From NCBI RefSeq assembly GCF_028858535.1, contig NZ_JAPMOU010000037.1, forward strand, positions 1 through 56,623: 56,623 nucleotides of DNA. The letters are read 5' to 3'. Below are positions 1 through 56,623 of this stretch, piece after piece. Position numbers and translations under genes: made by a program. Source of the stretch: Spartinivicinus poritis. Lineage in GTDB: Bacteria; Pseudomonadota; Gammaproteobacteria; Pseudomonadales; Zooshikellaceae. The stretch's first letter is position 1. Every line of letters starts with the position of its first letter. A model generated the notes under the pieces. The model worked only from the letters and a program-made list of their open reading frames with translations, was not told the origin of the DNA and ran no database searches.

Positions 1-176
1 GAGGAGTTACAATCTAAAGTCACGATCTGATTAAGTTATGTCCAGATTGGTTGTATTCTCACCTTGAAAGGGCTGGTTAATAACACTTAAACTACGTCAG
101 CTAATTGGTAGAATATTTGGTACTACTTTTGTTGGGTCGGGTTTGGTTTTAGCGTTTCAGTCTAGTAAGTAGGAAG

Positions 177-208
177 TCTAGCCCATTGTTAGATAACAAT
201 GGGCTAGA
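177..208 (-). terminator. Perfect hairpin downstream of the deacetylase gene
   Basis: A 13-bp perfect inverted repeat (CTAGCCCATTGTT and its complement, 4-base loop AGAT) sits 21 bases beyond the stop of the leftward deacetylase gene. There is no clear T-run on either side, so it may be a weak terminator or a 3'-end stabiliser. Confidence 0.5.
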
Positions 209-228
209 TAATTAACGGTACCCTAAAG

Positions 229-1224
229 CTAATTAAAGCTAGCTGGATCTAAGGGTAATGTAGCCCACTCAAAAGGAATATTATTTTCTTTTGTATAATC
301 TTCAAAAAGATCTACCGCTTCACGAATACGGCTGATATATCGTGAAGCAGATTCTTGATGGAATCCAATAGAAATATATACATTTTTCTCAGGGTTTTGA
401 CGCCACTTATTTACGTTGCGCTTTAAAACGGTGAGCATTTCTTTGCCAGTAATATAGTCAGCCAATATCCCATTATCAGGTAGTTCCCATAAGGGAGCAT
501 AGCTGGGGCCAATTAAATAGGGTTGAGAAACGGTATTAACACCACCCCATAGTTCAGTGAGCCAATTATATAATCGATCTGACCATCGCCTTCCTTTTAA
601 TAAAATGGTGGCAGCTGCTGAAGAGTCAAATTTGAATCCTTCTGCAGAAAGTGCATTGATGACGTGAGGAGCAGCCATCCAACCACCAGCACGAAAACTA
701 ACAGGGTAATTAAAACCCGCATCAACCAACATTTGATTACTAAACTGAATAATGCTTCTTAACTCATTATGTGTATAGGCACTTATGGGTACATTATGAC
801 CACAATCACCTGTTAGGCGACACCTGTTTAGCGTGATAGGGCCAGGGTATGACCAGTTGGGTTCTGTACGAAAGTTGACACCTGCTGCTTCAACTAAAGA
901 GCGCCAGGCATGAATATGCAAGCCATGCTCATCACTGGGTCTTAATACTGAACGGATGGCTTGAGTAACCATTTGATGATTGGTATTTGGTTTAGTGTAG
1001 TAAGCAGCATTTAAAAACTGAAGTAAACCTACTTGGGGGTAGTCATTACGAAAATCATTCATGGCTTGTAAGTTTTCAGCCTCTAAGGTCCTACCTTCCC
1101 AGTCTACACTAACAATGGCAATCACTTTGCCTTGTGCATTTGCCGTATTCCAAAGGGTTAAGAATAAGAGGAGAAAAAAAATAATTATTTGAATAGAGGT
1201 GTGATGGTATTTACTCGCTTTCAT
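229..1224 (-). CDS. Secreted polysaccharide deacetylase-like (NodB-fold) protein
   Basis: 331 residues. An N-terminal signal peptide (hydrophobic stretch about residues 11-29, cleavage near NAQG) predicts export. The rest looks like a NodB-type glycoside hydrolase/deacetylase barrel: an early acidic motif (SVDWEG), a metal-type HIHAW motif, SFRAGGW, and a late GFHQESA that may carry a catalytic histidine. Enzymes of this family remove acyl groups from cell-wall or exopolysaccharide sugars; the substrate cannot be told here. The start has an AAGGGA ribosome binding site. The gene stands alone, leftward, with a hairpin behind it. Family assignment is by motif pattern only; a divergent, inactive member is possible. 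Confidence 0.6.
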   Translation of the reverse strand: MKASKYHHTSIQIIIFFLLLFLTLWNTANAQGKVIAIVSVDWEGRTLEAENLQAMNDFRNDYPQVGLLQFLNAAYYTKPNTNHQMVTQAIRSVLRPSDEHGLHIHAWRSLVEAAGVNFRTEPNWSYPGPITLNRCRLTGDCGHNVPISAYTHNELRSIIQFSNQMLVDAGFNYPVSFRAGGWMAAPHVINALSAEGFKFDSSAAATILLKGRRWSDRLYNWLTELWGGVNTVSQPYLIGPSYAPLWELPDNGILADYITGKEMLTVLKRNVNKWRQNPEKNVYISIGFHQESASRYISRIREAVDLFEDYTKENNIPFEWATLPLDPASFN

Positions 1225-1236
1225 TTAAATCCCTTT

Positions 1237-1250
1237 TATACTCTTCGCGA
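1237..1250 (+). repeat. Copy 1 of TATACYCTTCGCGA motif
   Basis: TATACTCTTCGCGA, just upstream of the deacetylase ribosome binding site. A second copy differing by one base lies 278 bp to the right in the same orientation. It could be a short interspersed repeat or a shared binding site. Confidence 0.4.
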
Positions 1251-1514
1251 ACGATTTTGATGGCTTGTTGTCATCACTTTTCGCCAGAATCACCTATTAT
1301 TTATAGGATTATAAGGCTTGGTCACTTGATGGTCGCTTCTAAAATCCATTTGCACTGAGTACATTATTGTTAATAAGAGTTTAGCGCTATATTGCTTATA
1401 TTCGGTACAGCTTCTGCAGATCATACTTAAAAGTAACATTTTATGGTAGAAATGAATGCAGTATAATTTTTAGAAAATGATTAAATATATTTTATTAGTA
1501 CAACAATACTAATC

Positions 1515-1528
1515 TATACCCTTCGCGA
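1515..1528 (+). repeat. Copy 2 of TATACYCTTCGCGA motif
   Basis: TATACCCTTCGCGA, matching copy 1 at 13 of 14 positions, 62 bases before the cupin start codon. The CTTTCGCGA ends of the MITE-like element near 26.7 kb share the CGCGA core, which may hint at one repeat family. Confidence 0.4.
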
Positions 1529-1589
1529 GTGATGTGCCCTAATCTTGGGAATCCACTGAAACTACTTTAAGGCATAATAAGGCAGAGCT

Positions 1590-2084
1590 ATGAATAGGGT
1601 TGAAGATATCATTTCGTTGTTAGGCTTAGAGCCGCACCCTTTTGAATCTGGGTACTATCGACGTACCTATGAGTCAAAGTATTATGTTGAAGGGATGGGA
1701 GAGGATAATAGTAATAGAAGTCTATGTACTTCTATTTTTTATTTGCTCACTAAAGACCGTCCAATTAACGTGCTGCATCGTAACAAGTCAGATATCATTC
1801 ACTTCTTTCATTTGGGTGGTGCAATTAAGTATACAACTGTTACCAATGCAGGAAAGATAAATCAGCAGATACTAGGTTCTAGGCTTAACCAAGGTCAACA
1901 CTTACAACTGTTGGTATCGGGTGGTATTTGGAAAGCAGCTGAACTGCTTGAAGGAGAGTATGGGCTAATCAGTGAAGTGGTAATCCCTGGCTTTGAGTAT
2001 GTTGATAACGAAATAGCCACTGCTGAACATTTGCAAGGCTTTGCGGCTGCCATCCAGGCAAAACTGCAGCCGTTGCTCAAATGA
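1590..2084 (+). CDS. Cupin protein, DUF985 family
   Basis: 164 residues. The N-terminal LGLEPHPFESGYYRRTYES pattern, the SIFYLLT and LHRNKSDIIHFFHLG stretches and the later GIWKAAEL and LISEVVIPGFEY motifs match the DUF985 cupin family (yeast YML079w type). These are small one-domain beta-barrels, usually cytoplasmic, of poorly defined function; some bind sugar-like or purine-like ligands. Length is normal for the family. The gene is rightward with an AAGG element before the ATG. It is followed 150 bp later by the DUF2058 gene and probably forms its own unit. Confidence 0.85.
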   Translation: MNRVEDIISLLGLEPHPFESGYYRRTYESKYYVEGMGEDNSNRSLCTSIFYLLTKDRPINVLHRNKSDIIHFFHLGGAIKYTTVTNAGKINQQILGSRLNQGQHLQLLVSGGIWKAAELLEGEYGLISEVVIPGFEYVDNEIATAEHLQGFAAAIQAKLQPLLK

Positions 2085-2235
2085 TAGTAAGATTACGTCA
2101 GTTTTAGCGGGTATATCTACTATCCCTGGTAAGATTGCGTATAATAAGGGTGCCTCTACTAAGGTTTACAGTCAGGTTAACAAAGGGTTGGGAGTAGCAA
2201 AGCAAACCAGCCCTGATCATTATCAAGGTTACAAT

Positions 2236-2778
2236 ATGAGCAAGTCGTTACAAGATCAGTTACTAAAAGCGGGGTTGGTTGATAAGAAAAAGGCAAACCA
2301 AATAAAGAAAGACCAACATAAGAAGAAGAAAACCAAACAAAAGAGTAAAGAAACAGCTGTTGATGAAACTAAGCTTAGCGCTCAACAGGCTATCCAAGAA
2401 AAAGCTGAGCGAGATAGACTATTGAACTTAGAATTAAAAGCTGAGGCTGAAAAAAAAGCTATTACTGCACAAATAAAGCAGTTAATTGAACTGAATAAAA
2501 TTAATAAGGGTGATGGAGAGGTCGGCTACAATTTTACTGATGAGAAGAAAATTAAAAAAATTTATGTAACCGAAACACTCCAAATTGATCTTAGCAAAGG
2601 CCGACTGGCAATTGTAAGACTTAATGAAGGTTATGAGTTAGTGCCAAAAGCAATCGCAGAAAAAATTATGTTAAGGGATGAGTCTTGTATAGCATTTTTG
2701 GCTGAAAATACACAACAAGAGATGGATGAAGATGACCCTTATGCAGATTATCAGATCCCTGATGATTTAATGTGGTAA
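2236..2778 (+). CDS. DUF2058 family protein (YaiL-like)
   Basis: 180 residues from the ATG at 2236, chosen because MSKSLQDQLLKAGLVDKKKA is the usual start of DUF2058 proteins; a longer frame upstream lacks support and overlaps the cupin gene. The region around residues 20-90 is very Lys/Glu/Ala-rich and likely a charged coiled coil. The C-terminal half has the compact YNFTDEKKIKKIYV and LSKGRLAIVRL motifs of the family. It is a soluble cytoplasmic protein; E. coli YaiL is ribosome-associated in some datasets, but no firm function is known. Its TAA shares a base with the next start (TAATG), so the two genes are probably translationally coupled. Confidence 0.85.
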   Translation: MSKSLQDQLLKAGLVDKKKANQIKKDQHKKKKTKQKSKETAVDETKLSAQQAIQEKAERDRLLNLELKAEAEKKAITAQIKQLIELNKINKGDGEVGYNFTDEKKIKKIYVTETLQIDLSKGRLAIVRLNEGYELVPKAIAEKIMLRDESCIAFLAENTQQEMDEDDPYADYQIPDDLMW

Positions 2779-3269
2779 TGTTGTATTTTGCCTACGGTTC
2801 TAATATGTCTGTGCCACGTTTGCAACAGCGTATTGGCGATGTCAGCCTGATTGATATCGCCAAGTTGAGAAGTTATCAGCTACGCTTTCATAAATGTGGT
2901 ATGGATGGATCAGGTAAATGTGATGCTTACTATACTGGGAATAATATTGATTATGTTTGGGGCACCATTTATCAATTAGAGTCAAACCATAAACATCAAC
3001 TTGATAAAATTGAAGGTCTTGGTAAAGGATATTTAGACAAAATAGTTCGTGTAATTAATCCACAAGGAAAGGAGTATAATGCTGTTACATATTATGCTAC
3101 CTGTATCGATGATAGCTTGATTCCTTTTGATTGGTATAAAACACATGTTGTATATGGTGCAAAATCTGCAAATTTGCCTTCTGATTACGTTCAAATGATT
3201 TTGTCTGTAAGCGCTATAAAAGATGCTAATTCTTTTCGAACTCAGCAAGAATTATTGATTTATAAATAG
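2778..3269 (+). CDS. Gamma-glutamylcyclotransferase-like protein
   Basis: 163 residues from the ATG at 2778 that overlaps the upstream stop codon; a GTG two codons earlier is possible. The opening MLYFAYGSNMS is the signature substrate loop of the GGCT/AIG2-like fold, and the glutamate in DKIEGLGKGY fits the catalytic acid that takes part in releasing 5-oxoproline from gamma-glutamyl compounds. It is a cytosolic enzyme with no signal peptide. The substrate (gamma-glutamyl amino acid, gamma-glutamylamine or glutathione) cannot be inferred. Overlap with the DUF2058 gene indicates co-transcription. Confidence 0.85.
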   Translation: MLYFAYGSNMSVPRLQQRIGDVSLIDIAKLRSYQLRFHKCGMDGSGKCDAYYTGNNIDYVWGTIYQLESNHKHQLDKIEGLGKGYLDKIVRVINPQGKEYNAVTYYATCIDDSLIPFDWYKTHVVYGAKSANLPSDYVQMILSVSAIKDANSFRTQQELLIYK

Positions 3270-3388
3270 CGCGCATTAAATATATTGTAATTGTTTGGCA
3301 ATGTTTTTGAGAAAACACATAAATAAAGTTTGACTTATCATAAAAACAAACTAGCCTTAAAAAATATATTTGTCTACTGAAAATTATA

Positions 3389-4222
3389 ATGGCGTTTAGT
3401 GGTGTGTATTACCTCTTTCGTGGGTGGCTGTTGATAGTATTGGTCTTTTACTGTTTGCTGACTTATGGAGAAAAAATATCAGTAGTTATTCATGTCGATG
3501 ATAATTATAAGCCTTACTCATATAAACTCAAGCAACAAGCAAAAGGAGTCTATATTGAAGTATTAGAGGCTGCTTTTAGCAACATGGAAGATTTTCAGGT
3601 GACTATGGTTCCTGTCGCATGGCAACGTGGTAAACAAATGATGGAAAAGGGCCAAGGCTTTGGTTTGGCGCCGGTATTTTTTCATGGGCATGACTGGCCA
3701 TATTTATATCCATACTCAATCCATTTTTATGAAGAAAAAATATTAGTAATTTGCCAACAAAAGGTGCTGGAAAAAAAGCGAAAATTTTGGCCAGATGACT
3801 ATACAGGTCTACATATTAATAATGTTGTTGGTTTTGATGGATGGGGTGGAAGCCGATTCAGGGAGTTTATCAAGCAGGGTAAAATAAAGTATGGTGAGGT
3901 GAGAGGTATTGAAAATATTATTCTGATGACAGGGCTTGGGAGAGGGGATTGCTTTTTAGCAGAAGAATCATCATTTGATGTAGTTTATGCTAAATTAATA
4001 CAGTCAAAGCAGTTTTATGTTGGAGTAAGGTATGTAAACCTGGTAAAAGGGGCTGTGGTGGGACTAGACCCTGTTTATATTGGCTACTCGGAAGTGGCGA
4101 TAGAGCAAGGTAAGTATCCATTTTATAAAAAATTTATGAAAAGTTTTGATATAGAGTTATATAAGCTCAAGAAAACTGGAGTGGTTAAAAAAATTATGCA
4201 AGAGGCTTTGCTGAAGCACTAA
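3389..4222 (+). CDS. Periplasmic solute-binding protein, SBP_bac_3-like
   Basis: 277 residues with an N-terminal hydrophobic segment (about 10-27) acting as signal peptide. The mature part resembles the family-3 solute-binding fold: an early HVDDNYKPYSY strand, then AKGVYIEVLEAAF, the PVAWQRGKQMMEKGQG region, and a C-terminal half typical of short amino-acid-binding-like proteins. No transporter subunit is nearby, so it may be a sensor-type or orphan binding protein. No strong Shine-Dalgarno precedes the ATG. It is followed by a second protein of the same superfamily; the two are divergent, not recent copies. Confidence 0.6.
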   Translation: MAFSGVYYLFRGWLLIVLVFYCLLTYGEKISVVIHVDDNYKPYSYKLKQQAKGVYIEVLEAAFSNMEDFQVTMVPVAWQRGKQMMEKGQGFGLAPVFFHGHDWPYLYPYSIHFYEEKILVICQQKVLEKKRKFWPDDYTGLHINNVVGFDGWGGSRFREFIKQGKIKYGEVRGIENIILMTGLGRGDCFLAEESSFDVVYAKLIQSKQFYVGVRYVNLVKGAVVGLDPVYIGYSEVAIEQGKYPFYKKFMKSFDIELYKLKKTGVVKKIMQEALLKH

Positions 4223-4277
4223 TATTAAAAATCAATGTTGCAACCCTAAAAATGGTAGTGGTGCGGGAGTATAAACA

Positions 4278-4988
4278 ATGAAAATTTATTATTTAGTTCT
4301 GGCTTTTTGTGGCACTTGTTCAATGTTTGTAAATGCTGAAAAACTAATGATTAATACTGAAGAATATGCACCACTAAGCTTTACTGATAAAGATGGTAAA
4401 GTAAAAGGCATTGCGACAGAGCAAGTTGAGTTAATACTAAAAAGAGCAAGTATTGATTATGAGCTGAAAGTATACCCATGGGCTAGAGCGTATAAAAATG
4501 CTGAAACTACAAAAAATCACTGTGTGTTTACAACTTCGAATACCCCCGCAAGAGAGAAATTGTTTAAATGGGTTGAGCCGCTTTCGCTAAATAAGTCTAT
4601 TTTAGTTAAATTGAAAGGCTCAGATATTAATGTGGCAAGTTTAGATGATGCTAAAAAATATAAAATTGGTATCCAAAACCAGGATGTAGGTGGAGAGTAT
4701 TTGAAAAAATCAGGCTTTCCTAAATTGAGTGCTGCTGGTGATGCAGATAAATCGTTGAAGAAGCTAAAGTCAAATCGAGTAGATATGGTTGCAATGGCTG
4801 AGTCTCGTTATAAAGCTTTAGTTGATTCTGGAGAACCTTTGGAGAAAGTTACTGATATTTTTGCACTAAAAATGGGGTTAGCTTGTAATCAGGCTGTATC
4901 AGATGACACAATTAGTGCATTACAAAAAGAGTTAGATAAACTCATTGCAGATGGTACTCAAGAAAAAATAGCTAAGAGTTATCAGTAG
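4278..4988 (+). CDS. Periplasmic amino-acid-binding-like protein (SBP_bac_3)
   Basis: 236 residues, signal peptide 1-20 (cleavage VNA-EK). The mature protein shows the family-3 pattern: EEYAPLSFTDKDGKVKGIAT, RASIDYELKVYPWARAYKNA, FTTSNTPAREKLFKWVEPL and a late QKELDKLIADGTQEKIAKSY helix. Length is typical of the compact orphan members common in marine Gammaproteobacteria. A GGGAG ribosome binding site lies 8 bases before the ATG. It is 55 bp behind another binding-protein gene and may be co-transcribed with it. No permease or ATPase gene is adjacent. Confidence 0.85.
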   Translation: MKIYYLVLAFCGTCSMFVNAEKLMINTEEYAPLSFTDKDGKVKGIATEQVELILKRASIDYELKVYPWARAYKNAETTKNHCVFTTSNTPAREKLFKWVEPLSLNKSILVKLKGSDINVASLDDAKKYKIGIQNQDVGGEYLKKSGFPKLSAAGDADKSLKKLKSNRVDMVAMAESRYKALVDSGEPLEKVTDIFALKMGLACNQAVSDDTISALQKELDKLIADGTQEKIAKSYQ

Positions 4989-5005
4989 CTATTTTTATCG
5001 CTGTC

Positions 5006-5950
5006 TCATAAATTACTGTTGAATATAAAGAACTGATTTGCTATCCACAGCGAGATTGGCATTGTAATAAATGACAACATGGTTTGTGCTGTAATAATTG
5101 ATGCCATAGACTGATGATCGCCTCCCAATTGCCTTGATAAAATATAAGATGAAGGGGCAGTGGGAACACTAAAAAATATAATAATTACGGTAGCTGTAAT
5201 GGGCGTTAGGGAAAAATAACTGATGATAAATAGCGCCACTATAGGTTTAAAGCCAAACTGAACAAAAGAAGCTAATAGTGAAGGTTTCCAGTCACTGAAT
5301 AGTCGCCTTAATTCTAAACCAGCACCTACAGCCATTAATCCAATAGGAAAAGCTGCCCGGCCTAGTAGTGAGATTGAGTCAGCGATTGCTTTTGGAGGAT
5401 GAATATTAAAAGCGTTGAAGAGTAATCCAATTAAGCAGGCAATGATTAGAGGGTTTTTTATTAACTGGTTGATAAGAGACGGTGAAGCTTGATTTTCTGT
5501 TTTAATTAATAAACAAAAGGTAGTGACACATAAAATATTGATTAATACAATCATGGTGACAGCGACGAGCGCACCAATCACTAAACCTTCATCGCCAAAT
5601 AATGCATTGGTAATAGCAAGGGCGATAAATGTGTTAAAACGAATTCCTCCTTGAAATACCGAGGTAAAGGTTGGCTTAGATAAAGACTTGTCAAACAATA
5701 GCCAAAAGGCTAGAACCAGACAACAGGCAAAAATGGTCGTGTTTGTCACCATCACAATGGTTGGCCAAGGTAATTCGGCTAAAGAGTGGCGAGTAATGGT
5801 ATCAATGAGAATCGCTGGGGCGAGTACATAGTAGGTGATCTTTTCAATACCAGACCATACGTTGGTTTGGATATTTGCCAGTTGTTTGATGATATAACCA
5901 CTGGCAATGGCAAAACAGATGGGAACAAGTGCTTCAATTATAGTAATCAT
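5006..5950 (-). CDS. AEC family transporter (auxin efflux carrier-like permease)
   Basis: 314 residues, almost entirely hydrophobic with about 8-10 membrane helices. The opening IIEALVPICFAIASGYIIKQ, the mid NPLIIACLIGLLFNAF and the late PTAPSSYILSRQLGGD are characteristic of AEC permeases, which move dicarboxylates or other organic anions in bacteria. It is an inner-membrane protein. Leftward, with a LysR gene of the same orientation 134 bp upstream; the LysR protein may regulate it. Convergent with the binding-protein gene at its 3' end, separated by only 17 bp. Confidence 0.9.
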   Translation of the reverse strand: MITIIEALVPICFAIASGYIIKQLANIQTNVWSGIEKITYYVLAPAILIDTITRHSLAELPWPTIVMVTNTTIFACCLVLAFWLLFDKSLSKPTFTSVFQGGIRFNTFIALAITNALFGDEGLVIGALVAVTMIVLINILCVTTFCLLIKTENQASPSLINQLIKNPLIIACLIGLLFNAFNIHPPKAIADSISLLGRAAFPIGLMAVGAGLELRRLFSDWKPSLLASFVQFGFKPIVALFIISYFSLTPITATVIIIFFSVPTAPSSYILSRQLGGDHQSMASIITAQTMLSFITMPISLWIANQFFIFNSNL

Positions 5951-6084
5951 AACCAGGCTTTTAAGCTAGAATATTTTTTGTTTAAAGCAGTGATGGCGAC
6001 TGCTTAGGCATAGACAGAAAGTATTATAATGCTTAACTAGCCTTTAAAAAATTTTAATTTTCTTGATGGATAGTTTAAAAAAAC

Positions 6085-6963
6085 TCAACTAATAACATTC
6101 TTCACCATCAGCTCATACACAAGCTTGGTAACAGGAGCACGACTATTGTTGAGTTTTTGGTAAACCCCAATAGAGCGCTTTAAAGGCGGGGCACCAAATG
6201 GAATTAGCTGGAAAGATTTAGCCAGCTGTTGTGATCGCTGCCTGCTTAATGGCATGATGGTAATACCCAAGCCATACTCCACCATCCTTAAGGCTGCTTC
6301 CATTGAATCCAGTTCCATCCACTCGTTAACTTGGATTCCACGCTGCATTAGTTCTTCATCAATAATGGCACCAGCCCAGGCTTTTTTGTCAAAGCGAATA
6401 AAGGGAACTTGATGCAATAGCTTGGTTTCATTGGCTATAGTTGTTCCTTGATTCGAAACAATATAGAAGGGCTCTTCGGCATAGGGAGTAAAAGAGCAGT
6501 TAGAAGCATAATGGGTAATCGGCTCGGTGATTAGGGCTGCATCAAGGCGGTTTTTTTCAACCCCTTTTGCCAGCTCAGCTGACTGGCCTCTTCTGACTTT
6601 AATTTGCAGGTTAGGGTGGTCTTTATGCAGGCTAGCCAAAATAGGGGCTAAAGGGCCAATTTGCACACTATGAATTGCCCCAAGAGAATATTGACCAGAA
6701 AAATGCTCACTGTCGTCTAAGTCGTAGCCTAGCTGATTATATAGGTTAAGTATCTGTTCAGCTCTAGCCAACACTTGTTGCCCATTATGATTGAGCTTTG
6801 CATTACGACCCGATCGATCAAATAACGAGGTATTGAGCTGTTGCTCAAGTGTCTTAATTTGCAAGCTTACAGCAGACAGTGTTAACCCCAGCTGGTCGGA
6901 TGCAGCAGCAAAGCTACCAGTTTCTGCAATGGCTTTTAAGGCACGTAGCGCTTTAATAGACAT
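6085..6963 (-). CDS. LysR-type transcriptional regulator
   Basis: 292 residues. The N-terminal winged helix (ALRALKAIAETGSFAAASDQ, SAVSLQIKTLEQQL, LFDRSGRNAKLNHNG) is a classic LysR DNA-binding domain; residues from about 90 form the two-lobed effector domain. It binds DNA as a tetramer and usually responds to a small metabolite. Same orientation as the AEC permease gene downstream, which is the most likely local target; no target can be proven. A GGAGCC sequence 13 bases before the ATG is a plausible but distant ribosome binding site. Confidence 0.9.
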   Translation of the reverse strand: MSIKALRALKAIAETGSFAAASDQLGLTLSAVSLQIKTLEQQLNTSLFDRSGRNAKLNHNGQQVLARAEQILNLYNQLGYDLDDSEHFSGQYSLGAIHSVQIGPLAPILASLHKDHPNLQIKVRRGQSAELAKGVEKNRLDAALITEPITHYASNCSFTPYAEEPFYIVSNQGTTIANETKLLHQVPFIRFDKKAWAGAIIDEELMQRGIQVNEWMELDSMEAALRMVEYGLGITIMPLSRQRSQQLAKSFQLIPFGAPPLKRSIGVYQKLNNSRAPVTKLVYELMVKNVIS

Positions 6964-7662
6964 GACAGTAGTAGATGGCTCCTATTACTTTTGGACTGAT
7001 CGTTAAATAAGCTGTTTCTTGTATATTGGTTATCTCTAGTCTTCTATTATATAACTTTTTTCAGATGATTGATTGTTATTTCATGTAGTTAAATAGGGGC
7101 AAGTAACCAGCCTACCATTAGAGCGTGAGTTCTAGAATATTTTAGAGAAAGTAGCAAAGTCTCAGAATATGAGCTTAAGTGCATTCATTGAAACGTTGTA
7201 TGAAGAGACACTTAACTAACTATCATGACCAGGTACGTAACTTCACATCGCTGTTAACGCTCTGTTCGTGTTATTTATTTAAAAACAACATAAAGCTAGC
7301 TATTCAGAAGTAAATCCACTTAATTTGTGAGTAAATAATAATAAATATATGGGCTATTTGTGTCTGATGTATAAATGATTGTGTTTGATATATAGTTGAA
7401 AGCTTGTTCATCCCATATTTATGAGATAAATAACTGGATCTAGCCATAAATAATTTGCATTGATCTTATGAAGAATGACTAAAAATTACGATAAAAATAA
7501 AGGGATGCTTAGTTTATTATGCTTTAGTGTAATAGTTACTATTATGTAATGAAATATCTGATTAATCTTCACGGCCATACCTTTCACAAATAAATTTTTT
7601 AGGGTTAGTTACACCTTAATTTTTAGTATTTTACCAGATCAAGATTAACAGGACTCACCGCA
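6964..7662. other. AT-rich divergent intergenic region
   Basis: About 700 bp separate the leftward LysR gene from the rightward protease gene. It is strongly AT-rich, with stops in all frames and no hairpin, repeat or RNA gene that stood out. It should contain the promoters of both genes; the protease start has no strong Shine-Dalgarno beyond a CAGGA about 18 bases upstream. Confidence 0.5.
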
Positions 7663-9750
7663 ATGATAGTGAAGCCATTTCCCCCATACTCTATACGATT
7701 AACGTTATCTACTTTATGTTTGGCAATTGCAAGTGCCAGTCATGGAGCTTCTATTAAGCATGAAGCAATTCAAATTAATAATAAACTGGTGCATGATAAT
7801 GCAAGAATGGAAACAATAGTTGGAGGGAAGGAATCGAACTTTGCAGAACGAAAATTTATGGTCTGGCTGGATGGCTGTGGTGGTAGTATCTTGAATAATG
7901 AGTGGATTCTAACTGCTGCTCATTGTAAAGGTATAAAGCGAGCAACAATTGGACGTTTTGATCGTACTAATACCCGTGAGGGAGAAGTGATTTCTATTGA
8001 ACGCTTTATACCTCATCCAAATTATAAGCGTGGTTCTTCAGATAATGATATTGCATTGGCTAAACTGAGCCGTCCAATAAAAGCAGATATAGATTTTATA
8101 AAAATAGCTGACATTAATATTCATCATTCAGCTGCTCAACCAGGCGCGATGATGACAGTTGCTGGTTGGGGAGAAACCCGGCAGAAAAATATTACAGCTG
8201 CTTTAGGTTTGCCTAGAAAATTACGTGAAGTAGACGTACCTATTGTTGAACAACAGGAATGCCAGAGAGCTTACTATGGTTTAACTGACAATATGGTGTG
8301 TGCTGGCTATAAAAAAGGTGGCAAAGATTCTTGTCAGGGTGATAGTGGTGGTCCTTTATTTGTTAAGTGGTATAACGAGCTATACCAAGTAGGCATTGTT
8401 AGTTTTGGTCAGGGCTGTGCCAAGCCAGGATATCCCGGTGTGTATACTAAAGTGGCTAATTACACAGATTGGATTAAAAAATATGTGGATGTAGGCTCCA
8501 ATCCTAAGCCAAACCCGAATCCAAAACCTAATCCTGATCCAGGTAAGCCAGATCCAAATGACCCGAATGGGCCTGGTTGGCCAGACAAGCCTGGCCCTGG
8601 GAAACCAGATCCTACTGATCCAGATGGCCCTGATCAGCCTGACCCAAGTGATCCTAATGGTCCTGGCTGGCCTGATCCTGATAATCCAGATCCTAATGGT
8701 CCTGGTAAACCTAACCCTAAACCAGATCCTGACCAGCCAAATCAAACCTGTAATAAACCCGATTTAACTAAGGGTAACTTACTTGAGCAGCCAGACTTTA
8801 ACCAGTTAACAAAGTGGCGTGCGTACTACACTAAAGCAGTAAAACTAAAACAAATAACAATGAAAAAAGACTGTGGTAATGATTACCAGGTCGATGTGAG
8901 TGGCCGTGGCAGTTATTATGATGGTGTCATTCAGAAAATTAAAACCCCATTGAAAAAAGCGACAACTTACCAGTTCAGTGCCAAAATGCAATTAGCAAAA
9001 GGGCAGGCTAAAGACTTTGGTTTTGCGGCTTTAGCGTTGAAAAGCGAAATAGGAGTTTACTACTATCAATACATTGGCATTGACCAAATTACTGATCAGC
9101 AAAAAACACTAAAAGGTGAATTTCAGTTAAATACGGTAGGTGGAGAAGTAAAAGCAGCACACTTATTATTATTTGGTCCAAAGGGTAAAAAGAGTCTGAT
9201 AATTGATGAGGTAAAAATTGCTGAAAAAAATCCTAACCAGCCGGATCCAGATGTAGTACTTAAGCATGACTTTGAAACCAATACTCAAGGCTGGCAGTCA
9301 GCTTGGAAAATGGGTGATCTCAGCCAAAGTGCAGATCGAGCGAAAGATGGCCAATTCAGCATGCATGTTGGTAAGCGTAATCATTGGTATGTCGGTGGCG
9401 TTCTAGAAATTACTGATAAAATAGCTACAAATCAAGGTTATACTTTACGCTTATCTGCAAGCCTCGGTAAGTCTGTTAAAACACCACAAACGTTGGATGT
9501 ACGTATATTTTATGTCGATGATAAGGGCTACCACTGGAAGTCAGTTAATACAAGTAAAATCCCTGTAGGAGAGAGCTGGTATGATATTGCTTCAGATTTT
9601 GTGATTAACCCTACAGGCGAACTGAAAAAAGCAGAGCTTTATATATTTGGTCCTGAGCCAAAAGCAGACTTATTTGTTGATGCAGTGAAGCTTGTCAAAA
9701 TAAATAATGTACCTAATCCGAAACCAGATCCAAAACCCGATTCCAGATGA
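7663..9750 (+). CDS. Secreted trypsin-like serine protease with Pro-rich linker and two CBM-like domains
   Basis: 695 residues. Signal peptide about 1-29, then a propeptide ending before IVGG (52-55), the activation site of chymotrypsin-fold proteases. Catalytic triad: His87 in TAAHC, Asp129 in NDIALAKL, Ser228 in GDSGGP; Asp222 at the S1 pocket position predicts cleavage after Lys/Arg. Residues about 280-365 are a Pro/Asp/Gly/Asn-rich flexible linker. Two beta-sandwich domains follow (about 368-515 and 528-690) that resemble carbohydrate-binding modules of the CBM4/9 type, each ending in a FGP...DEVK-like or FGP...DAVK strand. A second short Pro-rich stretch then begins and is cut off by a stop that looks like a frameshift. 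It probably acts outside the cell on protein attached to polysaccharide or host matrix. Confidence 0.92.
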   Translation: MIVKPFPPYSIRLTLSTLCLAIASASHGASIKHEAIQINNKLVHDNARMETIVGGKESNFAERKFMVWLDGCGGSILNNEWILTAAHCKGIKRATIGRFDRTNTREGEVISIERFIPHPNYKRGSSDNDIALAKLSRPIKADIDFIKIADINIHHSAAQPGAMMTVAGWGETRQKNITAALGLPRKLREVDVPIVEQQECQRAYYGLTDNMVCAGYKKGGKDSCQGDSGGPLFVKWYNELYQVGIVSFGQGCAKPGYPGVYTKVANYTDWIKKYVDVGSNPKPNPNPKPNPDPGKPDPNDPNGPGWPDKPGPGKPDPTDPDGPDQPDPSDPNGPGWPDPDNPDPNGPGKPNPKPDPDQPNQTCNKPDLTKGNLLEQPDFNQLTKWRAYYTKAVKLKQITMKKDCGNDYQVDVSGRGSYYDGVIQKIKTPLKKATTYQFSAKMQLAKGQAKDFGFAALALKSEIGVYYYQYIGIDQITDQQKTLKGEFQLNTVGGEVKAAHLLLFGPKGKKSLIIDEVKIAEKNPNQPDPDVVLKHDFETNTQGWQSAWKMGDLSQSADRAKDGQFSMHVGKRNHWYVGGVLEITDKIATNQGYTLRLSASLGKSVKTPQTLDVRIFYVDDKGYHWKSVNTSKIPVGESWYDIASDFVINPTGELKKAELYIFGPEPKADLFVDAVKLVKINNVPNPKPDPKPDSR

Positions 9751-9862
9751 TAATGACAAACCAGGTGATGACATCAGTGGCTCTGGATGCCCATTATCCA
9801 TTTGGCGCAGAAATCCAGGCCCCATCAGTGTAAATAAAAAAACTCGGCAAGTCATGCTCTAG
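9743..9862 (+). pseudogene. Out-of-frame C-terminal extension of the protease
   Basis: If one T is removed from the GATTCC at 9739-9744, the Pro/Asp-rich linker continues as DPDDNDKPGDDISGSGCP and runs 39 codons to a TAG at 9860. The composition fits the upstream linker, so the annotated stop may come from a frameshift. The extension is short, runs into a terminator hairpin and shows no known sorting signal, so a lost third domain is likely. Confidence 0.5.
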
Positions 9863-9874
9863 TTGCTTGCCGAG
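9834..9874 (-). terminator. Rho-independent terminator, leftward
   Basis: Stem CTCGGCAAG (9843-9851) pairs perfectly with CTTGCCGAG (9866-9874). On the minus strand it is followed by a run of seven Ts, making a good intrinsic terminator for the leftward gene that ends at 9957. It also stands at the 3' end of the convergent protease gene. Confidence 0.8.
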
Positions 9875-9956
9875 GATTCCCTCAAAACCCCCTAGTAAAG
9901 ACAGACAGTTTCTTGCACTGACTTTACGTTAAATAAATTTTTAAATAGTAGTATAT

Positions 9957-10784
9957 CTATACTCTATGGGCATTTGGAGTTAATGTGACTATTGATTTTT
10001 CAGCTAGCAACTTTTCAGCTTCTATTCTTATTGTGGTTAATGAATTAAAAGCTGTTTTTAACCAGAAATCATCTTTCCCGCTCATTGCAAGCTCTGAAAA
10101 TTCACTCATTAGTGCTTCATTCTTATTTGGGTTTATTTTTCCAAAGTAGTCGAAGCTTTGCAGTTGAGAGGTAATCCACTTATTTATTTCTGGTTTTGTC
10201 AAAGAAATCTCACTACCTTTTCCATTATCAGCTTCAAACTTATCTTTTAAGAATTGTAGTCCAATTCTAGTTTCATTACCTCCACTTACATTTTTCCACT
10301 GATTATTTTCAATTTCAACTTTATCGATTGCTGCTAATACAGCTTCTGGTGGAGCATCTATGTCAATAGGAAGGTATTGTGAATGATTGGTGAGTTTTTG
10401 CTCTCTCACTGCTGCTAACTCGTCAATAAGGTCACCGTATTCAACGGAAACAATTTCTTCAGAGTTAAAACTTCCTTGAAAGAGGTATGAACCATCATTT
10501 AACTGTGTAATTGTTCCATCAAATTTATCCTGGATATCACCAGTAAATATATTTTTTAACTCGACAAAGCTAGTCATTTTAGTCAGTGCCGATAAACTAC
10601 CAGTTTCATCAGGAGTTGATGAGGTTAGCTGTTCGATAAGCGCTGCTGCTTTTTGTTTATCTGGTCCATTTAAACTTTGTAAATGGTTGTTAAGTCCAGT
10701 TAGCCCACCTTCTTTTGTTGCTTGTGAGCTCGAGCTTATATTATTTCCAAGATTAAAAACAGACAAGAAACCATTAATATTCAT
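9957..10784 (-). CDS. Uncharacterised protein, no recognised domain
   Basis: 275 residues, not recognised. There is no signal peptide or membrane helix. The N-terminus is rich in Ser, Asn, Gly and Gln (residues 1-45); the rest is hydrophilic and probably mostly helical, with alternating acidic patches (IDIDAPPEAVLAAIDKVEIE, KPEINKWITSQLQSFDYF). The small-residue N-terminus is like that of secreted effectors, but no secretion system lies nearby, so this is only a possibility. AGAAG precedes the ATG as ribosome binding site. A strong terminator follows, so it is a single-gene unit. Confidence 0.6.
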   Translation of the reverse strand: MNINGFLSVFNLGNNISSSSQATKEGGLTGLNNHLQSLNGPDKQKAAALIEQLTSSTPDETGSLSALTKMTSFVELKNIFTGDIQDKFDGTITQLNDGSYLFQGSFNSEEIVSVEYGDLIDELAAVREQKLTNHSQYLPIDIDAPPEAVLAAIDKVEIENNQWKNVSGGNETRIGLQFLKDKFEADNGKGSEISLTKPEINKWITSQLQSFDYFGKINPNKNEALMSEFSELAMSGKDDFWLKTAFNSLTTIRIEAEKLLAEKSIVTLTPNAHRV

Positions 10785-10980
10785 ACTCTTCTAGCTTCCC
10801 ATTTTTGATAAAAAATTCTTATAGTCAAAGATAAAAGAGTTGTAACTTGATAACTTGTACATTAATCCGTTTTTTTTTATAAAACCAGTGTGTTTTTATT
10901 TAAAAACAAAACCGCATGTATAGAATAAGAGGGAGCGTAAAACTGGCCAGAATGGTATCCTTAACTTTATAGTCAACGTT

Positions 10981-11013
10981 AAAAACTAACCAGCTCCTGG
11001 GAGTTGGTTAGTT
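10981..11013 (-). terminator. Rho-independent terminator of the PepSY gene
   Basis: AACTAACCAG..CTC pairs with GAG..TTGGTTAGTT over about 12 bp with a very small loop, and on the minus strand it is followed by TTTTT. It lies 36 bases after the PepSY stop codon. Confidence 0.75.
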
Positions 11014-11048
11014 TATTCACTATTTACTTCATAGCTAAAAAGACTTTA

Positions 11049-11357
11049 TTAGTCGTCTAGCTCAACCTCTACAATAGCACCAGTCTGTGCATTGATTTGG
11101 ATTTCCCATAATTTGTTTTGAGCGTCTTGTACTTTAGCCTCATACTCATACACACCAGTATCATCATCTTGCTCTATATTTGAATAAATAACGGTTGTGC
11201 CTTTCACCTGGTTTTTTGCCTTATTTTCTAACTCAGCTAGCGGCTTGATAGTACCAGCTTTTGCTAATTGGTCGGCTTGTTGTGGAGTGATATTAATATC
11301 AGCAACAGCAGTACTGGCAGCAAAGACTGAAATAAAGGCGACTAACATAGGTTTCAT
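11049..11357 (-). CDS. Small periplasmic PepSY-domain protein
   Basis: 102 residues. Signal peptide 1-19 (cleavage VADI). Residues about 25-102 make one PepSY domain: an N-terminal helix (TPQQADQLAKAGTIKPLAEL), strands GTTVIYSNIE and YEYEAKVQDAQNKLWEIQIN, and the typical ending AQTGAIVEVELDD. PepSY modules are thought to inhibit or bind proteases or ligands in the cell envelope. GGAGAG lies 8 bases before the ATG. It is monocistronic, with its own terminator. A link to the nearby trypsin-like protease is possible but not shown. Confidence 0.85.
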   Translation of the reverse strand: MKPMLVAFISVFAASTAVADINITPQQADQLAKAGTIKPLAELENKAKNQVKGTTVIYSNIEQDDDTGVYEYEAKVQDAQNKLWEIQINAQTGAIVEVELDD

Positions 11358-11549
11358 TGTAAACTCTCCATTCTCATACGAACTAAGTTTGTTTGACAGT
11401 AGTGTCGGTTGATGGGGTAGAAGTCTATAGTGCTTAGCTTAACTCAAGCTTAAAAGAATTAAATTTATTCTGACCGGTTAGGTCGGGTGCTATTCTAGTT
11501 AAATGCAGATGCATGATAAATGGTTGTAGATACCAGGTTGTTGGGCTGA

Positions 11550-11665
11550 CTAATAAGGAGTTTCCGTAATCAGTTTGTAAATATCCTTATACGGTCTTTG
11601 CATCGATATTTGATACGGCAATGGTGCTATAAATAAAGTGAAAGACTGAGCTGTAAACAATAGTT
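11550..11665 (-). pseudogene. Relic of an RND transporter 3' end
   Basis: About 75 bp here closely resemble the 3' end of the intact RND gene just to the right. One minus-strand frame reads LFIAPLPYQISMQRPYK, matching LFVVPVLYQMSMQRKAKK of the intact protein, and ends at the stop at 11550. Upstream of about 11665 the similarity is lost. It looks like the remains of a duplicated or replaced RND gene. Confidence 0.6.
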
Positions 11666-11838
11666 GTGTATAAAATAGAACTGAGTCTGGTTGGATATTG
11701 TTATGTCACCTGATAGGTTTTCTTTTTCAATATAGGTTCACAATGTTTGTCTTCAGAAAACTTCTTGCCAAAAAAGCAAATGACTGTGAAATTTATACAT
11801 GGGCTGTCAAAAGCTGGACGAATTAGCCCAGCGCTAAA

Positions 11839-14800
11839 CTATTTTTTTGCTTTCCGTTGCATCGACATTTGATACAGCACCGGCACTACAAATAGTGTTA
11901 AAAAGGATGAAAATACTAAGCCCCAAACAATAGCGGTAGCCACTGGTGACCAAATTAGCGAATGCCCCCCTAAACCAACTGCCAGGGAAAATAACCCGGC
12001 AATTGTTGTTAATGTCGTAATAATAATGGGTAGCATCCTTCTTCTAGCGGCATAAAACGTGGCATGCATTAAGCTCATATTTTTGGCCAGATTGTTATTG
12101 GCGGTGGAAATTAAAACAATAGCTGCGTTTACAGCAATACCTGCTAACGCAACTATGCCATACATTGTAAATAAGCTGAGTGGGTTACCAGAAACTAACA
12201 GGCCTAACACTACCCCAACAAATGCCATTGGAACGGTTATTAAGACCATCAGTGGTTGGAAATAACTTTGAAACTGGGTGCTTAAAATTAAATACATTAA
12301 GCCAATACCCAGTAAGAAAAGCATGGCAATGGCATCAATACTTTCTTGAATATCATCCAGTTCACCAGAAAAATCTAATGAAACATTCGGGTAATTTGCG
12401 GCAATGGTTGGCCAATAGTCTTGGATCAACTGATTAGCTGCTACTGTGTCAATTTGTAGTTTGTCGATATCGGCTTCTAAGGTAATGGTTCGCAGGAAGT
12501 TATAGTGACGAATATTACCTTTGACTTGCTCAGTATTTGCAATGACCAGTTCGCGTAGCGGTACGTTGTTACCCTGAGCAGTGGGTACTGATAGCCTAAG
12601 TAATGCTTCAGTGTCATCGAATTGATTATTGACGGCAGATGCAGACTGTAAGCGTAGAGCAATGCGATCTCCCTCATGTTGTACATAACTGACAATTTCG
12701 CCATCGATTAGCATTTTAACGGTACGGTGGATATCTGAGGGAAGGATATTTAATTGATTAATAGCATCGTAATTTAATTTTAACGTTAAGCTATAGCGGC
12801 CTTGACTGTCGTCGTCAGAGATATCTCTAAACCGATTGTCTTTTGCCATAAAAGACTTTAGTGCGTCGGTAGCTTGGCGTAATTCCACATAATCTTTGCC
12901 TCTGACTTTCACGCTAATCGGTTTGCTGGTAGGTGGGCCGCCAGCTAATTTTAAGAAGGAAATATTAGTGGGGCCTACTACAGTGGCAACATCGGCACGC
13001 ATATCTTCAATAATCTGCTCGACACTGCGTAAACCATCAGCTGGTGGCTTTAAACTCACTAGGACTTGACCTAAGTGTTCACCAAACAGGGGCTCTGTTT
13101 CAGTGAACATTTGTCCGGAGTAACTCACAATAGAGCGAGTTTCTTCTGTTGATAAATCCTGGTACGCCAGCCGTTCAACTTCCAGCACCTTCTCCATGGT
13201 TTCGTCTAGTGAACTGGTAGTGGGCATTTCAACATTAATATAAAACAGGCGGATGGTGTCGGCGGCAAAGAAATCCATTCTAATTAAACCGCTGCCTACG
13301 GCAGTTAAAGAAAGAATAAATAACAGAACCAAGGTAGCCAATGTTTTGATAGGGTGGCGCATAATTTTGATTAAGGCAAATCCATAATACACTTTTAATC
13401 GGTGGATGAATATTTGCCGGTATTTATCTACTTTTGAGGGGTTAGCAAACGACACCTTAGCAGCGAGAATATGACCTGGTAGCATCCAGTAAGCTTCAAT
13501 TAAGCTGATTGCCAGCGCGGTGGTAACTACCAGGGGAATAATCATCATAAATTTGCCTAAAATCCCTGGCAGCAGCATGAGCGGTAAAAAGGCAGCAATT
13601 GTTGTAAGCACCGAGGCTGTAACAGGGCTGATAACTTCAGTTAACCCTGTCCAGGCTGCTTCAATGCCTGTGATTCCTTGTCTTAATTTGCTGTAAATGG
13701 ACTCTACCACTACTACCGCATCGTCTACGAGCATACCGAGAGCGATAACAATAGCTAACAGCACTGATGTATTTAAGGTTTGATCAAGAATATTCAGGGT
13801 TATAAATGTGCCAGCCAGGGTAAAGGGAATACCAATGGTTACCAGAATGCTGATCCGTGACCCCAGGAATATCCAGGAAACAAACAAAACAAAAATAAGC
13901 CCCAGTAATGCGTTATTTTGCATAATACTAAGCGCATTACGAGTAATTAGCGTTTGGTCGTCGATTAAACTGATATTAACACCAAGCTCTTCAGCATAGG
14001 TATTTTTCTGTGTAACAAATTGACTAATGCGCTCAACAAGCTCCAAAGTGTTGGTGCTTTCCTGCTTCATAATGGCAAACAGAACCGCTGGACGGCCTTG
14101 AAAGCGAACCAGTCGATCTGCTTTGGCTCGTGCTCGTACGACAGTAGCTATATCGCCCAAGCGGATTTCTGACAGGGTACCTTCATTAGAGAGGATGGGT
14201 AATTTAGCTAATTCATCAGGGTTGGTGGTGGTGCCTTCAATACGAATTAACCATTGATCCAGGCCAATACGGGCACTACCTGCTGAAATATCTGCATAAA
14301 AACTACGAATGGAATTAGCAATAGTGACTGGAGAAATATTGAGTAATTGAATTTTTTCAATGTCAAATTGTACTTGAATTTCTGGGTCTTTTTCACCGGT
14401 TAACTGTACTCGATCAACACCGGGGATACGAGCTAACTCGTTTTCTAAAATACTTGCCTGGCGCCGTAAGTTTTCATCATCAGCAGGGCCTGCTACTACG
14501 ACTGTTGCAGTAGGGAACGCGTTTGCAGAAGTGATTTCCACAATATTGGGGCGTTCAACTTCTTCGGGTAGCTCATCTTCAACATTATTAATTTCTCGAC
14601 GAAGATCAGCCATTCGTTTATCAAAAAGGCGTTGACTGATATCTTGAAAACGCACCAGAATGCTGGATACTCCCTCGCGACTGGTACTGGAAACAAACTT
14701 AATATCTTGAACCTTTTCTAACGACTCTTCGAGAATATCAGTAACTTTTTTTTCAATATCTTTTGCTGAAGCACCTGGTAGCAAGGTAGTAATTTGAACC

Positions 14801-14928
14801 CAATTGAAATTAATACTGGGGTCTTGCTCTCGTGGCAGTTGTTGATAAATTAAATACCCCATTAATAATACTAACCCAAATAACAGGTTAGTTAGCTTGT
14901 GGTTTTCAATTAAACTGCGAAGCCACAT
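11839..14928 (-). CDS. RND efflux transporter, inner-membrane pump subunit
   Basis: 1029 residues from the ATG at 14928, preferred because it has AAGGAG upstream and gives the usual MWLRSLIENHKL start; a longer frame to 14997 is less likely. AcrB-type architecture: a first membrane helix near the N-terminus, a large periplasmic porter loop, a block of helices with the proton-relay motif region (GMLVDDAVVVVE), a second periplasmic loop and a last helix block (GIVALAGIAVNAAIVLI). It exports drugs or other toxic compounds by proton antiport together with the adaptor gene upstream and an outer-membrane channel that is not in this window. It overlaps the adaptor gene by 23 bp, so the two are co-translated. 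Confidence 0.95.
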   Translation of the reverse strand: MWLRSLIENHKLTNLLFGLVLLMGYLIYQQLPREQDPSINFNWVQITTLLPGASAKDIEKKVTDILEESLEKVQDIKFVSSTSREGVSSILVRFQDISQRLFDKRMADLRREINNVEDELPEEVERPNIVEITSANAFPTATVVVAGPADDENLRRQASILENELARIPGVDRVQLTGEKDPEIQVQFDIEKIQLLNISPVTIANSIRSFYADISAGSARIGLDQWLIRIEGTTTNPDELAKLPILSNEGTLSEIRLGDIATVVRARAKADRLVRFQGRPAVLFAIMKQESTNTLELVERISQFVTQKNTYAEELGVNISLIDDQTLITRNALSIMQNNALLGLIFVLFVSWIFLGSRISILVTIGIPFTLAGTFITLNILDQTLNTSVLLAIVIALGMLVDDAVVVVESIYSKLRQGITGIEAAWTGLTEVISPVTASVLTTIAAFLPLMLLPGILGKFMMIIPLVVTTALAISLIEAYWMLPGHILAAKVSFANPSKVDKYRQIFIHRLKVYYGFALIKIMRHPIKTLATLVLLFILSLTAVGSGLIRMDFFAADTIRLFYINVEMPTTSSLDETMEKVLEVERLAYQDLSTEETRSIVSYSGQMFTETEPLFGEHLGQVLVSLKPPADGLRSVEQIIEDMRADVATVVGPTNISFLKLAGGPPTSKPISVKVRGKDYVELRQATDALKSFMAKDNRFRDISDDDSQGRYSLTLKLNYDAINQLNILPSDIHRTVKMLIDGEIVSYVQHEGDRIALRLQSASAVNNQFDDTEALLRLSVPTAQGNNVPLRELVIANTEQVKGNIRHYNFLRTITLEADIDKLQIDTVAANQLIQDYWPTIAANYPNVSLDFSGELDDIQESIDAIAMLFLLGIGLMYLILSTQFQSYFQPLMVLITVPMAFVGVVLGLLVSGNPLSLFTMYGIVALAGIAVNAAIVLISTANNNLAKNMSLMHATFYAARRRMLPIIITTLTTIAGLFSLAVGLGGHSLIWSPVATAIVWGLVFSSFLTLFVVPVLYQMSMQRKAKK

Positions 14929-15967
14929 TATTGTTCTGCTCCTTGGCATTGGTAAGCTTAATGGTTTGCCCTTCAACAAGGCCATGACGACCATCAATAA
15001 CCACTAATTGGTCAGTGGCAATACTTAAAGGGATTGGACGGCCTTCCTGGGCTTGTTCCGCTGCTATAAATTGTGCCTTATTATCATGAATAATAAATAC
15101 ACCATATTTGCCATTACGTTTTTGTAATAAATGAGCAGGTAGGTGGGGGGTAGGGCTTTTCCATTGCAGTCGGCCAGTGGTGCCTGCAATAGTATTGTTA
15201 GATGTAAACACTAAACGTGCTTCGCGGCTTCTGGTACTATTTTCGATAAATGGCAGAAAAGACCGTAACTGTAGTGGATATTGTTCACCATTGGTTTTTA
15301 AAGAAAAGGATTGTGCCTGTTTAAATGAACGTTCATCAGTCAGTGCTATTTGGGCTGAGACTTCTAGTTGGTTGGTTTGTAATAACTCAATAACTGGCGT
15401 ACCAATGGCTAGCATTTCTCCCACATCAGCCATTTTTTTTGTTACCAAACCTGCGAAAGGTGCAGTGATTTGACAATATTGGGTATTCAGTTTGGCAATA
15501 GCTAAAGCTGCTTGCTGAGCTTGTAATTGTGCTTGAATATCTGCCACATTGGTTTTATTGCGATCAAACTCTGCTTCACCGATATTTTTTTGTCGAGCCA
15601 GCTTTTCACTACGCTTAAGCTCACGTTGATTAAATGCCAGCAGGCTTTGTAACTGAGCATACTTGGCTTGTTGCGACTGTTGATTGAATTGAGTTTGTTG
15701 GCAATCTAACTTGGCAAGCAGCGCTCCTTGCTTAACTAAATCACCGACATTAACAGGCATATGAATTAACCGAGCATTTATTTCTGCAGGTATCTGACTT
15801 TGATTAAGGGCTACAACCTTGGCGGGAGCAGACTGCTCTGGATAGAACTGTAGTTGGTTGACAGTTTTAGCGCTGACCAAAGTAGGAGTGTCAGACCAGC
15901 TCAGTTGGGTTGTGGCCGTAAGACTGATAGTGATACAAGCTTGAAGAATGATTAAAAGAGATCTCAT
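14906..15967 (-). CDS. RND efflux periplasmic adaptor (membrane fusion protein)
   Basis: 353 residues. N-terminal signal/anchor segment (about 1-24), then the lipoyl-like half motif (ARLIHMPVNVGDLVKQGALL), a helical hairpin (about 75-150, rich in Gln and Lys), the second half-motif (YCQITAPFAGLVTKKMADVG) and beta-barrel and membrane-proximal domains. It bridges the inner-membrane pump to an outer-membrane channel. First gene of an adaptor-pump operon; a perfect TetR-type palindrome lies 52 bp upstream of its start, so it is presumably repressed by the adjacent TetR protein. Confidence 0.92.
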   Translation of the reverse strand: MRSLLIILQACITISLTATTQLSWSDTPTLVSAKTVNQLQFYPEQSAPAKVVALNQSQIPAEINARLIHMPVNVGDLVKQGALLAKLDCQQTQFNQQSQQAKYAQLQSLLAFNQRELKRSEKLARQKNIGEAEFDRNKTNVADIQAQLQAQQAALAIAKLNTQYCQITAPFAGLVTKKMADVGEMLAIGTPVIELLQTNQLEVSAQIALTDERSFKQAQSFSLKTNGEQYPLQLRSFLPFIENSTRSREARLVFTSNNTIAGTTGRLQWKSPTPHLPAHLLQKRNGKYGVFIIHDNKAQFIAAEQAQEGRPIPLSIATDQLVVIDGRHGLVEGQTIKLTNAKEQNNNVASQFN

Positions 15968-16018
15968 ATTAAAGCCTGCTATTTTACAGAGTCATTGCGT
16001 TGCAATGACAGTAACACC

Positions 16019-16034
16019 GACCGACTGGTCGGTC
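16019..16034. promoter_or_regulatory. TetR-type operator upstream of the efflux operon
   Basis: GACCGAC-TG-GTCGGTC is a perfect 7-bp-arm palindrome of the kind bound by TetR-family repressors of RND pumps. It lies between the TetR gene and the adaptor gene, 52 bp upstream of the adaptor ATG, where it would cover the promoter of the efflux operon. Confidence 0.8.
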
Positions 16035-16076
16035 AATAGAGTAAGTGCAAAATTTCCATATGCTGTGATGTTGTTG

Positions 16077-16670
16077 TCAGGAGTTATTTAAGTAACTTTC
16101 CAACATATCAACAAAATCTTGCCAAATAGCCTGATAACGCTGCTTGTCTTGAAAAATACTTTGATGCACGCCAAAGCCAATACTGAAGATATCTACCATA
16201 CGAATGGCTCTTGTTACTTTTTCATCACTGACTTTATTACTATAAAATTGCTTTATAGCTGGAGAAATCTGAGCGCAAACACTATCTAACAGCTCTTGGG
16301 CCAATGACCGAAATTGAGGGTCTTGCATTCCTTTTGGTAGAAAGCCATAAACCGTGTTAATTAGTCGTGGATCTTGAAAAAAGCAATCAAGCTGGTACTG
16401 CCCAACTGCATAAAGGTATTCTCGCATAGAGCGAAATTGTTTAATAGGCACACTTTGCATACAGTCTTCTACGATTTTTCTAATAACCGCAAAAACCACT
16501 TCATCTAAATTTTTGAAGTGATGATACAGTGTACCTTTGGCAATGCCTGCCCGTTGAATAAGTGCATTAGTCGTCAGCGCCTCATAGCCTGAGTCGCCAA
16601 CAATTTCAAAAGCTGCCTGGATGATGTTTTGCCGGGTTATTTCTGCCGAAGCTTTGCGTGTAAGTGACAT
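16077..16670 (-). CDS. TetR family transcriptional repressor of the efflux operon
   Basis: 197 residues. Residues about 8-55 form the TetR helix-turn-helix (TRQNIIQAAFEIVGDSGYEA, TNALIQRAGIAKGTLYHHF, NLDEVVFAVI). The remainder is the all-helical ligand-binding and dimer domain. It likely binds the palindrome at 16019 and represses the adaptor/pump genes until a pump substrate releases it. Same orientation as the operon, 109 bp upstream. A weaker dyad with the same core in front of its own gene suggests autoregulation. Confidence 0.93.
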   Translation of the reverse strand: MSLTRKASAEITRQNIIQAAFEIVGDSGYEALTTNALIQRAGIAKGTLYHHFKNLDEVVFAVIRKIVEDCMQSVPIKQFRSMREYLYAVGQYQLDCFFQDPRLINTVYGFLPKGMQDPQFRSLAQELLDSVCAQISPAIKQFYSNKVSDEKVTRAIRMVDIFSIGFGVHQSIFQDKQRYQAIWQDFVDMLESYLNNS

Positions 16671-16709
16671 ATGCTTTCATAACTATTATGAGCTAAGAAT
16701 CCATTTTAG

Positions 16710-16735
16710 GTTTCACCGACTATGTGGTCAATGAA
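16710..16735. promoter_or_regulatory. Degenerate TetR-like operator upstream of the TetR gene
   Basis: TTTCA-CCGAC-TATGT-GGTCA-ATGAAA is an imperfect dyad sharing the CCGAC...GGTCAAT core with the operator at 16019. Its position 40 bp upstream of the TetR start fits autoregulation. This is inferred from shared sequence only. Confidence 0.45.
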
Positions 16736-16837
16736 ATCTTGAGGATGAGTTAAGGGCTGGCTATGAGAGTAGTGGTGCCCTTAAGTGCGTAGTAAAGTAG
16801 ATTCAACAAGATTATCTGATATGACGTGCTAATATAG

Positions 16838-17040
16838 GCTCGTGCTCAACGCTTAGTTAAACAAAGGGATTGTGAAGGCTTCTTTATTGCGTCACAAAAT
16901 AATGTTCGTGACCAATATGCAAAAATTTCTGTTCCAATTGCTGCCCAGGTATGGACGGGGTATTTGCTGAAAAAAATCCACCTTTTTTGACTGAACTCAA
17001 TAAAAAAGTATCACTGTACTTAGAGAGAAATAACCACTAG
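16838..17040 (+). pseudogene. Possible decayed coding fragment
   Basis: An open stretch reads CEGFFIASQNNVRDQYAKI then VPIAAQV and stops; one base away the frame continues as MDGVFAEKNPPFLTELNKKV to a TAG at 17040. The coding-like composition across a frame change suggests a broken gene, but the family was not recognised. Confidence 0.3.
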
Positions 17041-17140
17041 CTGGTAGAGAAGAGCATTGTAAAAGAAACAGTTGCTTTAAAAAATAGGAGCGTGATATAC
17101 CTAAGTTAATTCTTAAAAGGACATATTTTAAAGGACGTTT

Positions 17141-17785
17141 ATGCTAACTTCAGCAAACCATGCTGGTAACCGTAATACTTGTTACGCTGGTAATAAGAAT
17201 GTTGATAATAAACAACTAGCGGAAACATCTATTGCCAGAAAAAATACGAATAGCAATAACCAATGTACTGGATTAGTAAAAAATAAGGTAAATCAATATA
17301 AAGATAAGACTAAAAGTGTAGTTGGTAATAATAGCTCTAAAGTGAGGAGTGTTAAAGAACAAAGCCCTTTTAGAGGCATAATGTCAGATTTGGTTTCTGT
17401 CAATAGCAGTAGACTTAGAAGTGTGAGTTTTAATAAGTTGTTAATGAATACATCTGGTGTAGGAGATATCGTTTCAAGATCAAACTTACCGGAAGATTTT
17501 CCTGATATCAGGCCTGCACAGGAGGCTGTAATTCCCTACGTGCTTGAACAAAAAAAGCATTATCTTAACGCTTCAACTAAACCAATCATTATTGATGTTT
17601 GGCAAAACCCCAGAAATAAAGCTTTATATATACAAGATGGTCAACATCGTTTTGTAACTGCTTGTATATTAGGTAAGCAAATCCTGTTAAGACTAAAAAA
17701 AATGGGTTTTTCTGCTTTTAATGGTAGCTGGGAACAAACTAAATATATTAATACACTGGCTGCTAAGGATCGAATTAAAGCCTAA
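17141..17785 (+). CDS. Protein with ParB-like C-terminal motif and disordered N-terminus
   Basis: 214 residues. Residues 1-75 are Asn/Lys/Ser-rich and likely disordered. Residues about 115-185 contain IRPAQEAVIPYVLEQKKHYL, then KPIIIDVW and IQDGQHRFVTACILGKQ; the last resembles the D/G-x-H-R box of the ParB N-terminal/sulfiredoxin-like fold, which binds nucleotides and in some members has nuclease or CTPase activity. There is no helix-turn-helix and no ParA partner, so plasmid partitioning is unlikely. AAAGGA precedes the ATG. It is monocistronic with a strong terminator 25 bp downstream. Exact role unknown. Confidence 0.65.
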   Translation: MLTSANHAGNRNTCYAGNKNVDNKQLAETSIARKNTNSNNQCTGLVKNKVNQYKDKTKSVVGNNSSKVRSVKEQSPFRGIMSDLVSVNSSRLRSVSFNKLLMNTSGVGDIVSRSNLPEDFPDIRPAQEAVIPYVLEQKKHYLNASTKPIIIDVWQNPRNKALYIQDGQHRFVTACILGKQILLRLKKMGFSAFNGSWEQTKYINTLAAKDRIKA

Positions 17786-17809
17786 AAGCCAGTTGTGAAG
17801 GATATAATA

Positions 17810-17843
17810 TGACACGGACTATTGAATTTAATAGTCCGTGTCA
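17810..17843. terminator. Hairpin between convergent genes
   Basis: TGACACGGACTATT pairs perfectly with AATAGTCCGTGTCA over 14 bp around a 6-base loop. It lies between the convergent ParB-like and carboxypeptidase genes and could end transcription from both sides, although flanking T-runs are short. Confidence 0.7.
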
Positions 17844-17854
17844 TTAAAGGGCAA

Positions 17855-20041
17855 TTAACGAGAGAACTGAATTGACCAACCTATAATAACCCCAGTGATA
17901 GGGTCTGAGTTATTAGATGTGTCTTTAAAAGCGAGTTGCCAGTTTTTTCCTTTTAAGTTATTAAAAACATTAGCAGGGATCGTTGATGTATAGGTTTTTT
18001 GTATACCGTCTGCATTGTTGCCATTATTCCGCAAGATAAAGTAGCCTGCTCTTGTCGCTTGACTGACCAAAGCTATTCTTAGTTTGCTATGATCCCGGTG
18101 TTTGACTGTAAAGCGAACAATGGCTGATTTTGCGTTTGGCGCATTCTGCGGAATATCAAGTCCTTTGCTGAATTCATATTTACCCGGTTTAATGCCATAG
18201 GCTTTACGGTCCTGATAAATATACTGACCATTGTCGTTGTTATCGCCATTATCGTCATCTGGAGTAGTATTGCCTTCTTTAATCTGTAAGAACTGGGCAC
18301 TAACGGGTCCCCATTGACCACTAGTGTCTTTCGTTCTTACATACACAATATGTCGTCCAGGCTCTAAACCAGTGGTGTCTATAGTGCCGGTAATATTACC
18401 CTGTCTTCCTGTTATCTCGAGTGGTACTGCCGTGTGGCCTGCAGTCCAGAAAGGGGTATCGATTGAATATTGGGCTTCAGTTATCCTTTGTGTGCGTTCT
18501 CTACCATTGCTGTGGTTAAAATTGGCATCAGTTGCGCTAGCTGTTAGCCTGACTTGGGTTCCAGGTTCTACTTCACTATTCTCAGTGTTGAGGGTTAAAT
18601 CAAGTGTTTCTGGACCTGATGGGGTCATATAAGGTGTTCGGGCAACTTTTGCTGCATAAAGCAGTGCTTTTAAGTTATTTGGCTTAACTGTTTTATTAAA
18701 TGACTCACAGGGTTCAAAAAAGGTGCCTGATTTACCTAGCTCAAAAGTAAATGCAGCAACGCCTAACTCACCATAGGCAAAGTCATCACTGGCGCCAGTA
18801 GTAGGGTATAGGCCTGAGGCCTGCTTAGGTGAGTATTGATTAAACCAGGCAAAACGACGCCCTAATGTTTGTAATTCCTTGTTATTTGGTGCTTCTTGGC
18901 TTGAATCCCCCCAAGGCCATAATACGAGGCCACCATGGCTATGGATATCAATAAAAATACCTTTGGTATTTAGCGGGGCTTTGTCTGTTCGGTTGGGGGC
19001 TCTGTTATCTTCCCATATTTTTCTCATATAGTTTTGGATTGCTTGGGTTTCTAACTCAGAAGCCTCTCTTAAGCCGCGATAAGTATCGTCACATGCATTA
19101 TCACTCGCGCCAGTAATATTATCTTCCCAGTCGTGGGAGAAGTTGCGATTCAAGTCAACGCCATTTTTATAAACAGGGCGACAGCTCCCTCCACTCTCAG
19201 TAAAATTAGCATTTTTTCTTTGAAACTTGGTTAAACGGTTTTCAGCTATTTTTCTGCCATCAGGGTTTGAGTGAAGCATAAAGTGGACTTCATGATGATC
19301 TAAAATCCAGGTAATATCAGCATCTTTACCATAGTTGTTGGTCAAATGACGAGCAAATTCTAATGCCAGAGGGGCAGTGGCATATTCTCTAGCGTGTAAT
19401 CCACTATTTAAAAATAGCTTGGGTTTATCACCTTTAATTGCTGTGTTGGTTAATTTGAGTACTTTGATATCGTAACCTTGACTACTATTATCTGGATGCT
19501 GTTTTTTCCAGGAGTTACCGACATCCAGCCATTGAGCAATATTGGAGAACTTGTTAGCTATTTGTTGCGCTTCTGCAAAGGTTTCTTCAACTGTCTCATA
19601 ACATTGAAAGCCAGGAATACCGCCAGCGCTTTCATCGAAGCCTGAGCGTAAAGAAAGAGAAGGTTGTTGCATTTTTTCTTTTATTTGCTCGAGTTCGCGA
19701 CTTCTTTTTTTAATCCACTGAGTGGCCTTTTGGATATCAACTTTAAAGCCTTGCTGTTTGGCTGTGTCGGTTAGTCTTTGTTTTTCTTCCTTGGATAAGT
19801 CTACAATTAAGCTAAACGATTTATCATGAGACTCTAGCATTTGACCATGAAAGCTTATTTTGGCTTTATTGTAGATTTCTTTGCTGGCAAAGGTTACTTT
19901 GTAAATAGTGCTGAGCGCAGCTTGTTCCTGATCTATAAAGATTATGGCTTCAGAATTCTGTTCATTCTCAGTAGCTGCCGCTGGAAGGGTTATAACCCCT
20001 AAGGTTACACCTAATAATGATGCAAGTGTATTTTTCAGCAT
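17855..20041 (-). CDS. Secreted zinc carboxypeptidase (M14) with C-terminal P-domain
   Basis: 728 residues. Signal peptide about 1-24, then a pro-region to about 140. M14 domain about 145-460 with zinc ligands His216 and Glu219 (GLHAREYA) and His367 (DIHSHG), substrate-binding HSNPDGRKIAENR and GVDLNRNFSHDW, and catalytic Glu434 in FTFELGKSG. An Ig-like module follows (about 475-590), then a short Asp/Asn-rich linker and a proprotein-convertase P-type beta domain (about 605-728, from YQDRKAYGIKPG to GWSIQFSR). It is an exported enzyme trimming C-terminal residues from peptides; P-domains are common on secreted proteases of marine bacteria. It could act with the trypsin-like protease, which would supply C-terminal Lys/Arg ends. 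Confidence 0.95.
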   Translation of the reverse strand: MLKNTLASLLGVTLGVITLPAAATENEQNSEAIIFIDQEQAALSTIYKVTFASKEIYNKAKISFHGQMLESHDKSFSLIVDLSKEEKQRLTDTAKQQGFKVDIQKATQWIKKRSRELEQIKEKMQQPSLSLRSGFDESAGGIPGFQCYETVEETFAEAQQIANKFSNIAQWLDVGNSWKKQHPDNSSQGYDIKVLKLTNTAIKGDKPKLFLNSGLHAREYATAPLALEFARHLTNNYGKDADITWILDHHEVHFMLHSNPDGRKIAENRLTKFQRKNANFTESGGSCRPVYKNGVDLNRNFSHDWEDNITGASDNACDDTYRGLREASELETQAIQNYMRKIWEDNRAPNRTDKAPLNTKGIFIDIHSHGGLVLWPWGDSSQEAPNNKELQTLGRRFAWFNQYSPKQASGLYPTTGASDDFAYGELGVAAFTFELGKSGTFFEPCESFNKTVKPNNLKALLYAAKVARTPYMTPSGPETLDLTLNTENSEVEPGTQVRLTASATDANFNHSNGRERTQRITEAQYSIDTPFWTAGHTAVPLEITGRQGNITGTIDTTGLEPGRHIVYVRTKDTSGQWGPVSAQFLQIKEGNTTPDDDNGDNNDNGQYIYQDRKAYGIKPGKYEFSKGLDIPQNAPNAKSAIVRFTVKHRDHSKLRIALVSQATRAGYFILRNNGNNADGIQKTYTSTIPANVFNNLKGKNWQLAFKDTSNNSDPITGVIIGWSIQFSR

Positions 20042-20575
20042 GGAATTCCTTACTTTAATTTAGTAATGAAGTAGTCTATTTTTTTGCTCGGAAGTATGGC
20101 GACTGATTGAGCTTGGTTGTTTATTAAATGCAGTCAAATAAAGGATTGACTGTTAATAGGATTATAGGCTTTTGATATTATTTAAGTTATTAACTACGTC
20201 ATTAAGTAAATTGTAAAAACACTTATTGTTGATTTGTGTGATAAAAAGCTCATCTGCTAATGTGCGCTACATATAGGGTAAATATTGATTTTATGTTTCT
20301 TTAGTGTCTGAGTTTTTATGAAATATTTAGCGTTGTTTTAAAGTTTGTCTTTTTTTGATTTAAATACCTGAGGAATATAAAGAATAATAGTTGAACATTT
20401 TTTCCAAAAAATAATTATTAGCTTATAATTTTTCTTCAATATCCTGTGATTCCATATCAGACACTAGACTTATTTTCTGCAATATACTTAACCCGTTACA
20501 GCTAGCGAACAATCCAGCCCCCTTTGAAAAAGGGGGGGACTATTCAAGGGTTAATCATAGAGATTAGCTATCTAC
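20042..20575. other. Divergent intergenic region
   Basis: About 530 bp, AT-rich, between the leftward carboxypeptidase gene and the rightward exporter gene. It holds a C/G-rich hairpin at 20518-20538 but no recognised yybP-ykoY riboswitch, RNA gene or open frame. Confidence 0.5.
20518..20538. repeat. CCCCCTTT/AAAGGGGG hairpin
   Basis: CCCCCTTT-GAA-AAAGGGGG stands out in AT-rich surroundings. This C/T-G/A hairpin resembles short extragenic palindromes scattered in many proteobacterial genomes. It lies about 115 bp upstream of the exporter start. Confidence 0.5.
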
Positions 20576-20653
20576 TTGATAATATCTATCATTTTCATTT
20601 ACCATCTGGCTTTCCTTACACTGGCGATATGGTGCAGTAGGGGAGGTTTGGTG

Positions 20654-21847
20654 ATGTTCATACAGCGACAACAAGGGTTACGTGTTTCATTGGCTCAGCA
20701 AGGTTGGCAGCTAACTAATAAACGGTTGTTGCTGCCAACCGTTTTATTTGCCTTGTTGCTTACTGACAATACAAGAGAATTAACCATTGGAGTATTGGCT
20801 GATGCCTTTTGGCAAGTGGCTGCCTATGTCGCTGCCACCTTGGCACTGTTTCATTATTTAACCGAGCGTTTTGATAAAAGTGGTTTTTTTCAGGAGAAAC
20901 TGGCCGGCAGTAATACACTGCAAGTATTGTTTGCTGCTTTTATGGGGGCTTTGCCTGGCTGCGGTGGTGCGATTGTTGTTGTTACTCAATATGTTAAAGG
21001 CAACTTGAGTTTTGGTGGTGTAGTTGCTGTATTGACGGCCACAATGGGGGATGCAGCTTTTCTACTGCTGGCAAGCAAGCCAGCTGATGGTTTATTCATC
21101 ATTGCTTTAGGCTTTGGAGTAGGCTTGGTTTCTGGGCTATTAGTGGACAAAATCCATGGTGTGGATTTTATGCGCCCTAAACTGAAGCAGCAATCTGCTC
21201 AAATCAATTGTGATAAACCCAATCCGTGTAATCGAAATATAATCAAGTTGCAGGGTAAGTTTTGGCAGTGGATGTTATTACCTGCCATGACATTTGCTGT
21301 AATGGGCTCATTCCAGGTGGATACCGACCAGCTATTTGGCTTTGCTGAAGGGACTTCTGCTGGACTAGGAGCGGCTGCTGCAATGATTGCTATTGTGTTG
21401 TGGGCAACCACACGAGAAGTGACTAGCTATGAGTCTGCAGTTGCGGAAGACCCAAAAGCTAATAATGTGGCATTGTTCCAGCGAGTGGCACAGGATACTA
21501 ACTTTGTAACAAGCTGGGTAATTGCAGCCTTTTTAATGTTTGAGCTGGTTGTATATTGGTTTGATATTAATCTAGCTGCTTTATTTTCTGACTGGGCACC
21601 TCTTATGCCTCTAATGGGCGTATTGATTGGTTTGCTGCCTGGTTGTGGCCCACAAATATTAGTGACCAGCTTATATATCGGTGGTGCTGTACCAATGTCA
21701 GCACAGTTGGGAAATGCAATCAGTAATGATGGTGATGCACTGTTTCCTGCTATTGCCTTAGCACCTAAGGCTGCGGTAATGGCAACCTTGTACTCAACTA
21801 TTCCGGCACTGGTTGCCGCTTACGGCTACTTCGTGATCTTTGAGTAA
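20654..21847 (+). CDS. Putative manganese/heavy-metal exporter (ArsP_2, DUF2899 family)
   Basis: 397 residues from the ATG at 20654, chosen because GGGAGG lies 7 bases upstream; a TTG start at 20576 would add 26 residues. About 10 membrane helices in two related halves. Family features: LLLTDNTRELTIGVLADAFWQ near the start, and the duplicated glycine/cysteine loops GALPGCGGAIVVVTQ and GLLPGCGPQILVTS, each followed by a G-D/N-DA motif (TATMGDAAFLLL, AISNDGDALFPA). These are annotated as putative manganese transporters. A cytoplasmic loop near 190-280 links the halves. Single gene; metal specificity is by family name only. Confidence 0.85.
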   Translation: MFIQRQQGLRVSLAQQGWQLTNKRLLLPTVLFALLLTDNTRELTIGVLADAFWQVAAYVAATLALFHYLTERFDKSGFFQEKLAGSNTLQVLFAAFMGALPGCGGAIVVVTQYVKGNLSFGGVVAVLTATMGDAAFLLLASKPADGLFIIALGFGVGLVSGLLVDKIHGVDFMRPKLKQQSAQINCDKPNPCNRNIIKLQGKFWQWMLLPAMTFAVMGSFQVDTDQLFGFAEGTSAGLGAAAAMIAIVLWATTREVTSYESAVAEDPKANNVALFQRVAQDTNFVTSWVIAAFLMFELVVYWFDINLAALFSDWAPLMPLMGVLIGLLPGCGPQILVTSLYIGGAVPMSAQLGNAISNDGDALFPAIALAPKAAVMATLYSTIPALVAAYGYFVIFE

Positions 21848-21942
21848 CAATATACGCTTCATGAATGTAATAAGCACCTGGAGTGGTGCTTTATCAAGTT
21901 TGCACTATTAGAATGGCGCTTTTTGGAAAGTGAAGCGCCTTT

Positions 21943-22782
21943 ATGCTCAGTTATCGCCACGCCTTTCATGCCGGCAACCATGCCGATGTACTTAAGCACC
22001 TGACAGAGGTGCTGATCCTGGATCATTTGCTGCAAAAACAGGGTAAGCCACTTTGCTATATCGATACCCACTCAGGCCCTGGGATGTATGCTTTACTCCA
22101 GGGCTATGCTCAGCAAAATGCAGAGTATGAGACAGGTATTAGTAAGCTTTGGCAGCAAGCCAACCTGCCTGAGCCATTGGCACGTTATGTCGAAGTGGTA
22201 GCGGCCCATAACCCTGGTGGGGCTTTAAAGTGTTATCCAGGGTCTCCTGCGATTGCAAGACAGTTACTAAAGCCTGACGACCGGCTCCAGTTATTTGAAC
22301 TCCACCCAAAAGATTGTGAGTTGCTGCAAGAATGGTCGAAAGGAAACCAGCGGATTCGGGTGCAACGGGAAAGTGGCTTTGAACGATTAACAGCGATACT
22401 TCCTCCTCCAGAACGGCGGGCGCTGGTACTTATTGATCCACCTTATGAAGTCAAACAAGATTATCAGCAAGTCATCACTGTCTTGCAGAAAGCGCTTAAA
22501 CGCTTTGCAACAGGCGTATATCTGCTTTGGTATCCATTGTTGGCCAGGCCAGAAATACAAGCCATGGAACGTAAACTAAAGCAGCTGGCTGACCGTTACC
22601 TGCATGCCAGCTTGCAGGTGCAGGATTCAGGTTCGGGTGGAATGTATGGCAGTGCTGTATTTGTGATTAACCCTCCATGGCGGCTAAATGAGCAATTAGG
22701 ACAATGTTTGCCGTTTTTGCTCCAGCAGCTGGGGCAGGACTCAACTGCTAAAATAAGTCTGAACTCCCATGGGCTGGACTGA
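21943..22782 (+). CDS. rlmJ: 23S rRNA (adenine(2030)-N6)-methyltransferase RlmJ
   Basis: 279 residues, almost the length of the E. coli enzyme. The start MLSYRHAFHAGNHADVLKH is the family signature; DTHSGPGMY (41-49) is the SAM-binding loop; DPPY at 165-168 is the catalytic motif of adenine-N6 methyltransferases, followed by VYLLWYPLL. It methylates A2030 of 23S rRNA using SAM, in the cytoplasm, before ribosome assembly is complete. It lies 95 bp behind the exporter gene in the same direction and is probably transcribed alone. Confidence 0.97.
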   Translation: MLSYRHAFHAGNHADVLKHLTEVLILDHLLQKQGKPLCYIDTHSGPGMYALLQGYAQQNAEYETGISKLWQQANLPEPLARYVEVVAAHNPGGALKCYPGSPAIARQLLKPDDRLQLFELHPKDCELLQEWSKGNQRIRVQRESGFERLTAILPPPERRALVLIDPPYEVKQDYQQVITVLQKALKRFATGVYLLWYPLLARPEIQAMERKLKQLADRYLHASLQVQDSGSGGMYGSAVFVINPPWRLNEQLGQCLPFLLQQLGQDSTAKISLNSHGLD

Positions 22783-22946
22783 TAGAAAATACAGCTAGGA
22801 TATGGCCTGGAACTGGCATTACAAAATTAAATCAACTTGGTTAAACAAACCTTTGTCGCTTTTTAATAAAAGCAATAAAGGCGTCACTTGACAGGTTGTT
22901 TGCCCCAGTCATAAGGTTCATAAAGTATGCAATATTAAAATGGTGG

Positions 22947-23852
22947 ATGATGTTTAATTCACGTAGAAAATTAGTAACGTTGGCTCTAACCAGTGCGATT
23001 GGCTGTTTTACGCCATTATCAATGGCGGCTAAAAGCCCATTCTGGACCAAGCTGACAATACCAAATGATGCACCAGCACAAGCGATTGGTACTTATCAGG
23101 CAGGCTGTCTGGCTGGTGGTAAGTCATTGCCGCCCAATGGTAAGGGCTATCAGGTAATGCGGCTAACGCGTGGACGGTTTTATGGCCACCCAGACCTGGT
23201 TGATTTTATTAAAGGGCTGGCAGCAGGCATGGATAAGCACAATGTTGGTACTTTGCTGGTAGGTGATTTATCCATGGCTAGGGGTGGCCCTTTTGTTAGA
23301 GGTCATCGGAGTCATCAAAATGGTTTGGATGCTGACCTGTGGTATAACCTGGAAAAAGACCGGCCTTTATCATTGCACGAGCGTGAAGCCTTAGGGGCTT
23401 ATTCATTGGTAACGGCTAACGGTAGAACAGTTAAGCCCAGGTTATGGAGTAATAACCACCAGCAAATGTTAAAGCTGGCAGCTTCTAACCCTAAGGTGGA
23501 TCGAATTTTTGTCAATGCCGCAATTAAAAAGCAGTTATGTAAAACTAAAACCAGCGCCGATGATGACTGGATTAGAAAAATTCGTCCTTGGTGGGGCCAT
23601 GCAGACCACTTTCATGTACGGATGAAATGTCCAGCGGATAGCCCGCAGTGTAAGTCACAAGCACCAATACCGAAGGGAAGTGGGTGTGATAAGTCGCTAA
23701 ATTGGTGGTTTGCCAAACACAAGCCGGCCCCCAAAAAGAAACCAAGTAAAAAACCGGTGAAGCCAAAACCAAAGTTACCTTATTGGCAACAAGTGAAGCT
23801 ACCTAAAGCCTGTAGCCAGATCTTTAGGGCTAAATCTAAGTACTTTCATTAA
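22947..23852 (+). CDS. mepA: Penicillin-insensitive murein endopeptidase MepA
   Basis: 301 residues from the ATG at 22947 (a second ATG follows directly); an upstream TTG start is unlikely. Signal peptide to about residue 29. The LAS-type metallopeptidase domain has GHRSHQNGLDADLWY, supplying zinc ligands His and Asp, and the second zinc box WWGHADHFHVRM. It cleaves D-Ala-meso-DAP cross-links of peptidoglycan in the periplasm. The C-terminal tail (about 258-285) is Lys/Pro-rich, an extension on the E. coli-like core that may contact the wall. A hairpin lies just downstream. Confidence 0.95.
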   Translation: MMFNSRRKLVTLALTSAIGCFTPLSMAAKSPFWTKLTIPNDAPAQAIGTYQAGCLAGGKSLPPNGKGYQVMRLTRGRFYGHPDLVDFIKGLAAGMDKHNVGTLLVGDLSMARGGPFVRGHRSHQNGLDADLWYNLEKDRPLSLHEREALGAYSLVTANGRTVKPRLWSNNHQQMLKLAASNPKVDRIFVNAAIKKQLCKTKTSADDDWIRKIRPWWGHADHFHVRMKCPADSPQCKSQAPIPKGSGCDKSLNWWFAKHKPAPKKKPSKKPVKPKPKLPYWQQVKLPKACSQIFRAKSKYFH

Positions 23853-23867
23853 TACTATATCTATTTT

Positions 23868-23899
23868 GGTTTATAGCCTGCCTTCCTGGGCTATAAACC
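23868..23899. terminator. mepA: Hairpin downstream of mepA
   Basis: GGTTTATAGCC pairs perfectly with GGCTATAAACC (11 bp, 10-base loop), 15 bases after the mepA stop. The T-run is upstream rather than downstream, so termination efficiency in the mepA direction is uncertain. Confidence 0.6.
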
Positions 23900-24207
23900 G
23901 CGCTATTTATAATTTCTCATCTTCTCTCTTGCGGCAAACTTGCCGTCATTCTCATAAAGTCTATTGAATGATCTGTTATAGGTTTGTTACACTCAGGTTA
24001 TCTTAAACGATACAGATGGCTATTTTGCTGGGCCTGAAGAGTTTGCCCCGCTTTAATTATCTGTAGAAATAGAAACACATAAACCTGATAAATAAAAAAC
24101 AAGAAATAAACGTTAGAATAAATAAAAGTTAGGAAGTCCTTCGCTTGTAGTATTTGACTGTAAGTAGTAGGGCTGGGCTTAAAAAAAACAAATATTAGGA
24201 GTTGCCC
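23900..24207 (+). promoter_or_regulatory. Upstream region of the sugar ABC operon
   Basis: About 300 bp, A-rich toward the gene. TAGGAG at 24196-24201 is a good ribosome binding site for the ATG at 24208. No clear LacI-type palindrome was found by eye, although the LacI gene at the operon's end suggests one should exist. Confidence 0.4.
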
Positions 24208-25482
24208 ATGAAAATGATAGCTCGCTGCTTATCTGGTGGTTTGTCCTTAGGGTTGTTACTTTTAACCAATATTGCTTTTAGTGAAAAATTAACAATCTCT
24301 TGTGGGGCCGTTGGTGCAGAACTGTCTTTATGTAAAGAAGCAGTATCAGCTTGGACTAAAAAAACAGGCCATCAGGTGGAGGTTATTTCCACCCCTAACT
24401 CATCAACAGAACGACTGGCGTTGTATCAGCAAATATTCTCTGCCAAAAGCAGTGATATAGATGTGTTTCAAATTGATATTATTTGGCCAGGGTTACTAGC
24501 GAATCACTTAGTAGACTTATTACCCTACACTCAGGGTATAGAAAAACAGCATTTTCCTACGTTAGTCGAAAATAATACGGTCAGTGGTAAATTGGTGGCT
24601 ATGCCCTGGTTCGTTGACACCGCGTTTTTATATTATCGGAAAGATTTACTTGAAAAATATAACCAGCCCGTTCCTACCACTTGGCAACAGTTGTCGGATA
24701 TAGCGAAAACCATTCAAAACCAAGAGCATAAAAAAGGAAATGAAAAGTTATGGGGGTATGTCTGGCAAGGGCGTGCATATGAGGGATTAACCTGCAACGC
24801 TTTAGAGTGGCTGGCCAGTTTTAATGGTGGCTCAATTGTTGATAGTCATGGAAAGATTACCGTAAACTCCAAAGCAGCTGAGTCAGCACTTGCACTGGCT
24901 GGGCAGTGGGTTGGTAAAATTTCACCGCCAGGGGTTTTAAATTATACTGAAGAAGAAGCTAGAGGCGTGTTCCAATCAGGTAACGCTGTATTTATGCGCA
25001 ACTGGCCTTATGCCTGGGCATTGGCACAAGGAGAAGAGAGTGCTATTAAAGGCAAAGTGGGTATTGTTGCATTGCCTAAAGGAAGCAGTGAAGGCAAGCA
25101 TGCATCTACGTTAGGTGGTTGGCAGCTGGCGGTTTCAAAATACTCTAAATACCCTAAATTAGCGGCTGATTTAACCTTATTTTTAACCAGCTATGATATT
25201 CAAAAGCAACGGCTATTAAAAGGGGCTTTCAATCCAACTATTAAAAGCCTATATGAAGATAAAGAGGTTGTTGCTGCAGCCCCAGTGGCTGAAACATTAG
25301 TTAAATCCTTAGAGCAAAGTGTCGCTCGACCATCCACTGCAACCAAGTCAAAATATAATCAGGTGAGTAACTTGTTTTTTAATGCTGTGCACAATGTGCT
25401 AGCGGGTAAAACAACTCCCAAGCAGGCGCTTAAAAAGCTAGAAAAGAAATTGAAACGAATAAAACGTAAGAAGTGGAATTAA
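24208..25482 (+). CDS. ABC sugar transporter, periplasmic substrate-binding protein
   Basis: 424 residues; the ATG at 24208 is used because TAGGAG sits 6 bases before it (a TTG two codons earlier is possible). Signal peptide 1-23. Mature family-1 solute-binding fold: WTKKTGHQVEVISTPNSSTE, DIDVFQIDIIWPGLLANHLV, MPWFVDTAFLYYRKDLLEKY and ALAGQWVGKISPPGVLNYTE resemble trehalose/maltose-type binding proteins. It delivers an oligosaccharide to the two permeases that follow. The C-terminus is very basic. With the GH13 enzyme in the same operon, an alpha-glucoside such as trehalose, maltose or sucrose is likely. Confidence 0.9.
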   Translation: MKMIARCLSGGLSLGLLLLTNIAFSEKLTISCGAVGAELSLCKEAVSAWTKKTGHQVEVISTPNSSTERLALYQQIFSAKSSDIDVFQIDIIWPGLLANHLVDLLPYTQGIEKQHFPTLVENNTVSGKLVAMPWFVDTAFLYYRKDLLEKYNQPVPTTWQQLSDIAKTIQNQEHKKGNEKLWGYVWQGRAYEGLTCNALEWLASFNGGSIVDSHGKITVNSKAAESALALAGQWVGKISPPGVLNYTEEEARGVFQSGNAVFMRNWPYAWALAQGEESAIKGKVGIVALPKGSSEGKHASTLGGWQLAVSKYSKYPKLAADLTLFLTSYDIQKQRLLKGAFNPTIKSLYEDKEVVAAAPVAETLVKSLEQSVARPSTATKSKYNQVSNLFFNAVHNVLAGKTTPKQALKKLEKKLKRIKRKKWN

Positions 25483-25599
25483 GCTATAGCCAAAGCGAAT
25501 GGTTTTTAGGGGAGGCCGTCAAGCGATGAAGCCTCATGAGTTTATGGTTTTATAAATGATTGGGGTGACAGTTAAATGCTCCGTGCATTAACTGCATTT

Positions 25600-25615
25600 C
25601 CACCATCCTTGGTGG
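25600..25615. repeat. Small hairpin between binding-protein and permease genes
   Basis: CCACCA-TCCT-TGGTGG, with a second partial dyad (GTTAAATGC...GCATTAAC) just upstream. In the 185-bp gap it could protect the binding-protein message 3' end and lower permease expression, as malE-malF spacers do. No T-run, so not a full terminator. Confidence 0.5.
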
Positions 25616-25667
25616 TCAAGAGCGATGACAACAAACCCTAAAAATCATTCGAGAAGGATATATAGCT

Positions 25668-26639
25668 ATGGAACAGACACTTGCTAAACAACAGGCTCCC
25701 AAACGGACGTTAACATTGTTGCCAAAAAATTTGTCTGCTCAACAGCAACGGGTATTGTATGCCTGGGCCTTTCTGATACCAACCATCATTTTATTATTGA
25801 TGGTGGCAGGCTGGCCATTATTAAGGACTATTTGGTTTAGTTTTACTGATGCCAGTTTAGCTAACTTGGATGAGTTTGAATGGATTGGTTTTGGTAATTA
25901 TCTTTATTACGAAGAGGGGGAATACTTTGGGTTGTTAACCGATGGTGAATGGTGGCAGTCAGTTTGGAATACGGTCTTCTTTACGGTAATGTCCGTCAGT
26001 ATAGAATTAGTGTTGGGCTTACTGATTGCTTTGGCTTTAAATCAGCAATTTCCAGGGCGAATTATTTTCCGTACGGTAGTGTTAATCCCTTGGGTTATTC
26101 CCACCATTGTTTCAGCCAAAATTTGGGGGTGGATGCTCCACGACCAGTTCGGTGTCATCAATCATTTACTGGTTTCAGCTGGACTGATTGAAAAACCACT
26201 GGCTTGGACTGCAGACTCGGATTTATCACTATGGGCAGTAATTATTGTGGATGTATGGAAAACCACGCCCTTTATGACCTTGCTTATTTTTGCTGGCTTG
26301 CAAATGTTACCAACGGATTGTTATCGTGCTGCCAAAATTGATGGTATTCCACCATTAAAACTGTTTTTTAGAGTTACCTTACCATTATTGGCGCCGACTA
26401 TTATGGTAGCTGTAATTTTCAGAGCGCTTGATGCATTAAGAGTATTTGATGTTATTTATGTGTTAACGGCTAATAATGCCGATACCATGTCGATGTCGGT
26501 GTTTGCGCGTCAACAGTTAGTAGCGTTTCAGGATGTAGGGTATGGCTCAGCGGCCTCAACTTGTTTGTTCTTTATTATTGCTTTAATTACCTTGGTGTAT
26601 TTGTACTTAGGGAGGAAACAAGTGGGAATGGATAAGTGA
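25668..26639 (+). CDS. ABC sugar transporter permease, MalF-like
   Basis: 323 residues, six core membrane helices. The N-terminus (about 1-30) is cytoplasmic and basic. The permease EAA loop is seen as DCYRAAKIDGIPPLKLFFRV, which contacts the ATPase. It has LIPTIILLLMVAGWPLLRTI and the VIPTIVSAKIWGWML region typical of MalF/ThuF proteins. GAGAAGGA before the ATG is its ribosome binding site. It pairs with the MalG-like permease downstream; a repeat element now separates the two genes. Confidence 0.93.
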   Translation: MEQTLAKQQAPKRTLTLLPKNLSAQQQRVLYAWAFLIPTIILLLMVAGWPLLRTIWFSFTDASLANLDEFEWIGFGNYLYYEEGEYFGLLTDGEWWQSVWNTVFFTVMSVSIELVLGLLIALALNQQFPGRIIFRTVVLIPWVIPTIVSAKIWGWMLHDQFGVINHLLVSAGLIEKPLAWTADSDLSLWAVIIVDVWKTTPFMTLLIFAGLQMLPTDCYRAAKIDGIPPLKLFFRVTLPLLAPTIMVAVIFRALDALRVFDVIYVLTANNADTMSMSVFARQQLVAFQDVGYGSAASTCLFFIIALITLVYLYLGRKQVGMDK

Positions 26640-26674
26640 TTAAACAGAATTCTAATTCCCCCCTCTGGAGGCTG

Positions 26675-26820
26675 TCGCGAAAGTCATTTTTAGCTCCCTC
26701 TCCCTCTGGGAGAGGGCTGGGGTGAGGGTGTATTACCTTAAAGCCACCGCTACGCGGGCCCCTCATCCTAACCTTCTCCCCCACAGGGGAGAAGGAACTT
26801 AATTTGAAGTACTTTCGCGA
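26675..26820. mobile_element. MITE-like palindromic element between the two permease genes
   Basis: A 146-bp G/C-richer block with terminal inverted repeats TCGCGAAAGT (26675-26684) and ACTTTCGCGA (26811-26820). Inside are CCCTCTCCCTCTGGGAGAGG and CTTCTCCCCCACAGGGGAG hairpins, and an arm CCCCTCATCCTA (26759-26770) that pairs with TAGGATGAGGGG just outside (26839-26850). It encodes no protein, so it is a non-autonomous or REP-type repeat. It sits inside an operon without breaking a gene. Confidence 0.65.
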
Positions 26821-26909
26821 TACCATCGAAAAGGGGACTAGGATGAGGGGGTGGTTTGAAATACTTATGAAATAGTCTCTGAAAAAAATAAAGGTATAAC
26901 TTGTAGAAA

Positions 26910-27746
26910 ATGAACAAAATAAAATCAGTTGTCTATAAAATATTTTTTTACTTGTTTTTACTGGTAGTAACAGTGTTTTCACTATTCCCTTTTTATTATG
27001 CAATAGTGACTTCCCTAAAAAGTAAAAGTGAGTTGTTTAGTGTTGACTTATTGCTAAATAAAATTCAGCTGACCAATTACCAAAGTGTGTTGACCAATGA
27101 CAGTTTTTTATGGTCAATAGTCAACTCTGTATTGGTGGCCAGTGCGGTGGTGGGTATTTCACTATTGGCAGCAGTTACAGCTGCCTATGCATTAGGACGC
27201 ATTGAGTTTAAAGGTCGACGCACGTTAATGGTTATTGTGCTAGCGGTGTCGATGTTCCCTCAGGTAGCGGTATTAGCTGGTTTATTTGAAGTCATTCGCT
27301 GGTTTGATTTATATAATAATCTATTAAGCCTGGTAATTTCTTATACATTATTCACCTTGCCGTTTACGGTTTGGGTTTTGACCACTTTTATGCGGCAGCT
27401 GCCAAAAGAGTTGGAAGATGCAGCACTTATTGATGGTGCAACTCCCTGGACTACGCTGGTTAAAATTTTAATGCCATTAATTTGGCCTGCTGTCATTACC
27501 ACTGGCTTGTTAGCTTTTATTGCTGCGTGGAATGAGTTTTTATTTGCCCTGACATTTACGTTAACTGATGATCAGCGAACAGTGCCTGTTGCTATTGCAC
27601 TTATTAGTGGCAGTTCTCAACATGAATTACCATGGGGAAATATTATGGCTGCGTCTGTGATAGTGACAATCCCATTAATTATCTTATTACTAATTTTTCA
27701 ACGAAGAATCGTGTCTGGATTAACGGCAGGTGCCGTTAAAGGTTAG
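26910..27746 (+). CDS. ABC sugar transporter permease, MalG-like
   Basis: 278 residues, six membrane helices. The EAA loop reads LEDAALIDGATPWTTLVKIL, and the C-terminus LTAGAVKG is the classic end of MalG-type permeases. It forms the inner-membrane channel with the MalF-like protein. Ribosome binding is weak (no strong SD before the ATG), which may matter because the MITE-like insertion moved the gene away from its partner. The GH13 gene starts 11 bp after its stop. Confidence 0.93.
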   Translation: MNKIKSVVYKIFFYLFLLVVTVFSLFPFYYAIVTSLKSKSELFSVDLLLNKIQLTNYQSVLTNDSFLWSIVNSVLVASAVVGISLLAAVTAAYALGRIEFKGRRTLMVIVLAVSMFPQVAVLAGLFEVIRWFDLYNNLLSLVISYTLFTLPFTVWVLTTFMRQLPKELEDAALIDGATPWTTLVKILMPLIWPAVITTGLLAFIAAWNEFLFALTFTLTDDQRTVPVAIALISGSSQHELPWGNIMAASVIVTIPLIILLLIFQRRIVSGLTAGAVKG

Positions 27747-27757
27747 GAATGTAAAGT

Positions 27758-29398
27758 ATGCAGAAAAATATTGATTGGTGGCGTGGGGCTGTTATTTATC
27801 AAGTATATCCACGTAGTTTTTTTGATAGTAATAATGATGGTATTGGTGACTTACCAGGTGTTACCGAAAAGCTACCTTATATTGCCAGTTTGGGTGTGGA
27901 TGGGATTTGGCTTTCGCCTTTTTTTAAATCGCCCATGAAAGACTTTGGTTATGATGTGTCTGACTATCGGGCCGTCGACCCCATGTTTGGCCATCTTGAC
28001 GATTTCAAAGAGCTACTGGAAAAGGCCCATCAGCTAGGCTTAAAAATATTAATTGATCAGGTGTTAAGCCATACTTCTGATCAACATGCCTGGTTCAAGG
28101 AAAGTCGTCAAAATAAAACCAATCCAAAAGCTGATTGGTATGTATGGGCAGATGCGAAACCTGATGGCAGCCCACCCAATAATTGGCTATCGTTGTTTGG
28201 TGGTTCTGCCTGGCAGTGGGATTCTCGTCGCCATCAGTATTATTTGCATAACTTTTTAGCGAGCCAGCCCGATTTAAACTTTCACAATGAAGCGGTTCAG
28301 CAGCAAATTTTAGAGGAAGTAAAATTTTGGCTGGATTTAGGGGTTGATGGCTTTAGGTTAGATACCGTTAACTTTTATGTGCATAGCAAAAATTTAGAAG
28401 ATAATCCACCGCTACCAAAGGGTGCAAAAAAGTCTCTTGGGGTGCGGCCAGACAATCCTTATTCATTCCAACGGCATGTTTATGATATTTGCCAGCCAGA
28501 AAACGTTGATTTTATTGTTAGGCTGAGGCAGCTACTGGATCACTATCCTGGCACAACAACGGTTGGTGAAATAGGTGCTGATGATACTTTGCAAGTCATG
28601 GCAGACTATACCTCTGGTGGTAATAAGCTGCATATGGCGTATACCTTTGACTTATTAAACCCTCAACATGATGCTGCTTATATACGACAAGTGATTAGCC
28701 AGCTTGAAGGGCAAATCGGTGATGGCTGGCCATGCTGGGCGTTGAGTAATCATGATACTGTGCGGAGTGTTACGCGTTGGGGAGAAGGTCATCCTGCCCA
28801 GGCTTTTGCTCAGGTAAGTCTGGCGATGTTAATGAGTATGCGTGGCAGTGTTTGCTTGTATCAAGGGGAGGAGCTTGGCTTGCCAGAAGCCGATGTGCCA
28901 TTTGATGCTATTCAAGACCCTTATGGTATTCCTTTTTGGCCGGAGTTTAAGGGACGAGATGGCTGTCGAACACCTATTCCCTGGCGACAAAGTGCAATAA
29001 ATGCTGGGTTTTCTCAGGCAAAGCCTTGGCTACCGGTTGTTGAACAACATCGTCCTTTAGCTGTTAGTGAGCAGATAGTGAATCCTAATTCGTGCTATCA
29101 GTTTATCCGACAGTTTATTCAATGGCGGCAGCAGCAACCAGCATTACGCACTGGTACCATTGAGCTGATAGAAAATACAGGAGAGGCATTAGTTTGGTGG
29201 CGGCACCATTCAGAGCAGAAACTATTAGTAGCAGTTAACTTAACCGCAGATACTCTAACGATACCTTTCACAGATATTAGTGAAGAGCAATCAGCAATAA
29301 ACGTTGAGGAGCTGACTGGTCACGGGTTTAACGGTCAGTATGAGAATGGCCTAATAGTTCTGCCACCTTATCAAGCTTTCTTTGGTCAACTATTTTAA
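27758..29398 (+). CDS. GH13 alpha-glucosidase / oligo-1,6-glucosidase
   Basis: 546 residues, no signal peptide, so cytoplasmic. The (beta/alpha)8 barrel has nucleophile Asp202 (DGFRLDTVNF), acid/base Glu271 (VGEIG) and stabilising Asp333 (LSNHDTVR). A DSNNDGIGD loop (23-31) is the usual calcium site of GH13 alpha-glucosidases. A beta-sheet domain follows from about 465. It hydrolyses alpha-glucosidic links of the sugar brought in by the ABC permeases encoded just upstream. The exact linkage (alpha-1,4 or alpha-1,6, sucrose, trehalose) is not resolvable by eye. Confidence 0.95.
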   Translation: MQKNIDWWRGAVIYQVYPRSFFDSNNDGIGDLPGVTEKLPYIASLGVDGIWLSPFFKSPMKDFGYDVSDYRAVDPMFGHLDDFKELLEKAHQLGLKILIDQVLSHTSDQHAWFKESRQNKTNPKADWYVWADAKPDGSPPNNWLSLFGGSAWQWDSRRHQYYLHNFLASQPDLNFHNEAVQQQILEEVKFWLDLGVDGFRLDTVNFYVHSKNLEDNPPLPKGAKKSLGVRPDNPYSFQRHVYDICQPENVDFIVRLRQLLDHYPGTTTVGEIGADDTLQVMADYTSGGNKLHMAYTFDLLNPQHDAAYIRQVISQLEGQIGDGWPCWALSNHDTVRSVTRWGEGHPAQAFAQVSLAMLMSMRGSVCLYQGEELGLPEADVPFDAIQDPYGIPFWPEFKGRDGCRTPIPWRQSAINAGFSQAKPWLPVVEQHRPLAVSEQIVNPNSCYQFIRQFIQWRQQQPALRTGTIELIENTGEALVWWRHHSEQKLLVAVNLTADTLTIPFTDISEEQSAINVEELTGHGFNGQYENGLIVLPPYQAFFGQLF

Positions 29399-29498
29399 GG
29401 ACGTTTTTAAGACTTCTAAAATTTCAGTTAATAGCAAAACTATTTTACACTCACTGACAACAGCTGATGTTTATAGTGATATAGTCAACGCATAAATA

Positions 29499-29524
29499 CC
29501 ATAGCCTTGCGTCTGAGGCTATGG
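29499..29524. repeat. Inverted repeat in the LacI-gene leader
   Basis: CCATAGCCT pairs with AGGCTATGG (9 bp, 8-base loop). It covers the ATG at 29521 and so disfavours it as a start. It may end the GH13 transcript or act as an operator for the LacI protein. Confidence 0.5.
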
Positions 29525-29544
29525 TTAGTGAAGGTGTAATTTGT

Positions 29545-30600
29545 ATGCCTCGAGCAGAAGTAAAAAAGTTAACCCTTAAAGATCTGGCAAAAATTTTAGG
29601 TGTTTCAACCGCTACTATTTCTAACGCTTTTAATCGCCCCGATCAGTTGTCGTCAAAATTAAGAGATGAGATTTTAGCAGAGTGTGAGCGGCTGGGTTAC
29701 ACCGGCCCTAATATTGCTGCAAGGGCGTTAAGAACGGGGGAAACAGGCATTGTTGGAGTGATGTTGTCAGACCCGTTGCGATACAACTTTAATGATGCGG
29801 TTGCCCATGGTTTCTTGAGTGGTTTGGCTGAAGTGTTTGATGAACAACACGTCAGTATGTTACTGCTTTCCAGTAAGGAAGCACCCTATCATAAGCCTAG
29901 TATTGAAGCGGTACCGGATTATTTTATTGTTTATGGTGAGCCTCGTAACGCTACGGTGCTTGAGCGGCTTGAGTACCAACACAAAAAAATTATTACCGTT
30001 GACTTTGATTATAAGGATTATCCATCTATCAATATTGATAATTTTCAGGGTGCGTTTGATATTGCTCAATATGGAATTAAACAAAGTAAAGACTGTCGTA
30101 TAGCTATTCTAGGGTTAAGGCTGATTGAAGAGTCAGCTTTAGTTAATATAGTTGGCGAGCAATTACTTGATGCCAGTCGTTCAATTTCTAGCCGTCGGTT
30201 AGATGGCTACTTAGCAGCATTGCAACAAGCTGGTATAGATATTACGCCTGAACAGATATGGAATATACCATTCAATGAAACAGAGATAAGCTATGAAGCG
30301 GCTCGACAAGTGTTGACGTCGGAAAACAGGCCTAACCTGCTATTGTGTATGAGCGATCGAGTAGCGCTGGCTGCAATCAAGGCCGCAGCAGACCTAAGGA
30401 TATCCATACCTACTGAATTACGAGTTGTCGGTTTTGACGATATTCCTGAAGCATCCGTTTGCCACCCTGGTTTAACCACAGTCCATCAGCCATTTGTAGA
30501 GAAAGGGCGCGTTACAGCTAATCTGTTATTACAGGATCCTGCACCCATAGAGCAAAAAAGAGTACTGCCAGTTGAGGTAGTGAAGCGTGAGAGCTGCTGA
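29545..30600 (+). CDS. LacI family transcriptional regulator
   Basis: 351 residues from the ATG at 29545, which has GAAGGTG 9 bases upstream; the ATG at 29521 lies in a hairpin. N-terminal LacI helix-turn-helix (TLKDLAKILGVSTATISNAF, followed by RPDQLSSKLRDEI) and hinge (ARALRTGETG), then a periplasmic-binding-protein-like sensor domain ending with the usual PAPIEQKRVLPVEVVKRESC-like terminus. It presumably represses the ABC/GH13 operon until the sugar or a derivative is present. It is last in the operon and may be co-transcribed. Confidence 0.93.
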   Translation: MPRAEVKKLTLKDLAKILGVSTATISNAFNRPDQLSSKLRDEILAECERLGYTGPNIAARALRTGETGIVGVMLSDPLRYNFNDAVAHGFLSGLAEVFDEQHVSMLLLSSKEAPYHKPSIEAVPDYFIVYGEPRNATVLERLEYQHKKIITVDFDYKDYPSINIDNFQGAFDIAQYGIKQSKDCRIAILGLRLIEESALVNIVGEQLLDASRSISSRRLDGYLAALQQAGIDITPEQIWNIPFNETEISYEAARQVLTSENRPNLLLCMSDRVALAAIKAAADLRISIPTELRVVGFDDIPEASVCHPGLTTVHQPFVEKGRVTANLLLQDPAPIEQKRVLPVEVVKRESC

Positions 30601-30738
30601 AGCTGCGTAAAAAAGTCCAGAAAACTGTTGTCAGGTCAAGTCGCTGGACAGGACAATACACAGGCGAAAAGTGTATAATTGAGTGATCAGGTCTGAGCCA
30701 CTACAGTTTACCAATAAAAACTATGTGACTCATATTTT

Positions 30739-32700
30739 TCAAGGTTTTTTAGGGCAGTCATCAATATTGTATTGTTTACAAATACCCGCAGCTCTTTGAC
30801 TTATATAGTCAATATCAAGTGTTGTTAAATAGCGGCTATGCTGAGGTAGTTTATATCTTTTGTATATACCAGTAAGTGATTTTTTAAATTCATTAATAGC
30901 TAGATCACTCTTATTTTTCTTTAATAAGAGTATATATAACTCCTGGTCAATACTCACTTTGCTATATGAGTACTTAGAGGCATCCTGGTGTTGCTGATTC
31001 AGCCGCAAGCGTGTATTTAATTCATTTTCATTATATACTTCCTTTCCTTGTGAGTACTTCAGTCGTAATTCAATAAGTTCTAGCTCTTTTCTAATATAGT
31101 GAGAGGGAACAAACGCTTTATCATTAGAAATAGTTTTCAGTTGAGTTAAAAGTATTTCTGCAGTTGATAACTTATGCTGATAGAAGTTTGCTTTTGCAAG
31201 CAGCAAAAGCGTTTCAAAGTATCTATCTGTTTCAATAAGTTCTAGCCTCTCATAAATTTGTTTTGCCTCTAAAAAATAACTCATAGCTTGTTTCGGTTTG
31301 GAGAGATAAAACTCATGCTCTCCCATGTAAAACAATGCTCTAGCAAGCTCTAAATGATCATAAGGATAAATTATTCTATAAATTTTTAATGCTCGCTGAA
31401 TATTTTGTGTAGCTTCTTGTGGTTTATTTGAGAAAAAAAGTTTAATTCTGCTCAACTCAGCCAGTGCAGAAGCAGTTTTCTTATGAAACTCACCTAATAT
31501 ATCATGGTAAATGCTAACTACTTTGTTGCCCCTAGTAATTTTTTTGGCAGTATCAAACTCAAACCAGTTTAGCAGCCATAATGAGTCAGCCACTTTTTCA
31601 GAGTATTCATCACCTGCATGTTTAAGGTGATATGAAAGCGACTGCTCAGCATGATAACGCCCCTGTTCCATACTTTCACTTCGTCGGCAAATTGGGTATG
31701 AGCAAAATAGGTTTGTATTACTCATCCAGTAGTGGGCATCACCCATCAGCTCTGTATCTTTGGCATGATGCAATGTTGTCTGCTTCAAAATTTCTTTTGC
31801 TTTATCATAAGACTGTTGGCGTTTCCCTTGTAACAGCATTATCTCAACCAGAAGCAAGCCTGCTCTCAATGAGTTCTTTGAAGCATAACCATAGTTATGA
31901 TCCATTTCATTCATCAGCTGGCTAACCACAGCATAAGCTTGAGCAAGGTCACTTTTTTGTTTAAATAGAATACCAATTGCCTTCAGCGATTCATACCTTA
32001 GTTCAGTGTGTAAATTTGCACCTGGCAATTCTAGTTTAGCTTTCGCTTTACCTAGAGCCAGTGAGATGGCTTCTTTGTTAAACTGAGGGTGCCTTTGTAT
32101 ATCGCCAATTAATTCTTGATACCATTGTTGTTGATATTCACTAATAGATAAGCGCTTTTTAAGCAGATTTGTCTCTTCATACTTACGATAACTAAATACA
32201 CAAGAAATGATTAAACAAGTAGCTGTAAGCAATAAAAATACTCTATGCCAAACGGTAGTACTTAAGCTCTTTAATGGGGTTGACCTGGTAGACTCGATGT
32301 TACTATATGGTTCTTCATCCTCCACCTCACTTTGTTGCTGACTTACCGATGCCATTAAGCGATAACCAACTTTTGGTACAGTGAGTATTATCTTTCTCTC
32401 TTTATCCTCAAACACTCTTCTTAGCTGACTAATGCTTTGAGTGAGAACATTTTCACTCACATAACTACTACACCAAACCTCTTGAAAAAAATGCTCAGTA
32501 GTTAATGTAGCACCTTGGTTTCTAACTAAGAATAATAATACATTGGATGTCTTATTTTTGAGCTTAGTTTCAGCCCCACCAACCAAGCGGATAGTATTTA
32601 GTTGTGGAAAAAACAACCACTTTTTATTAATCAAGTAAACTACATTATCATTAATAGTAAACGCAAGCTCACTGGATGGTTCTTGTAATACGACACTCAT
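30739..32700 (-). CDS. CadC-like membrane regulator with winged helix and TPR-like output
   Basis: 653 residues from the ATG at 32700 with AGAAG before it; the upstream TTG is less likely. Residues about 20-115 are an OmpR/PhoB-type winged helix (TSNVLLFLVRNQGATLTTEH, VLTQSISQLRRVFEDKERK, VPKVGYRLMA). A membrane helix (about 150-170) places the rest in the periplasm, where repeated 34-40-residue helical units (for example ELARALFYMGEHEFYLSKPK) look like TPR repeats. Such one-component regulators sense signals outside the membrane and bind DNA inside. Convergent with the LacI gene; the DM9-like gene upstream in the same direction is a possible target. Confidence 0.8.
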   Translation of the reverse strand: MSVVLQEPSSELAFTINDNVVYLINKKWLFFPQLNTIRLVGGAETKLKNKTSNVLLFLVRNQGATLTTEHFFQEVWCSSYVSENVLTQSISQLRRVFEDKERKIILTVPKVGYRLMASVSQQQSEVEDEEPYSNIESTRSTPLKSLSTTVWHRVFLLLTATCLIISCVFSYRKYEETNLLKKRLSISEYQQQWYQELIGDIQRHPQFNKEAISLALGKAKAKLELPGANLHTELRYESLKAIGILFKQKSDLAQAYAVVSQLMNEMDHNYGYASKNSLRAGLLLVEIMLLQGKRQQSYDKAKEILKQTTLHHAKDTELMGDAHYWMSNTNLFCSYPICRRSESMEQGRYHAEQSLSYHLKHAGDEYSEKVADSLWLLNWFEFDTAKKITRGNKVVSIYHDILGEFHKKTASALAELSRIKLFFSNKPQEATQNIQRALKIYRIIYPYDHLELARALFYMGEHEFYLSKPKQAMSYFLEAKQIYERLELIETDRYFETLLLLAKANFYQHKLSTAEILLTQLKTISNDKAFVPSHYIRKELELIELRLKYSQGKEVYNENELNTRLRLNQQHQDASKYSYSKVSIDQELYILLLKKNKSDLAINEFKKSLTGIYKRYKLPQHSRYLTTLDIDYISQRAAGICKQYNIDDCPKKP

Positions 32701-32872
32701 ACTTCTATAAAACAAAAAATGCCATATTGTTTTTGAAGAATATTTTATGTTTATTATTTATACTATTCTGCTGCCAGTACACTTAGTTACCCTCGCCGAA
32801 ATACTTTACAAAACTTCAAAATTATTTACAGAGGGCTTTATTATAAGGTTAGTAACTCAAAACTCTACAAAA

Positions 32873-32895
32873 ATTGGAGCCAAAATGGCTCCAAT
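32873..32895. terminator. Bidirectional terminator after the DM9-like gene
   Basis: ATTGGAGCCA-AAA-TGGCTCCAAT is a perfect 10-bp stem with A/T runs on both sides (TTTTTG on the minus strand). It lies 4 bases past the stop of the leftward DM9-like gene and is a convincing intrinsic terminator. Confidence 0.85.
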
Positions 32896-32899
32896 ATTT

Positions 32900-33514
32900 T
32901 TATTTTTTACCAAACTTTAAAACATAAACATCTCTGTTATCTTGTTGGTCGTACGCTGCTGCTGCATACTCACGACCATTATAGGAATACCAGCAAATAT
33001 CATCTATATACTTTCCAGTGACGGTATCTCCATCCACACCGCCTTGTGCTTTTTGTACTACTTTACAAACAAATGTGGAAAAACTGCCCTCTGAATTATT
33101 TCGTATCATGCCATCATAGTTAGTTTCTACTCTTCCAGTAACTAGATCCCAATGATAATTGTTATTGTCAATAACCAGCATCTGATAGTTTTCATTCCCA
33201 TACTCTCTACCTCTTAAAGGAACCCAGCAAATATTATTGACTAATTTACCGCCTAAGTTATAACGATCTCGACAAACAGAGGTCTTGCTTTGGTTGTGTC
33301 TTCCATAGTTTTCATATCCTCCAGACCATACTGCATAATGGTGTCCTTCACCTCTATCACCATTTACCCAACGACAACTGTGCTCATTTGCTGCTTCTCT
33401 TCCATCCCAGTATTGACACCTAACTTCACCTCGTCCATCTGCGACTGCTTGAGCTGTTACAGTACAAGCAATAACCATAGCTGATACTAAAGAAGTAACA
33501 TTTAACTTGTTCAT
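32900..33514 (-). CDS. Secreted DM9/DUF3421-like protein
   Basis: 204 residues. Signal peptide 1-25 (cleavage AVADG). The mature part has two or three related units built around a VCR...GG-K-x-x-N-x-CW-x-x-x-GREY pattern: CRDRYNLGGKLVNNICWVPL followed by GREYGNENYQMLV, and VCKVV followed by GKYIDDICWYSYNGREYAAA. This resembles DM9 repeats (DUF3421), mannose-binding modules known mostly from animals and some bacteria. Paired cysteines suggest disulfides outside the cytoplasm. A carbohydrate-binding extracellular role is inferred. Followed by a strong terminator. Confidence 0.65.
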   Translation of the reverse strand: MNKLNVTSLVSAMVIACTVTAQAVADGRGEVRCQYWDGREAANEHSCRWVNGDRGEGHHYAVWSGGYENYGRHNQSKTSVCRDRYNLGGKLVNNICWVPLRGREYGNENYQMLVIDNNNYHWDLVTGRVETNYDGMIRNNSEGSFSTFVCKVVQKAQGGVDGDTVTGKYIDDICWYSYNGREYAAAAYDQQDNRDVYVLKFGKK

Positions 33515-33753
33515 AAACTAATCCTACTTTGGTTTCGATGTTGTTGGCTCAATGTAGAGCCGGTACATAAAGTAAGAAAAGCAGAGACTAAAATACTGAA
33601 TTTTTCTAAATTTTACGTGAATAATTCCTTAATTTTTCTGAACTCACAGAAATAAACTCTAGAAAACACAAAATGTGATTAATTAAACGCCATCTCACAA
33701 TAATATAAAGCTAGGAAAACAAACTGTTAGATAGTTGAAAAATAATTAAACGC

Positions 33754-33824
33754 AAAAAATACCCCTCCTGAAGGCGGGAGACTAACCCTGTCCACCAGCA
33801 GTCAGGCAAAAACTTATTCAAAAG
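33754..33824 (-). ncRNA. Candidate small RNA ending in an intrinsic terminator
   Basis: On the minus strand a G/C-rich segment (33757-33810) ends in CTCC-CGCCTTCA-GGAG followed by GGGTATTTTTT, a terminator-like end with no gene just upstream. A TATATT box at 33831-33836 could be a -10 element, but no good -35 was found. Speculative. Confidence 0.25.
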
Positions 33825-34229
33825 ACCCACAATATAAAAGGTACGAAAGTACAAACTAAAAGGTTGTTTGACACTTGGTTACAAACATAATAATCAGATA
33901 TAAGCTATTTTTGGGGATGTAATGGTCTTTTTGCTTGAGAGACTCTATGAAGTTACGATTGTGGCTATCAGCCTGGTGTCTTCCTCTATTTTTGAAAGTC
34001 TAACAGTAGATGTGTGGTATGTTAAAAACAGTCAGCAGATAAACAGGTTACAGTTTGATGTTAAAACTTACTAACATAATAGGTGTGCAGGCAACGGTAA
34101 CCACATCTATGGCTCCTTTGATATGGGTTGATAGTTAGGGCTTAGAGCAAAGCTAAGCAAGCGGTATATGACTAGGTTGGAGCTAACTTGGTAGAAACAG
34201 TAAGGATTGAAGCAATTATTGTCGTGCAA

Positions 34230-34265
34230 TTGAATCAGGATGGAAAATAGACCTTCCTGATTCAA
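34230..34265. terminator. Inverted repeat downstream of the lectin gene
   Basis: TTGAATCAGGA pairs with TCCTGATTCAA (11 bp, 14-base loop), 27 bases past the lectin stop. No strong T-run; probable 3'-end hairpin. Confidence 0.55.
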
Positions 34266-34291
34266 AGATGGAATACTATTTATACGACGAA

Positions 34292-34747
34292 TTAGCTAGC
34301 TTTAGCTCTTTTTTCAGCACTGACAAAAGTTCCTTTAGAAACATCCACAATGGTTCTGTTTCCATCTTCTGACATAGCAAAGTATAAATCCCCTTCATTA
34401 CTTAAATAAAGATTACAATTGTTAGGGCCTTGCGCATCTGTATACCAGTACGCACTTCCATTATCAACAATGACTAACCGTCCGTTATACTTTCCATTTA
34501 GGTCTTTACTACCTGCGACAATTGCATATGAGGTTGCTGGAGATATTTTATGGTTTGTGCCACCATTTTGAACTACTTTTCTAGGGTCTTTACTTAACTG
34601 TTCATAAAGGACAATATTTCCGTCATTCTGATATTGAAGCTGATATTTGTTATTTGGGCTAATTAGCCCTTCGTTGATGTTTTTTTTATCTTGTGGGTTT
34701 GTAGGAAGTAAAGCTTGGCCTGAATTTAAAGCTCTGGCATTATTCAT
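34292..34747 (-). CDS. Bulb-type (B-lectin) mannose-binding domain protein
   Basis: 151 residues, no signal peptide. The fold is a beta-prism II lectin: YQLQYQNDGNIVLYE carries the QxDxNxVxY-type mannose-binding motif (with F/Y variants), and later repeats (GKYNGRLVIVDNGSAYWYTD, NCNLYLSNEGDLYFA) are equivalent strands with partly degenerate sites. Related bacterial proteins include putidacin/LlpA-like bacteriocins (two such domains) and adhesins; this one has a single domain and is too short for LlpA. Whether it is exported is unclear. It lies near the DM9-like gene, another suspected mannose binder. Confidence 0.75.
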   Translation of the reverse strand: MNNARALNSGQALLPTNPQDKKNINEGLISPNNKYQLQYQNDGNIVLYEQLSKDPRKVVQNGGTNHKISPATSYAIVAGSKDLNGKYNGRLVIVDNGSAYWYTDAQGPNNCNLYLSNEGDLYFAMSEDGNRTIVDVSKGTFVSAEKRAKAS

Positions 34748-35294
34748 AATATTCCCTTTTAAGATAATGGCTGGTAATACCCTTTGCTTTGGATATAGGT
34801 TTTACTTGTCTTCTATACTAATCATGCAAATAATTTATTAATTAACAAATTGCCGGTCGATGAGGAATATAGCAGATATTAACTTCTTGTATTAGTGAAT
34901 TTAAGTTGAATATTGTTTGATGGGATTAAAATCTATTTAAATCAAATCTTATAATACAGTCAGGCGTACTAAAGCTAAAAAGGCATATATTTAGCATCAC
35001 TGCTTACCCATAATATTGAAATAAAAAAACTTTAATTGTAAGAAATTGTTACAAAGGAAGTGCAGTTAATAAAGCTAGTTAATCCAACAAACTGGTGCAG
35101 TAAAATATTAACTTAAAGGTCATGCTTGACTAATTCTATTTTTGATAGAAAGTGTATCTGGCACTAAAAATAGTGTTGGGCATAGGAGATTTCTATGCCA
35201 TAAGGCACGACTAGCTTACAACGGGCAGGTGCTGTCGCTACATGACCAGTTTTATTTGATGACGACCTTCCCGTTGAGAGTAAGCTACATTTAG
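34748..35294. other. Intergenic region with several hairpins
   Basis: 547 bp between the leftward lectin and cold-shock genes. The left two-thirds are plain AT-rich sequence. The right third (35134-35287) holds four consecutive inverted repeats, annotated separately. Confidence 0.5.
35134..35287. ncRNA. Hairpin-rich region downstream of the cold-shock gene
   Basis: Four inverted repeats in series: TTCTAT/ATAGAA (35134-35150), CACTA/TAGTG (35162-35175), GGCATAG/CTATGCC (35179-35199) and a long one, TAGCTTAC-AACGGG (35212-35225) pairing with CCCGTT-GAGA-GTAAGCTA (35270-35287). The last starts 8 bases past the cold-shock stop. It could be the structured 3' region of that message or a separate RNA. 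Confidence 0.4.
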
Positions 35295-35489
35295 CTATCC
35301 AACAACACGAACATTAACCGCGCATGGACCTTTCCGCCCTTGACCTACTTCAAACTCTACCTTATCGCCATCGCGAGGCTCTTGGCCTTGAATTTCTGAC
35401 ATATGAAAGAATAGGTCTTTGCCTTCATCTGGGGTAATAAAACCAAAACCTTTGGTTGAATCAAAAAACTTAACTTTGCCTGTGCTCAT
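35295..35489 (-). CDS. Cold-shock protein, CspA family
   Basis: 64 residues, one cold-shock domain. It has the RNP1 motif KGFGFITPD and RNP2-type DLFFHMSEI, plus the start [18 protein letters not shown]. It is a cytoplasmic single-strand nucleic acid binder acting as RNA chaperone. Slightly shorter than E. coli CspA (70). No unusually long 5' leader was recognised. It lies 219 bp downstream of the tdk gene, transcribed the same way. Confidence 0.95.
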
Positions 35490-35708
35490 TTTTCTCTCTT
35501 ATTCATGTGAGTTCAGAATGATTTATAGGGGGTAGTTAATAATAAATCAAATGTTTTCGACAGTATTCACAGCAGTACTAGGCCTTTTCCAAGTCTATTT
35601 AACCAGCAATCAGTGTCAAGATAAGTTAAAGCAAGTCATTCACAAGCAATAATTAGACGAGACTCAGTGAGGTAATATCGGTCTACAGAGCTTGGTTCGT
35701 ACCATAAT

Positions 35709-36299
35709 CTAACTAATCGACTTGGTTTGCTGTGCTTGATGAAAATGTAGGCGGCATAAAGAAACATAACGTTCATTACCGCCTATTTCTACTTGTGACC
35801 CTTCGGTTATGACTTGCCCATCTGCACCTGTGCGAACCACCATTGTAGCTTTGCTGCCGCAATGGCACACTGTTTTTAGCTCAGAAAGCTTCTCAGCCCA
35901 AGCCAGTAGATAGCGGCTGCCCTCAAATAACTCCCCCTGAAAGTCTGTTCTTAATCCATAACAAAGAACAGGAATGTTCAGTTGATCTACCACATGGCAC
36001 AGTTGCTGAACCTGCTCACGGGTTAAGAACTGGGCTTCGTCTAATAGCACGCAATCAATGGCTTCTTGGTTATGTAGGTTGGCCACTTCTGTAAACAAGT
36101 TGCTAGACTCAGTAAATAGTTGTGCTGGGGCTTGCAAGCCGATTCTTGAGGTAATTGTACCTATCGTATAGCGGTCATCGATAGCAGCAGTGAATAGCAG
36201 GGCATTCATCCCGCGTTCTTTATAGTTATAAGCTGATTGCAGCAATGACGTGGACTTGCCGGCATTCATGGTGGAATAGTAGAAGTAAAGTTGTGCCAC
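35709..36299 (-). CDS. tdk: Thymidine kinase
   Basis: 196 residues, type II (TK1-like) enzyme. Walker A-type loop [12 protein letters not shown] near the N-terminus, the DEAQF motif ([13 protein letters not shown]), a zinc-ribbon site (CHCGSKA and a later CRLHFH) and the lasso loop [15 protein letters not shown]. It phosphorylates thymidine with ATP in the salvage route to dTTP. Length is close to E. coli Tdk (205). It is a single gene preceded by a terminator of the upstream binding-protein gene. Confidence 0.97.
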
Positions 36300-36368
36300 T
36301 GTATATTAAGCCTGATACTTTGAATAATGGAGCACAATATACCTTTTGCAAACCATAGAGGCAAAACT

Positions 36369-36398
36369 AAAAAGCCACTACAGTTGCAGTGGCTTTTT
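36369..36398. terminator. Bidirectional intrinsic terminator
   Basis: AAAAAGCCACT pairs with AGTGGCTTTTT (11 bp, 8-base loop) and has T-runs in either direction. It lies 47 bp past the stop of the leftward binding-protein gene. Confidence 0.85.
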
Positions 36399-36445
36399 AA
36401 CAATCCATGGGGATAGATTACTCATCCATGAGTGGCAGTTGCCAA

Positions 36446-37186
36446 CTATTTATATTGGCTAATGATTTCTTTCACTTCGCCTTTGGTTTTCATTTGCTTT
36501 AATGTGGCGTTCAACTGTTGGATGGTTTGATCATCTGTGCTTTTGTTCATGGCCAGCCATAAGCCATTTGAGTTAAACGTGTACACATTTTTTAAATTAA
36601 GCTGGTGGCGTTTAGCGATATATGGCCCTGATAGTGAGCTGGTTGCCCATAAATCTATTTTGTTGAGTTTTAATTTGGTTGCATTAACCACATCATTTTG
36701 TGCTGTTTCTATTTTAACGCCTTTTTCTTTGAGATAGTCGCTAATTGAGTCAGACTCAAAACTACCTACTCGATATTTATTTAAGTCTTCCAATTTGCTG
36801 ATTTTAATGTTGCTTTTAGGGTTGGCTAAAATAATCCAGTCTTCCATAAATAGAGGGCCTACCCATTTGAATTTACTCTCACGTTCAGGGGTTCTAAATG
36901 TGGAATAAATACCGTAGTTTTGCTTGGTTAATGCTTTATTAAAGCCCCGATCCCAGGATGCATATAAAGTAATTTCCAGATCACTGCTAGTACGATTGAA
37001 TACTTCGCGAACAATTTCTGTGGCAAAGCCAGTCACCTTTTGGTTACGGCCATATGTGCTATCCGTAATTGTCATATTTAAAGGGGGAAAGGGCTCAGTC
37101 ACCAAGTGAATTGATTGAGCGGATGATGTGTTTGATGTTAAGGCAACAATGGCGAATAAACCTGCGATACAACGGCTAAACTTCAT
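36446..37186 (-). CDS. Periplasmic amino-acid-binding-like protein (SBP_bac_3)
   Basis: 246 residues from the ATG at 37186, which has GAGGAA 8 bases upstream; an upstream ATG at 37222 would add 12 residues. Signal peptide about 1-24 (cleavage SAQS). Mature part: VTEPFPPLNMTITDSTYGRN, ATEIVREVF, LYASWDRGFNKALTK, FRTPERESKFKWVGPL, GSFESDSISDYLKEKGVKIE and a final QMKTKGEVKEIISQYK helix match compact family-3 binding proteins. It is the third such orphan in the window; no permease is adjacent. It may act as a sensor input or serve a transporter encoded elsewhere. Confidence 0.85.
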   Translation of the reverse strand: MKFSRCIAGLFAIVALTSNTSSAQSIHLVTEPFPPLNMTITDSTYGRNQKVTGFATEIVREVFNRTSSDLEITLYASWDRGFNKALTKQNYGIYSTFRTPERESKFKWVGPLFMEDWIILANPKSNIKISKLEDLNKYRVGSFESDSISDYLKEKGVKIETAQNDVVNATKLKLNKIDLWATSSLSGPYIAKRHQLNLKNVYTFNSNGLWLAMNKSTDDQTIQQLNATLKQMKTKGEVKEIISQYK

Positions 37187-37360
37187 TAATGTATTCCTCG
37201 TAACGTAACAATTTGTCTGCATGGTTAAATTTTGAACGATTTTATATTAAGTGAGTCACGAATAAATTGTGAAACCCACCTATTTTTGTAAGTAATTACC
37301 GAAACATATTTAAAAAATAGGCAGTAAAATAAATTCTACTGATAAAAAATGCAAGTTGCT

Positions 37361-37391
37361 GATAAGTGGTGCTTATGGAGCACCACTTATC
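37361..37391. terminator. Hairpin downstream of the acyltransferase gene
   Basis: GATAAGTGGTGC pairs with GCACCACTTATC (12 bp, 7-base loop), 14 bases past the stop of the leftward PlsC-like gene. There is no immediate T-run, although a T-rich stretch follows farther on. Confidence 0.6.
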
Positions 37392-37405
37392 GTTGTTTGC
37401 TGTTT

Positions 37406-38050
37406 CTAGTCTAGAATCCGACCTGTATTAACTTGCTTGGCAAGCTGTTGCATTTGCTGGTTAAGCGCTGTCATAAATGTCTGGCTGTCGTTATGTTGGT
37501 CAAGTGGGGAGCCAATGACTACATCGCTAAAGAAGGGCACCAGTAGCTTTTCCCCTTTGGGAAGTGACTTACCTAAGCCATAGGTAAAAACAGGGATAAC
37601 TTTGGCAGTTGGGTGGGCGTTGGCTAGATGAAAAATCCCTTTTTTGAACTCGCCTAATTGTTCAGGCTTGCCTCGGCTGCCTTCGGGAAACAGGATCAAA
37701 ATATCACCATCTGTTAGTGCTTGATGGCACTCGCTTAATAGAGATTCTTTAGGAATAGAGCCATCTCGATGGAGTGGGATAATATTTAGAACTCGTAATG
37801 AAAACCAGCGAACCCAGCGGTTTTTCATAAAATAATCAGCAGCAGCTACAGGACGCAAGCGATATAACTGTTTAAGAGGAAATAAGCTCATTAACACTAA
37901 GGTATCCAAATGGCTGTTATGATTGGCAGCCAGGATAGCGGAGCCTTCAGCTGGTAGATTTTTTTTGTGATGAACATTAAGGCCTATAATGAAAAAGACA
38001 ATTGGTCTGACCAGTAATGCAAAAAATAAAACTTTTAGCCAGTTTTTCAT
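37406..38050 (-). CDS. 1-acyl-glycerol-3-phosphate acyltransferase-like protein (PlsC family)
   Basis: 214 residues with an N-terminal hydrophobic helix (about 5-25). The catalytic NHxxxxD motif is NHNSHLDT, and the glycerophosphate-binding motif is FPEGSRGKPEQLGEFKKG, both intact. It transfers a fatty acyl group to lysophosphatidate or a related acceptor at the inner membrane. It starts 34 bp behind the CdsA-like gene in the same direction, so the pair makes phosphatidate and then activates it as CDP-diacylglycerol. Being shorter than housekeeping PlsC and paired with this CdsA type, it is probably the accessory copy. Confidence 0.9.
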   Translation of the reverse strand: MKNWLKVLFFALLVRPIVFFIIGLNVHHKKNLPAEGSAILAANHNSHLDTLVLMSLFPLKQLYRLRPVAAADYFMKNRWVRWFSLRVLNIIPLHRDGSIPKESLLSECHQALTDGDILILFPEGSRGKPEQLGEFKKGIFHLANAHPTAKVIPVFTYGLGKSLPKGEKLLVPFFSDVVIGSPLDQHNDSQTFMTALNQQMQQLAKQVNTGRILD

Positions 38051-38084
38051 TAGTTAATACTTCCGATTTTTTATAAATTATTTG

Positions 38085-39008
38085 TTAATAATGTAAATAA
38101 CGAATGAAATGAAAAAATAAAGGAGCAGTAAAAATTAAGCTATCAACACGATCTAAAACACCACCATGGCCAGGTATCATAGAGCCTGCATCTTTAATCC
38201 CTAAGTCCCGCTTTACCGCAGAAATAGAAACGTCGCCAATAAATCCAAACAAACTGATCAGTAAGCCAGCACAGATACTATAGGTCAGGCTCAAGGGAGT
38301 TAATAGTGGCGCAAGCAGTACAGCCAGCAGGGTGGTTGCTAAAATACCACCTAATAAACCTTCGATGGTTTTTTTCGGGCTGACGGTTGCCAGTACTTTG
38401 TTTTTACCAAAGAGTTTACCAAAAGTGAACTGAGCAACATCATTAAACTGGGTAAGTAACAATAAAAATAAGACTAACCCTAAGCCTGGCAGAGCACTAT
38501 CATTGACAGGTAATTGAACTAAAAAGGCCATATGGCCTAAAGAAAAAACAGTGAGTAGCAACAACCAATTAATGGTGCTGGCAGCAACGGTGAACTGTTT
38601 GGTATTACCGATGAGTACCATTCGCATGGGGATAAATAACATCATATACAGAGGAATAAAGATAATAAACATGCCGTACCAGCCGATATATATCCAATAA
38701 AACTGGATGGGAATAGCGATGTAGGCCCAAAAAATTGGCCGATGGTCTGTCCGACGGGTAGGGATTATGGAAACAAACTCTTTAAAGGCTAGATAGCTCA
38801 ATACGCCAATTGCGGCAATCGTAAAGCCTTCCCCTAGGGCAAAGCAGGCTAAAATAACCGAGACCATTACCCACCAGGAAACGATTCGTTGTTTAAGCTC
38901 TGTAACATCTCTTTGCTTCAAACTGATCCCATAGCAGACAAGAGATGCAAGGGTTAATAACCCATAAATGCCTGCAAATACCTGTAGGATAACAGGGGGT
39001 AACGACAT
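38085..39008 (-). CDS. Phosphatidate cytidylyltransferase (CdsA family, YnbB-like)
   Basis: 307 residues, about eight membrane helices. The signature SAVKRDLGIKDAGSMIPGHG and GGVLDRVDSL near the C-terminus is the active-site region of CdsA, which makes CDP-diacylglycerol from phosphatidate and CTP. QFTFGKLFGKNKVLATVSPK is the second conserved block. Gene order with a PlsC-type acyltransferase resembles accessory phospholipid loci around ynbB, so the main cdsA is probably elsewhere. Single promoter expected upstream at 39009 or beyond. Confidence 0.92.
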   Translation of the reverse strand: MSLPPVILQVFAGIYGLLTLASLVCYGISLKQRDVTELKQRIVSWWVMVSVILACFALGEGFTIAAIGVLSYLAFKEFVSIIPTRRTDHRPIFWAYIAIPIQFYWIYIGWYGMFIIFIPLYMMLFIPMRMVLIGNTKQFTVAASTINWLLLLTVFSLGHMAFLVQLPVNDSALPGLGLVLFLLLLTQFNDVAQFTFGKLFGKNKVLATVSPKKTIEGLLGGILATTLLAVLLAPLLTPLSLTYSICAGLLISLFGFIGDVSISAVKRDLGIKDAGSMIPGHGGVLDRVDSLIFTAPLFFHFIRYLHY

Positions 39009-39429
39009 AAAGTTTGCTCCAGGTTGAACACTTAGGGAAAACCAAGTGAACTATAGTATAGGTTTGTTGCCCTAATAAACACTGTTAGTGAAGTATAACT
39101 ACATAATACTGAAGGACTCACCAGATAGTGCAGAACACTGGTTGATGGCTCTCTAAGGGGAAATGTCGAAACAAACATAATTTTTAAATTGAATTGTAAA
39201 GACTCAGCTTGCTGTGAGCTAGCTCCTATAAACGGCAGTAGTGGAGTGGCAGAATGCTGAAAATATTAGCACCACAAATTTTTACTACTGGTTTTTATCT
39301 ACAGCGGTCTGAAACCTAGGGTTAGTATAAGGGGGATGATGATCGCTATGAAGATGACCATGAAACAGTTTCTAATAATTACGTGAGCTGGAAAATAAAG
39401 AAAAGAGGACTGAGTGGAGATCATGAAGG
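39009..39429. other. Divergent intergenic region
   Basis: About 420 bp between the leftward cdsA-like gene and the rightward unknown gene. Stops in all frames; no strong hairpin, repeat or RNA gene was seen. Confidence 0.4.
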
Positions 39430-39990
39430 ATGTTAGATGTCAGCCCAACTTCAGATAAACCTTTCTTTGGTGTTGTTCAACTTTCAACATCACTAGGTTA
39501 TAAACAGTTATTTCACCCAGAAGCTGCAAGGCACAGGCCTGATGTCAGTTATCTTGCAGATATTTTGCGTCATACTTATCAAGGACCTAATAATCGAGCA
39601 AAATTAATAATTCACAATGAACTGCGTCAGGAATGGAACAAGCTTTTAGAAGAAAAGCATCATTTACTTAGCCACTATGTCACTCAAATCAAAAATCACT
39701 ACCAAAATGAGATGCTTAATTGGCTAAATTTTTTATCAAAACAGAAAAAAATGGTCGATATTCCATGGAATGACCCAACGGTTTGGCAGTTAATTCGCAT
39801 GGTATTACTGTTTGATGAAGGATGTCATTTTTTAGTCTGTGCTAAAAAGCAACAGCTAATTACTGAGCAATGTTTTAGCAAAGCTTATTTAGAGCTAGTT
39901 AGGCCCATTCGATTTTGTCTAGCAAAGATGTTACGTAGTCTGGAAGAACATCATTTATCTTTCGATAGCAATCGTAAAAATAGCTTATAA
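39430..39990 (+). CDS. Uncharacterised protein
   Basis: 186 residues, not recognised. No signal peptide or membrane segment. Mostly helical and rich in His, Gln, Leu and Lys; the middle part (about 75-115) may form a coiled coil (KLLEEKHHLLSHYVTQIKNH). A GGAGA lies 8 bases before the ATG. It ends 67 bp before the ferredoxin reductase-like gene in the same direction and may be co-transcribed with it, but the role is unknown. Confidence 0.6.
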   Translation: MLDVSPTSDKPFFGVVQLSTSLGYKQLFHPEAARHRPDVSYLADILRHTYQGPNNRAKLIIHNELRQEWNKLLEEKHHLLSHYVTQIKNHYQNEMLNWLNFLSKQKKMVDIPWNDPTVWQLIRMVLLFDEGCHFLVCAKKQQLITEQCFSKAYLELVRPIRFCLAKMLRSLEEHHLSFDSNRKNSL

Positions 39991-40057
39991 GTTTATTTGG
40001 CGGTAACATTATTAGAGGTGTCGTTAAAGCTGAATAGTTCTAGAAAGGGAGGTGAAT

Positions 40058-40831
40058 ATGGGGCCAACTTATCAGATGACATTGGTAGAGCAATATGAAC
40101 TTGCTGAAAATGTAGTTGGTTTTCGTTTTTCACTCCCTGATAAAAACTTTCAATTTATTTCCGGGCAATTTATTTCACTACAAATCCCATGGCAGCAGCG
40201 AATTATCAAAAGAAGTTATAGCATAGCTTCAACACCAGTATTGGCTCAACATCAAGGATTACTAGAAATATCAGTTGCCTTAATTGAAGGGGGGCGAGCC
40301 AGCCAATATTTAACCAATATGCAGCCAGGTGATCAATTGGAAATGGCAGGGCCTTATGGCAGACTGGTATTACCAGAACAGCTACCTAAACGTATTGTAT
40401 TGGTAGGGACTGGTACGGGTATTGCGCCTTATCGAGCAATGCTCCCTGAATTACGCCAGCTGGCTCAACAATCATACCAAATTGATATTGTAATGGGGGT
40501 CAGAGCCCCAACCCACTTGTTTTATCATCGAGACTTTACAGAGCTAGCTGCAGAATTCGATAACGTACATTATTGGGTATGCTTTAGTCGCCAAATGGCT
40601 AATCATTCTGTGTTTGATTGTGATTACTCACATTTAAATGACAGCTATAGACAAAAACAAGGCTATGTACAAGCGCTGTTGCCAGAATTGAAATTGAACC
40701 CAGAAGAAACCATTGTATTTTTGTGTGGCAATCCAGCAATGATTGATGAAGCGGCAGCACTACTACAAGCAGAGGAAGGCTTCCCCATAAAGCAAGTAAG
40801 GCGAGAGAAGTATGTTTTGTCAGGTAGTTAA
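40058..40831 (+). CDS. Ferredoxin/flavodoxin-NADP reductase-like flavoprotein
   Basis: 257 residues from the ATG at 40058 with GGGAGGTGA directly upstream; a GTG at 40052 lies inside that site. The FAD-binding barrel has the RSYSIAS motif that holds FAD; the NAD(P)-binding domain has LVGTGTGIAPYRAML and the C-terminal FLCGNPAMIDEA signature. No iron-sulfur domain is fused. It passes electrons between NAD(P)H and a small redox carrier or flavin, in the cytosol. The C-terminus (YVLSGS) lacks the aromatic ending of bacterial Fpr, so the partner is uncertain. Confidence 0.85.
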   Translation: MGPTYQMTLVEQYELAENVVGFRFSLPDKNFQFISGQFISLQIPWQQRIIKRSYSIASTPVLAQHQGLLEISVALIEGGRASQYLTNMQPGDQLEMAGPYGRLVLPEQLPKRIVLVGTGTGIAPYRAMLPELRQLAQQSYQIDIVMGVRAPTHLFYHRDFTELAAEFDNVHYWVCFSRQMANHSVFDCDYSHLNDSYRQKQGYVQALLPELKLNPEETIVFLCGNPAMIDEAAALLQAEEGFPIKQVRREKYVLSGS

Positions 40832-40885
40832 CGCCTATGAATACCCTTTTCATTTATCAGATACACTTGGTTACATTTATTTATT

Positions 40886-40904
40886 GTAAATGAGAATCAT
40901 TTTT
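40886..40904. promoter_or_regulatory. Fur box
   Basis: GTAAATGAGAATCATTTTT matches 14 of 19 positions of the Fur consensus GATAATGATAATCATTATC, including the ATGA-AATCATT core. It lies 93 bp upstream of the secreted unknown protein, placing that gene under likely iron repression. Confidence 0.7.
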
Positions 40905-40996
40905 TATAAGCTTGGCTTCCTTAATTAATGGCACTTTTAAACACTGATTTTTTAGAAGTGCTCTTACTTTAATCACCAAGGAATACAGGTTATAAA

Positions 40997-41899
40997 ATGA
41001 AAAAAAAACTTGCCTTTTTAGCAACCTTTTTTTGTTCTACTAGCTTTGCGCAAGAGCCAATTCGGGTTTTAGATATAGGAGTAATGGGGCTTGCTTCACA
41101 CGACTTGTTTCAATGGAACGGAAGAACGAAAACCAACGAAGAAAATGGTCGATTTGATTTAAGTACTATTTTTGATTATGGCAATGGTGAAAGAATCAGG
41201 CAGGGTGGTAATAGTAAAAACTCAAGTAATGCCGCTGTATTTACAGTTACTCAGAGTTTAGTGAGTTTTTACTATGGGCAAAAAACATCTTTGCTTATGT
41301 CCAGACGGTTTACTGAAGAGCAAGCTCACGAAATTGCCAGAAAAGCAACTGTTACCTTTTTTATTAGTATGGTAAAAGAGTCATACCAGCGGTTTAGTGG
41401 TAAATCACTGCCAGAAGTAGCAAATAGTGGCAGTGTTTCAGATGAAGAACAAGCCGTAATGCGAGCTTTGCATGATATTCTTCCTGGCAAAATTACAGTT
41501 AACCGGGGCCTTGCATCTCAAACGTTTGAGGTAACAGACTATAAAACGGCGATGACTTTCCTATCACCAACAGAGCTTAACCAAGAAGTGAAGTTTTTTG
41601 ATGGGAAATATGATGTTGAATATTTAAATGTTACAGTGCCAGGACCACGTGGGCCAATAACAATTAATTTACAAGAAGCAGACCAGCAATTTGTAGAAGG
41701 GCAAACAGGCTTTAATTTTTCTATTATGCTGGGTGAACTGGGTCGGTATGGCAACCAAACCCGTCAAAGTACTCAAAGCTTGGTTGAGTTTACCAGCTTT
41801 GGTTATCATCTAGAAAACCTGTTTTCTAAAGGCTTATGTAAGCAGAATCCGGATGGTACTGAAAATAAATGGGTGGTGCCTGGAATAGCTTGTGAGTAA
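40997..41899 (+). CDS. Secreted protein of unknown function behind a Fur box
   Basis: 300 residues. Signal peptide 1-18 (cleavage SFAQ). The mature part is not recognised: it has a mixed alpha/beta character, a basic helix region (RRFTEEQAHEIARKATVTFF), a GPRGPITINLQEAD stretch and two cysteines close to the C-terminus (LCKQNPDG and IACE) that may form a disulfide. It is not a TonB receptor or heme carrier of a family I know. A Fur box upstream and a strong terminator downstream suggest a single iron-regulated exported protein. Confidence 0.75.
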   Translation: MKKKLAFLATFFCSTSFAQEPIRVLDIGVMGLASHDLFQWNGRTKTNEENGRFDLSTIFDYGNGERIRQGGNSKNSSNAAVFTVTQSLVSFYYGQKTSLLMSRRFTEEQAHEIARKATVTFFISMVKESYQRFSGKSLPEVANSGSVSDEEQAVMRALHDILPGKITVNRGLASQTFEVTDYKTAMTFLSPTELNQEVKFFDGKYDVEYLNVTVPGPRGPITINLQEADQQFVEGQTGFNFSIMLGELGRYGNQTRQSTQSLVEFTSFGYHLENLFSKGLCKQNPDGTENKWVVPGIACE

Positions 41900-42010
41900 T
41901 TAATTTTTATTGATCAGCAACGATTTATTTCAGTTGTAAAAAAATAATAAAAATATACACCAGCTATGAAGCATTTTTAGGTTTAAAATTATTCGCAAAG
42001 AGTGTGGATT

Positions 42011-42044
42011 AAAAAAGTGACTTTTGTTGTTAAGTCACTTTTTT
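42011..42044. terminator. Bidirectional terminator between the Fur-box gene and hdfR
   Basis: AAAAAAGTGACTT pairs with AAGTCACTTTTTT (13 bp, 8-base loop), with T-runs in both directions. The hdfR stop codon lies inside the right arm, so one element ends both convergent transcripts. Confidence 0.88.
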
Positions 42045-42901
42045 GTCTCAGGCGCGCAAATATATCCTTTAATTTGCTTGGTCAGTTGCTCAATTTGTTC
42101 AAGATAATCGGAAGAAAGGTGCCAGGCGGCGTATATATGTCTGGTAATAACCGGGGCATTCTTAAATACCTTGATAGCGCCAGACTCAATATACTGGCTG
42201 ACTAAGCTGACAGGTAAATAAACACAGCCTCCACTGGTCAATAAAAAGTCTAATGCAATTCGAGTGTTGTTGGTGTGGAGGATAGGGGGAGGCGGGTTAG
42301 TTAGCTGTTTACTAAGCTCGATACCAAAGCGTACTCCCCAGTCCATCATAACCCAACGGTCTATTTGGGGTTTACCATCTTGGTAGGCGATGTGGGTTCC
42401 TACTAATACAAGCTCTAAGCTTGTCAGCATTTCATACGACAGTTCATCAACTTTGGGTGGGTCTAGTATTATGGCCAGATCCAGAGACCTTTCTAATAGG
42501 CGCCTTGGAATTATCTCAGTACTCAAGCTTTCTGCACGGATAGCTAAACTAGGGGTACTACCAAACACCCGGTTAATGTTTTCATGTAAGAGAATATCCC
42601 ACACATTGGGTGTAGCTCCAATAGCAATTTGTGCTTGCTGGGTTTCGTTGATAACTGCAACTTGTTTGGCTCTTTCCCAAGCAGTTAGCACAGCTTCAGC
42701 ATGAGGCAATAGCCTCTCCCCACCAGGTGTGAGCTTTAAGTTGTGGCGATGACGACTGAATAAAGGTACGCCTAGGTGTACCTCTAACTGTCTTATTCTG
42801 GCGCTAACCGCAGACTGGGTTAAATAGAGGTTTTCCGCTGCTTTACCAAAGTGGCGAGTTTTCTGTACTTCAAGAAAGGTTCTGAGCAGCTCTGTATCCA
42901 C
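42035..42901 (-). CDS. hdfR: LysR-type regulator, HdfR-like
   Basis: 288 residues. N-terminal helix-turn-helix TELLRTFLEVQKTRHFGKAA followed by AENLYLTQSAVSARIRQLEV and LFSRHRHNLKLTPGGERLLP is nearly the HdfR sequence of enterics. The C-terminal effector domain is normal length. In E. coli HdfR represses flhDC and activates gltBD. Here, as there, it is transcribed divergently from maoP, which strongly supports orthology. The shared 101-bp promoter region may also hold regulatory sites. Confidence 0.85.
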   Translation of the reverse strand: MDTELLRTFLEVQKTRHFGKAAENLYLTQSAVSARIRQLEVHLGVPLFSRHRHNLKLTPGGERLLPHAEAVLTAWERAKQVAVINETQQAQIAIGATPNVWDILLHENINRVFGSTPSLAIRAESLSTEIIPRRLLERSLDLAIILDPPKVDELSYEMLTSLELVLVGTHIAYQDGKPQIDRWVMMDWGVRFGIELSKQLTNPPPPILHTNNTRIALDFLLTSGGCVYLPVSLVSQYIESGAIKVFKNAPVITRHIYAAWHLSSDYLEQIEQLTKQIKGYICAPETKK

Positions 42902-43002
42902 AAATATTACTCCTGACGAGAAAAAAATTTCATTTTACAGAATTTCCATTAGTGATTAAAAAGTCAGTGTAGTGGGTATGTCTTACTTATGGGTAGTGTG
43001 AC

Positions 43003-43356
43003 ATGAAAGGGCAATATGATCTTACTGGTTTTTTTCGCAGCAATGCTGCGTGGTTTGACGATGTAAACTATTTCCATGGTTTTCACCGTTGTGGTGATTT
43101 CTCGGTTAGTGAGGCTGACTTTCTAAGCTATTATGGTCGAAGCCTGAATCAACTAAGTACAGGCATTAGAGAGCCTCAGACTGAGCAGGAGCAGGCGCTG
43201 CTAGATGTGCTCAATGGTCATAAACAGGCTGAGACGTTTTATGAGAAAACCTGGCTTAAGTATTTAAACAAGACCCGAGATATTCCAATCGTTAGCTCTG
43301 TGTACTACTGTGATCACAGTCGGTCTTATTACGATAGTATTGAAGAATATGGCTAA
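43003..43356 (+). CDS. maoP: MaoP (DUF413), Ori macrodomain protein
   Basis: 117 residues (E. coli MaoP/YifE 112). Conserved motifs: the FHRCGDFSVSEADFLSYYG block, and the C-terminal VSSVYYCDHSRSYY. In E. coli MaoP acts with a 17-bp maoS site, located by the maoP/hdfR genes, to confine the Ori macrodomain. The divergent hdfR neighbour is conserved here, so this is very likely an ortholog. It suggests the window may lie near the replication origin, although enteric gene order need not hold. Followed by two small hairpins (CACTATT/AATAGTG, TGTGGCCAAT/ATTGGCCACA). Confidence 0.9.
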   Translation: MKGQYDLTGFFRSNAAWFDDVNYFHGFHRCGDFSVSEADFLSYYGRSLNQLSTGIREPQTEQEQALLDVLNGHKQAETFYEKTWLKYLNKTRDIPIVSSVYYCDHSRSYYDSIEEYG

Positions 43357-43385
43357 GTAACGATGAAAATGGTTATGTAAATAGC

Positions 43386-43426
43386 CACTATTAAAAATAG
43401 TGTGTGGCCAATACTAATTGGCCACA
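43386..43426 (+). terminator. maoP: Tandem hairpins downstream of maoP
   Basis: Two adjacent inverted repeats: CACTATT/AATAGTG (43386-43402) and TGTGGCCAAT/ATTGGCCACA (43403-43426, 4-base loop). They start 29 bases after the maoP stop and likely end its transcript, followed by TTATAT. Confidence 0.6.
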
Positions 43427-43600
43427 TTATATCTGTTGTATTCTTTCCCCTTCTTGGGCTAGCATTCAGCTCTGTTCTATCGTTTCTTAGGCTACCTCTA
43501 ATAGACCCTGTCGACTTGCGCAGAGGCTGTAAACAATTATTAGAGGTGCTCTTACTATCATCACACCAGTGTTTGTGATCAAACACTGGTTTTCTTTATT
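43427..43600 (+). ncRNA. Candidate structured RNA with intrinsic terminator
   Basis: Between the maoP hairpins and rimBK: a 10-bp perfect stem, ACCTCTAATA (43494-43503) with TATTAGAGGT (43538-43547), then an intrinsic terminator, ACCAGTGTTTG (43565-43575) with CAAACACTGGT (43580-43590) and TTTCTTT. No reading frame uses this stretch well. It could be a small RNA or an attenuated leader of the downstream gene, whose start lies 54 bases farther. No promoter was identified with confidence. Confidence 0.45.
43565..43600 (+). terminator. Rho-independent terminator upstream of rimBK
   Basis: 11-bp perfect stem ACCAGTGTTTG/CAAACACTGGT with a TGAT loop followed by TTTCTTTATT. It is rightward and precedes the RimB-RimK gene, so either it ends a separate RNA or it attenuates read-through into that gene. 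Confidence 0.85.
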
Positions 43601-43643
43601 AAAATTTTTATATGAAAACCAAATCACTGGAGACCATTTAAAG

Positions 43644-45074
43644 ATGACAAATGGAGAATTCAACAAATTGATTGTCGGAAGTGAAGAATGGTGCAGCTTT
43701 CCTGACATTCACATTCCGGCAGTCAAGGCACGTGTTGACTCCGGTGCTAAAACCTCCTCGCTACATGCATTTAATATTAATACCTTTAGGAAGGGCACAG
43801 AGCCATGGGTAAGCTTTGAAGTACACCCACTACAAAATAACCGTAAAGTCACGATTCGATGTGAAGCTAAGGTTGTTGATCGTCGCTCAATAAAAAGCTC
43901 CACAGGTATTAGCGAAAAGCGCTATGTCATCCAAACGACACTAAATATTAATGGCCAGCAATGGCCTATCGAGTTAACGCTGGCTAATCGTGACTCAATG
44001 GGGTATCGGATGCTATTGGGACGGGAGGCAATGATTGGCAGAATGCTGGTTGATCCTTCCAGTAGCTTTTGTTTAGGAGAACTGAGTACAGACAAACTGA
44101 ATGAGTATTATGGCGCTACCTCAAACCAGACGAGTGGGCTAAAAATCGGGTTATTAGCGAGTAATCCAGACTTATACAGTAACCGTCGTTTAATGGAAGC
44201 GGGGGAAGAACGTGGCCATGAAATGATATTTCTTAATATCAAGCAGTGTTATATGAAGCTTGATGCGGAAAATCCTGAAGTACATTATCGAGGTGGTCAC
44301 TTACTTAGTAGTCTTGACGCGGTCATTCCTAGAATTAAACCCAGTGTTACTTTTTATGGCTGTGCGTTAACTCGCCATTTTGAAAGTTTAGATACCTATA
44401 CGTTAAACTCGGCTGAAGCCATTACCCAGTCCCGAGATAAGTTATATTCATTACAACTGCTGTTAAAAAATGGGCTAGATATTCCTACCACTGGTTTTGC
44501 CAATTCCCCCATGGATACTAATGATCTGATTGAAATGGTGGGTGGAGCGCCTTTGATTGTTAAGCTGTTGGAAGGGGCACAAGGACGAGGGGTGGTGCTG
44601 GCTGAAACTAAAAAAGCAGCCGAAAGTGTGATTAACGCTTTTAAATCACTCAGGGCAAATTTATTAGTGCAGGAATTTATTAAAGAAGCCAGTGGGAAAG
44701 ATTTACGTTGCTTTGTTATTGATGGCAAAGTCGTTGCCAGCATTGAGCGTCAGGCGTCACCCGGTGAGTTTAGAGCTAATATCCATCAGGGAGGAACTGC
44801 GTCAGTGGTCAAGGTAACGGCTGAAGAAAAGAAACTAGCAATAAAAGCATCGAAAACGCTAGGCTTAAAAGTAGCGGGTGTCGATATTATTCGGTCAGAT
44901 AAAGGCCCGTTGCTTTTAGAGGTAAATTCTTCACCAGGGCTTGAAGGCATCGAAACTGCCACAGGCAGAGATATTGCTGGCGAAATGATCCGTGCCATCG
45001 AAAAGAAACTAAATTGGAAGCCCGCAATGCTAGAGGCAGTGATCCCAAGTAACCTGGAAACTGAGCAGGTGTAA
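43644..45074 (+). CDS. RimB-RimK fusion: retropepsin-like domain plus ATP-grasp glutamate ligase
   Basis: 476 residues from the ATG at 43644 (upstream frame overlaps a terminator). N-terminal retropepsin-like domain (about 5-150) with catalytic-type [11 protein letters not shown] (Asp32) and [15 protein letters not shown], as in RimB and PF05618. From about 170 a RimK-type ATP-grasp ligase: [57 protein letters not shown] and [20 protein letters not shown]. RimK adds glutamates to ribosomal protein S6; RimB in Pseudomonas stimulates it and is normally a separate gene. Here one chain joins both, which should fix their ratio. Substrate inferred from family. Confidence 0.9.
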
Positions 45075-45098
45075 TTAGAAAGCTTTTAAAGCATTCTT

Positions 45099-45124
45099 AA
45101 GTGGCTTTTAAAAGAAAGCCACTT
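45099..45124. terminator. Hairpin downstream of rimBK
   Basis: AAGTGGCTTT pairs with AAAGCCACTT (10 bp, 6-base loop), 24 bases after the stop. Probable 3' end of the transcript. Confidence 0.7.
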
Positions 45125-45329
45125 ATACTCTGCAGTTATTTAAAATTTATTAAAAAAGTAATGTATTTAAGAATGAGTATGTTTAAGAAATAAATAATTT
45201 AAATGCAGTATGATATAAGAAAAACAAATGATGTGCTTTAATGCTGAGGAGAAGCTTAAATAAAAAGGTGTGTTGTATAAAATAAGTTAAGCCAAAGTGA
45301 GAGTAGGGAAGTAACCATTATGAGGGGGC

Positions 45330-45384
45330 AGCACTTCATATAAAATAGTCATCAATCAGACCATTATTATTATATTGAAGTGCT
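45330..45384. repeat. Inverted repeat at the 3' end of the MFS-kinase gene
   Basis: AGCACTTCA (45330-45338) pairs with TGAAGTGCT (45376-45384), 9 bp with a 37-base AT-rich loop, 28 bases beyond the stop of the leftward MFS-kinase gene. The rest of 45125-45411 is AT-rich with nothing recognised. Confidence 0.5.
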
Positions 45385-45411
45385 ACGACAACGTTCAAAA
45401 ACTAAATAATA

Positions 45412-48400
45412 TTAAGCGCTATTCTCTCTTTCCAGTTCGACTTTTTGTCTGGCTTTTGTCCATGGTGACTCTTTATCCGAAATTGACTCAAACCAATACA
45501 TTTCATCGGCATTTCGTGGAGCCACACCGGTACTTAATATGAGTCGTTTAAAGCCCAATTCGTATAAAGTTTTACCCCATTCACTGCCTCTGATGGGAAA
45601 GTCTAAAAACTCATCATCAATATAAACAGGGGTTTCTTTATCTATGTGCTCAGCATACTGCTCAAACTCAGTTGGGCTGGATAGTGACAGTAGTTTTGCG
45701 CCGTTTAATTGGGCTTCTAATTTCCAAGCCGTTCGTATGGTTTTAAAATCATCAACATGTACCGCATCGTAGCGAACGGATTCCCATGGGGCTACCTCAA
45801 TGGAAAGCCAATTTACTAAGGATTTGGGTAGAATTCTAACCCCTAGTTTTGAGCAGCGTTCTTGTACATTGGCACTTTTATAATGGCTGGTTACTAGAAT
45901 ACGAGTACTGGCGTTTGCGGGGATCATTTCAATAATATCCAATCCAGTTTTGGACTCCCCTAGTAGTTCGTAGTCAGATAATAAGACCAAAGGACGATTA
46001 GCATCTTTTTGTTGTTGCCAAAATTCCCCGATTTGTGCTTCATTACGGAAGTAATATACATCAATACAAGACTCCTTTAATGGCAGTGAGGCTAACCGGC
46101 TCTGCCAAACATTGTGCATACTGGCATCATCATCTAACACCATTAGCTGTGCATTAGCGGGTAGTAGTAAGAAGGGTAAGAACCATTCAGGTGCAGGCTG
46201 GATGGGGAGGACAATCGTAATTTGTGTGCCAACACCAGGGTTGGACTCTAAAGTAAATTTACCTTTCCATAGTTCAATGGTTGATTTAGCATGAGACAAG
46301 CCTAAACCGGTGTTACCTGTTTTCCCCATACTGATCCCACGCTCTAAGACTTTATCTATAAGCTCATTAGGAATGCCCTGGCCATTATCAGTCAGGGTAA
46401 TGACTGTCTTATTGTTTAATACTTTCAGGGTTATTTGAATACTAATCTGGGTTTGTTCACCTATGGCTTCTATTGAGTTATTGAGTAAATTAGACAGCAC
46501 TCGTCGTAGCGAGTTGGCATGTATATTCACAAAGGTACCATAGGCATCACTATCAATTTGCAGTTGAAGAGCGACCTCAGTTTGGCGGCGATATTGAATG
46601 CGTTTTTCTGATATCACTTCCTCTAGGATGGTAGATAGCAACTGTTTGGAAATTTGTTGTTTGGCGGGATCTTTATCAACACTTTGCTCTCGTTCAACGA
46701 CTAACAAACCATTGACAATATCACTCATACTCTCGATTGCACTATGAAGAACTATACGGTTTTGTTCAGGAATCGCTTCAGCAGAATGTTCAGCAATTTG
46801 TTCCAGCGCGGTGAGGGGAGAGCGGATGTCATGGGCCACTTGTGCCGCCATTTGGTTAATCCCTTCCAAATTGGCCATACGTTTTTCGTTTTCAATAAAG
46901 TCATTAAACTTGTTGGCCATGATGGCAAACTCATCAATAAAGTAACGCTCTTCGCCATTAGTATCCTTGAGTTTGTCTGATGTCTTATCCATGGCAATAT
47001 CTAACACCATCGTGGCTTCACTGCAGATACGTTTGACAATGCGGTAGGTGATACTAAACATCAAGAGAACAAAAGCAACATAAATAGTTGCCACAATAAT
47101 CAAGTGTTTTAAGGTTTTTTGATGGATTATTGAGTCATTAAAAAAAATGGTATATGAACCCCGTTGATTTTGTTTAATCAGTGAGTTGAAGTAGATATCC
47201 TTAGAAACAGAATAAGTTGATTGGCTTGTATCACAAGACGTTTGTTGAATTAGATCAATATTAATGTCTACGCAGTCGACATTTGCCATAATGTTAAGTG
47301 AATGGAGCAATTGACTGGCTTGCGAGGTATTTTCTATAAGAGAGAACTGTCCAGCATATTGTTCTGTAATGACCTGGTCTTGCTGACGTTGTGCTTCAGT
47401 GGCTTGTTTAACGAAGTACCAGGTTTCGCTTAAAAATACGACAAAACTGGCAATAAAGAACATAATGCCAATCACCATCCCTAAGCATTTTTTTAAGCTG
47501 GCACGCTCAAATTTACTGACGTTTTCTCCTTTTTTATAGTTAATTACAGCGAGGGCAGCACCAATAACCCCCAATACTGACATCATGACAAAAATACCCA
47601 TATGGGGTACCCCTGCAATTAAAATCAGCCCGGCAATCATTGCGTAGGTTAATCGTGCTAGTAAGGAGCCACCACTAAACCAGCTGGCTTTAAATTCATC
47701 AGGAACAAAACGATGGCTATCAGAGGTGATTTCAGCACGTAAGGCAAAGCAAATGGGGTCCGCAATTAGTATCACTAAGAACATACAGGAAAGTTTGGCA
47801 ATTGTTGAAATATCACTGTAAAAAGATATTGCTACTACCGCTGATAAAAAACCTAAAGCGAGAGTACCTAGCCATCGAATAGCCCGAAGGCCTGGTTGTA
47901 TAGATAACCAAGGAATAAAAAAGCGAGATATAGCTATTCCTAAAAAACTACTGATAACAGCAGCTCCCATACCACCGCCCCAAACTAATATTTGAGGTAG
48001 ATCAGCATCCTTAAATAGATAGTAAGACTCACCAATTAAAAACATGTAAGTAACTTGTAAAAAAAGGTGAGCAAAAGCATAAGTGCATAAAACAGGTAAT
48101 GTAGCTTGTGCGGATAAAAATAACTTAGTTACTGTTACATTTTGGGTTGAATTTCCATCTTTAATAGATATGGTTTTAAAATTCAGGTCTTTAGCCATTT
48201 TAAAGTAGGCTAAGACTTGAATCATAAGAATGTATAAGATTAGTCCTAAAGGAATAAGTGTTACATATTCCTTTGCTATATAAGTAAACTGCTTTGTTTG
48301 TAGTAATAAGCCAAGTCCAAGTGCAAATAATGGTAGTCCTAAACGGATCAATATACCGTACTTGTAGCTGGAAAGAAAAAGTGGAGGGGCATTATTGATT

Positions 48401-48837
48401 GAGCTATCGTTTTCCTTGAGCTTGTCTTGATACCAACGTTGATAAGCTGCTTGGTATGAACCACTGGTAAATGCACCATTAAGTGCACTACAAAGCTGGC
48501 GCAAGGCTAAGAAAATTAACATTAGAGTATATAAGCCGTAAATTGCACAAATAACCGTTAAGCTAAAAAACAAGGTGGCTGCAAAATCACAGAAAAGACC
48601 TAACCTAACAGAAAACTTCCAGCCAAAGCGGTCACCTAAATACCCTGTCGGGATTTCTAAAATTGCTGATAAAAAAAATAATAAAAATGTAGAAAGTACA
48701 ATTCCTTCTCGGCCAAATCCCTCTGTTGTGGCAATAATGCAGTAGACAATTAGGCCTGTTGCCATATTGCCGCCGCTTAACAAACCATCCGTGCGACCAA
48801 ACTGCCTTAATAGCTTGTCAGTATAAATACTGGACAT
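45412..48837 (-). CDS. MFS transporter-histidine kinase-receiver fusion
   Basis: 1141 residues. Residues 1-435: MFS transporter of about 12 helices, with motif A GYLGDRFG (65-72). Helix 451-471 and helix 577-598 flank an extracytoplasmic loop of about 105 residues with two cysteines. A HAMP-like linker follows (about 600-655). Kinase: His669 in AHDIRSPLTALEQ, N-box LLNNSIEA (784-791), G1 DNGQGIP (817-823), G2 GNTGLGLSHAK (841-851). Receiver 1 (about 897-1010) has the full set DDD (902-904), phosphoacceptor Asp955, Thr983/Ser984 and Lys1005. Receiver 2 (about 1022-1130) keeps VDD and YIDDEF but lacks a clear lysine. It reads as a transporter-sensor that feeds a phosphorelay. AAGGAA is its ribosome binding site. 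Divergent from a micro-ORF, and next to an NtrC-type pair. Confidence 0.93.
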   Translation of the reverse strand: MSSIYTDKLLRQFGRTDGLLSGGNMATGLIVYCIIATTEGFGREGIVLSTFLLFFLSAILEIPTGYLGDRFGWKFSVRLGLFCDFAATLFFSLTVICAIYGLYTLMLIFLALRQLCSALNGAFTSGSYQAAYQRWYQDKLKENDSSINNAPPLFLSSYKYGILIRLGLPLFALGLGLLLQTKQFTYIAKEYVTLIPLGLILYILMIQVLAYFKMAKDLNFKTISIKDGNSTQNVTVTKLFLSAQATLPVLCTYAFAHLFLQVTYMFLIGESYYLFKDADLPQILVWGGGMGAAVISSFLGIAISRFFIPWLSIQPGLRAIRWLGTLALGFLSAVVAISFYSDISTIAKLSCMFLVILIADPICFALRAEITSDSHRFVPDEFKASWFSGGSLLARLTYAMIAGLILIAGVPHMGIFVMMSVLGVIGAALAVINYKKGENVSKFERASLKKCLGMVIGIMFFIASFVVFLSETWYFVKQATEAQRQQDQVITEQYAGQFSLIENTSQASQLLHSLNIMANVDCVDINIDLIQQTSCDTSQSTYSVSKDIYFNSLIKQNQRGSYTIFFNDSIIHQKTLKHLIIVATIYVAFVLLMFSITYRIVKRICSEATMVLDIAMDKTSDKLKDTNGEERYFIDEFAIMANKFNDFIENEKRMANLEGINQMAAQVAHDIRSPLTALEQIAEHSAEAIPEQNRIVLHSAIESMSDIVNGLLVVEREQSVDKDPAKQQISKQLLSTILEEVISEKRIQYRRQTEVALQLQIDSDAYGTFVNIHANSLRRVLSNLLNNSIEAIGEQTQISIQITLKVLNNKTVITLTDNGQGIPNELIDKVLERGISMGKTGNTGLGLSHAKSTIELWKGKFTLESNPGVGTQITIVLPIQPAPEWFLPFLLLPANAQLMVLDDDASMHNVWQSRLASLPLKESCIDVYYFRNEAQIGEFWQQQKDANRPLVLLSDYELLGESKTGLDIIEMIPANASTRILVTSHYKSANVQERCSKLGVRILPKSLVNWLSIEVAPWESVRYDAVHVDDFKTIRTAWKLEAQLNGAKLLSLSSPTEFEQYAEHIDKETPVYIDDEFLDFPIRGSEWGKTLYELGFKRLILSTGVAPRNADEMYWFESISDKESPWTKARQKVELERENSA

Positions 48838-48972
48838 ATAAGTTCCTTCTGAATCATGTCTATAGTATGCTTAGTGTTTACTTAATTTAGGCAGTACGAA
48901 ACGAAGTACTACTAAATAATCCTAATTGATAAGTTTTCATAAAGAGTAAGTATAAACAAACAGAAAAAATGA

Positions 48973-48991
48973 ACTTAACCATTTGTTAAGT
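48973..48991. promoter_or_regulatory. Operator-like palindrome in the MFS-kinase/micro-ORF gap
   Basis: ACTTAAC-CATTT-GTTAAGT is a perfect 7-bp-arm dyad, with extra GTTAAGA half-site near 49008. It lies between two divergent starts (48837 leftward, 49086 rightward) and is a plausible regulator site for both. Confidence 0.5.
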
Positions 48992-49085
48992 CTTGATTTA
49001 TTGAGTTGTTAAGATTGTGTGCTAATTTGTAACATGCCATACTCTATATAAGTAACTTAATTATTACTCAAAAGGAGGAAATAGC

Positions 49086-49124
49086 ATGGGAAATACATTC
49101 CAGTTACATGGCGATGAGCGTTAG
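49086..49124 (+). CDS. Micro-ORF with near-consensus Shine-Dalgarno (12 residues)
   Basis: ATG at 49086 follows AAAGGAGGAAATAGC, among the best ribosome binding sites in the window. The frame encodes MGNTFQLHGDER and stops at 49122. It is too short to classify: it may be a leader peptide, a signalling peptide or the 5' cistron coupled to the overlapping 33-codon frame. The ribosome binding site itself is the strongest evidence for translation. Confidence 0.55.
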   Translation: MGNTFQLHGDER

Positions 49125-49209
49125 TAAAGAGAGTAAGATCGAAAAATTCACGTTGTTTAGCTATTATTCGATTAAGCCTAGGTTGCTGTTTGCCGAAAAC
49201 GATTTTTAA
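49108..49209 (+). CDS. Overlapping 33-residue small ORF
   Basis: Starts inside the micro-ORF (ATG 49108, second ATG 49114) in another frame and reads to TAA at 49207. The product begins MAMSVSKESKIEKFTLFSYY and ends RLLFAENDF: basic-aromatic, no clear export signal. It could be translated by coupling to the micro-ORF. A GC-rich hairpin starts at its stop codon. Not recognised. Confidence 0.35.
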   Translation: MAMSVSKESKIEKFTLFSYYSIKPRLLFAENDF

Positions 49210-49227
49210 GGGGTGCAGTTTACCCCT
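49209..49227 (+). terminator. Small hairpin after the small ORFs
   Basis: AGGGGT pairs with ACCCCT around a 7-base loop, right after the TAA of the 33-codon frame. Only 6 bp and no T-run, so a weak 3' boundary. Confidence 0.35.
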
Positions 49228-49569
49228 GACTATTATCTGAGTAGCAGCATTTACTCATATCACTTGCAGCTCATCTACTTATCACTGACTAACAATCCAA
49301 TAGTTATCATTTTTGCGATTAAATAAATCAAAACTCCTTTTCAATCACGTTGGCTTTCTGAGAGCAATATTACTATTTTATGAATAAGATCTACACAGTA
49401 CCAAGCCAATTATGATTAATCAAGCATTTAACTAATATTAAATAGTCTAAATTATAGGCACAGTTGTTTTGTGTGATTACTCTAATACTGAAGCCTCATT
49501 GTATCGTTATTACAAGGCAGAGGCAGGATATTTAACTCAACTTTTATCTCGCTGTTAGAGTGATAAAAA
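49228..49569. other. AT-rich spacer between kinase loci
   Basis: About 340 bp with stops in all frames. No RNA gene or convincing small ORF with a ribosome binding site was seen on either strand. It would be the long leader of the MFS-kinase message if the candidate promoter at 49570 is used. Confidence 0.35.
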
Positions 49570-49585
49570 TGCAAGCTATATGCCT
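49570..49585 (-). promoter_or_regulatory. Candidate sigma54 promoter, leftward
   Basis: On the minus strand AGGCAT-ATAGC-TTGCA keeps the invariant GG and GC with the standard 10-base spacing of -24/-12 promoters, though -24 departs from TGGCAC at two positions. It points toward the MFS-kinase gene, about 720 bp away. Moderate support only. Confidence 0.35.
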
Positions 49586-49630
49586 ACTCCGTTAATTTGG
49601 CTGAGATCAGCTTTTCAGCCGATATACTAT

Positions 49631-50674
49631 TTATTGGTTGTTTATTAAACAGTCGAGTTCGATACTAAATAAAGCACCACCTGTCTTATTATTGGTTGCA
49701 GTGATAGTTCCGTTATGTATATGTATGACTTGTCGTACAGTTGCAAGGCCAACTCCTTTGCCGTGACCTTTTGTTGAATATAGCGGCAGAAATAACTTAT
49801 CTATCAGTTCTTGGGGGATACCCGGCCCATTGTCCGCTATATTTATTACGGACTTGCCTTGTTCTGTATGCAAGATGTTCAACTCGATTTTTCCATGAGT
49901 TGTGTTGGCTAGTGCGTCGACTGCGTTATTCACCAACTGGATTAAAGCATCTTGAAGTAACACAAGGTCGCCTTGAATCTCTAGGTTACTATCAGATAGG
50001 TTAGTGACTAGGGTAACTTTGTGTTCGATACACAACTCACCACAGATATCATTAACTGTGCCTAGCAGCCAGTTTAAGTTAATTTTCTGAAAGCGTGGTG
50101 AAGGTTGAGAGATGATTTTTTGCAGTCCATTATTATAGAGTTTTAGTTTATTAGTGGAGCTTAATATATTACCCATCACTTGTTCAATGCTGACACCTTC
50201 AAGCTGCATTTGGTTATCTGGAAGTCCTTGACTGAGTGCACTACTAAAGATGTCTAATGGTGTGATGATGTTTCCCAGTTTATGGCAAAATAAGGTAGCT
50301 ATATTTCGCCAAACATTCACTTCATGCATGTCTAGCTCTTGTTGAATAGGTTGCACTGAAACAATCTTGCTGACTTCACTGTTTCGAGCTTCACTTGCCA
50401 AAAGTATTACTGGAATAGTTTTATCAGCCAGAGTGATTGAAGATAAGGTCTTTTGATTTGGCTGGATACTAATAATATCCTGTTGGGCCGTACTATCTAG
50501 CGCTGGCGTGCCTCCCAGTTGCTCTTCCTGAAAAAGAAGACAAGCTTCTCTGTTGAGTAGCTTAATATTCTCATTTGAATAAACAGCTAATAGTGCAACT
50601 GGTACTTGATCAAGAGAATCGACAGGGCTTGACTGTTTATTTGTCTGACATAGATTGTAGATATTAGAGTTCAT
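49631..50674 (-). CDS. Soluble sensor histidine kinase, partner of the NtrC-type regulator
   Basis: 347 residues from the ATG at 50674, which has GAAGGA 9 bases upstream; a longer frame to 50704 overlaps the regulator further. No membrane helices. N-terminal PAS-like region (about 20-95, DQVPVALLAVYSNENIKLLN), then the phosphoacceptor helix with ATLFCHKLGNIITPL (His131), a variant of the usual H-E-x-x-N box. The ATPase domain has NNAVDALANTTHG, DNGPGIPQELIDKLFLPLYS and GKGVGLATVRQVIHIHNGTI, all intact. It likely senses a cytoplasmic signal and phosphorylates the regulator encoded just upstream; the genes overlap by 11 bp. Confidence 0.92.
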   Translation of the reverse strand: MNSNIYNLCQTNKQSSPVDSLDQVPVALLAVYSNENIKLLNREACLLFQEEQLGGTPALDSTAQQDIISIQPNQKTLSSITLADKTIPVILLASEARNSEVSKIVSVQPIQQELDMHEVNVWRNIATLFCHKLGNIITPLDIFSSALSQGLPDNQMQLEGVSIEQVMGNILSSTNKLKLYNNGLQKIISQPSPRFQKINLNWLLGTVNDICGELCIEHKVTLVTNLSDSNLEIQGDLVLLQDALIQLVNNAVDALANTTHGKIELNILHTEQGKSVINIADNGPGIPQELIDKLFLPLYSTKGHGKGVGLATVRQVIHIHNGTITATNNKTGGALFSIELDCLINNQ

Positions 50675-52061
50675 ACTTTTCGATCCTTCTATAAAGTGCT
50701 GCACGGGATATCCCTAGTTCTTTTGCTGCATGAGAAATATTGCCAGTGTATTTTTGTAAGGCGTCCTTTACTCTCTGCTTTTCCAGGTTGCCCAATTCCA
50801 GGGGTTGAGTTTGCGCTTGTGTTTTTATAGAAACTTCAGTTTTGGGTTGGCTGGCTGCTAATTGAAAGTCACGAATAAATAGTTCAGATTCGTTGCTCAG
50901 AATAATAGCTCGCTCAACACTGTTTTGTAACTCTCGAACATTGCCAGGCCAGGAATAACGTTGTAATGCCTTGAGTGTTTTCATTGAAATATGAGGTTTT
51001 GAGCGGTTGTATTTAAGTGAATACATATCCAAGAAGTAGTCAACCAAGAGGGGGATATCTTCACTTCTTTCCCTTAAAGCGGGTAATGTGATTTCAACGG
51101 TATTCAGGCGATACAACAGATCTTGCCGAAATCGAGTATTATCCAATAGCTCTGATCGAGGTAAATTAGTAGCGGCAATCACTCGTATATCAACCGACTT
51201 GCTTTGATTGGCACCAATAGCCTTTACTTCCCGTTGTGATAATACGCTGAGTAATTTGGTTTGAAGTTGGGTGGGGAGATTAGCGACCTCATCCAAAAAC
51301 AAAGTACCTTTATTAGCTTCAACAATATGGCCCACTCTATTTTGGGTAGCGCCGGTAAAAGCCCCTTTTTTGTGACCAAACAGTTCTGATTCAAATAGAC
51401 CTTCTGCAATAGTGCCTAGATCAATGGAGATAAATGATGATTTGTTGCGACTCGATTGTTGATGTATTTCTCTGGCAATTAACCCTTTACCTGTACCATT
51501 TTCACCTAAAATCAAAATATTGGCATCTGTTGGTGCTGACAAATAAATAGTATTCAACACTTGTTGTATTATAGGTGACTGACCAATTATCGGTTGTTCT
51601 GAGGGTTGACGAAGGTGAGACTTAACTGATTTACATTTCGTTACATTTTCCGTACATTTTTTAATTGAGGTTTTGAATTTGTAAGCTTCGGTTACTGTAG
51701 CCAGTAATTTAGTCTTATCCCAAGGCTTTACAATAAAATCACTGGCACCGCTTTTCAGGGCTTGAATGGCAAGGTCAACTTCGCCATAAGCGGTCATCAT
51801 AATAACCCGCGTTTCTGGAGATATGTGATTAATCTCAGAGAGCCAATAAAGACCTTCTGCACCTGTACAACTGTTAGGCGAAAAGTTCATGTCTAGTAAA
51901 ACGACATCATAAGTTGTATTATCTAAAAAAGTTGGTATCTGTTTTGGCTCATCACAAAGTTGGATGATATCAAAAGACGAGTTAAGTAATAGTTTGACGG
52001 AAGTAAGTGTTTCTTTGTCGTCGTCAACGATAAGAATGCTGGATAAATTGTCTTTGCTCAT
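50664..52061 (-). CDS. Sigma54-dependent NtrC-family response regulator
   Basis: 465 residues from the ATG at 52061 (an upstream TTG would add four). Receiver domain with ILIVDDDKE, phosphoacceptor Asp in VVLLDMNFS, MMTAYGEVD and VKPWDK. AAA+ domain about 155-385 with Walker A ILGENGTGKGLIAREIH, the sigma54-contacting loop GAFTGA (in FGHKKGAFTGATQN), Walker B GTLFLDEVANLP and a GNVRELQNSVERA sensor 2 region. Fis-type helix-turn-helix at the C-terminus (NISHAAKELGISRAALYRRI). It activates sigma54 promoters when phosphorylated. It forms an operon with the kinase gene. A long dyad and a rightward -24/-12 promoter lie directly upstream. Confidence 0.96.
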   Translation of the reverse strand: MSKDNLSSILIVDDDKETLTSVKLLLNSSFDIIQLCDEPKQIPTFLDNTTYDVVLLDMNFSPNSCTGAEGLYWLSEINHISPETRVIMMTAYGEVDLAIQALKSGASDFIVKPWDKTKLLATVTEAYKFKTSIKKCTENVTKCKSVKSHLRQPSEQPIIGQSPIIQQVLNTIYLSAPTDANILILGENGTGKGLIAREIHQQSSRNKSSFISIDLGTIAEGLFESELFGHKKGAFTGATQNRVGHIVEANKGTLFLDEVANLPTQLQTKLLSVLSQREVKAIGANQSKSVDIRVIAATNLPRSELLDNTRFRQDLLYRLNTVEITLPALRERSEDIPLLVDYFLDMYSLKYNRSKPHISMKTLKALQRYSWPGNVRELQNSVERAIILSNESELFIRDFQLAASQPKTEVSIKTQAQTQPLELGNLEKQRVKDALQKYTGNISHAAKELGISRAALYRRIEKYEL

Positions 52062-52110
52062 TGGTGCTTTCAACGTTCTGTTACTCCATGTACTGGCTTT
52101 TCCAGGTCAA

Positions 52111-52151
52111 AGTGTCCGGTATCGAACGCTAACCGTTCATTTTCGAACACT
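52111..52151. promoter_or_regulatory. 18-bp-arm dyad, likely enhancer of the NtrC-type regulator
   Basis: AGTGTCCGGTATCGAACG and the complement of CGTTCATTTTCGAACACT match at 13 of 18 positions around a 5-base spacer. Its centre lies about 120 bp before the predicted start of the sigma54 promoter at 52226, the usual enhancer distance, and 70 bp from the regulator's own start. Confidence 0.65.
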
Positions 52152-52225
52152 AAATATTTTGGATTATTCTGGTGCTAAGTAATCCCCAAGCGCTTCAATA
52201 CTAGTCTATAGCAATATTTATAATT

Positions 52226-52240
52226 TGGCACATTGTTTGC
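52226..52240 (+). promoter_or_regulatory. Sigma54 (-24/-12) promoter, rightward
   Basis: TGGCAC-ATTGT-TTGC matches the sigma54 consensus TGGCAC-N5-TTGC exactly. Transcription would start near 52252 and run right, away from the regulator gene, toward the 55- and 80-residue genes. Confidence 0.8.
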
Positions 52241-52488
52241 CTTATATATTTCTGTAGGAATAATAAGCTGCACCTACTTACTGAGTCAATAATGAGGAAA
52301 GCAAAAATAGTAGTTAAAGGCAGTCGTAGTAATAAAACGAGTGTGGTGTGATAGAGCTTATTAACTATTGACGTTACTATAATACTGCTCAGGTTAAAAA
52401 TAATAAAAGTAGAAACAATAAACTATCAACAGGCCAGTCGTTGATAGCTACTTAACTGTGTACCAATTAATGTAGAAGATTTAGAAAA

Positions 52489-52656
52489 ATGAAATGGATG
52501 TTTGATGTGCTAAGCGCTATTGGTGGCATGTTTGCTATTTATTTAGCACTTAGCTTGATTAATGAGGGAAACCTATGGAATCTAGTGATTACTGTCGTTT
52601 TTGTACTGGTGGTGTCTATAAAAGGCTGGAAAGATGGAGGAAATTATCAACTATGA
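52489..52656 (+). CDS. Small two-helix membrane protein (55 residues)
   Basis: Reads MKWMFDVLSAIGGMFAIYLA, then LSLINEGNLWN, LVITVVFVLVVSI and KGWKDGGNYQL. Two hydrophobic segments (about 7-23 and 31-45) joined by a short polar turn, with a basic end, fit a hairpin in the inner membrane. The ribosome binding site (AGAAGA, 11 bases upstream) is weak. It is the first substantial gene downstream of the sigma54 promoter at 52226 and so a likely target. No family recognised. Confidence 0.6.
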   Translation: MKWMFDVLSAIGGMFAIYLALSLINEGNLWNLVITVVFVLVVSIKGWKDGGNYQL

Positions 52657-52737
52657 ATGTGATAAATGAGTGTAAATTAAATTAAAAGATTTATTTAAAG
52701 TGTATACAGGGTGTAGTAAATTGAGGGATAATAGCCA

Positions 52738-52980
52738 GTGGAATATGTAAGAACCAATAACAACGCTGAAAGTTGTTCGTCGAACCTACTAAAGTGGATA
52801 TTAGATGAACTAAAAGCAGAAGAGCAAAAACAGCCTATCAAACAAGGTAATAGTTTAACGCTAGGTCTTTTGTCATACCATGCAACCTGCAATAAAAGGC
52901 ATGAAAAATTAATGCATGCTTACTTTGCATTAAAAAGAGAAAAAAATTTATCGAAAGCAGAAGCGATACTTAATTTATAA
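52738..52980 (+). CDS. Small protein of unknown function (80 residues)
   Basis: Starts at a GTG with GAGGGA 9 bases upstream. Product is hydrophilic, helical and rich in Lys, Asn, Leu and Glu (SSNLLKWILDELKAEEQKQP, AYFALKREKNLSKAEAILNL), with two cysteines, and no signal peptide. Not recognised. It follows the 55-residue gene by 81 bp in the same direction and may belong to the same sigma54-driven transcript. Confidence 0.5.
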   Translation: MEYVRTNNNAESCSSNLLKWILDELKAEEQKQPIKQGNSLTLGLLSYHATCNKRHEKLMHAYFALKREKNLSKAEAILNL

Positions 52981-52993
52981 ATATTTACTTAGT

Positions 52994-53083
52994 TTCACTA
53001 TACCTGTGGTGAAGTAAGACATGGAGTATCTAGTAGTAAGTTGTCTTACAATAGTGAAGGATTTCACCTGATATTGTCAGGTG
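52994..53083. ncRNA. Nested inverted repeats downstream of the small genes
   Basis: Outer arms TTCACTAT (52994-53001) and ATAGTGAA (53051-53058) enclose GTAAGACA (53014-53021) and TGTCTTAC (53042-53049); a further hairpin CACCTG/CAGGTG follows (53065-53083). Together they make a strongly foldable 90 bases just after the 80-residue gene. It could be a transcript end or a regulatory RNA. Confidence 0.4.
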
Positions 53084-53635
53084 CAGGTGAGCTATAATAA
53101 CCAGGTCTTTAAGCAGTAGATATTGGATCGTTTATTCAAGAATTAATTACTAGGTGTATTATGAAAAGGAATTATATTTTAACAGCAGTTTTCCTACCAT
53201 CTAAGCAGATATCATCCACTTCCTTAGCATGGGAGTGCATAAATTATTCATACCAGCAAAGCTTTATCCAGTTAATAAATATTAGCTGTAAAAAATAATA
53301 AAAGTTGGAAAGAAAAAACCGAAGTTGCTCTTGGGGCGGTAACCTTTGTTGATACTTATACCACCACTATATTATAAGCCTCGAATATCAACGTACGGTG
53401 GCTTGGTTGGCCAGTCATCCAGGACCACTTTGGCGCGGTAAACAGTGGTATTGGATAATAAAGATGCAATACCTTAATCAGCTAAAAACATTAAAGTGAA
53501 ATTGCACTTTGGTATAGGAGAATAATAGATGGATGTGCAGTCACAAATATCTACTACTCAGTAACTAGACGCTATAAGCAACAATACCAACATTAAAAAC
53601 AACCAAAAATAAAAGTTAAAAGGTAACTTATTCTT
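53084..53635. other. Intergenic region with a doubtful small ORF
   Basis: About 550 bp before the RHS gene. An ATG frame at 53161-53298 (45 codons, beginning MKRNYILTAVFLPSKQ) has an export-like start but no clear ribosome binding site. Around 53330-53490 several frames look weakly coding, as in a decayed gene, but nothing was identified. AAAAGG lies 13-18 bases before the RHS start. Confidence 0.35.
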
Positions 53636-55843
53636 ATGAAGAAGCGAATAAGCCTAGCGCTATTTTGCTTAGGCACCTCATTGCTATTTTCAGCTAATAA
53701 TACTTATGCACGTTCGGGATTTGTGGCAACCAAAGCCATAATAAAAAATAATATTGCAGTTGGAGATGTAAAATCAGACCCATTTCCTACCTTTAAACAA
53801 GCTCTAAATTGGGCGGCAGTAGAAGCAAGAAAAGTTTATGGCCGCCGATCTATTGCTGATAATTTAATGTTTTTAAAAGCAGGCAGCGCAAATGGTAAGC
53901 GTTACTGGGTCTATGCTGATAATGCTTTTAGACCCTATGTGCAACCTATAGAGTCACCAGAAGCTGTCAATTATGTTTGGAATGCAGACATTAGAGGCTG
54001 TCCCCATATTATAAAAAGAGGTGGACAAAGGGGTATTAGAGCTTATTTCAGTGACGACCGTGTGGCTATCATTGATTATAATTATTTTGGACAAAATCAA
54101 AATATCTACAATGGTACAGTATCAAAATCCTGCTCTTACCGTAGTGGCGCTAGTTACTCAGGCAAAGTCTATTTATTAAATACTGTAAAAATTTATGAAG
54201 TTGATCTCGGTAATGTAGAGCCACCAGAAGTACCAGCAACAGCCAAGCTTGAAAGACCACAAAAGGAGGAATTAGGCGACAAGCTCTGTAGTGGTAACCT
54301 TAAAAATAATCCCGTCAACGTGACCACAGGCAATAAATACCAGCCATTTAACCTACCGTTAGCTGATATAAAAATAGACAATACGATTCACTACAACAGT
54401 AAGTCCTCTGTAAGCGGTTTATTCGGTAAAAACCGCACATCACTACTTGATACCCATGTCACTGTTAATGACAACAAAGCAGTAATCCAAATGCCAGACG
54501 GCCAGATTTTGCACCTATATAAACAAGGTCATAAATGGGCGCGTATTGATGTCAATTTTGAACTGGTAAAAGCCACTGATGGATGGGTGTTAAAAGACAC
54601 AACTAGCAAGCGAAAACTGCACTTTAACAGTCGAGGGCAGTTAACGGCTATCACTCAGTTTAGAGGGTTCGTCACCAAGTTAATTTATACAAGTAGTGGT
54701 GTAATTAGCCAGGTACAAGATCACTATGGTACTGCGGTTGATGTGCAGCTAAACAATGGCGTTGTTAAGTCTTTAGCCCTGGTTGGTCAAGATAATGTGG
54801 TTAGTTTTGGCTACGATGGCAAAGGCAACCTAAGCACCATTACCCACAAAAACGATACTTACGAATTTAAATTTGATGATTCCCGCTACCCTCATGCACT
54901 GACCAAACGCTTAAAAAACAATAAAGAGCTGGCACGCTACGGATATGATAAAGAAGGACGAGTTGCTTATAGCCAAATTGGAGAAAAGACAGGGGAAGGA
55001 ACAGTTGTAAATAAGTTCACGTATGAATTTAAGGAAAATAAAACGATTGTTACCAACCCGCTAGGGAAGAAAACAACCTATCACTATGAGGTTTACCCAA
55101 CAGCTTTCAACATCACCAAAGTTGAAGGCCATAAGTCAAAAAACTGTATAGCAGCCAACCAAAACTATACCTATTACCCTAATGGTATGATTAAGTCGCA
55201 AACCGATTGGAAAGGCAATAAAACTACCTTTCAACATAATGCGCGAGGGCTAGAAGTTAAACGAGTTGAGGCAGAAGGAACTGAACAAGAAAGAGTTTTC
55301 TACACAACATGGCACGATACATTTGACACTCCACTAACCATTAACCAGGGCAACAAAACCCAAGCTTTTACTTATGATGATGAAGGGCGAGTCCACAATA
55401 AAATCACTCGCAAAAAAATAAATAGTGACCATCAAATTAACCCTCATGACGGCAGTGTTGATCCTGCACTAGTGGAACCAGAAGAGCCAGTAGAACCTGA
55501 AGAACCTATAGAAGTGCCTATCGAAACAGGTCCACCTGATGTCAAACCGTTGAAATCATTTCATATTCGTTCCTGGTACAACTTCGGAGCTTGGTCATGC
55601 AGAGAGAATCCAATCACTGTTAATGGTATTCCTGTTCAAAATAGCCGTATTTTATTAGACGAAGGTAAGCATGTTTTAAGTTTTAATAGCTCGTGCAGGT
55701 GTACAAGCAACATTACTTCAAGATGCTCTCTTAATGGTTACATTAAGATCACTGGCCCTAGCAATAATATAGAGCTGAATTTTGCAAACGGCACTAAGTA
55801 CTTCTCAACCAATCGTTATGGACGCTTAAAAGTAGGCTGGTAA
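53636..55843 (+). CDS. Secreted RHS/YD-repeat protein with DUF6531-like domain
   Basis: 735 residues, signal peptide 1-25 (cleavage TYARS). An N-terminal part (about 26-200) is unrecognised. From about 215 there is a DUF6531-like start (PVNVTTGNKYQPFNLPLADI) and then YD-repeat strands (FGYDGKGNLSTITHKNDTYE, YGYDKEGRVAYSQIGEKTGE, FTYDDEGRVHNKI). After an acidic Glu/Pro linker (about 620-645) comes a 95-residue cysteine-containing domain (SWYNFGAWSCREN, SFNSSCRCTSNITSRCSLNG) where RHS toxins usually vary. It lacks the full shell-closing core, so it may be a broken or specialised member. A second RHS gene follows. Confidence 0.85.
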   Translation: MKKRISLALFCLGTSLLFSANNTYARSGFVATKAIIKNNIAVGDVKSDPFPTFKQALNWAAVEARKVYGRRSIADNLMFLKAGSANGKRYWVYADNAFRPYVQPIESPEAVNYVWNADIRGCPHIIKRGGQRGIRAYFSDDRVAIIDYNYFGQNQNIYNGTVSKSCSYRSGASYSGKVYLLNTVKIYEVDLGNVEPPEVPATAKLERPQKEELGDKLCSGNLKNNPVNVTTGNKYQPFNLPLADIKIDNTIHYNSKSSVSGLFGKNRTSLLDTHVTVNDNKAVIQMPDGQILHLYKQGHKWARIDVNFELVKATDGWVLKDTTSKRKLHFNSRGQLTAITQFRGFVTKLIYTSSGVISQVQDHYGTAVDVQLNNGVVKSLALVGQDNVVSFGYDGKGNLSTITHKNDTYEFKFDDSRYPHALTKRLKNNKELARYGYDKEGRVAYSQIGEKTGEGTVVNKFTYEFKENKTIVTNPLGKKTTYHYEVYPTAFNITKVEGHKSKNCIAANQNYTYYPNGMIKSQTDWKGNKTTFQHNARGLEVKRVEAEGTEQERVFYTTWHDTFDTPLTINQGNKTQAFTYDDEGRVHNKITRKKINSDHQINPHDGSVDPALVEPEEPVEPEEPIEVPIETGPPDVKPLKSFHIRSWYNFGAWSCRENPITVNGIPVQNSRILLDEGKHVLSFNSSCRCTSNITSRCSLNGYIKITGPSNNIELNFANGTKYFSTNRYGRLKVGW

Positions 55844-55910
55844 GGCTAATTAATAAAAGAATGATTTTAATTTAATGCCAGATAATTAATGAAAATAAAT
55901 TAGGTTAAAC

Positions 55911-56623
55911 ATGAAATATAAAAAATTAATTGTTGCATTGGGGCTAACCAGTGCACTTCCTATGGTTCACGCAAACGCGGAGCAAAACGAAATACTCAGT
56001 TATTCCTACACCTACGACACCCACGGCCAGGTTAAAACCGTTGACGGTCCTCGGAAAGATGTAGAGGACATAACCACTTATGACTATGAGCAAGGTAATT
56101 TAACTAAGGTTACTAATGCATTAGGCCATACAACAGAAAGTAAGGATTTTCACGACTATTACGGCTTGCCTCAGACTCTAATTGATGTCAATGGCATTGT
56201 TACCAAGCTTGCTTATGATGAGCAAGGACGCTTAAAAACTAGCACTTTAAAAAGCAGTGCTGGCGATTTAACCACTACTTATGTTTATGATGATGCTACT
56301 GGCTTAGTCACCAAAATTAACCGGCCAGATGGTACTGAGACTAACTACGAATACGATGCATTTTTTAGGCTAAAGGCGACGTATAACGGCTTAGGGGAGC
56401 GTATCGAGTATGAGCTTGATGATATGGGCAATATCACCAAGCAAACCATTAAATACATGAACGGCACCATAGCCAAGCAGCATAGACAAGTATTCGACGA
56501 GCTAGGCCGAATTATTGAAAGCGTTAGTGCCAACGGTAAGAAAACCACGTTTACCTACGACCCGAACAGCAACCGCTTATCCATAATTAACCCGCTTAAA
56601 CGGACTAGTGGCCAGGCATTTGA
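55911..56623 (+). CDS. RHS/YD-repeat protein, 5' part (runs off the window)
   Basis: At least 237 residues with no stop before the window end. Signal peptide 1-22 (MKYKKLIVALGLTSALPMVH, then ANA). It goes straight into YD repeats (YSYTYDTHGQVKTVDGP, YDYEQGNLTKVTNALGHTTE, LAYDEQGRLKTSTLKSSAG, YEYDAFFRLKATYNGLGERI) with no DUF6531 domain. The gene starts 67 bp after the first RHS gene. Its base composition is somewhat richer in G/C than that gene. A toxin-type C-terminus and immunity gene, if any, would lie beyond this window. Confidence 0.9.
   Translation, partial: MKYKKLIVALGLTSALPMVHANAEQNEILSYSYTYDTHGQVKTVDGPRKDVEDITTYDYEQGNLTKVTNALGHTTESKDFHDYYGLPQTLIDVNGIVTKLAYDEQGRLKTSTLKSSAGDLTTTYVYDDATGLVTKINRPDGTETNYEYDAFFRLKATYNGLGERIEYELDDMGNITKQTIKYMNGTIAKQHRQVFDELGRIIESVSANGKKTTFTYDPNSNRLSIINPLKRTSGQAF

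Follow-up and report, generated by a model that had tools for sequence, protein, structure and literature searches.

Can an MFS transporter domain serve as the input of a histidine kinase when both are part of one and the same chain? This question is raised by a gene in a stretch of 56,623 nucleotides from Spartinivicinus poritis (contig NZ_JAPMOU010000037.1; the whole stretch is referred to here as the window), in which the original prediction had seen an MFS transporter fused to a histidine kinase and two receiver domains. How information passes from a transporter-type membrane protein to a kinase is an established question, with CbrA, Ks-Amt5 and UhpC/UhpB as the systems in which it is studied. 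The features relevant to it, all on the minus strand, are the following.

45412..48837, minus: whole gene, 1141 aa, in the order MFS, TM13, extracytoplasmic segment, TM14, HisKA, HATPase_c, REC1, REC2-like
48843..48850, minus: AGAAGGAA, resembling a ribosome-binding site, 5 nt ahead of the ATG (by eye)
47518..48837, minus: MFS domain, residues 1-440, 12 predicted TM helices (profile comparison, predicted fold)
48616..48645, minus: GYLGDRFGWK, residues 65-74 in loop 2-3, MFS motif A (alignment)
47407..47481, minus: TM13, residues 453-477 (prediction)
47116..47406, minus: extracytoplasmic segment, residues 478-574, predicted alpha/beta
47038..47115, minus: TM14, residues 575-600 (prediction)
46882..47037, minus: linker, residues 601-652, resembling HAMP by eye only
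46618..46881, minus: DHp/HisKA, residues 653-740, phospho-acceptor His669 at 46831-46833 (Pfam)
46198..46518, minus: HATPase_c catalytic domain, residues 774-880 (Pfam)
45778..46155, minus: REC1, residues 895-1020, with D902-D904, D955 (45973-45975), T983 and K1005 identical in 5/5 copies
45415..45777, minus: REC2-like degenerate domain (weak), residues 1021-1141, with D1030 and D1074 identical in 5/5 copies
49631-50704, minus: neighbouring kinase without an evident TM helix, next upstream, not counted in the system
50664-52073, minus: NtrC-type regulator, overlapping the neighbouring kinase gene, not counted in the system

The frame comprises 1141 codons (window 48837..45412), from an ATG at 48837 to a stop at 45412-45414, with 0 internal stops. 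An interruption had been named as evidence against the fusion, and the frame turned out to be open in five genes. Namely, five full-length copies are present in 3/3 genomes of the genus (two in the genome studied here, two in G001 and one in G002), and they evolve under purifying selection, with whole-length dN/dS values of 0.106 (window copy versus L009) and 0.088 (L002 versus L011). Because full-length homologues occur in all three genomes and the dN/dS takes these values, the fusion gene is more than a product of chance. It is extremely improbable that separate genes for a transporter and a kinase were joined here by chance or by mis-assembly; the five open copies, found in three genomes of which two are in only 4 contigs, led us to reject this reading. 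The architecture itself, an MFS-like module, a kinase and a receiver in one chain, is thus confirmed. Scans for promoters and terminators returned 13 and 5 candidates, against expectations of 15.4 and 2.9 (sd 1.8), respectively, and an Rfam scan of the window gave no match at the gathering threshold.

The MFS character of the N-terminus emerges from profile and fold comparison. In Pfam, the full-length protein gave no MFS match, the window N-terminus alone matched MFS_1 at E 0.0009, below the cut-off, and the N-termini of two other copies gave no MFS match (L010) or E 0.48 (L002). When compared with 21 MFS_1 proteins that this genome encodes, the N-terminal profile scored 49.5 (85.3%), with a maximum of 31.6 among 100 column shuffles, 0/100 of which equalled it, and 0.7% for the reversed-profile control. 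These 21 proteins come from 27 match rows, of which 6 were set aside as second hits or overlaps, as frames containing stops or as the fusion L045. Two other folds were tried and rejected: MatE at 1.9% (an alignment of 6 sequences, itself an unclean control in reaching 9.2% against the MFS set) and SSF (SLC5) at 0.1% (an alignment of only 2 sequences), with no SSF among the Pfam matches listed. The nearest subfamily found consists of ten plain, stand-alone MFS proteins without a kinase (L121-L127, L146-L148; about 400-430 aa), for 10/10 of which Pfam gives an MFS_1 match with E 0.001 or lower. Against these the profile reached 93.9%, and EIPTGYLGDRFGWK, SGSxxA and KASWFSGGSLLAR stand in register with their motifs in alignment A5, at 11-17% identity to the window protein; A5 was used instead of alignment A3 (mixed MFS proteins), which is poor around TM11. 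However, the five copies share few of the positions typical of these relatives: 80 columns are conserved in at least 7 of 8 plain proteins, and at only 21 of them is the residue retained throughout the five. The motif A region carries much of the MFS profile signal; its core (G65, D69, R70, G72, K74) is identical in 5/5 copies, as are the subfamily residues E61, P63, S125, G126, S388 and R395.

Structure prediction had been called for in the original prediction, and the resulting model has 12+2 helices, with the MFS termini and the central loop predicted to lie inside. Comparison with PDB structures gave 210 matches at E 0.001 or better, of which the best 50 are presumably all MFS proteins, as judged from their titles. 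In a library of viral structures, MFS-type proteins likewise lead the ranking among those titles from which a function can be read. It should be noted that the predicted fold is not independent of the MFS hypothesis, since the input alignment held 15 MFS sequences; a full-length AlphaFold2 model from five family members without MFS sequences had a pLDDT of only 36.4. Searching PDB sequences with the N-terminal profile returned one irrelevant match at E 2.1 and nothing meaningful. The topology fits the positive-inside rule, with 20 Lys/Arg in the seven inside loops versus 2 in the first six outside ones, and 5 in the 97-residue outside segment. Taken by profile and predicted fold, residues 1-440 are a divergent MFS domain, so that the roughly 12 MFS helices originally proposed are borne out, and the profile and structure searches agree on the fold whose absence would have spoken against the proposal.

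The two further helices around an extracytoplasmic loop also reappear, as TM13 and TM14 with a segment of about 97 residues between them in the predicted topology. This segment matched no Pfam family above the cut-off. Neither HAMP nor STAC is among the Pfam matches listed, and the Pfam set used may hold no STAC model.

As for the kinase core, which had been described as complete and containing His669, the description stands: HATPase_c is found at E 1e-20, above the cut-off, HisKA at E 6.2e-5, slightly below it (23.4 bits vs 26.9), and His669 is identical in 5/5 copies, with inspection by eye giving the same result for the N, G1 and G2 boxes. Two receivers had been claimed, one complete and one degenerate. 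In Pfam, the window C-terminus alone gave Response_reg at E 0.0015, below the cut-off, and that of L010 gave no Response_reg match. In profile comparison with receiver domains of the same genome (104 matches, 30 loci fetched, 29 used after a pattern filter had removed one), REC1 reached 87.9%, and D903, D904, D955, T983 and K1005 align with the receiver Asp, Asp, Asp, Thr and Lys, which establishes the complete receiver with its pocket in register. The second one, the weakest of the parts, is no more than plausible, at 5.1% and a score of 19.3 versus a maximum of 18.6 in 60 shuffles; the receiver Lys is, by eye, apparently missing from it.

The original prediction had also called such a protein rare. 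This holds within the sequence samples and the open-access literature searched, the distribution search having covered relatives of this family only. In these limited samples, the family is found only in this genus. Two scans of GTDB 220 contigs gave one match, L019, to the kinase domain only; viral contigs gave no relatives, and neither did plasmids with the N-terminus as query. With E values of up to 5 allowed, 33/369 genomes of the class, the one studied here included, had a match to the N-terminal profile; among 14 loci picked from these matches by frame length and place, 12 carry a motif-A-like pattern, which is absent from L052 and L065. Two long frames were considered as further fusions and dismissed by eye: L055 (1048 aa), part of which reads helicase-like and was taken as a chance match, and L045 (968 aa), which seems to join a membrane domain to a spermidine-synthase-like domain and not to a kinase.

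We consider it probable that in this membrane-bound sensor kinase an MFS transporter domain has been repurposed as the input module, this module most likely being a solute receptor, and perhaps also a transporter, that controls the kinase. The direct drive of the kinase by the MFS domain, as originally described, is an inference. A small solute would bind in the MFS cavity, and the ensuing shift in transporter conformation would be passed through the cytoplasmic loop 12-13 and TM13/TM14 to the DHp helices, setting the autophosphorylation of His669. The small extracytoplasmic domain between TM13 and TM14 could add a second input. Phosphate would then move from His669 to Asp955 of the attached receiver, and a partner whose gene lies at another place in the genome would receive it either from Asp955 or from His669 itself. 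At the receiver end, the lineage of the window copy has diverged about 4 times faster than that of its paralog, and no such faster divergence is seen at its MFS end. A tentative extension is that we are dealing with an MFS-based transceptor kinase in which the MFS conformational cycle and the extracytoplasmic domain jointly set the phosphorelay, and that, after duplication in this genus, the output receivers of one copy were rewired with its input left as it was, the output of the other copy being retained.

Would the MFS domain still transport? It may do so and at the same time inform the kinase of this transport, in the way suggested for CbrA, a reading to which we give about one chance in four. 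It would fit the invariant motif A core and subfamily residues, the MFS part being the best conserved among the large parts of the protein (79-98% between copies), and the L-histidine transport by the SLC5 domain of CbrA described in the consulted part of PMC7096432. However, all five copies deviate at two positions that are invariant in 8/8 plain relatives, with Y128 in place of the Asp of SG[ST]D and W73 in place of the Arg after the second Gly of motif A, and a TM7 Glu (7/8 plain relatives) is not kept, the register there being uncertain; in addition, Ks-Amt5, in the excerpted account of PMC5764959, illustrates that transport can be lost in a transporter domain of this fused kind. From the analogy with Ks-Amt5, we lean slightly towards a receptor that may have lost or weakened transport. 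Alternatively, the MFS domain could be a mere anchor or dimerisation platform, with residues 478-574 as the sensor of an ordinary two-helix hybrid kinase. The layout from TM13 through the alpha/beta segment and TM14 to the kinase is indeed that of a conventional sensor kinase, and the driving part of such a kinase is not necessarily its transporter domain, because CbrA signalling was not abolished by deletion of its SLC5 domain (PMC7096432, in part); all of the sensing could in truth be done by the extracytoplasmic segment. Yet conservation is on the low side in this segment (63-92% between copies, against 79-98% in the MFS domain), the opposite of what one would expect if the MFS domain were a mere anchor, although a fast-changing sensor could give the same pattern. 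All in all, we regard the anchor reading as unlikely.

A related issue is the partner, for which the neighbouring NtrC-type protein had been suggested. The NtrC-type regulator and kinase (49631..52073) lie on the same strand as the next genes upstream, overlap each other and adjoin 2/5 copies, i.e. the window copy and its closest orthologue (L014, 95%), beside which they are 89% and 90% identical to the window pair. On the other hand, 793 nt separate the neighbouring kinase gene from the fusion gene, and the other three copies have no such pair beside them and unrelated neighbours instead; no neighbour is constant across the five. Adjacency to two copies thus stands, and the pair as dedicated partners is rather improbable, slightly more so than the anchor reading. 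For the repurposed MFS receptor that we prefer, a partner encoded elsewhere would be the counterpart.

How does this protein compare with known systems? UhpC is itself an MFS protein. In UhpC-UhpB-UhpA, as outlined in the portions of PMC8871633 and PMC7096432 drawn upon here, a transporter-like receptor activates a histidine kinase. UhpC and UhpB are separate proteins, whereas the window protein is one chain with its own receiver. The yeast glucose receptors Snf3 and Rgt2 are, in the partial accounts consulted, 12-helix transporter-like receptors with a cytoplasmic signalling tail; these are eukaryotic, and the likeness is an analogy only. Their tail is not known to contain a kinase. The SLC5-STAC histidine kinases CbrA and CrbS share the one-chain order, with a multi-helix transporter domain N-terminal to the kinase, and CrbS is also a hybrid kinase (PMC5715377, in part). 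They differ in their transporter domain (SLC5 rather than MFS, the SSF alignment giving 0.1%) and in their linker (STAC, plus PAS in CbrA, rather than TM13, extracytoplasmic segment and TM14); moreover, CbrA is paired with the regulator CbrB (PMC7096432, same part), and the window family has no constant one. Ks-Amt5 of Kuenenia stuttgartiensis is a transporter fold fused to a HisKA-type kinase that binds its ligand and signals, but has an Amt fold and a direct link without PAS, HAMP or STAC, with no receiver or extracytoplasmic domain described in the excerpts of PMC5764959 used here.

In other words, fused transporter-kinases are already known (CbrA with SLC5, Ks-Amt5 with Amt), and what would be new here is the MFS module in the chain. 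An open-access literature search on the topic found no MFS version, and we know of no earlier MFS-based transceptor kinase. As the MFS domain of a fused sensor can fall below the Pfam cut-off, more such fusions may be hidden. The wiring is unusual, a transporter-type sensor being joined straight to cell signalling in a marine bacterium, and, next to CbrA, Ks-Amt5 and the UhpC/UhpB pair, an MFS version in a single chain, with input and output varying among its paralogs, would open the coupling path to experiment.

The hybrid kinase gene was expected to be an uninterrupted frame, and it is one, with full-length relatives in 3 genomes of the genus:

48837 (ATG) to 45412 (stop), minus strand: hybrid kinase gene, 1141 residues, uninterrupted frame

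The ribosome-binding-site-like element AGAAGGAA sits 5 bases ahead of the ATG. The organism's own genome holds a second full-length copy (L002, 74%), and the two other genomes hold two (L009, the closest orthologue of the window copy, 95%, and L011, 73%) and one (L010, 75%), respectively. Since the whole-length dN/dS is 0.106 between the window copy and L009, and 0.088 between L002 and L011, the protein is under purifying selection.

Judging from sequence comparisons, the MFS nature of the N-terminus is clearer by profile comparison than by Pfam. Namely, a Pfam scan of the full-length window protein did not list MFS, its N-terminus scanned alone matched MFS_1 at E 0.0009, which is under the curated cut-off, L002 matched at E 0.48, and L010 gave no MFS_1 match. 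The profile built from the five N-termini, when compared with 21 MFS_1 proteins of the organism's own genome picked by the Pfam model, scored 49.5 (85.3%), a value reached by none of 100 local column shuffles, the maximum of which was 31.6. The reversed profile gave 0.7% against the same set, and the profile itself gave 1.9% against a MatE alignment and 0.1% against an SSF alignment; a less clean control was the MatE alignment against the MFS set, at 9.2%. With the ten nearest plain MFS proteins (L121-L127 and L146-L148, all without a kinase) the score was 93.9%, that set being among those which descend from the query's own matches and are, for this reason, weaker evidence, and with the first seven only it was 68.3%. 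All ten, as well as all five others added for folding, are MFS_1 in Pfam. A large share of the profile signal is concentrated around motif A, EIPTGYLGDRFGWK, which is in register with EVPSGYxSDRxGRR of the first seven plain relatives, as are SGSxxA with their SG[ST]DxA and KASWFSGGSLLAR with their RATxLSLxSLxxR. On the other side, the 8 plain relatives have 80 columns in which at least 7 of them agree, and all five copies retain that residue at only 21 of these.

Structure prediction failed for the full-length protein from five sequences (pLDDT 36.4), and reached a pLDDT of 65.9 with a pTM of 0.65 for residues 1-620 with 15 MFS sequences added. In the latter model, 12 helices are followed by TM13, a segment of helix and strand, and TM14. 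Foldseek matched this model to 210 PDB entries at E 0.001 or better, and the 50 matches listed among them are, judging by their titles, MFS proteins. Because MFS rows were part of the input alignment, the model lends support to an MFS fold, but not as independent proof. Counts of Lys and Arg agree with loops 2-3, 6-7 and 12-13 and the kinase lying inside, and with the 97-residue segment 478-574 lying outside. The original prediction of about 12 MFS helices, followed by two more around an extracytoplasmic segment, is consistent with both model and topology, and the MFS assignment is supported by profile comparison and structure searches alike. Elsewhere in the organism's own genome, a frame spanning at least 905 aa (L045, G000:C14:77044-78198) seems, by eye, to combine an MFS-like membrane domain with a spermidine-synthase-like domain.

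The kinase core is complete, as had been proposed: HATPase_c is matched strongly in Pfam (E 1e-20), HisKA slightly under the cut-off, and the nearest solved sequences are kinase cores, with ZraS at the top. For receiver 1, Pfam gives a weak match in the window copy (E 0.0015) and none in L010; by profile comparison it is clear (87.9%, with 0 of 60 shuffles as high and the pocket residues in register). The receiver-2-like domain keeps two Asp at receiver spacing and scores 5.1%, barely over the best of 60 shuffles. In other words, of the complete and the degenerate receiver originally proposed, the former stands, and the latter is, on this sequence evidence, possible but unproven.

The copies have diverged unevenly along their length. 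With L010 as the third point, the ratio of the window-lineage branch to the paralog-lineage branch (bootstrap ranges in parentheses) is 0.67 (0.45-0.96) for the MFS domain, 0.89 (0.47-1.52) from TM13 to TM14, 1.30 (0.64-2.53) across the linker and DHp, and 1.76 (1.06-3.24) in the catalytic domain; it rises to 3.60 (2.12-8.02) in receiver 1 and to 4.22 (2.32-9.61) in the receiver-2 region. The dS between copies is about 1.8 to 2.1, near saturation. In this unrooted comparison of five sequences, the output end is faster-changing in the window lineage and the MFS end slightly faster in the paralog. The receiver end (window 45415-46155, minus strand) diverged about 4 times faster in the window lineage than did the paralog's; the MFS end did not.

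Two genes lie upstream of the window copy, one for a kinase in which no TM helix is evident and one for an NtrC-type regulator, and the same pair adjoins the orthologue of the window copy at L014 (89% and 90% identical, the regulator frame there being read in part, near a contig end). The paralogs at L012 and L013 neighbor a DUF2063 protein, an MbnB/TglH/ChrH-type enzyme and an endonuclease/exonuclease/phosphatase family protein; the MbnB/TglH/ChrH-type enzyme and the DUF2063 protein adjoin the kinase gene in both genomes (L012 12435-14037, L013 11961-13581). The copy at L015 has a MatE protein and a LysR regulator beside it, and an OmpR-type regulator is encoded there divergently, together with a HisKA kinase. 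No neighbor gene constant across all five copies was found, and the hybrid kinase therefore looks like an orphan, the partner of which is to be sought elsewhere in the genome. This genome of 6.8 Mb yields 104 matches to the receiver domain at E 1e-10, and we judge its two-component repertoire to be large. Several other plus-strand frames of the window deserve mention: in 43569-45074, separate models match a RimB-type retropepsin-like domain (residues 33-167) and, within the same frame, a RimK ligase (191-482); 40997-41899 (300 aa) and 39430-39990 (186 aa) match no Pfam or NCBIfam family above cut-off; and 53636-55843 (735 aa), with DUF6531 and an RHS repeat, is a short RHS-type protein.

Searches with the family's own sequences, for relatives of this fusion, found full-length copies at E 1e-30 in 3 of 95 kinship-sample genomes, all three being members of the genus, and in neither of the 2 genomes from the family's other genus. 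The N-terminal profile recovered the own genome and one weak match, the plain MFS protein L017 (E 2.8e-5, MFS_1 by Pfam), among 369 class genomes, the own genome only among 398 phylum genomes, and the three genomes of the genus among 5 of the family; these samples overlap, and distant members could be missed, because only candidates from a first look were scored. No relative of the fusion was found in GTDB 220 contigs, viral contigs or plasmids.

The hybrid kinase is best read as a transporter-derived receptor. Namely, a solute bound or transported in the MFS cavity would move TM13, TM14 and the DHp helices, and would set autophosphorylation of His669 and then phosphorylation of Asp955, while the extracytoplasmic segment may provide a second input. 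According to PMC7096432, the SLC5 domain of CbrA transports histidine and modulates the kinase, and it can be deleted with output kept, which calls for caution in taking a fused transporter as the driver. Topical searches limited to open-access literature brought up fusions with SLC5 and with Amt, as well as the UhpC system, which is split; a histidine kinase carrying an MFS domain did not turn up within that scope, which is no proof of absence. The precedents for a transporter-kinase fusion are CbrA, with SLC5, and Ks-Amt5, whose fused Amt domain, according to PMC5764959, binds ammonium without moving it; here the transporter-like domain is of the MFS type, and we file the protein as adding MFS to the known transporter-kinase fusions.
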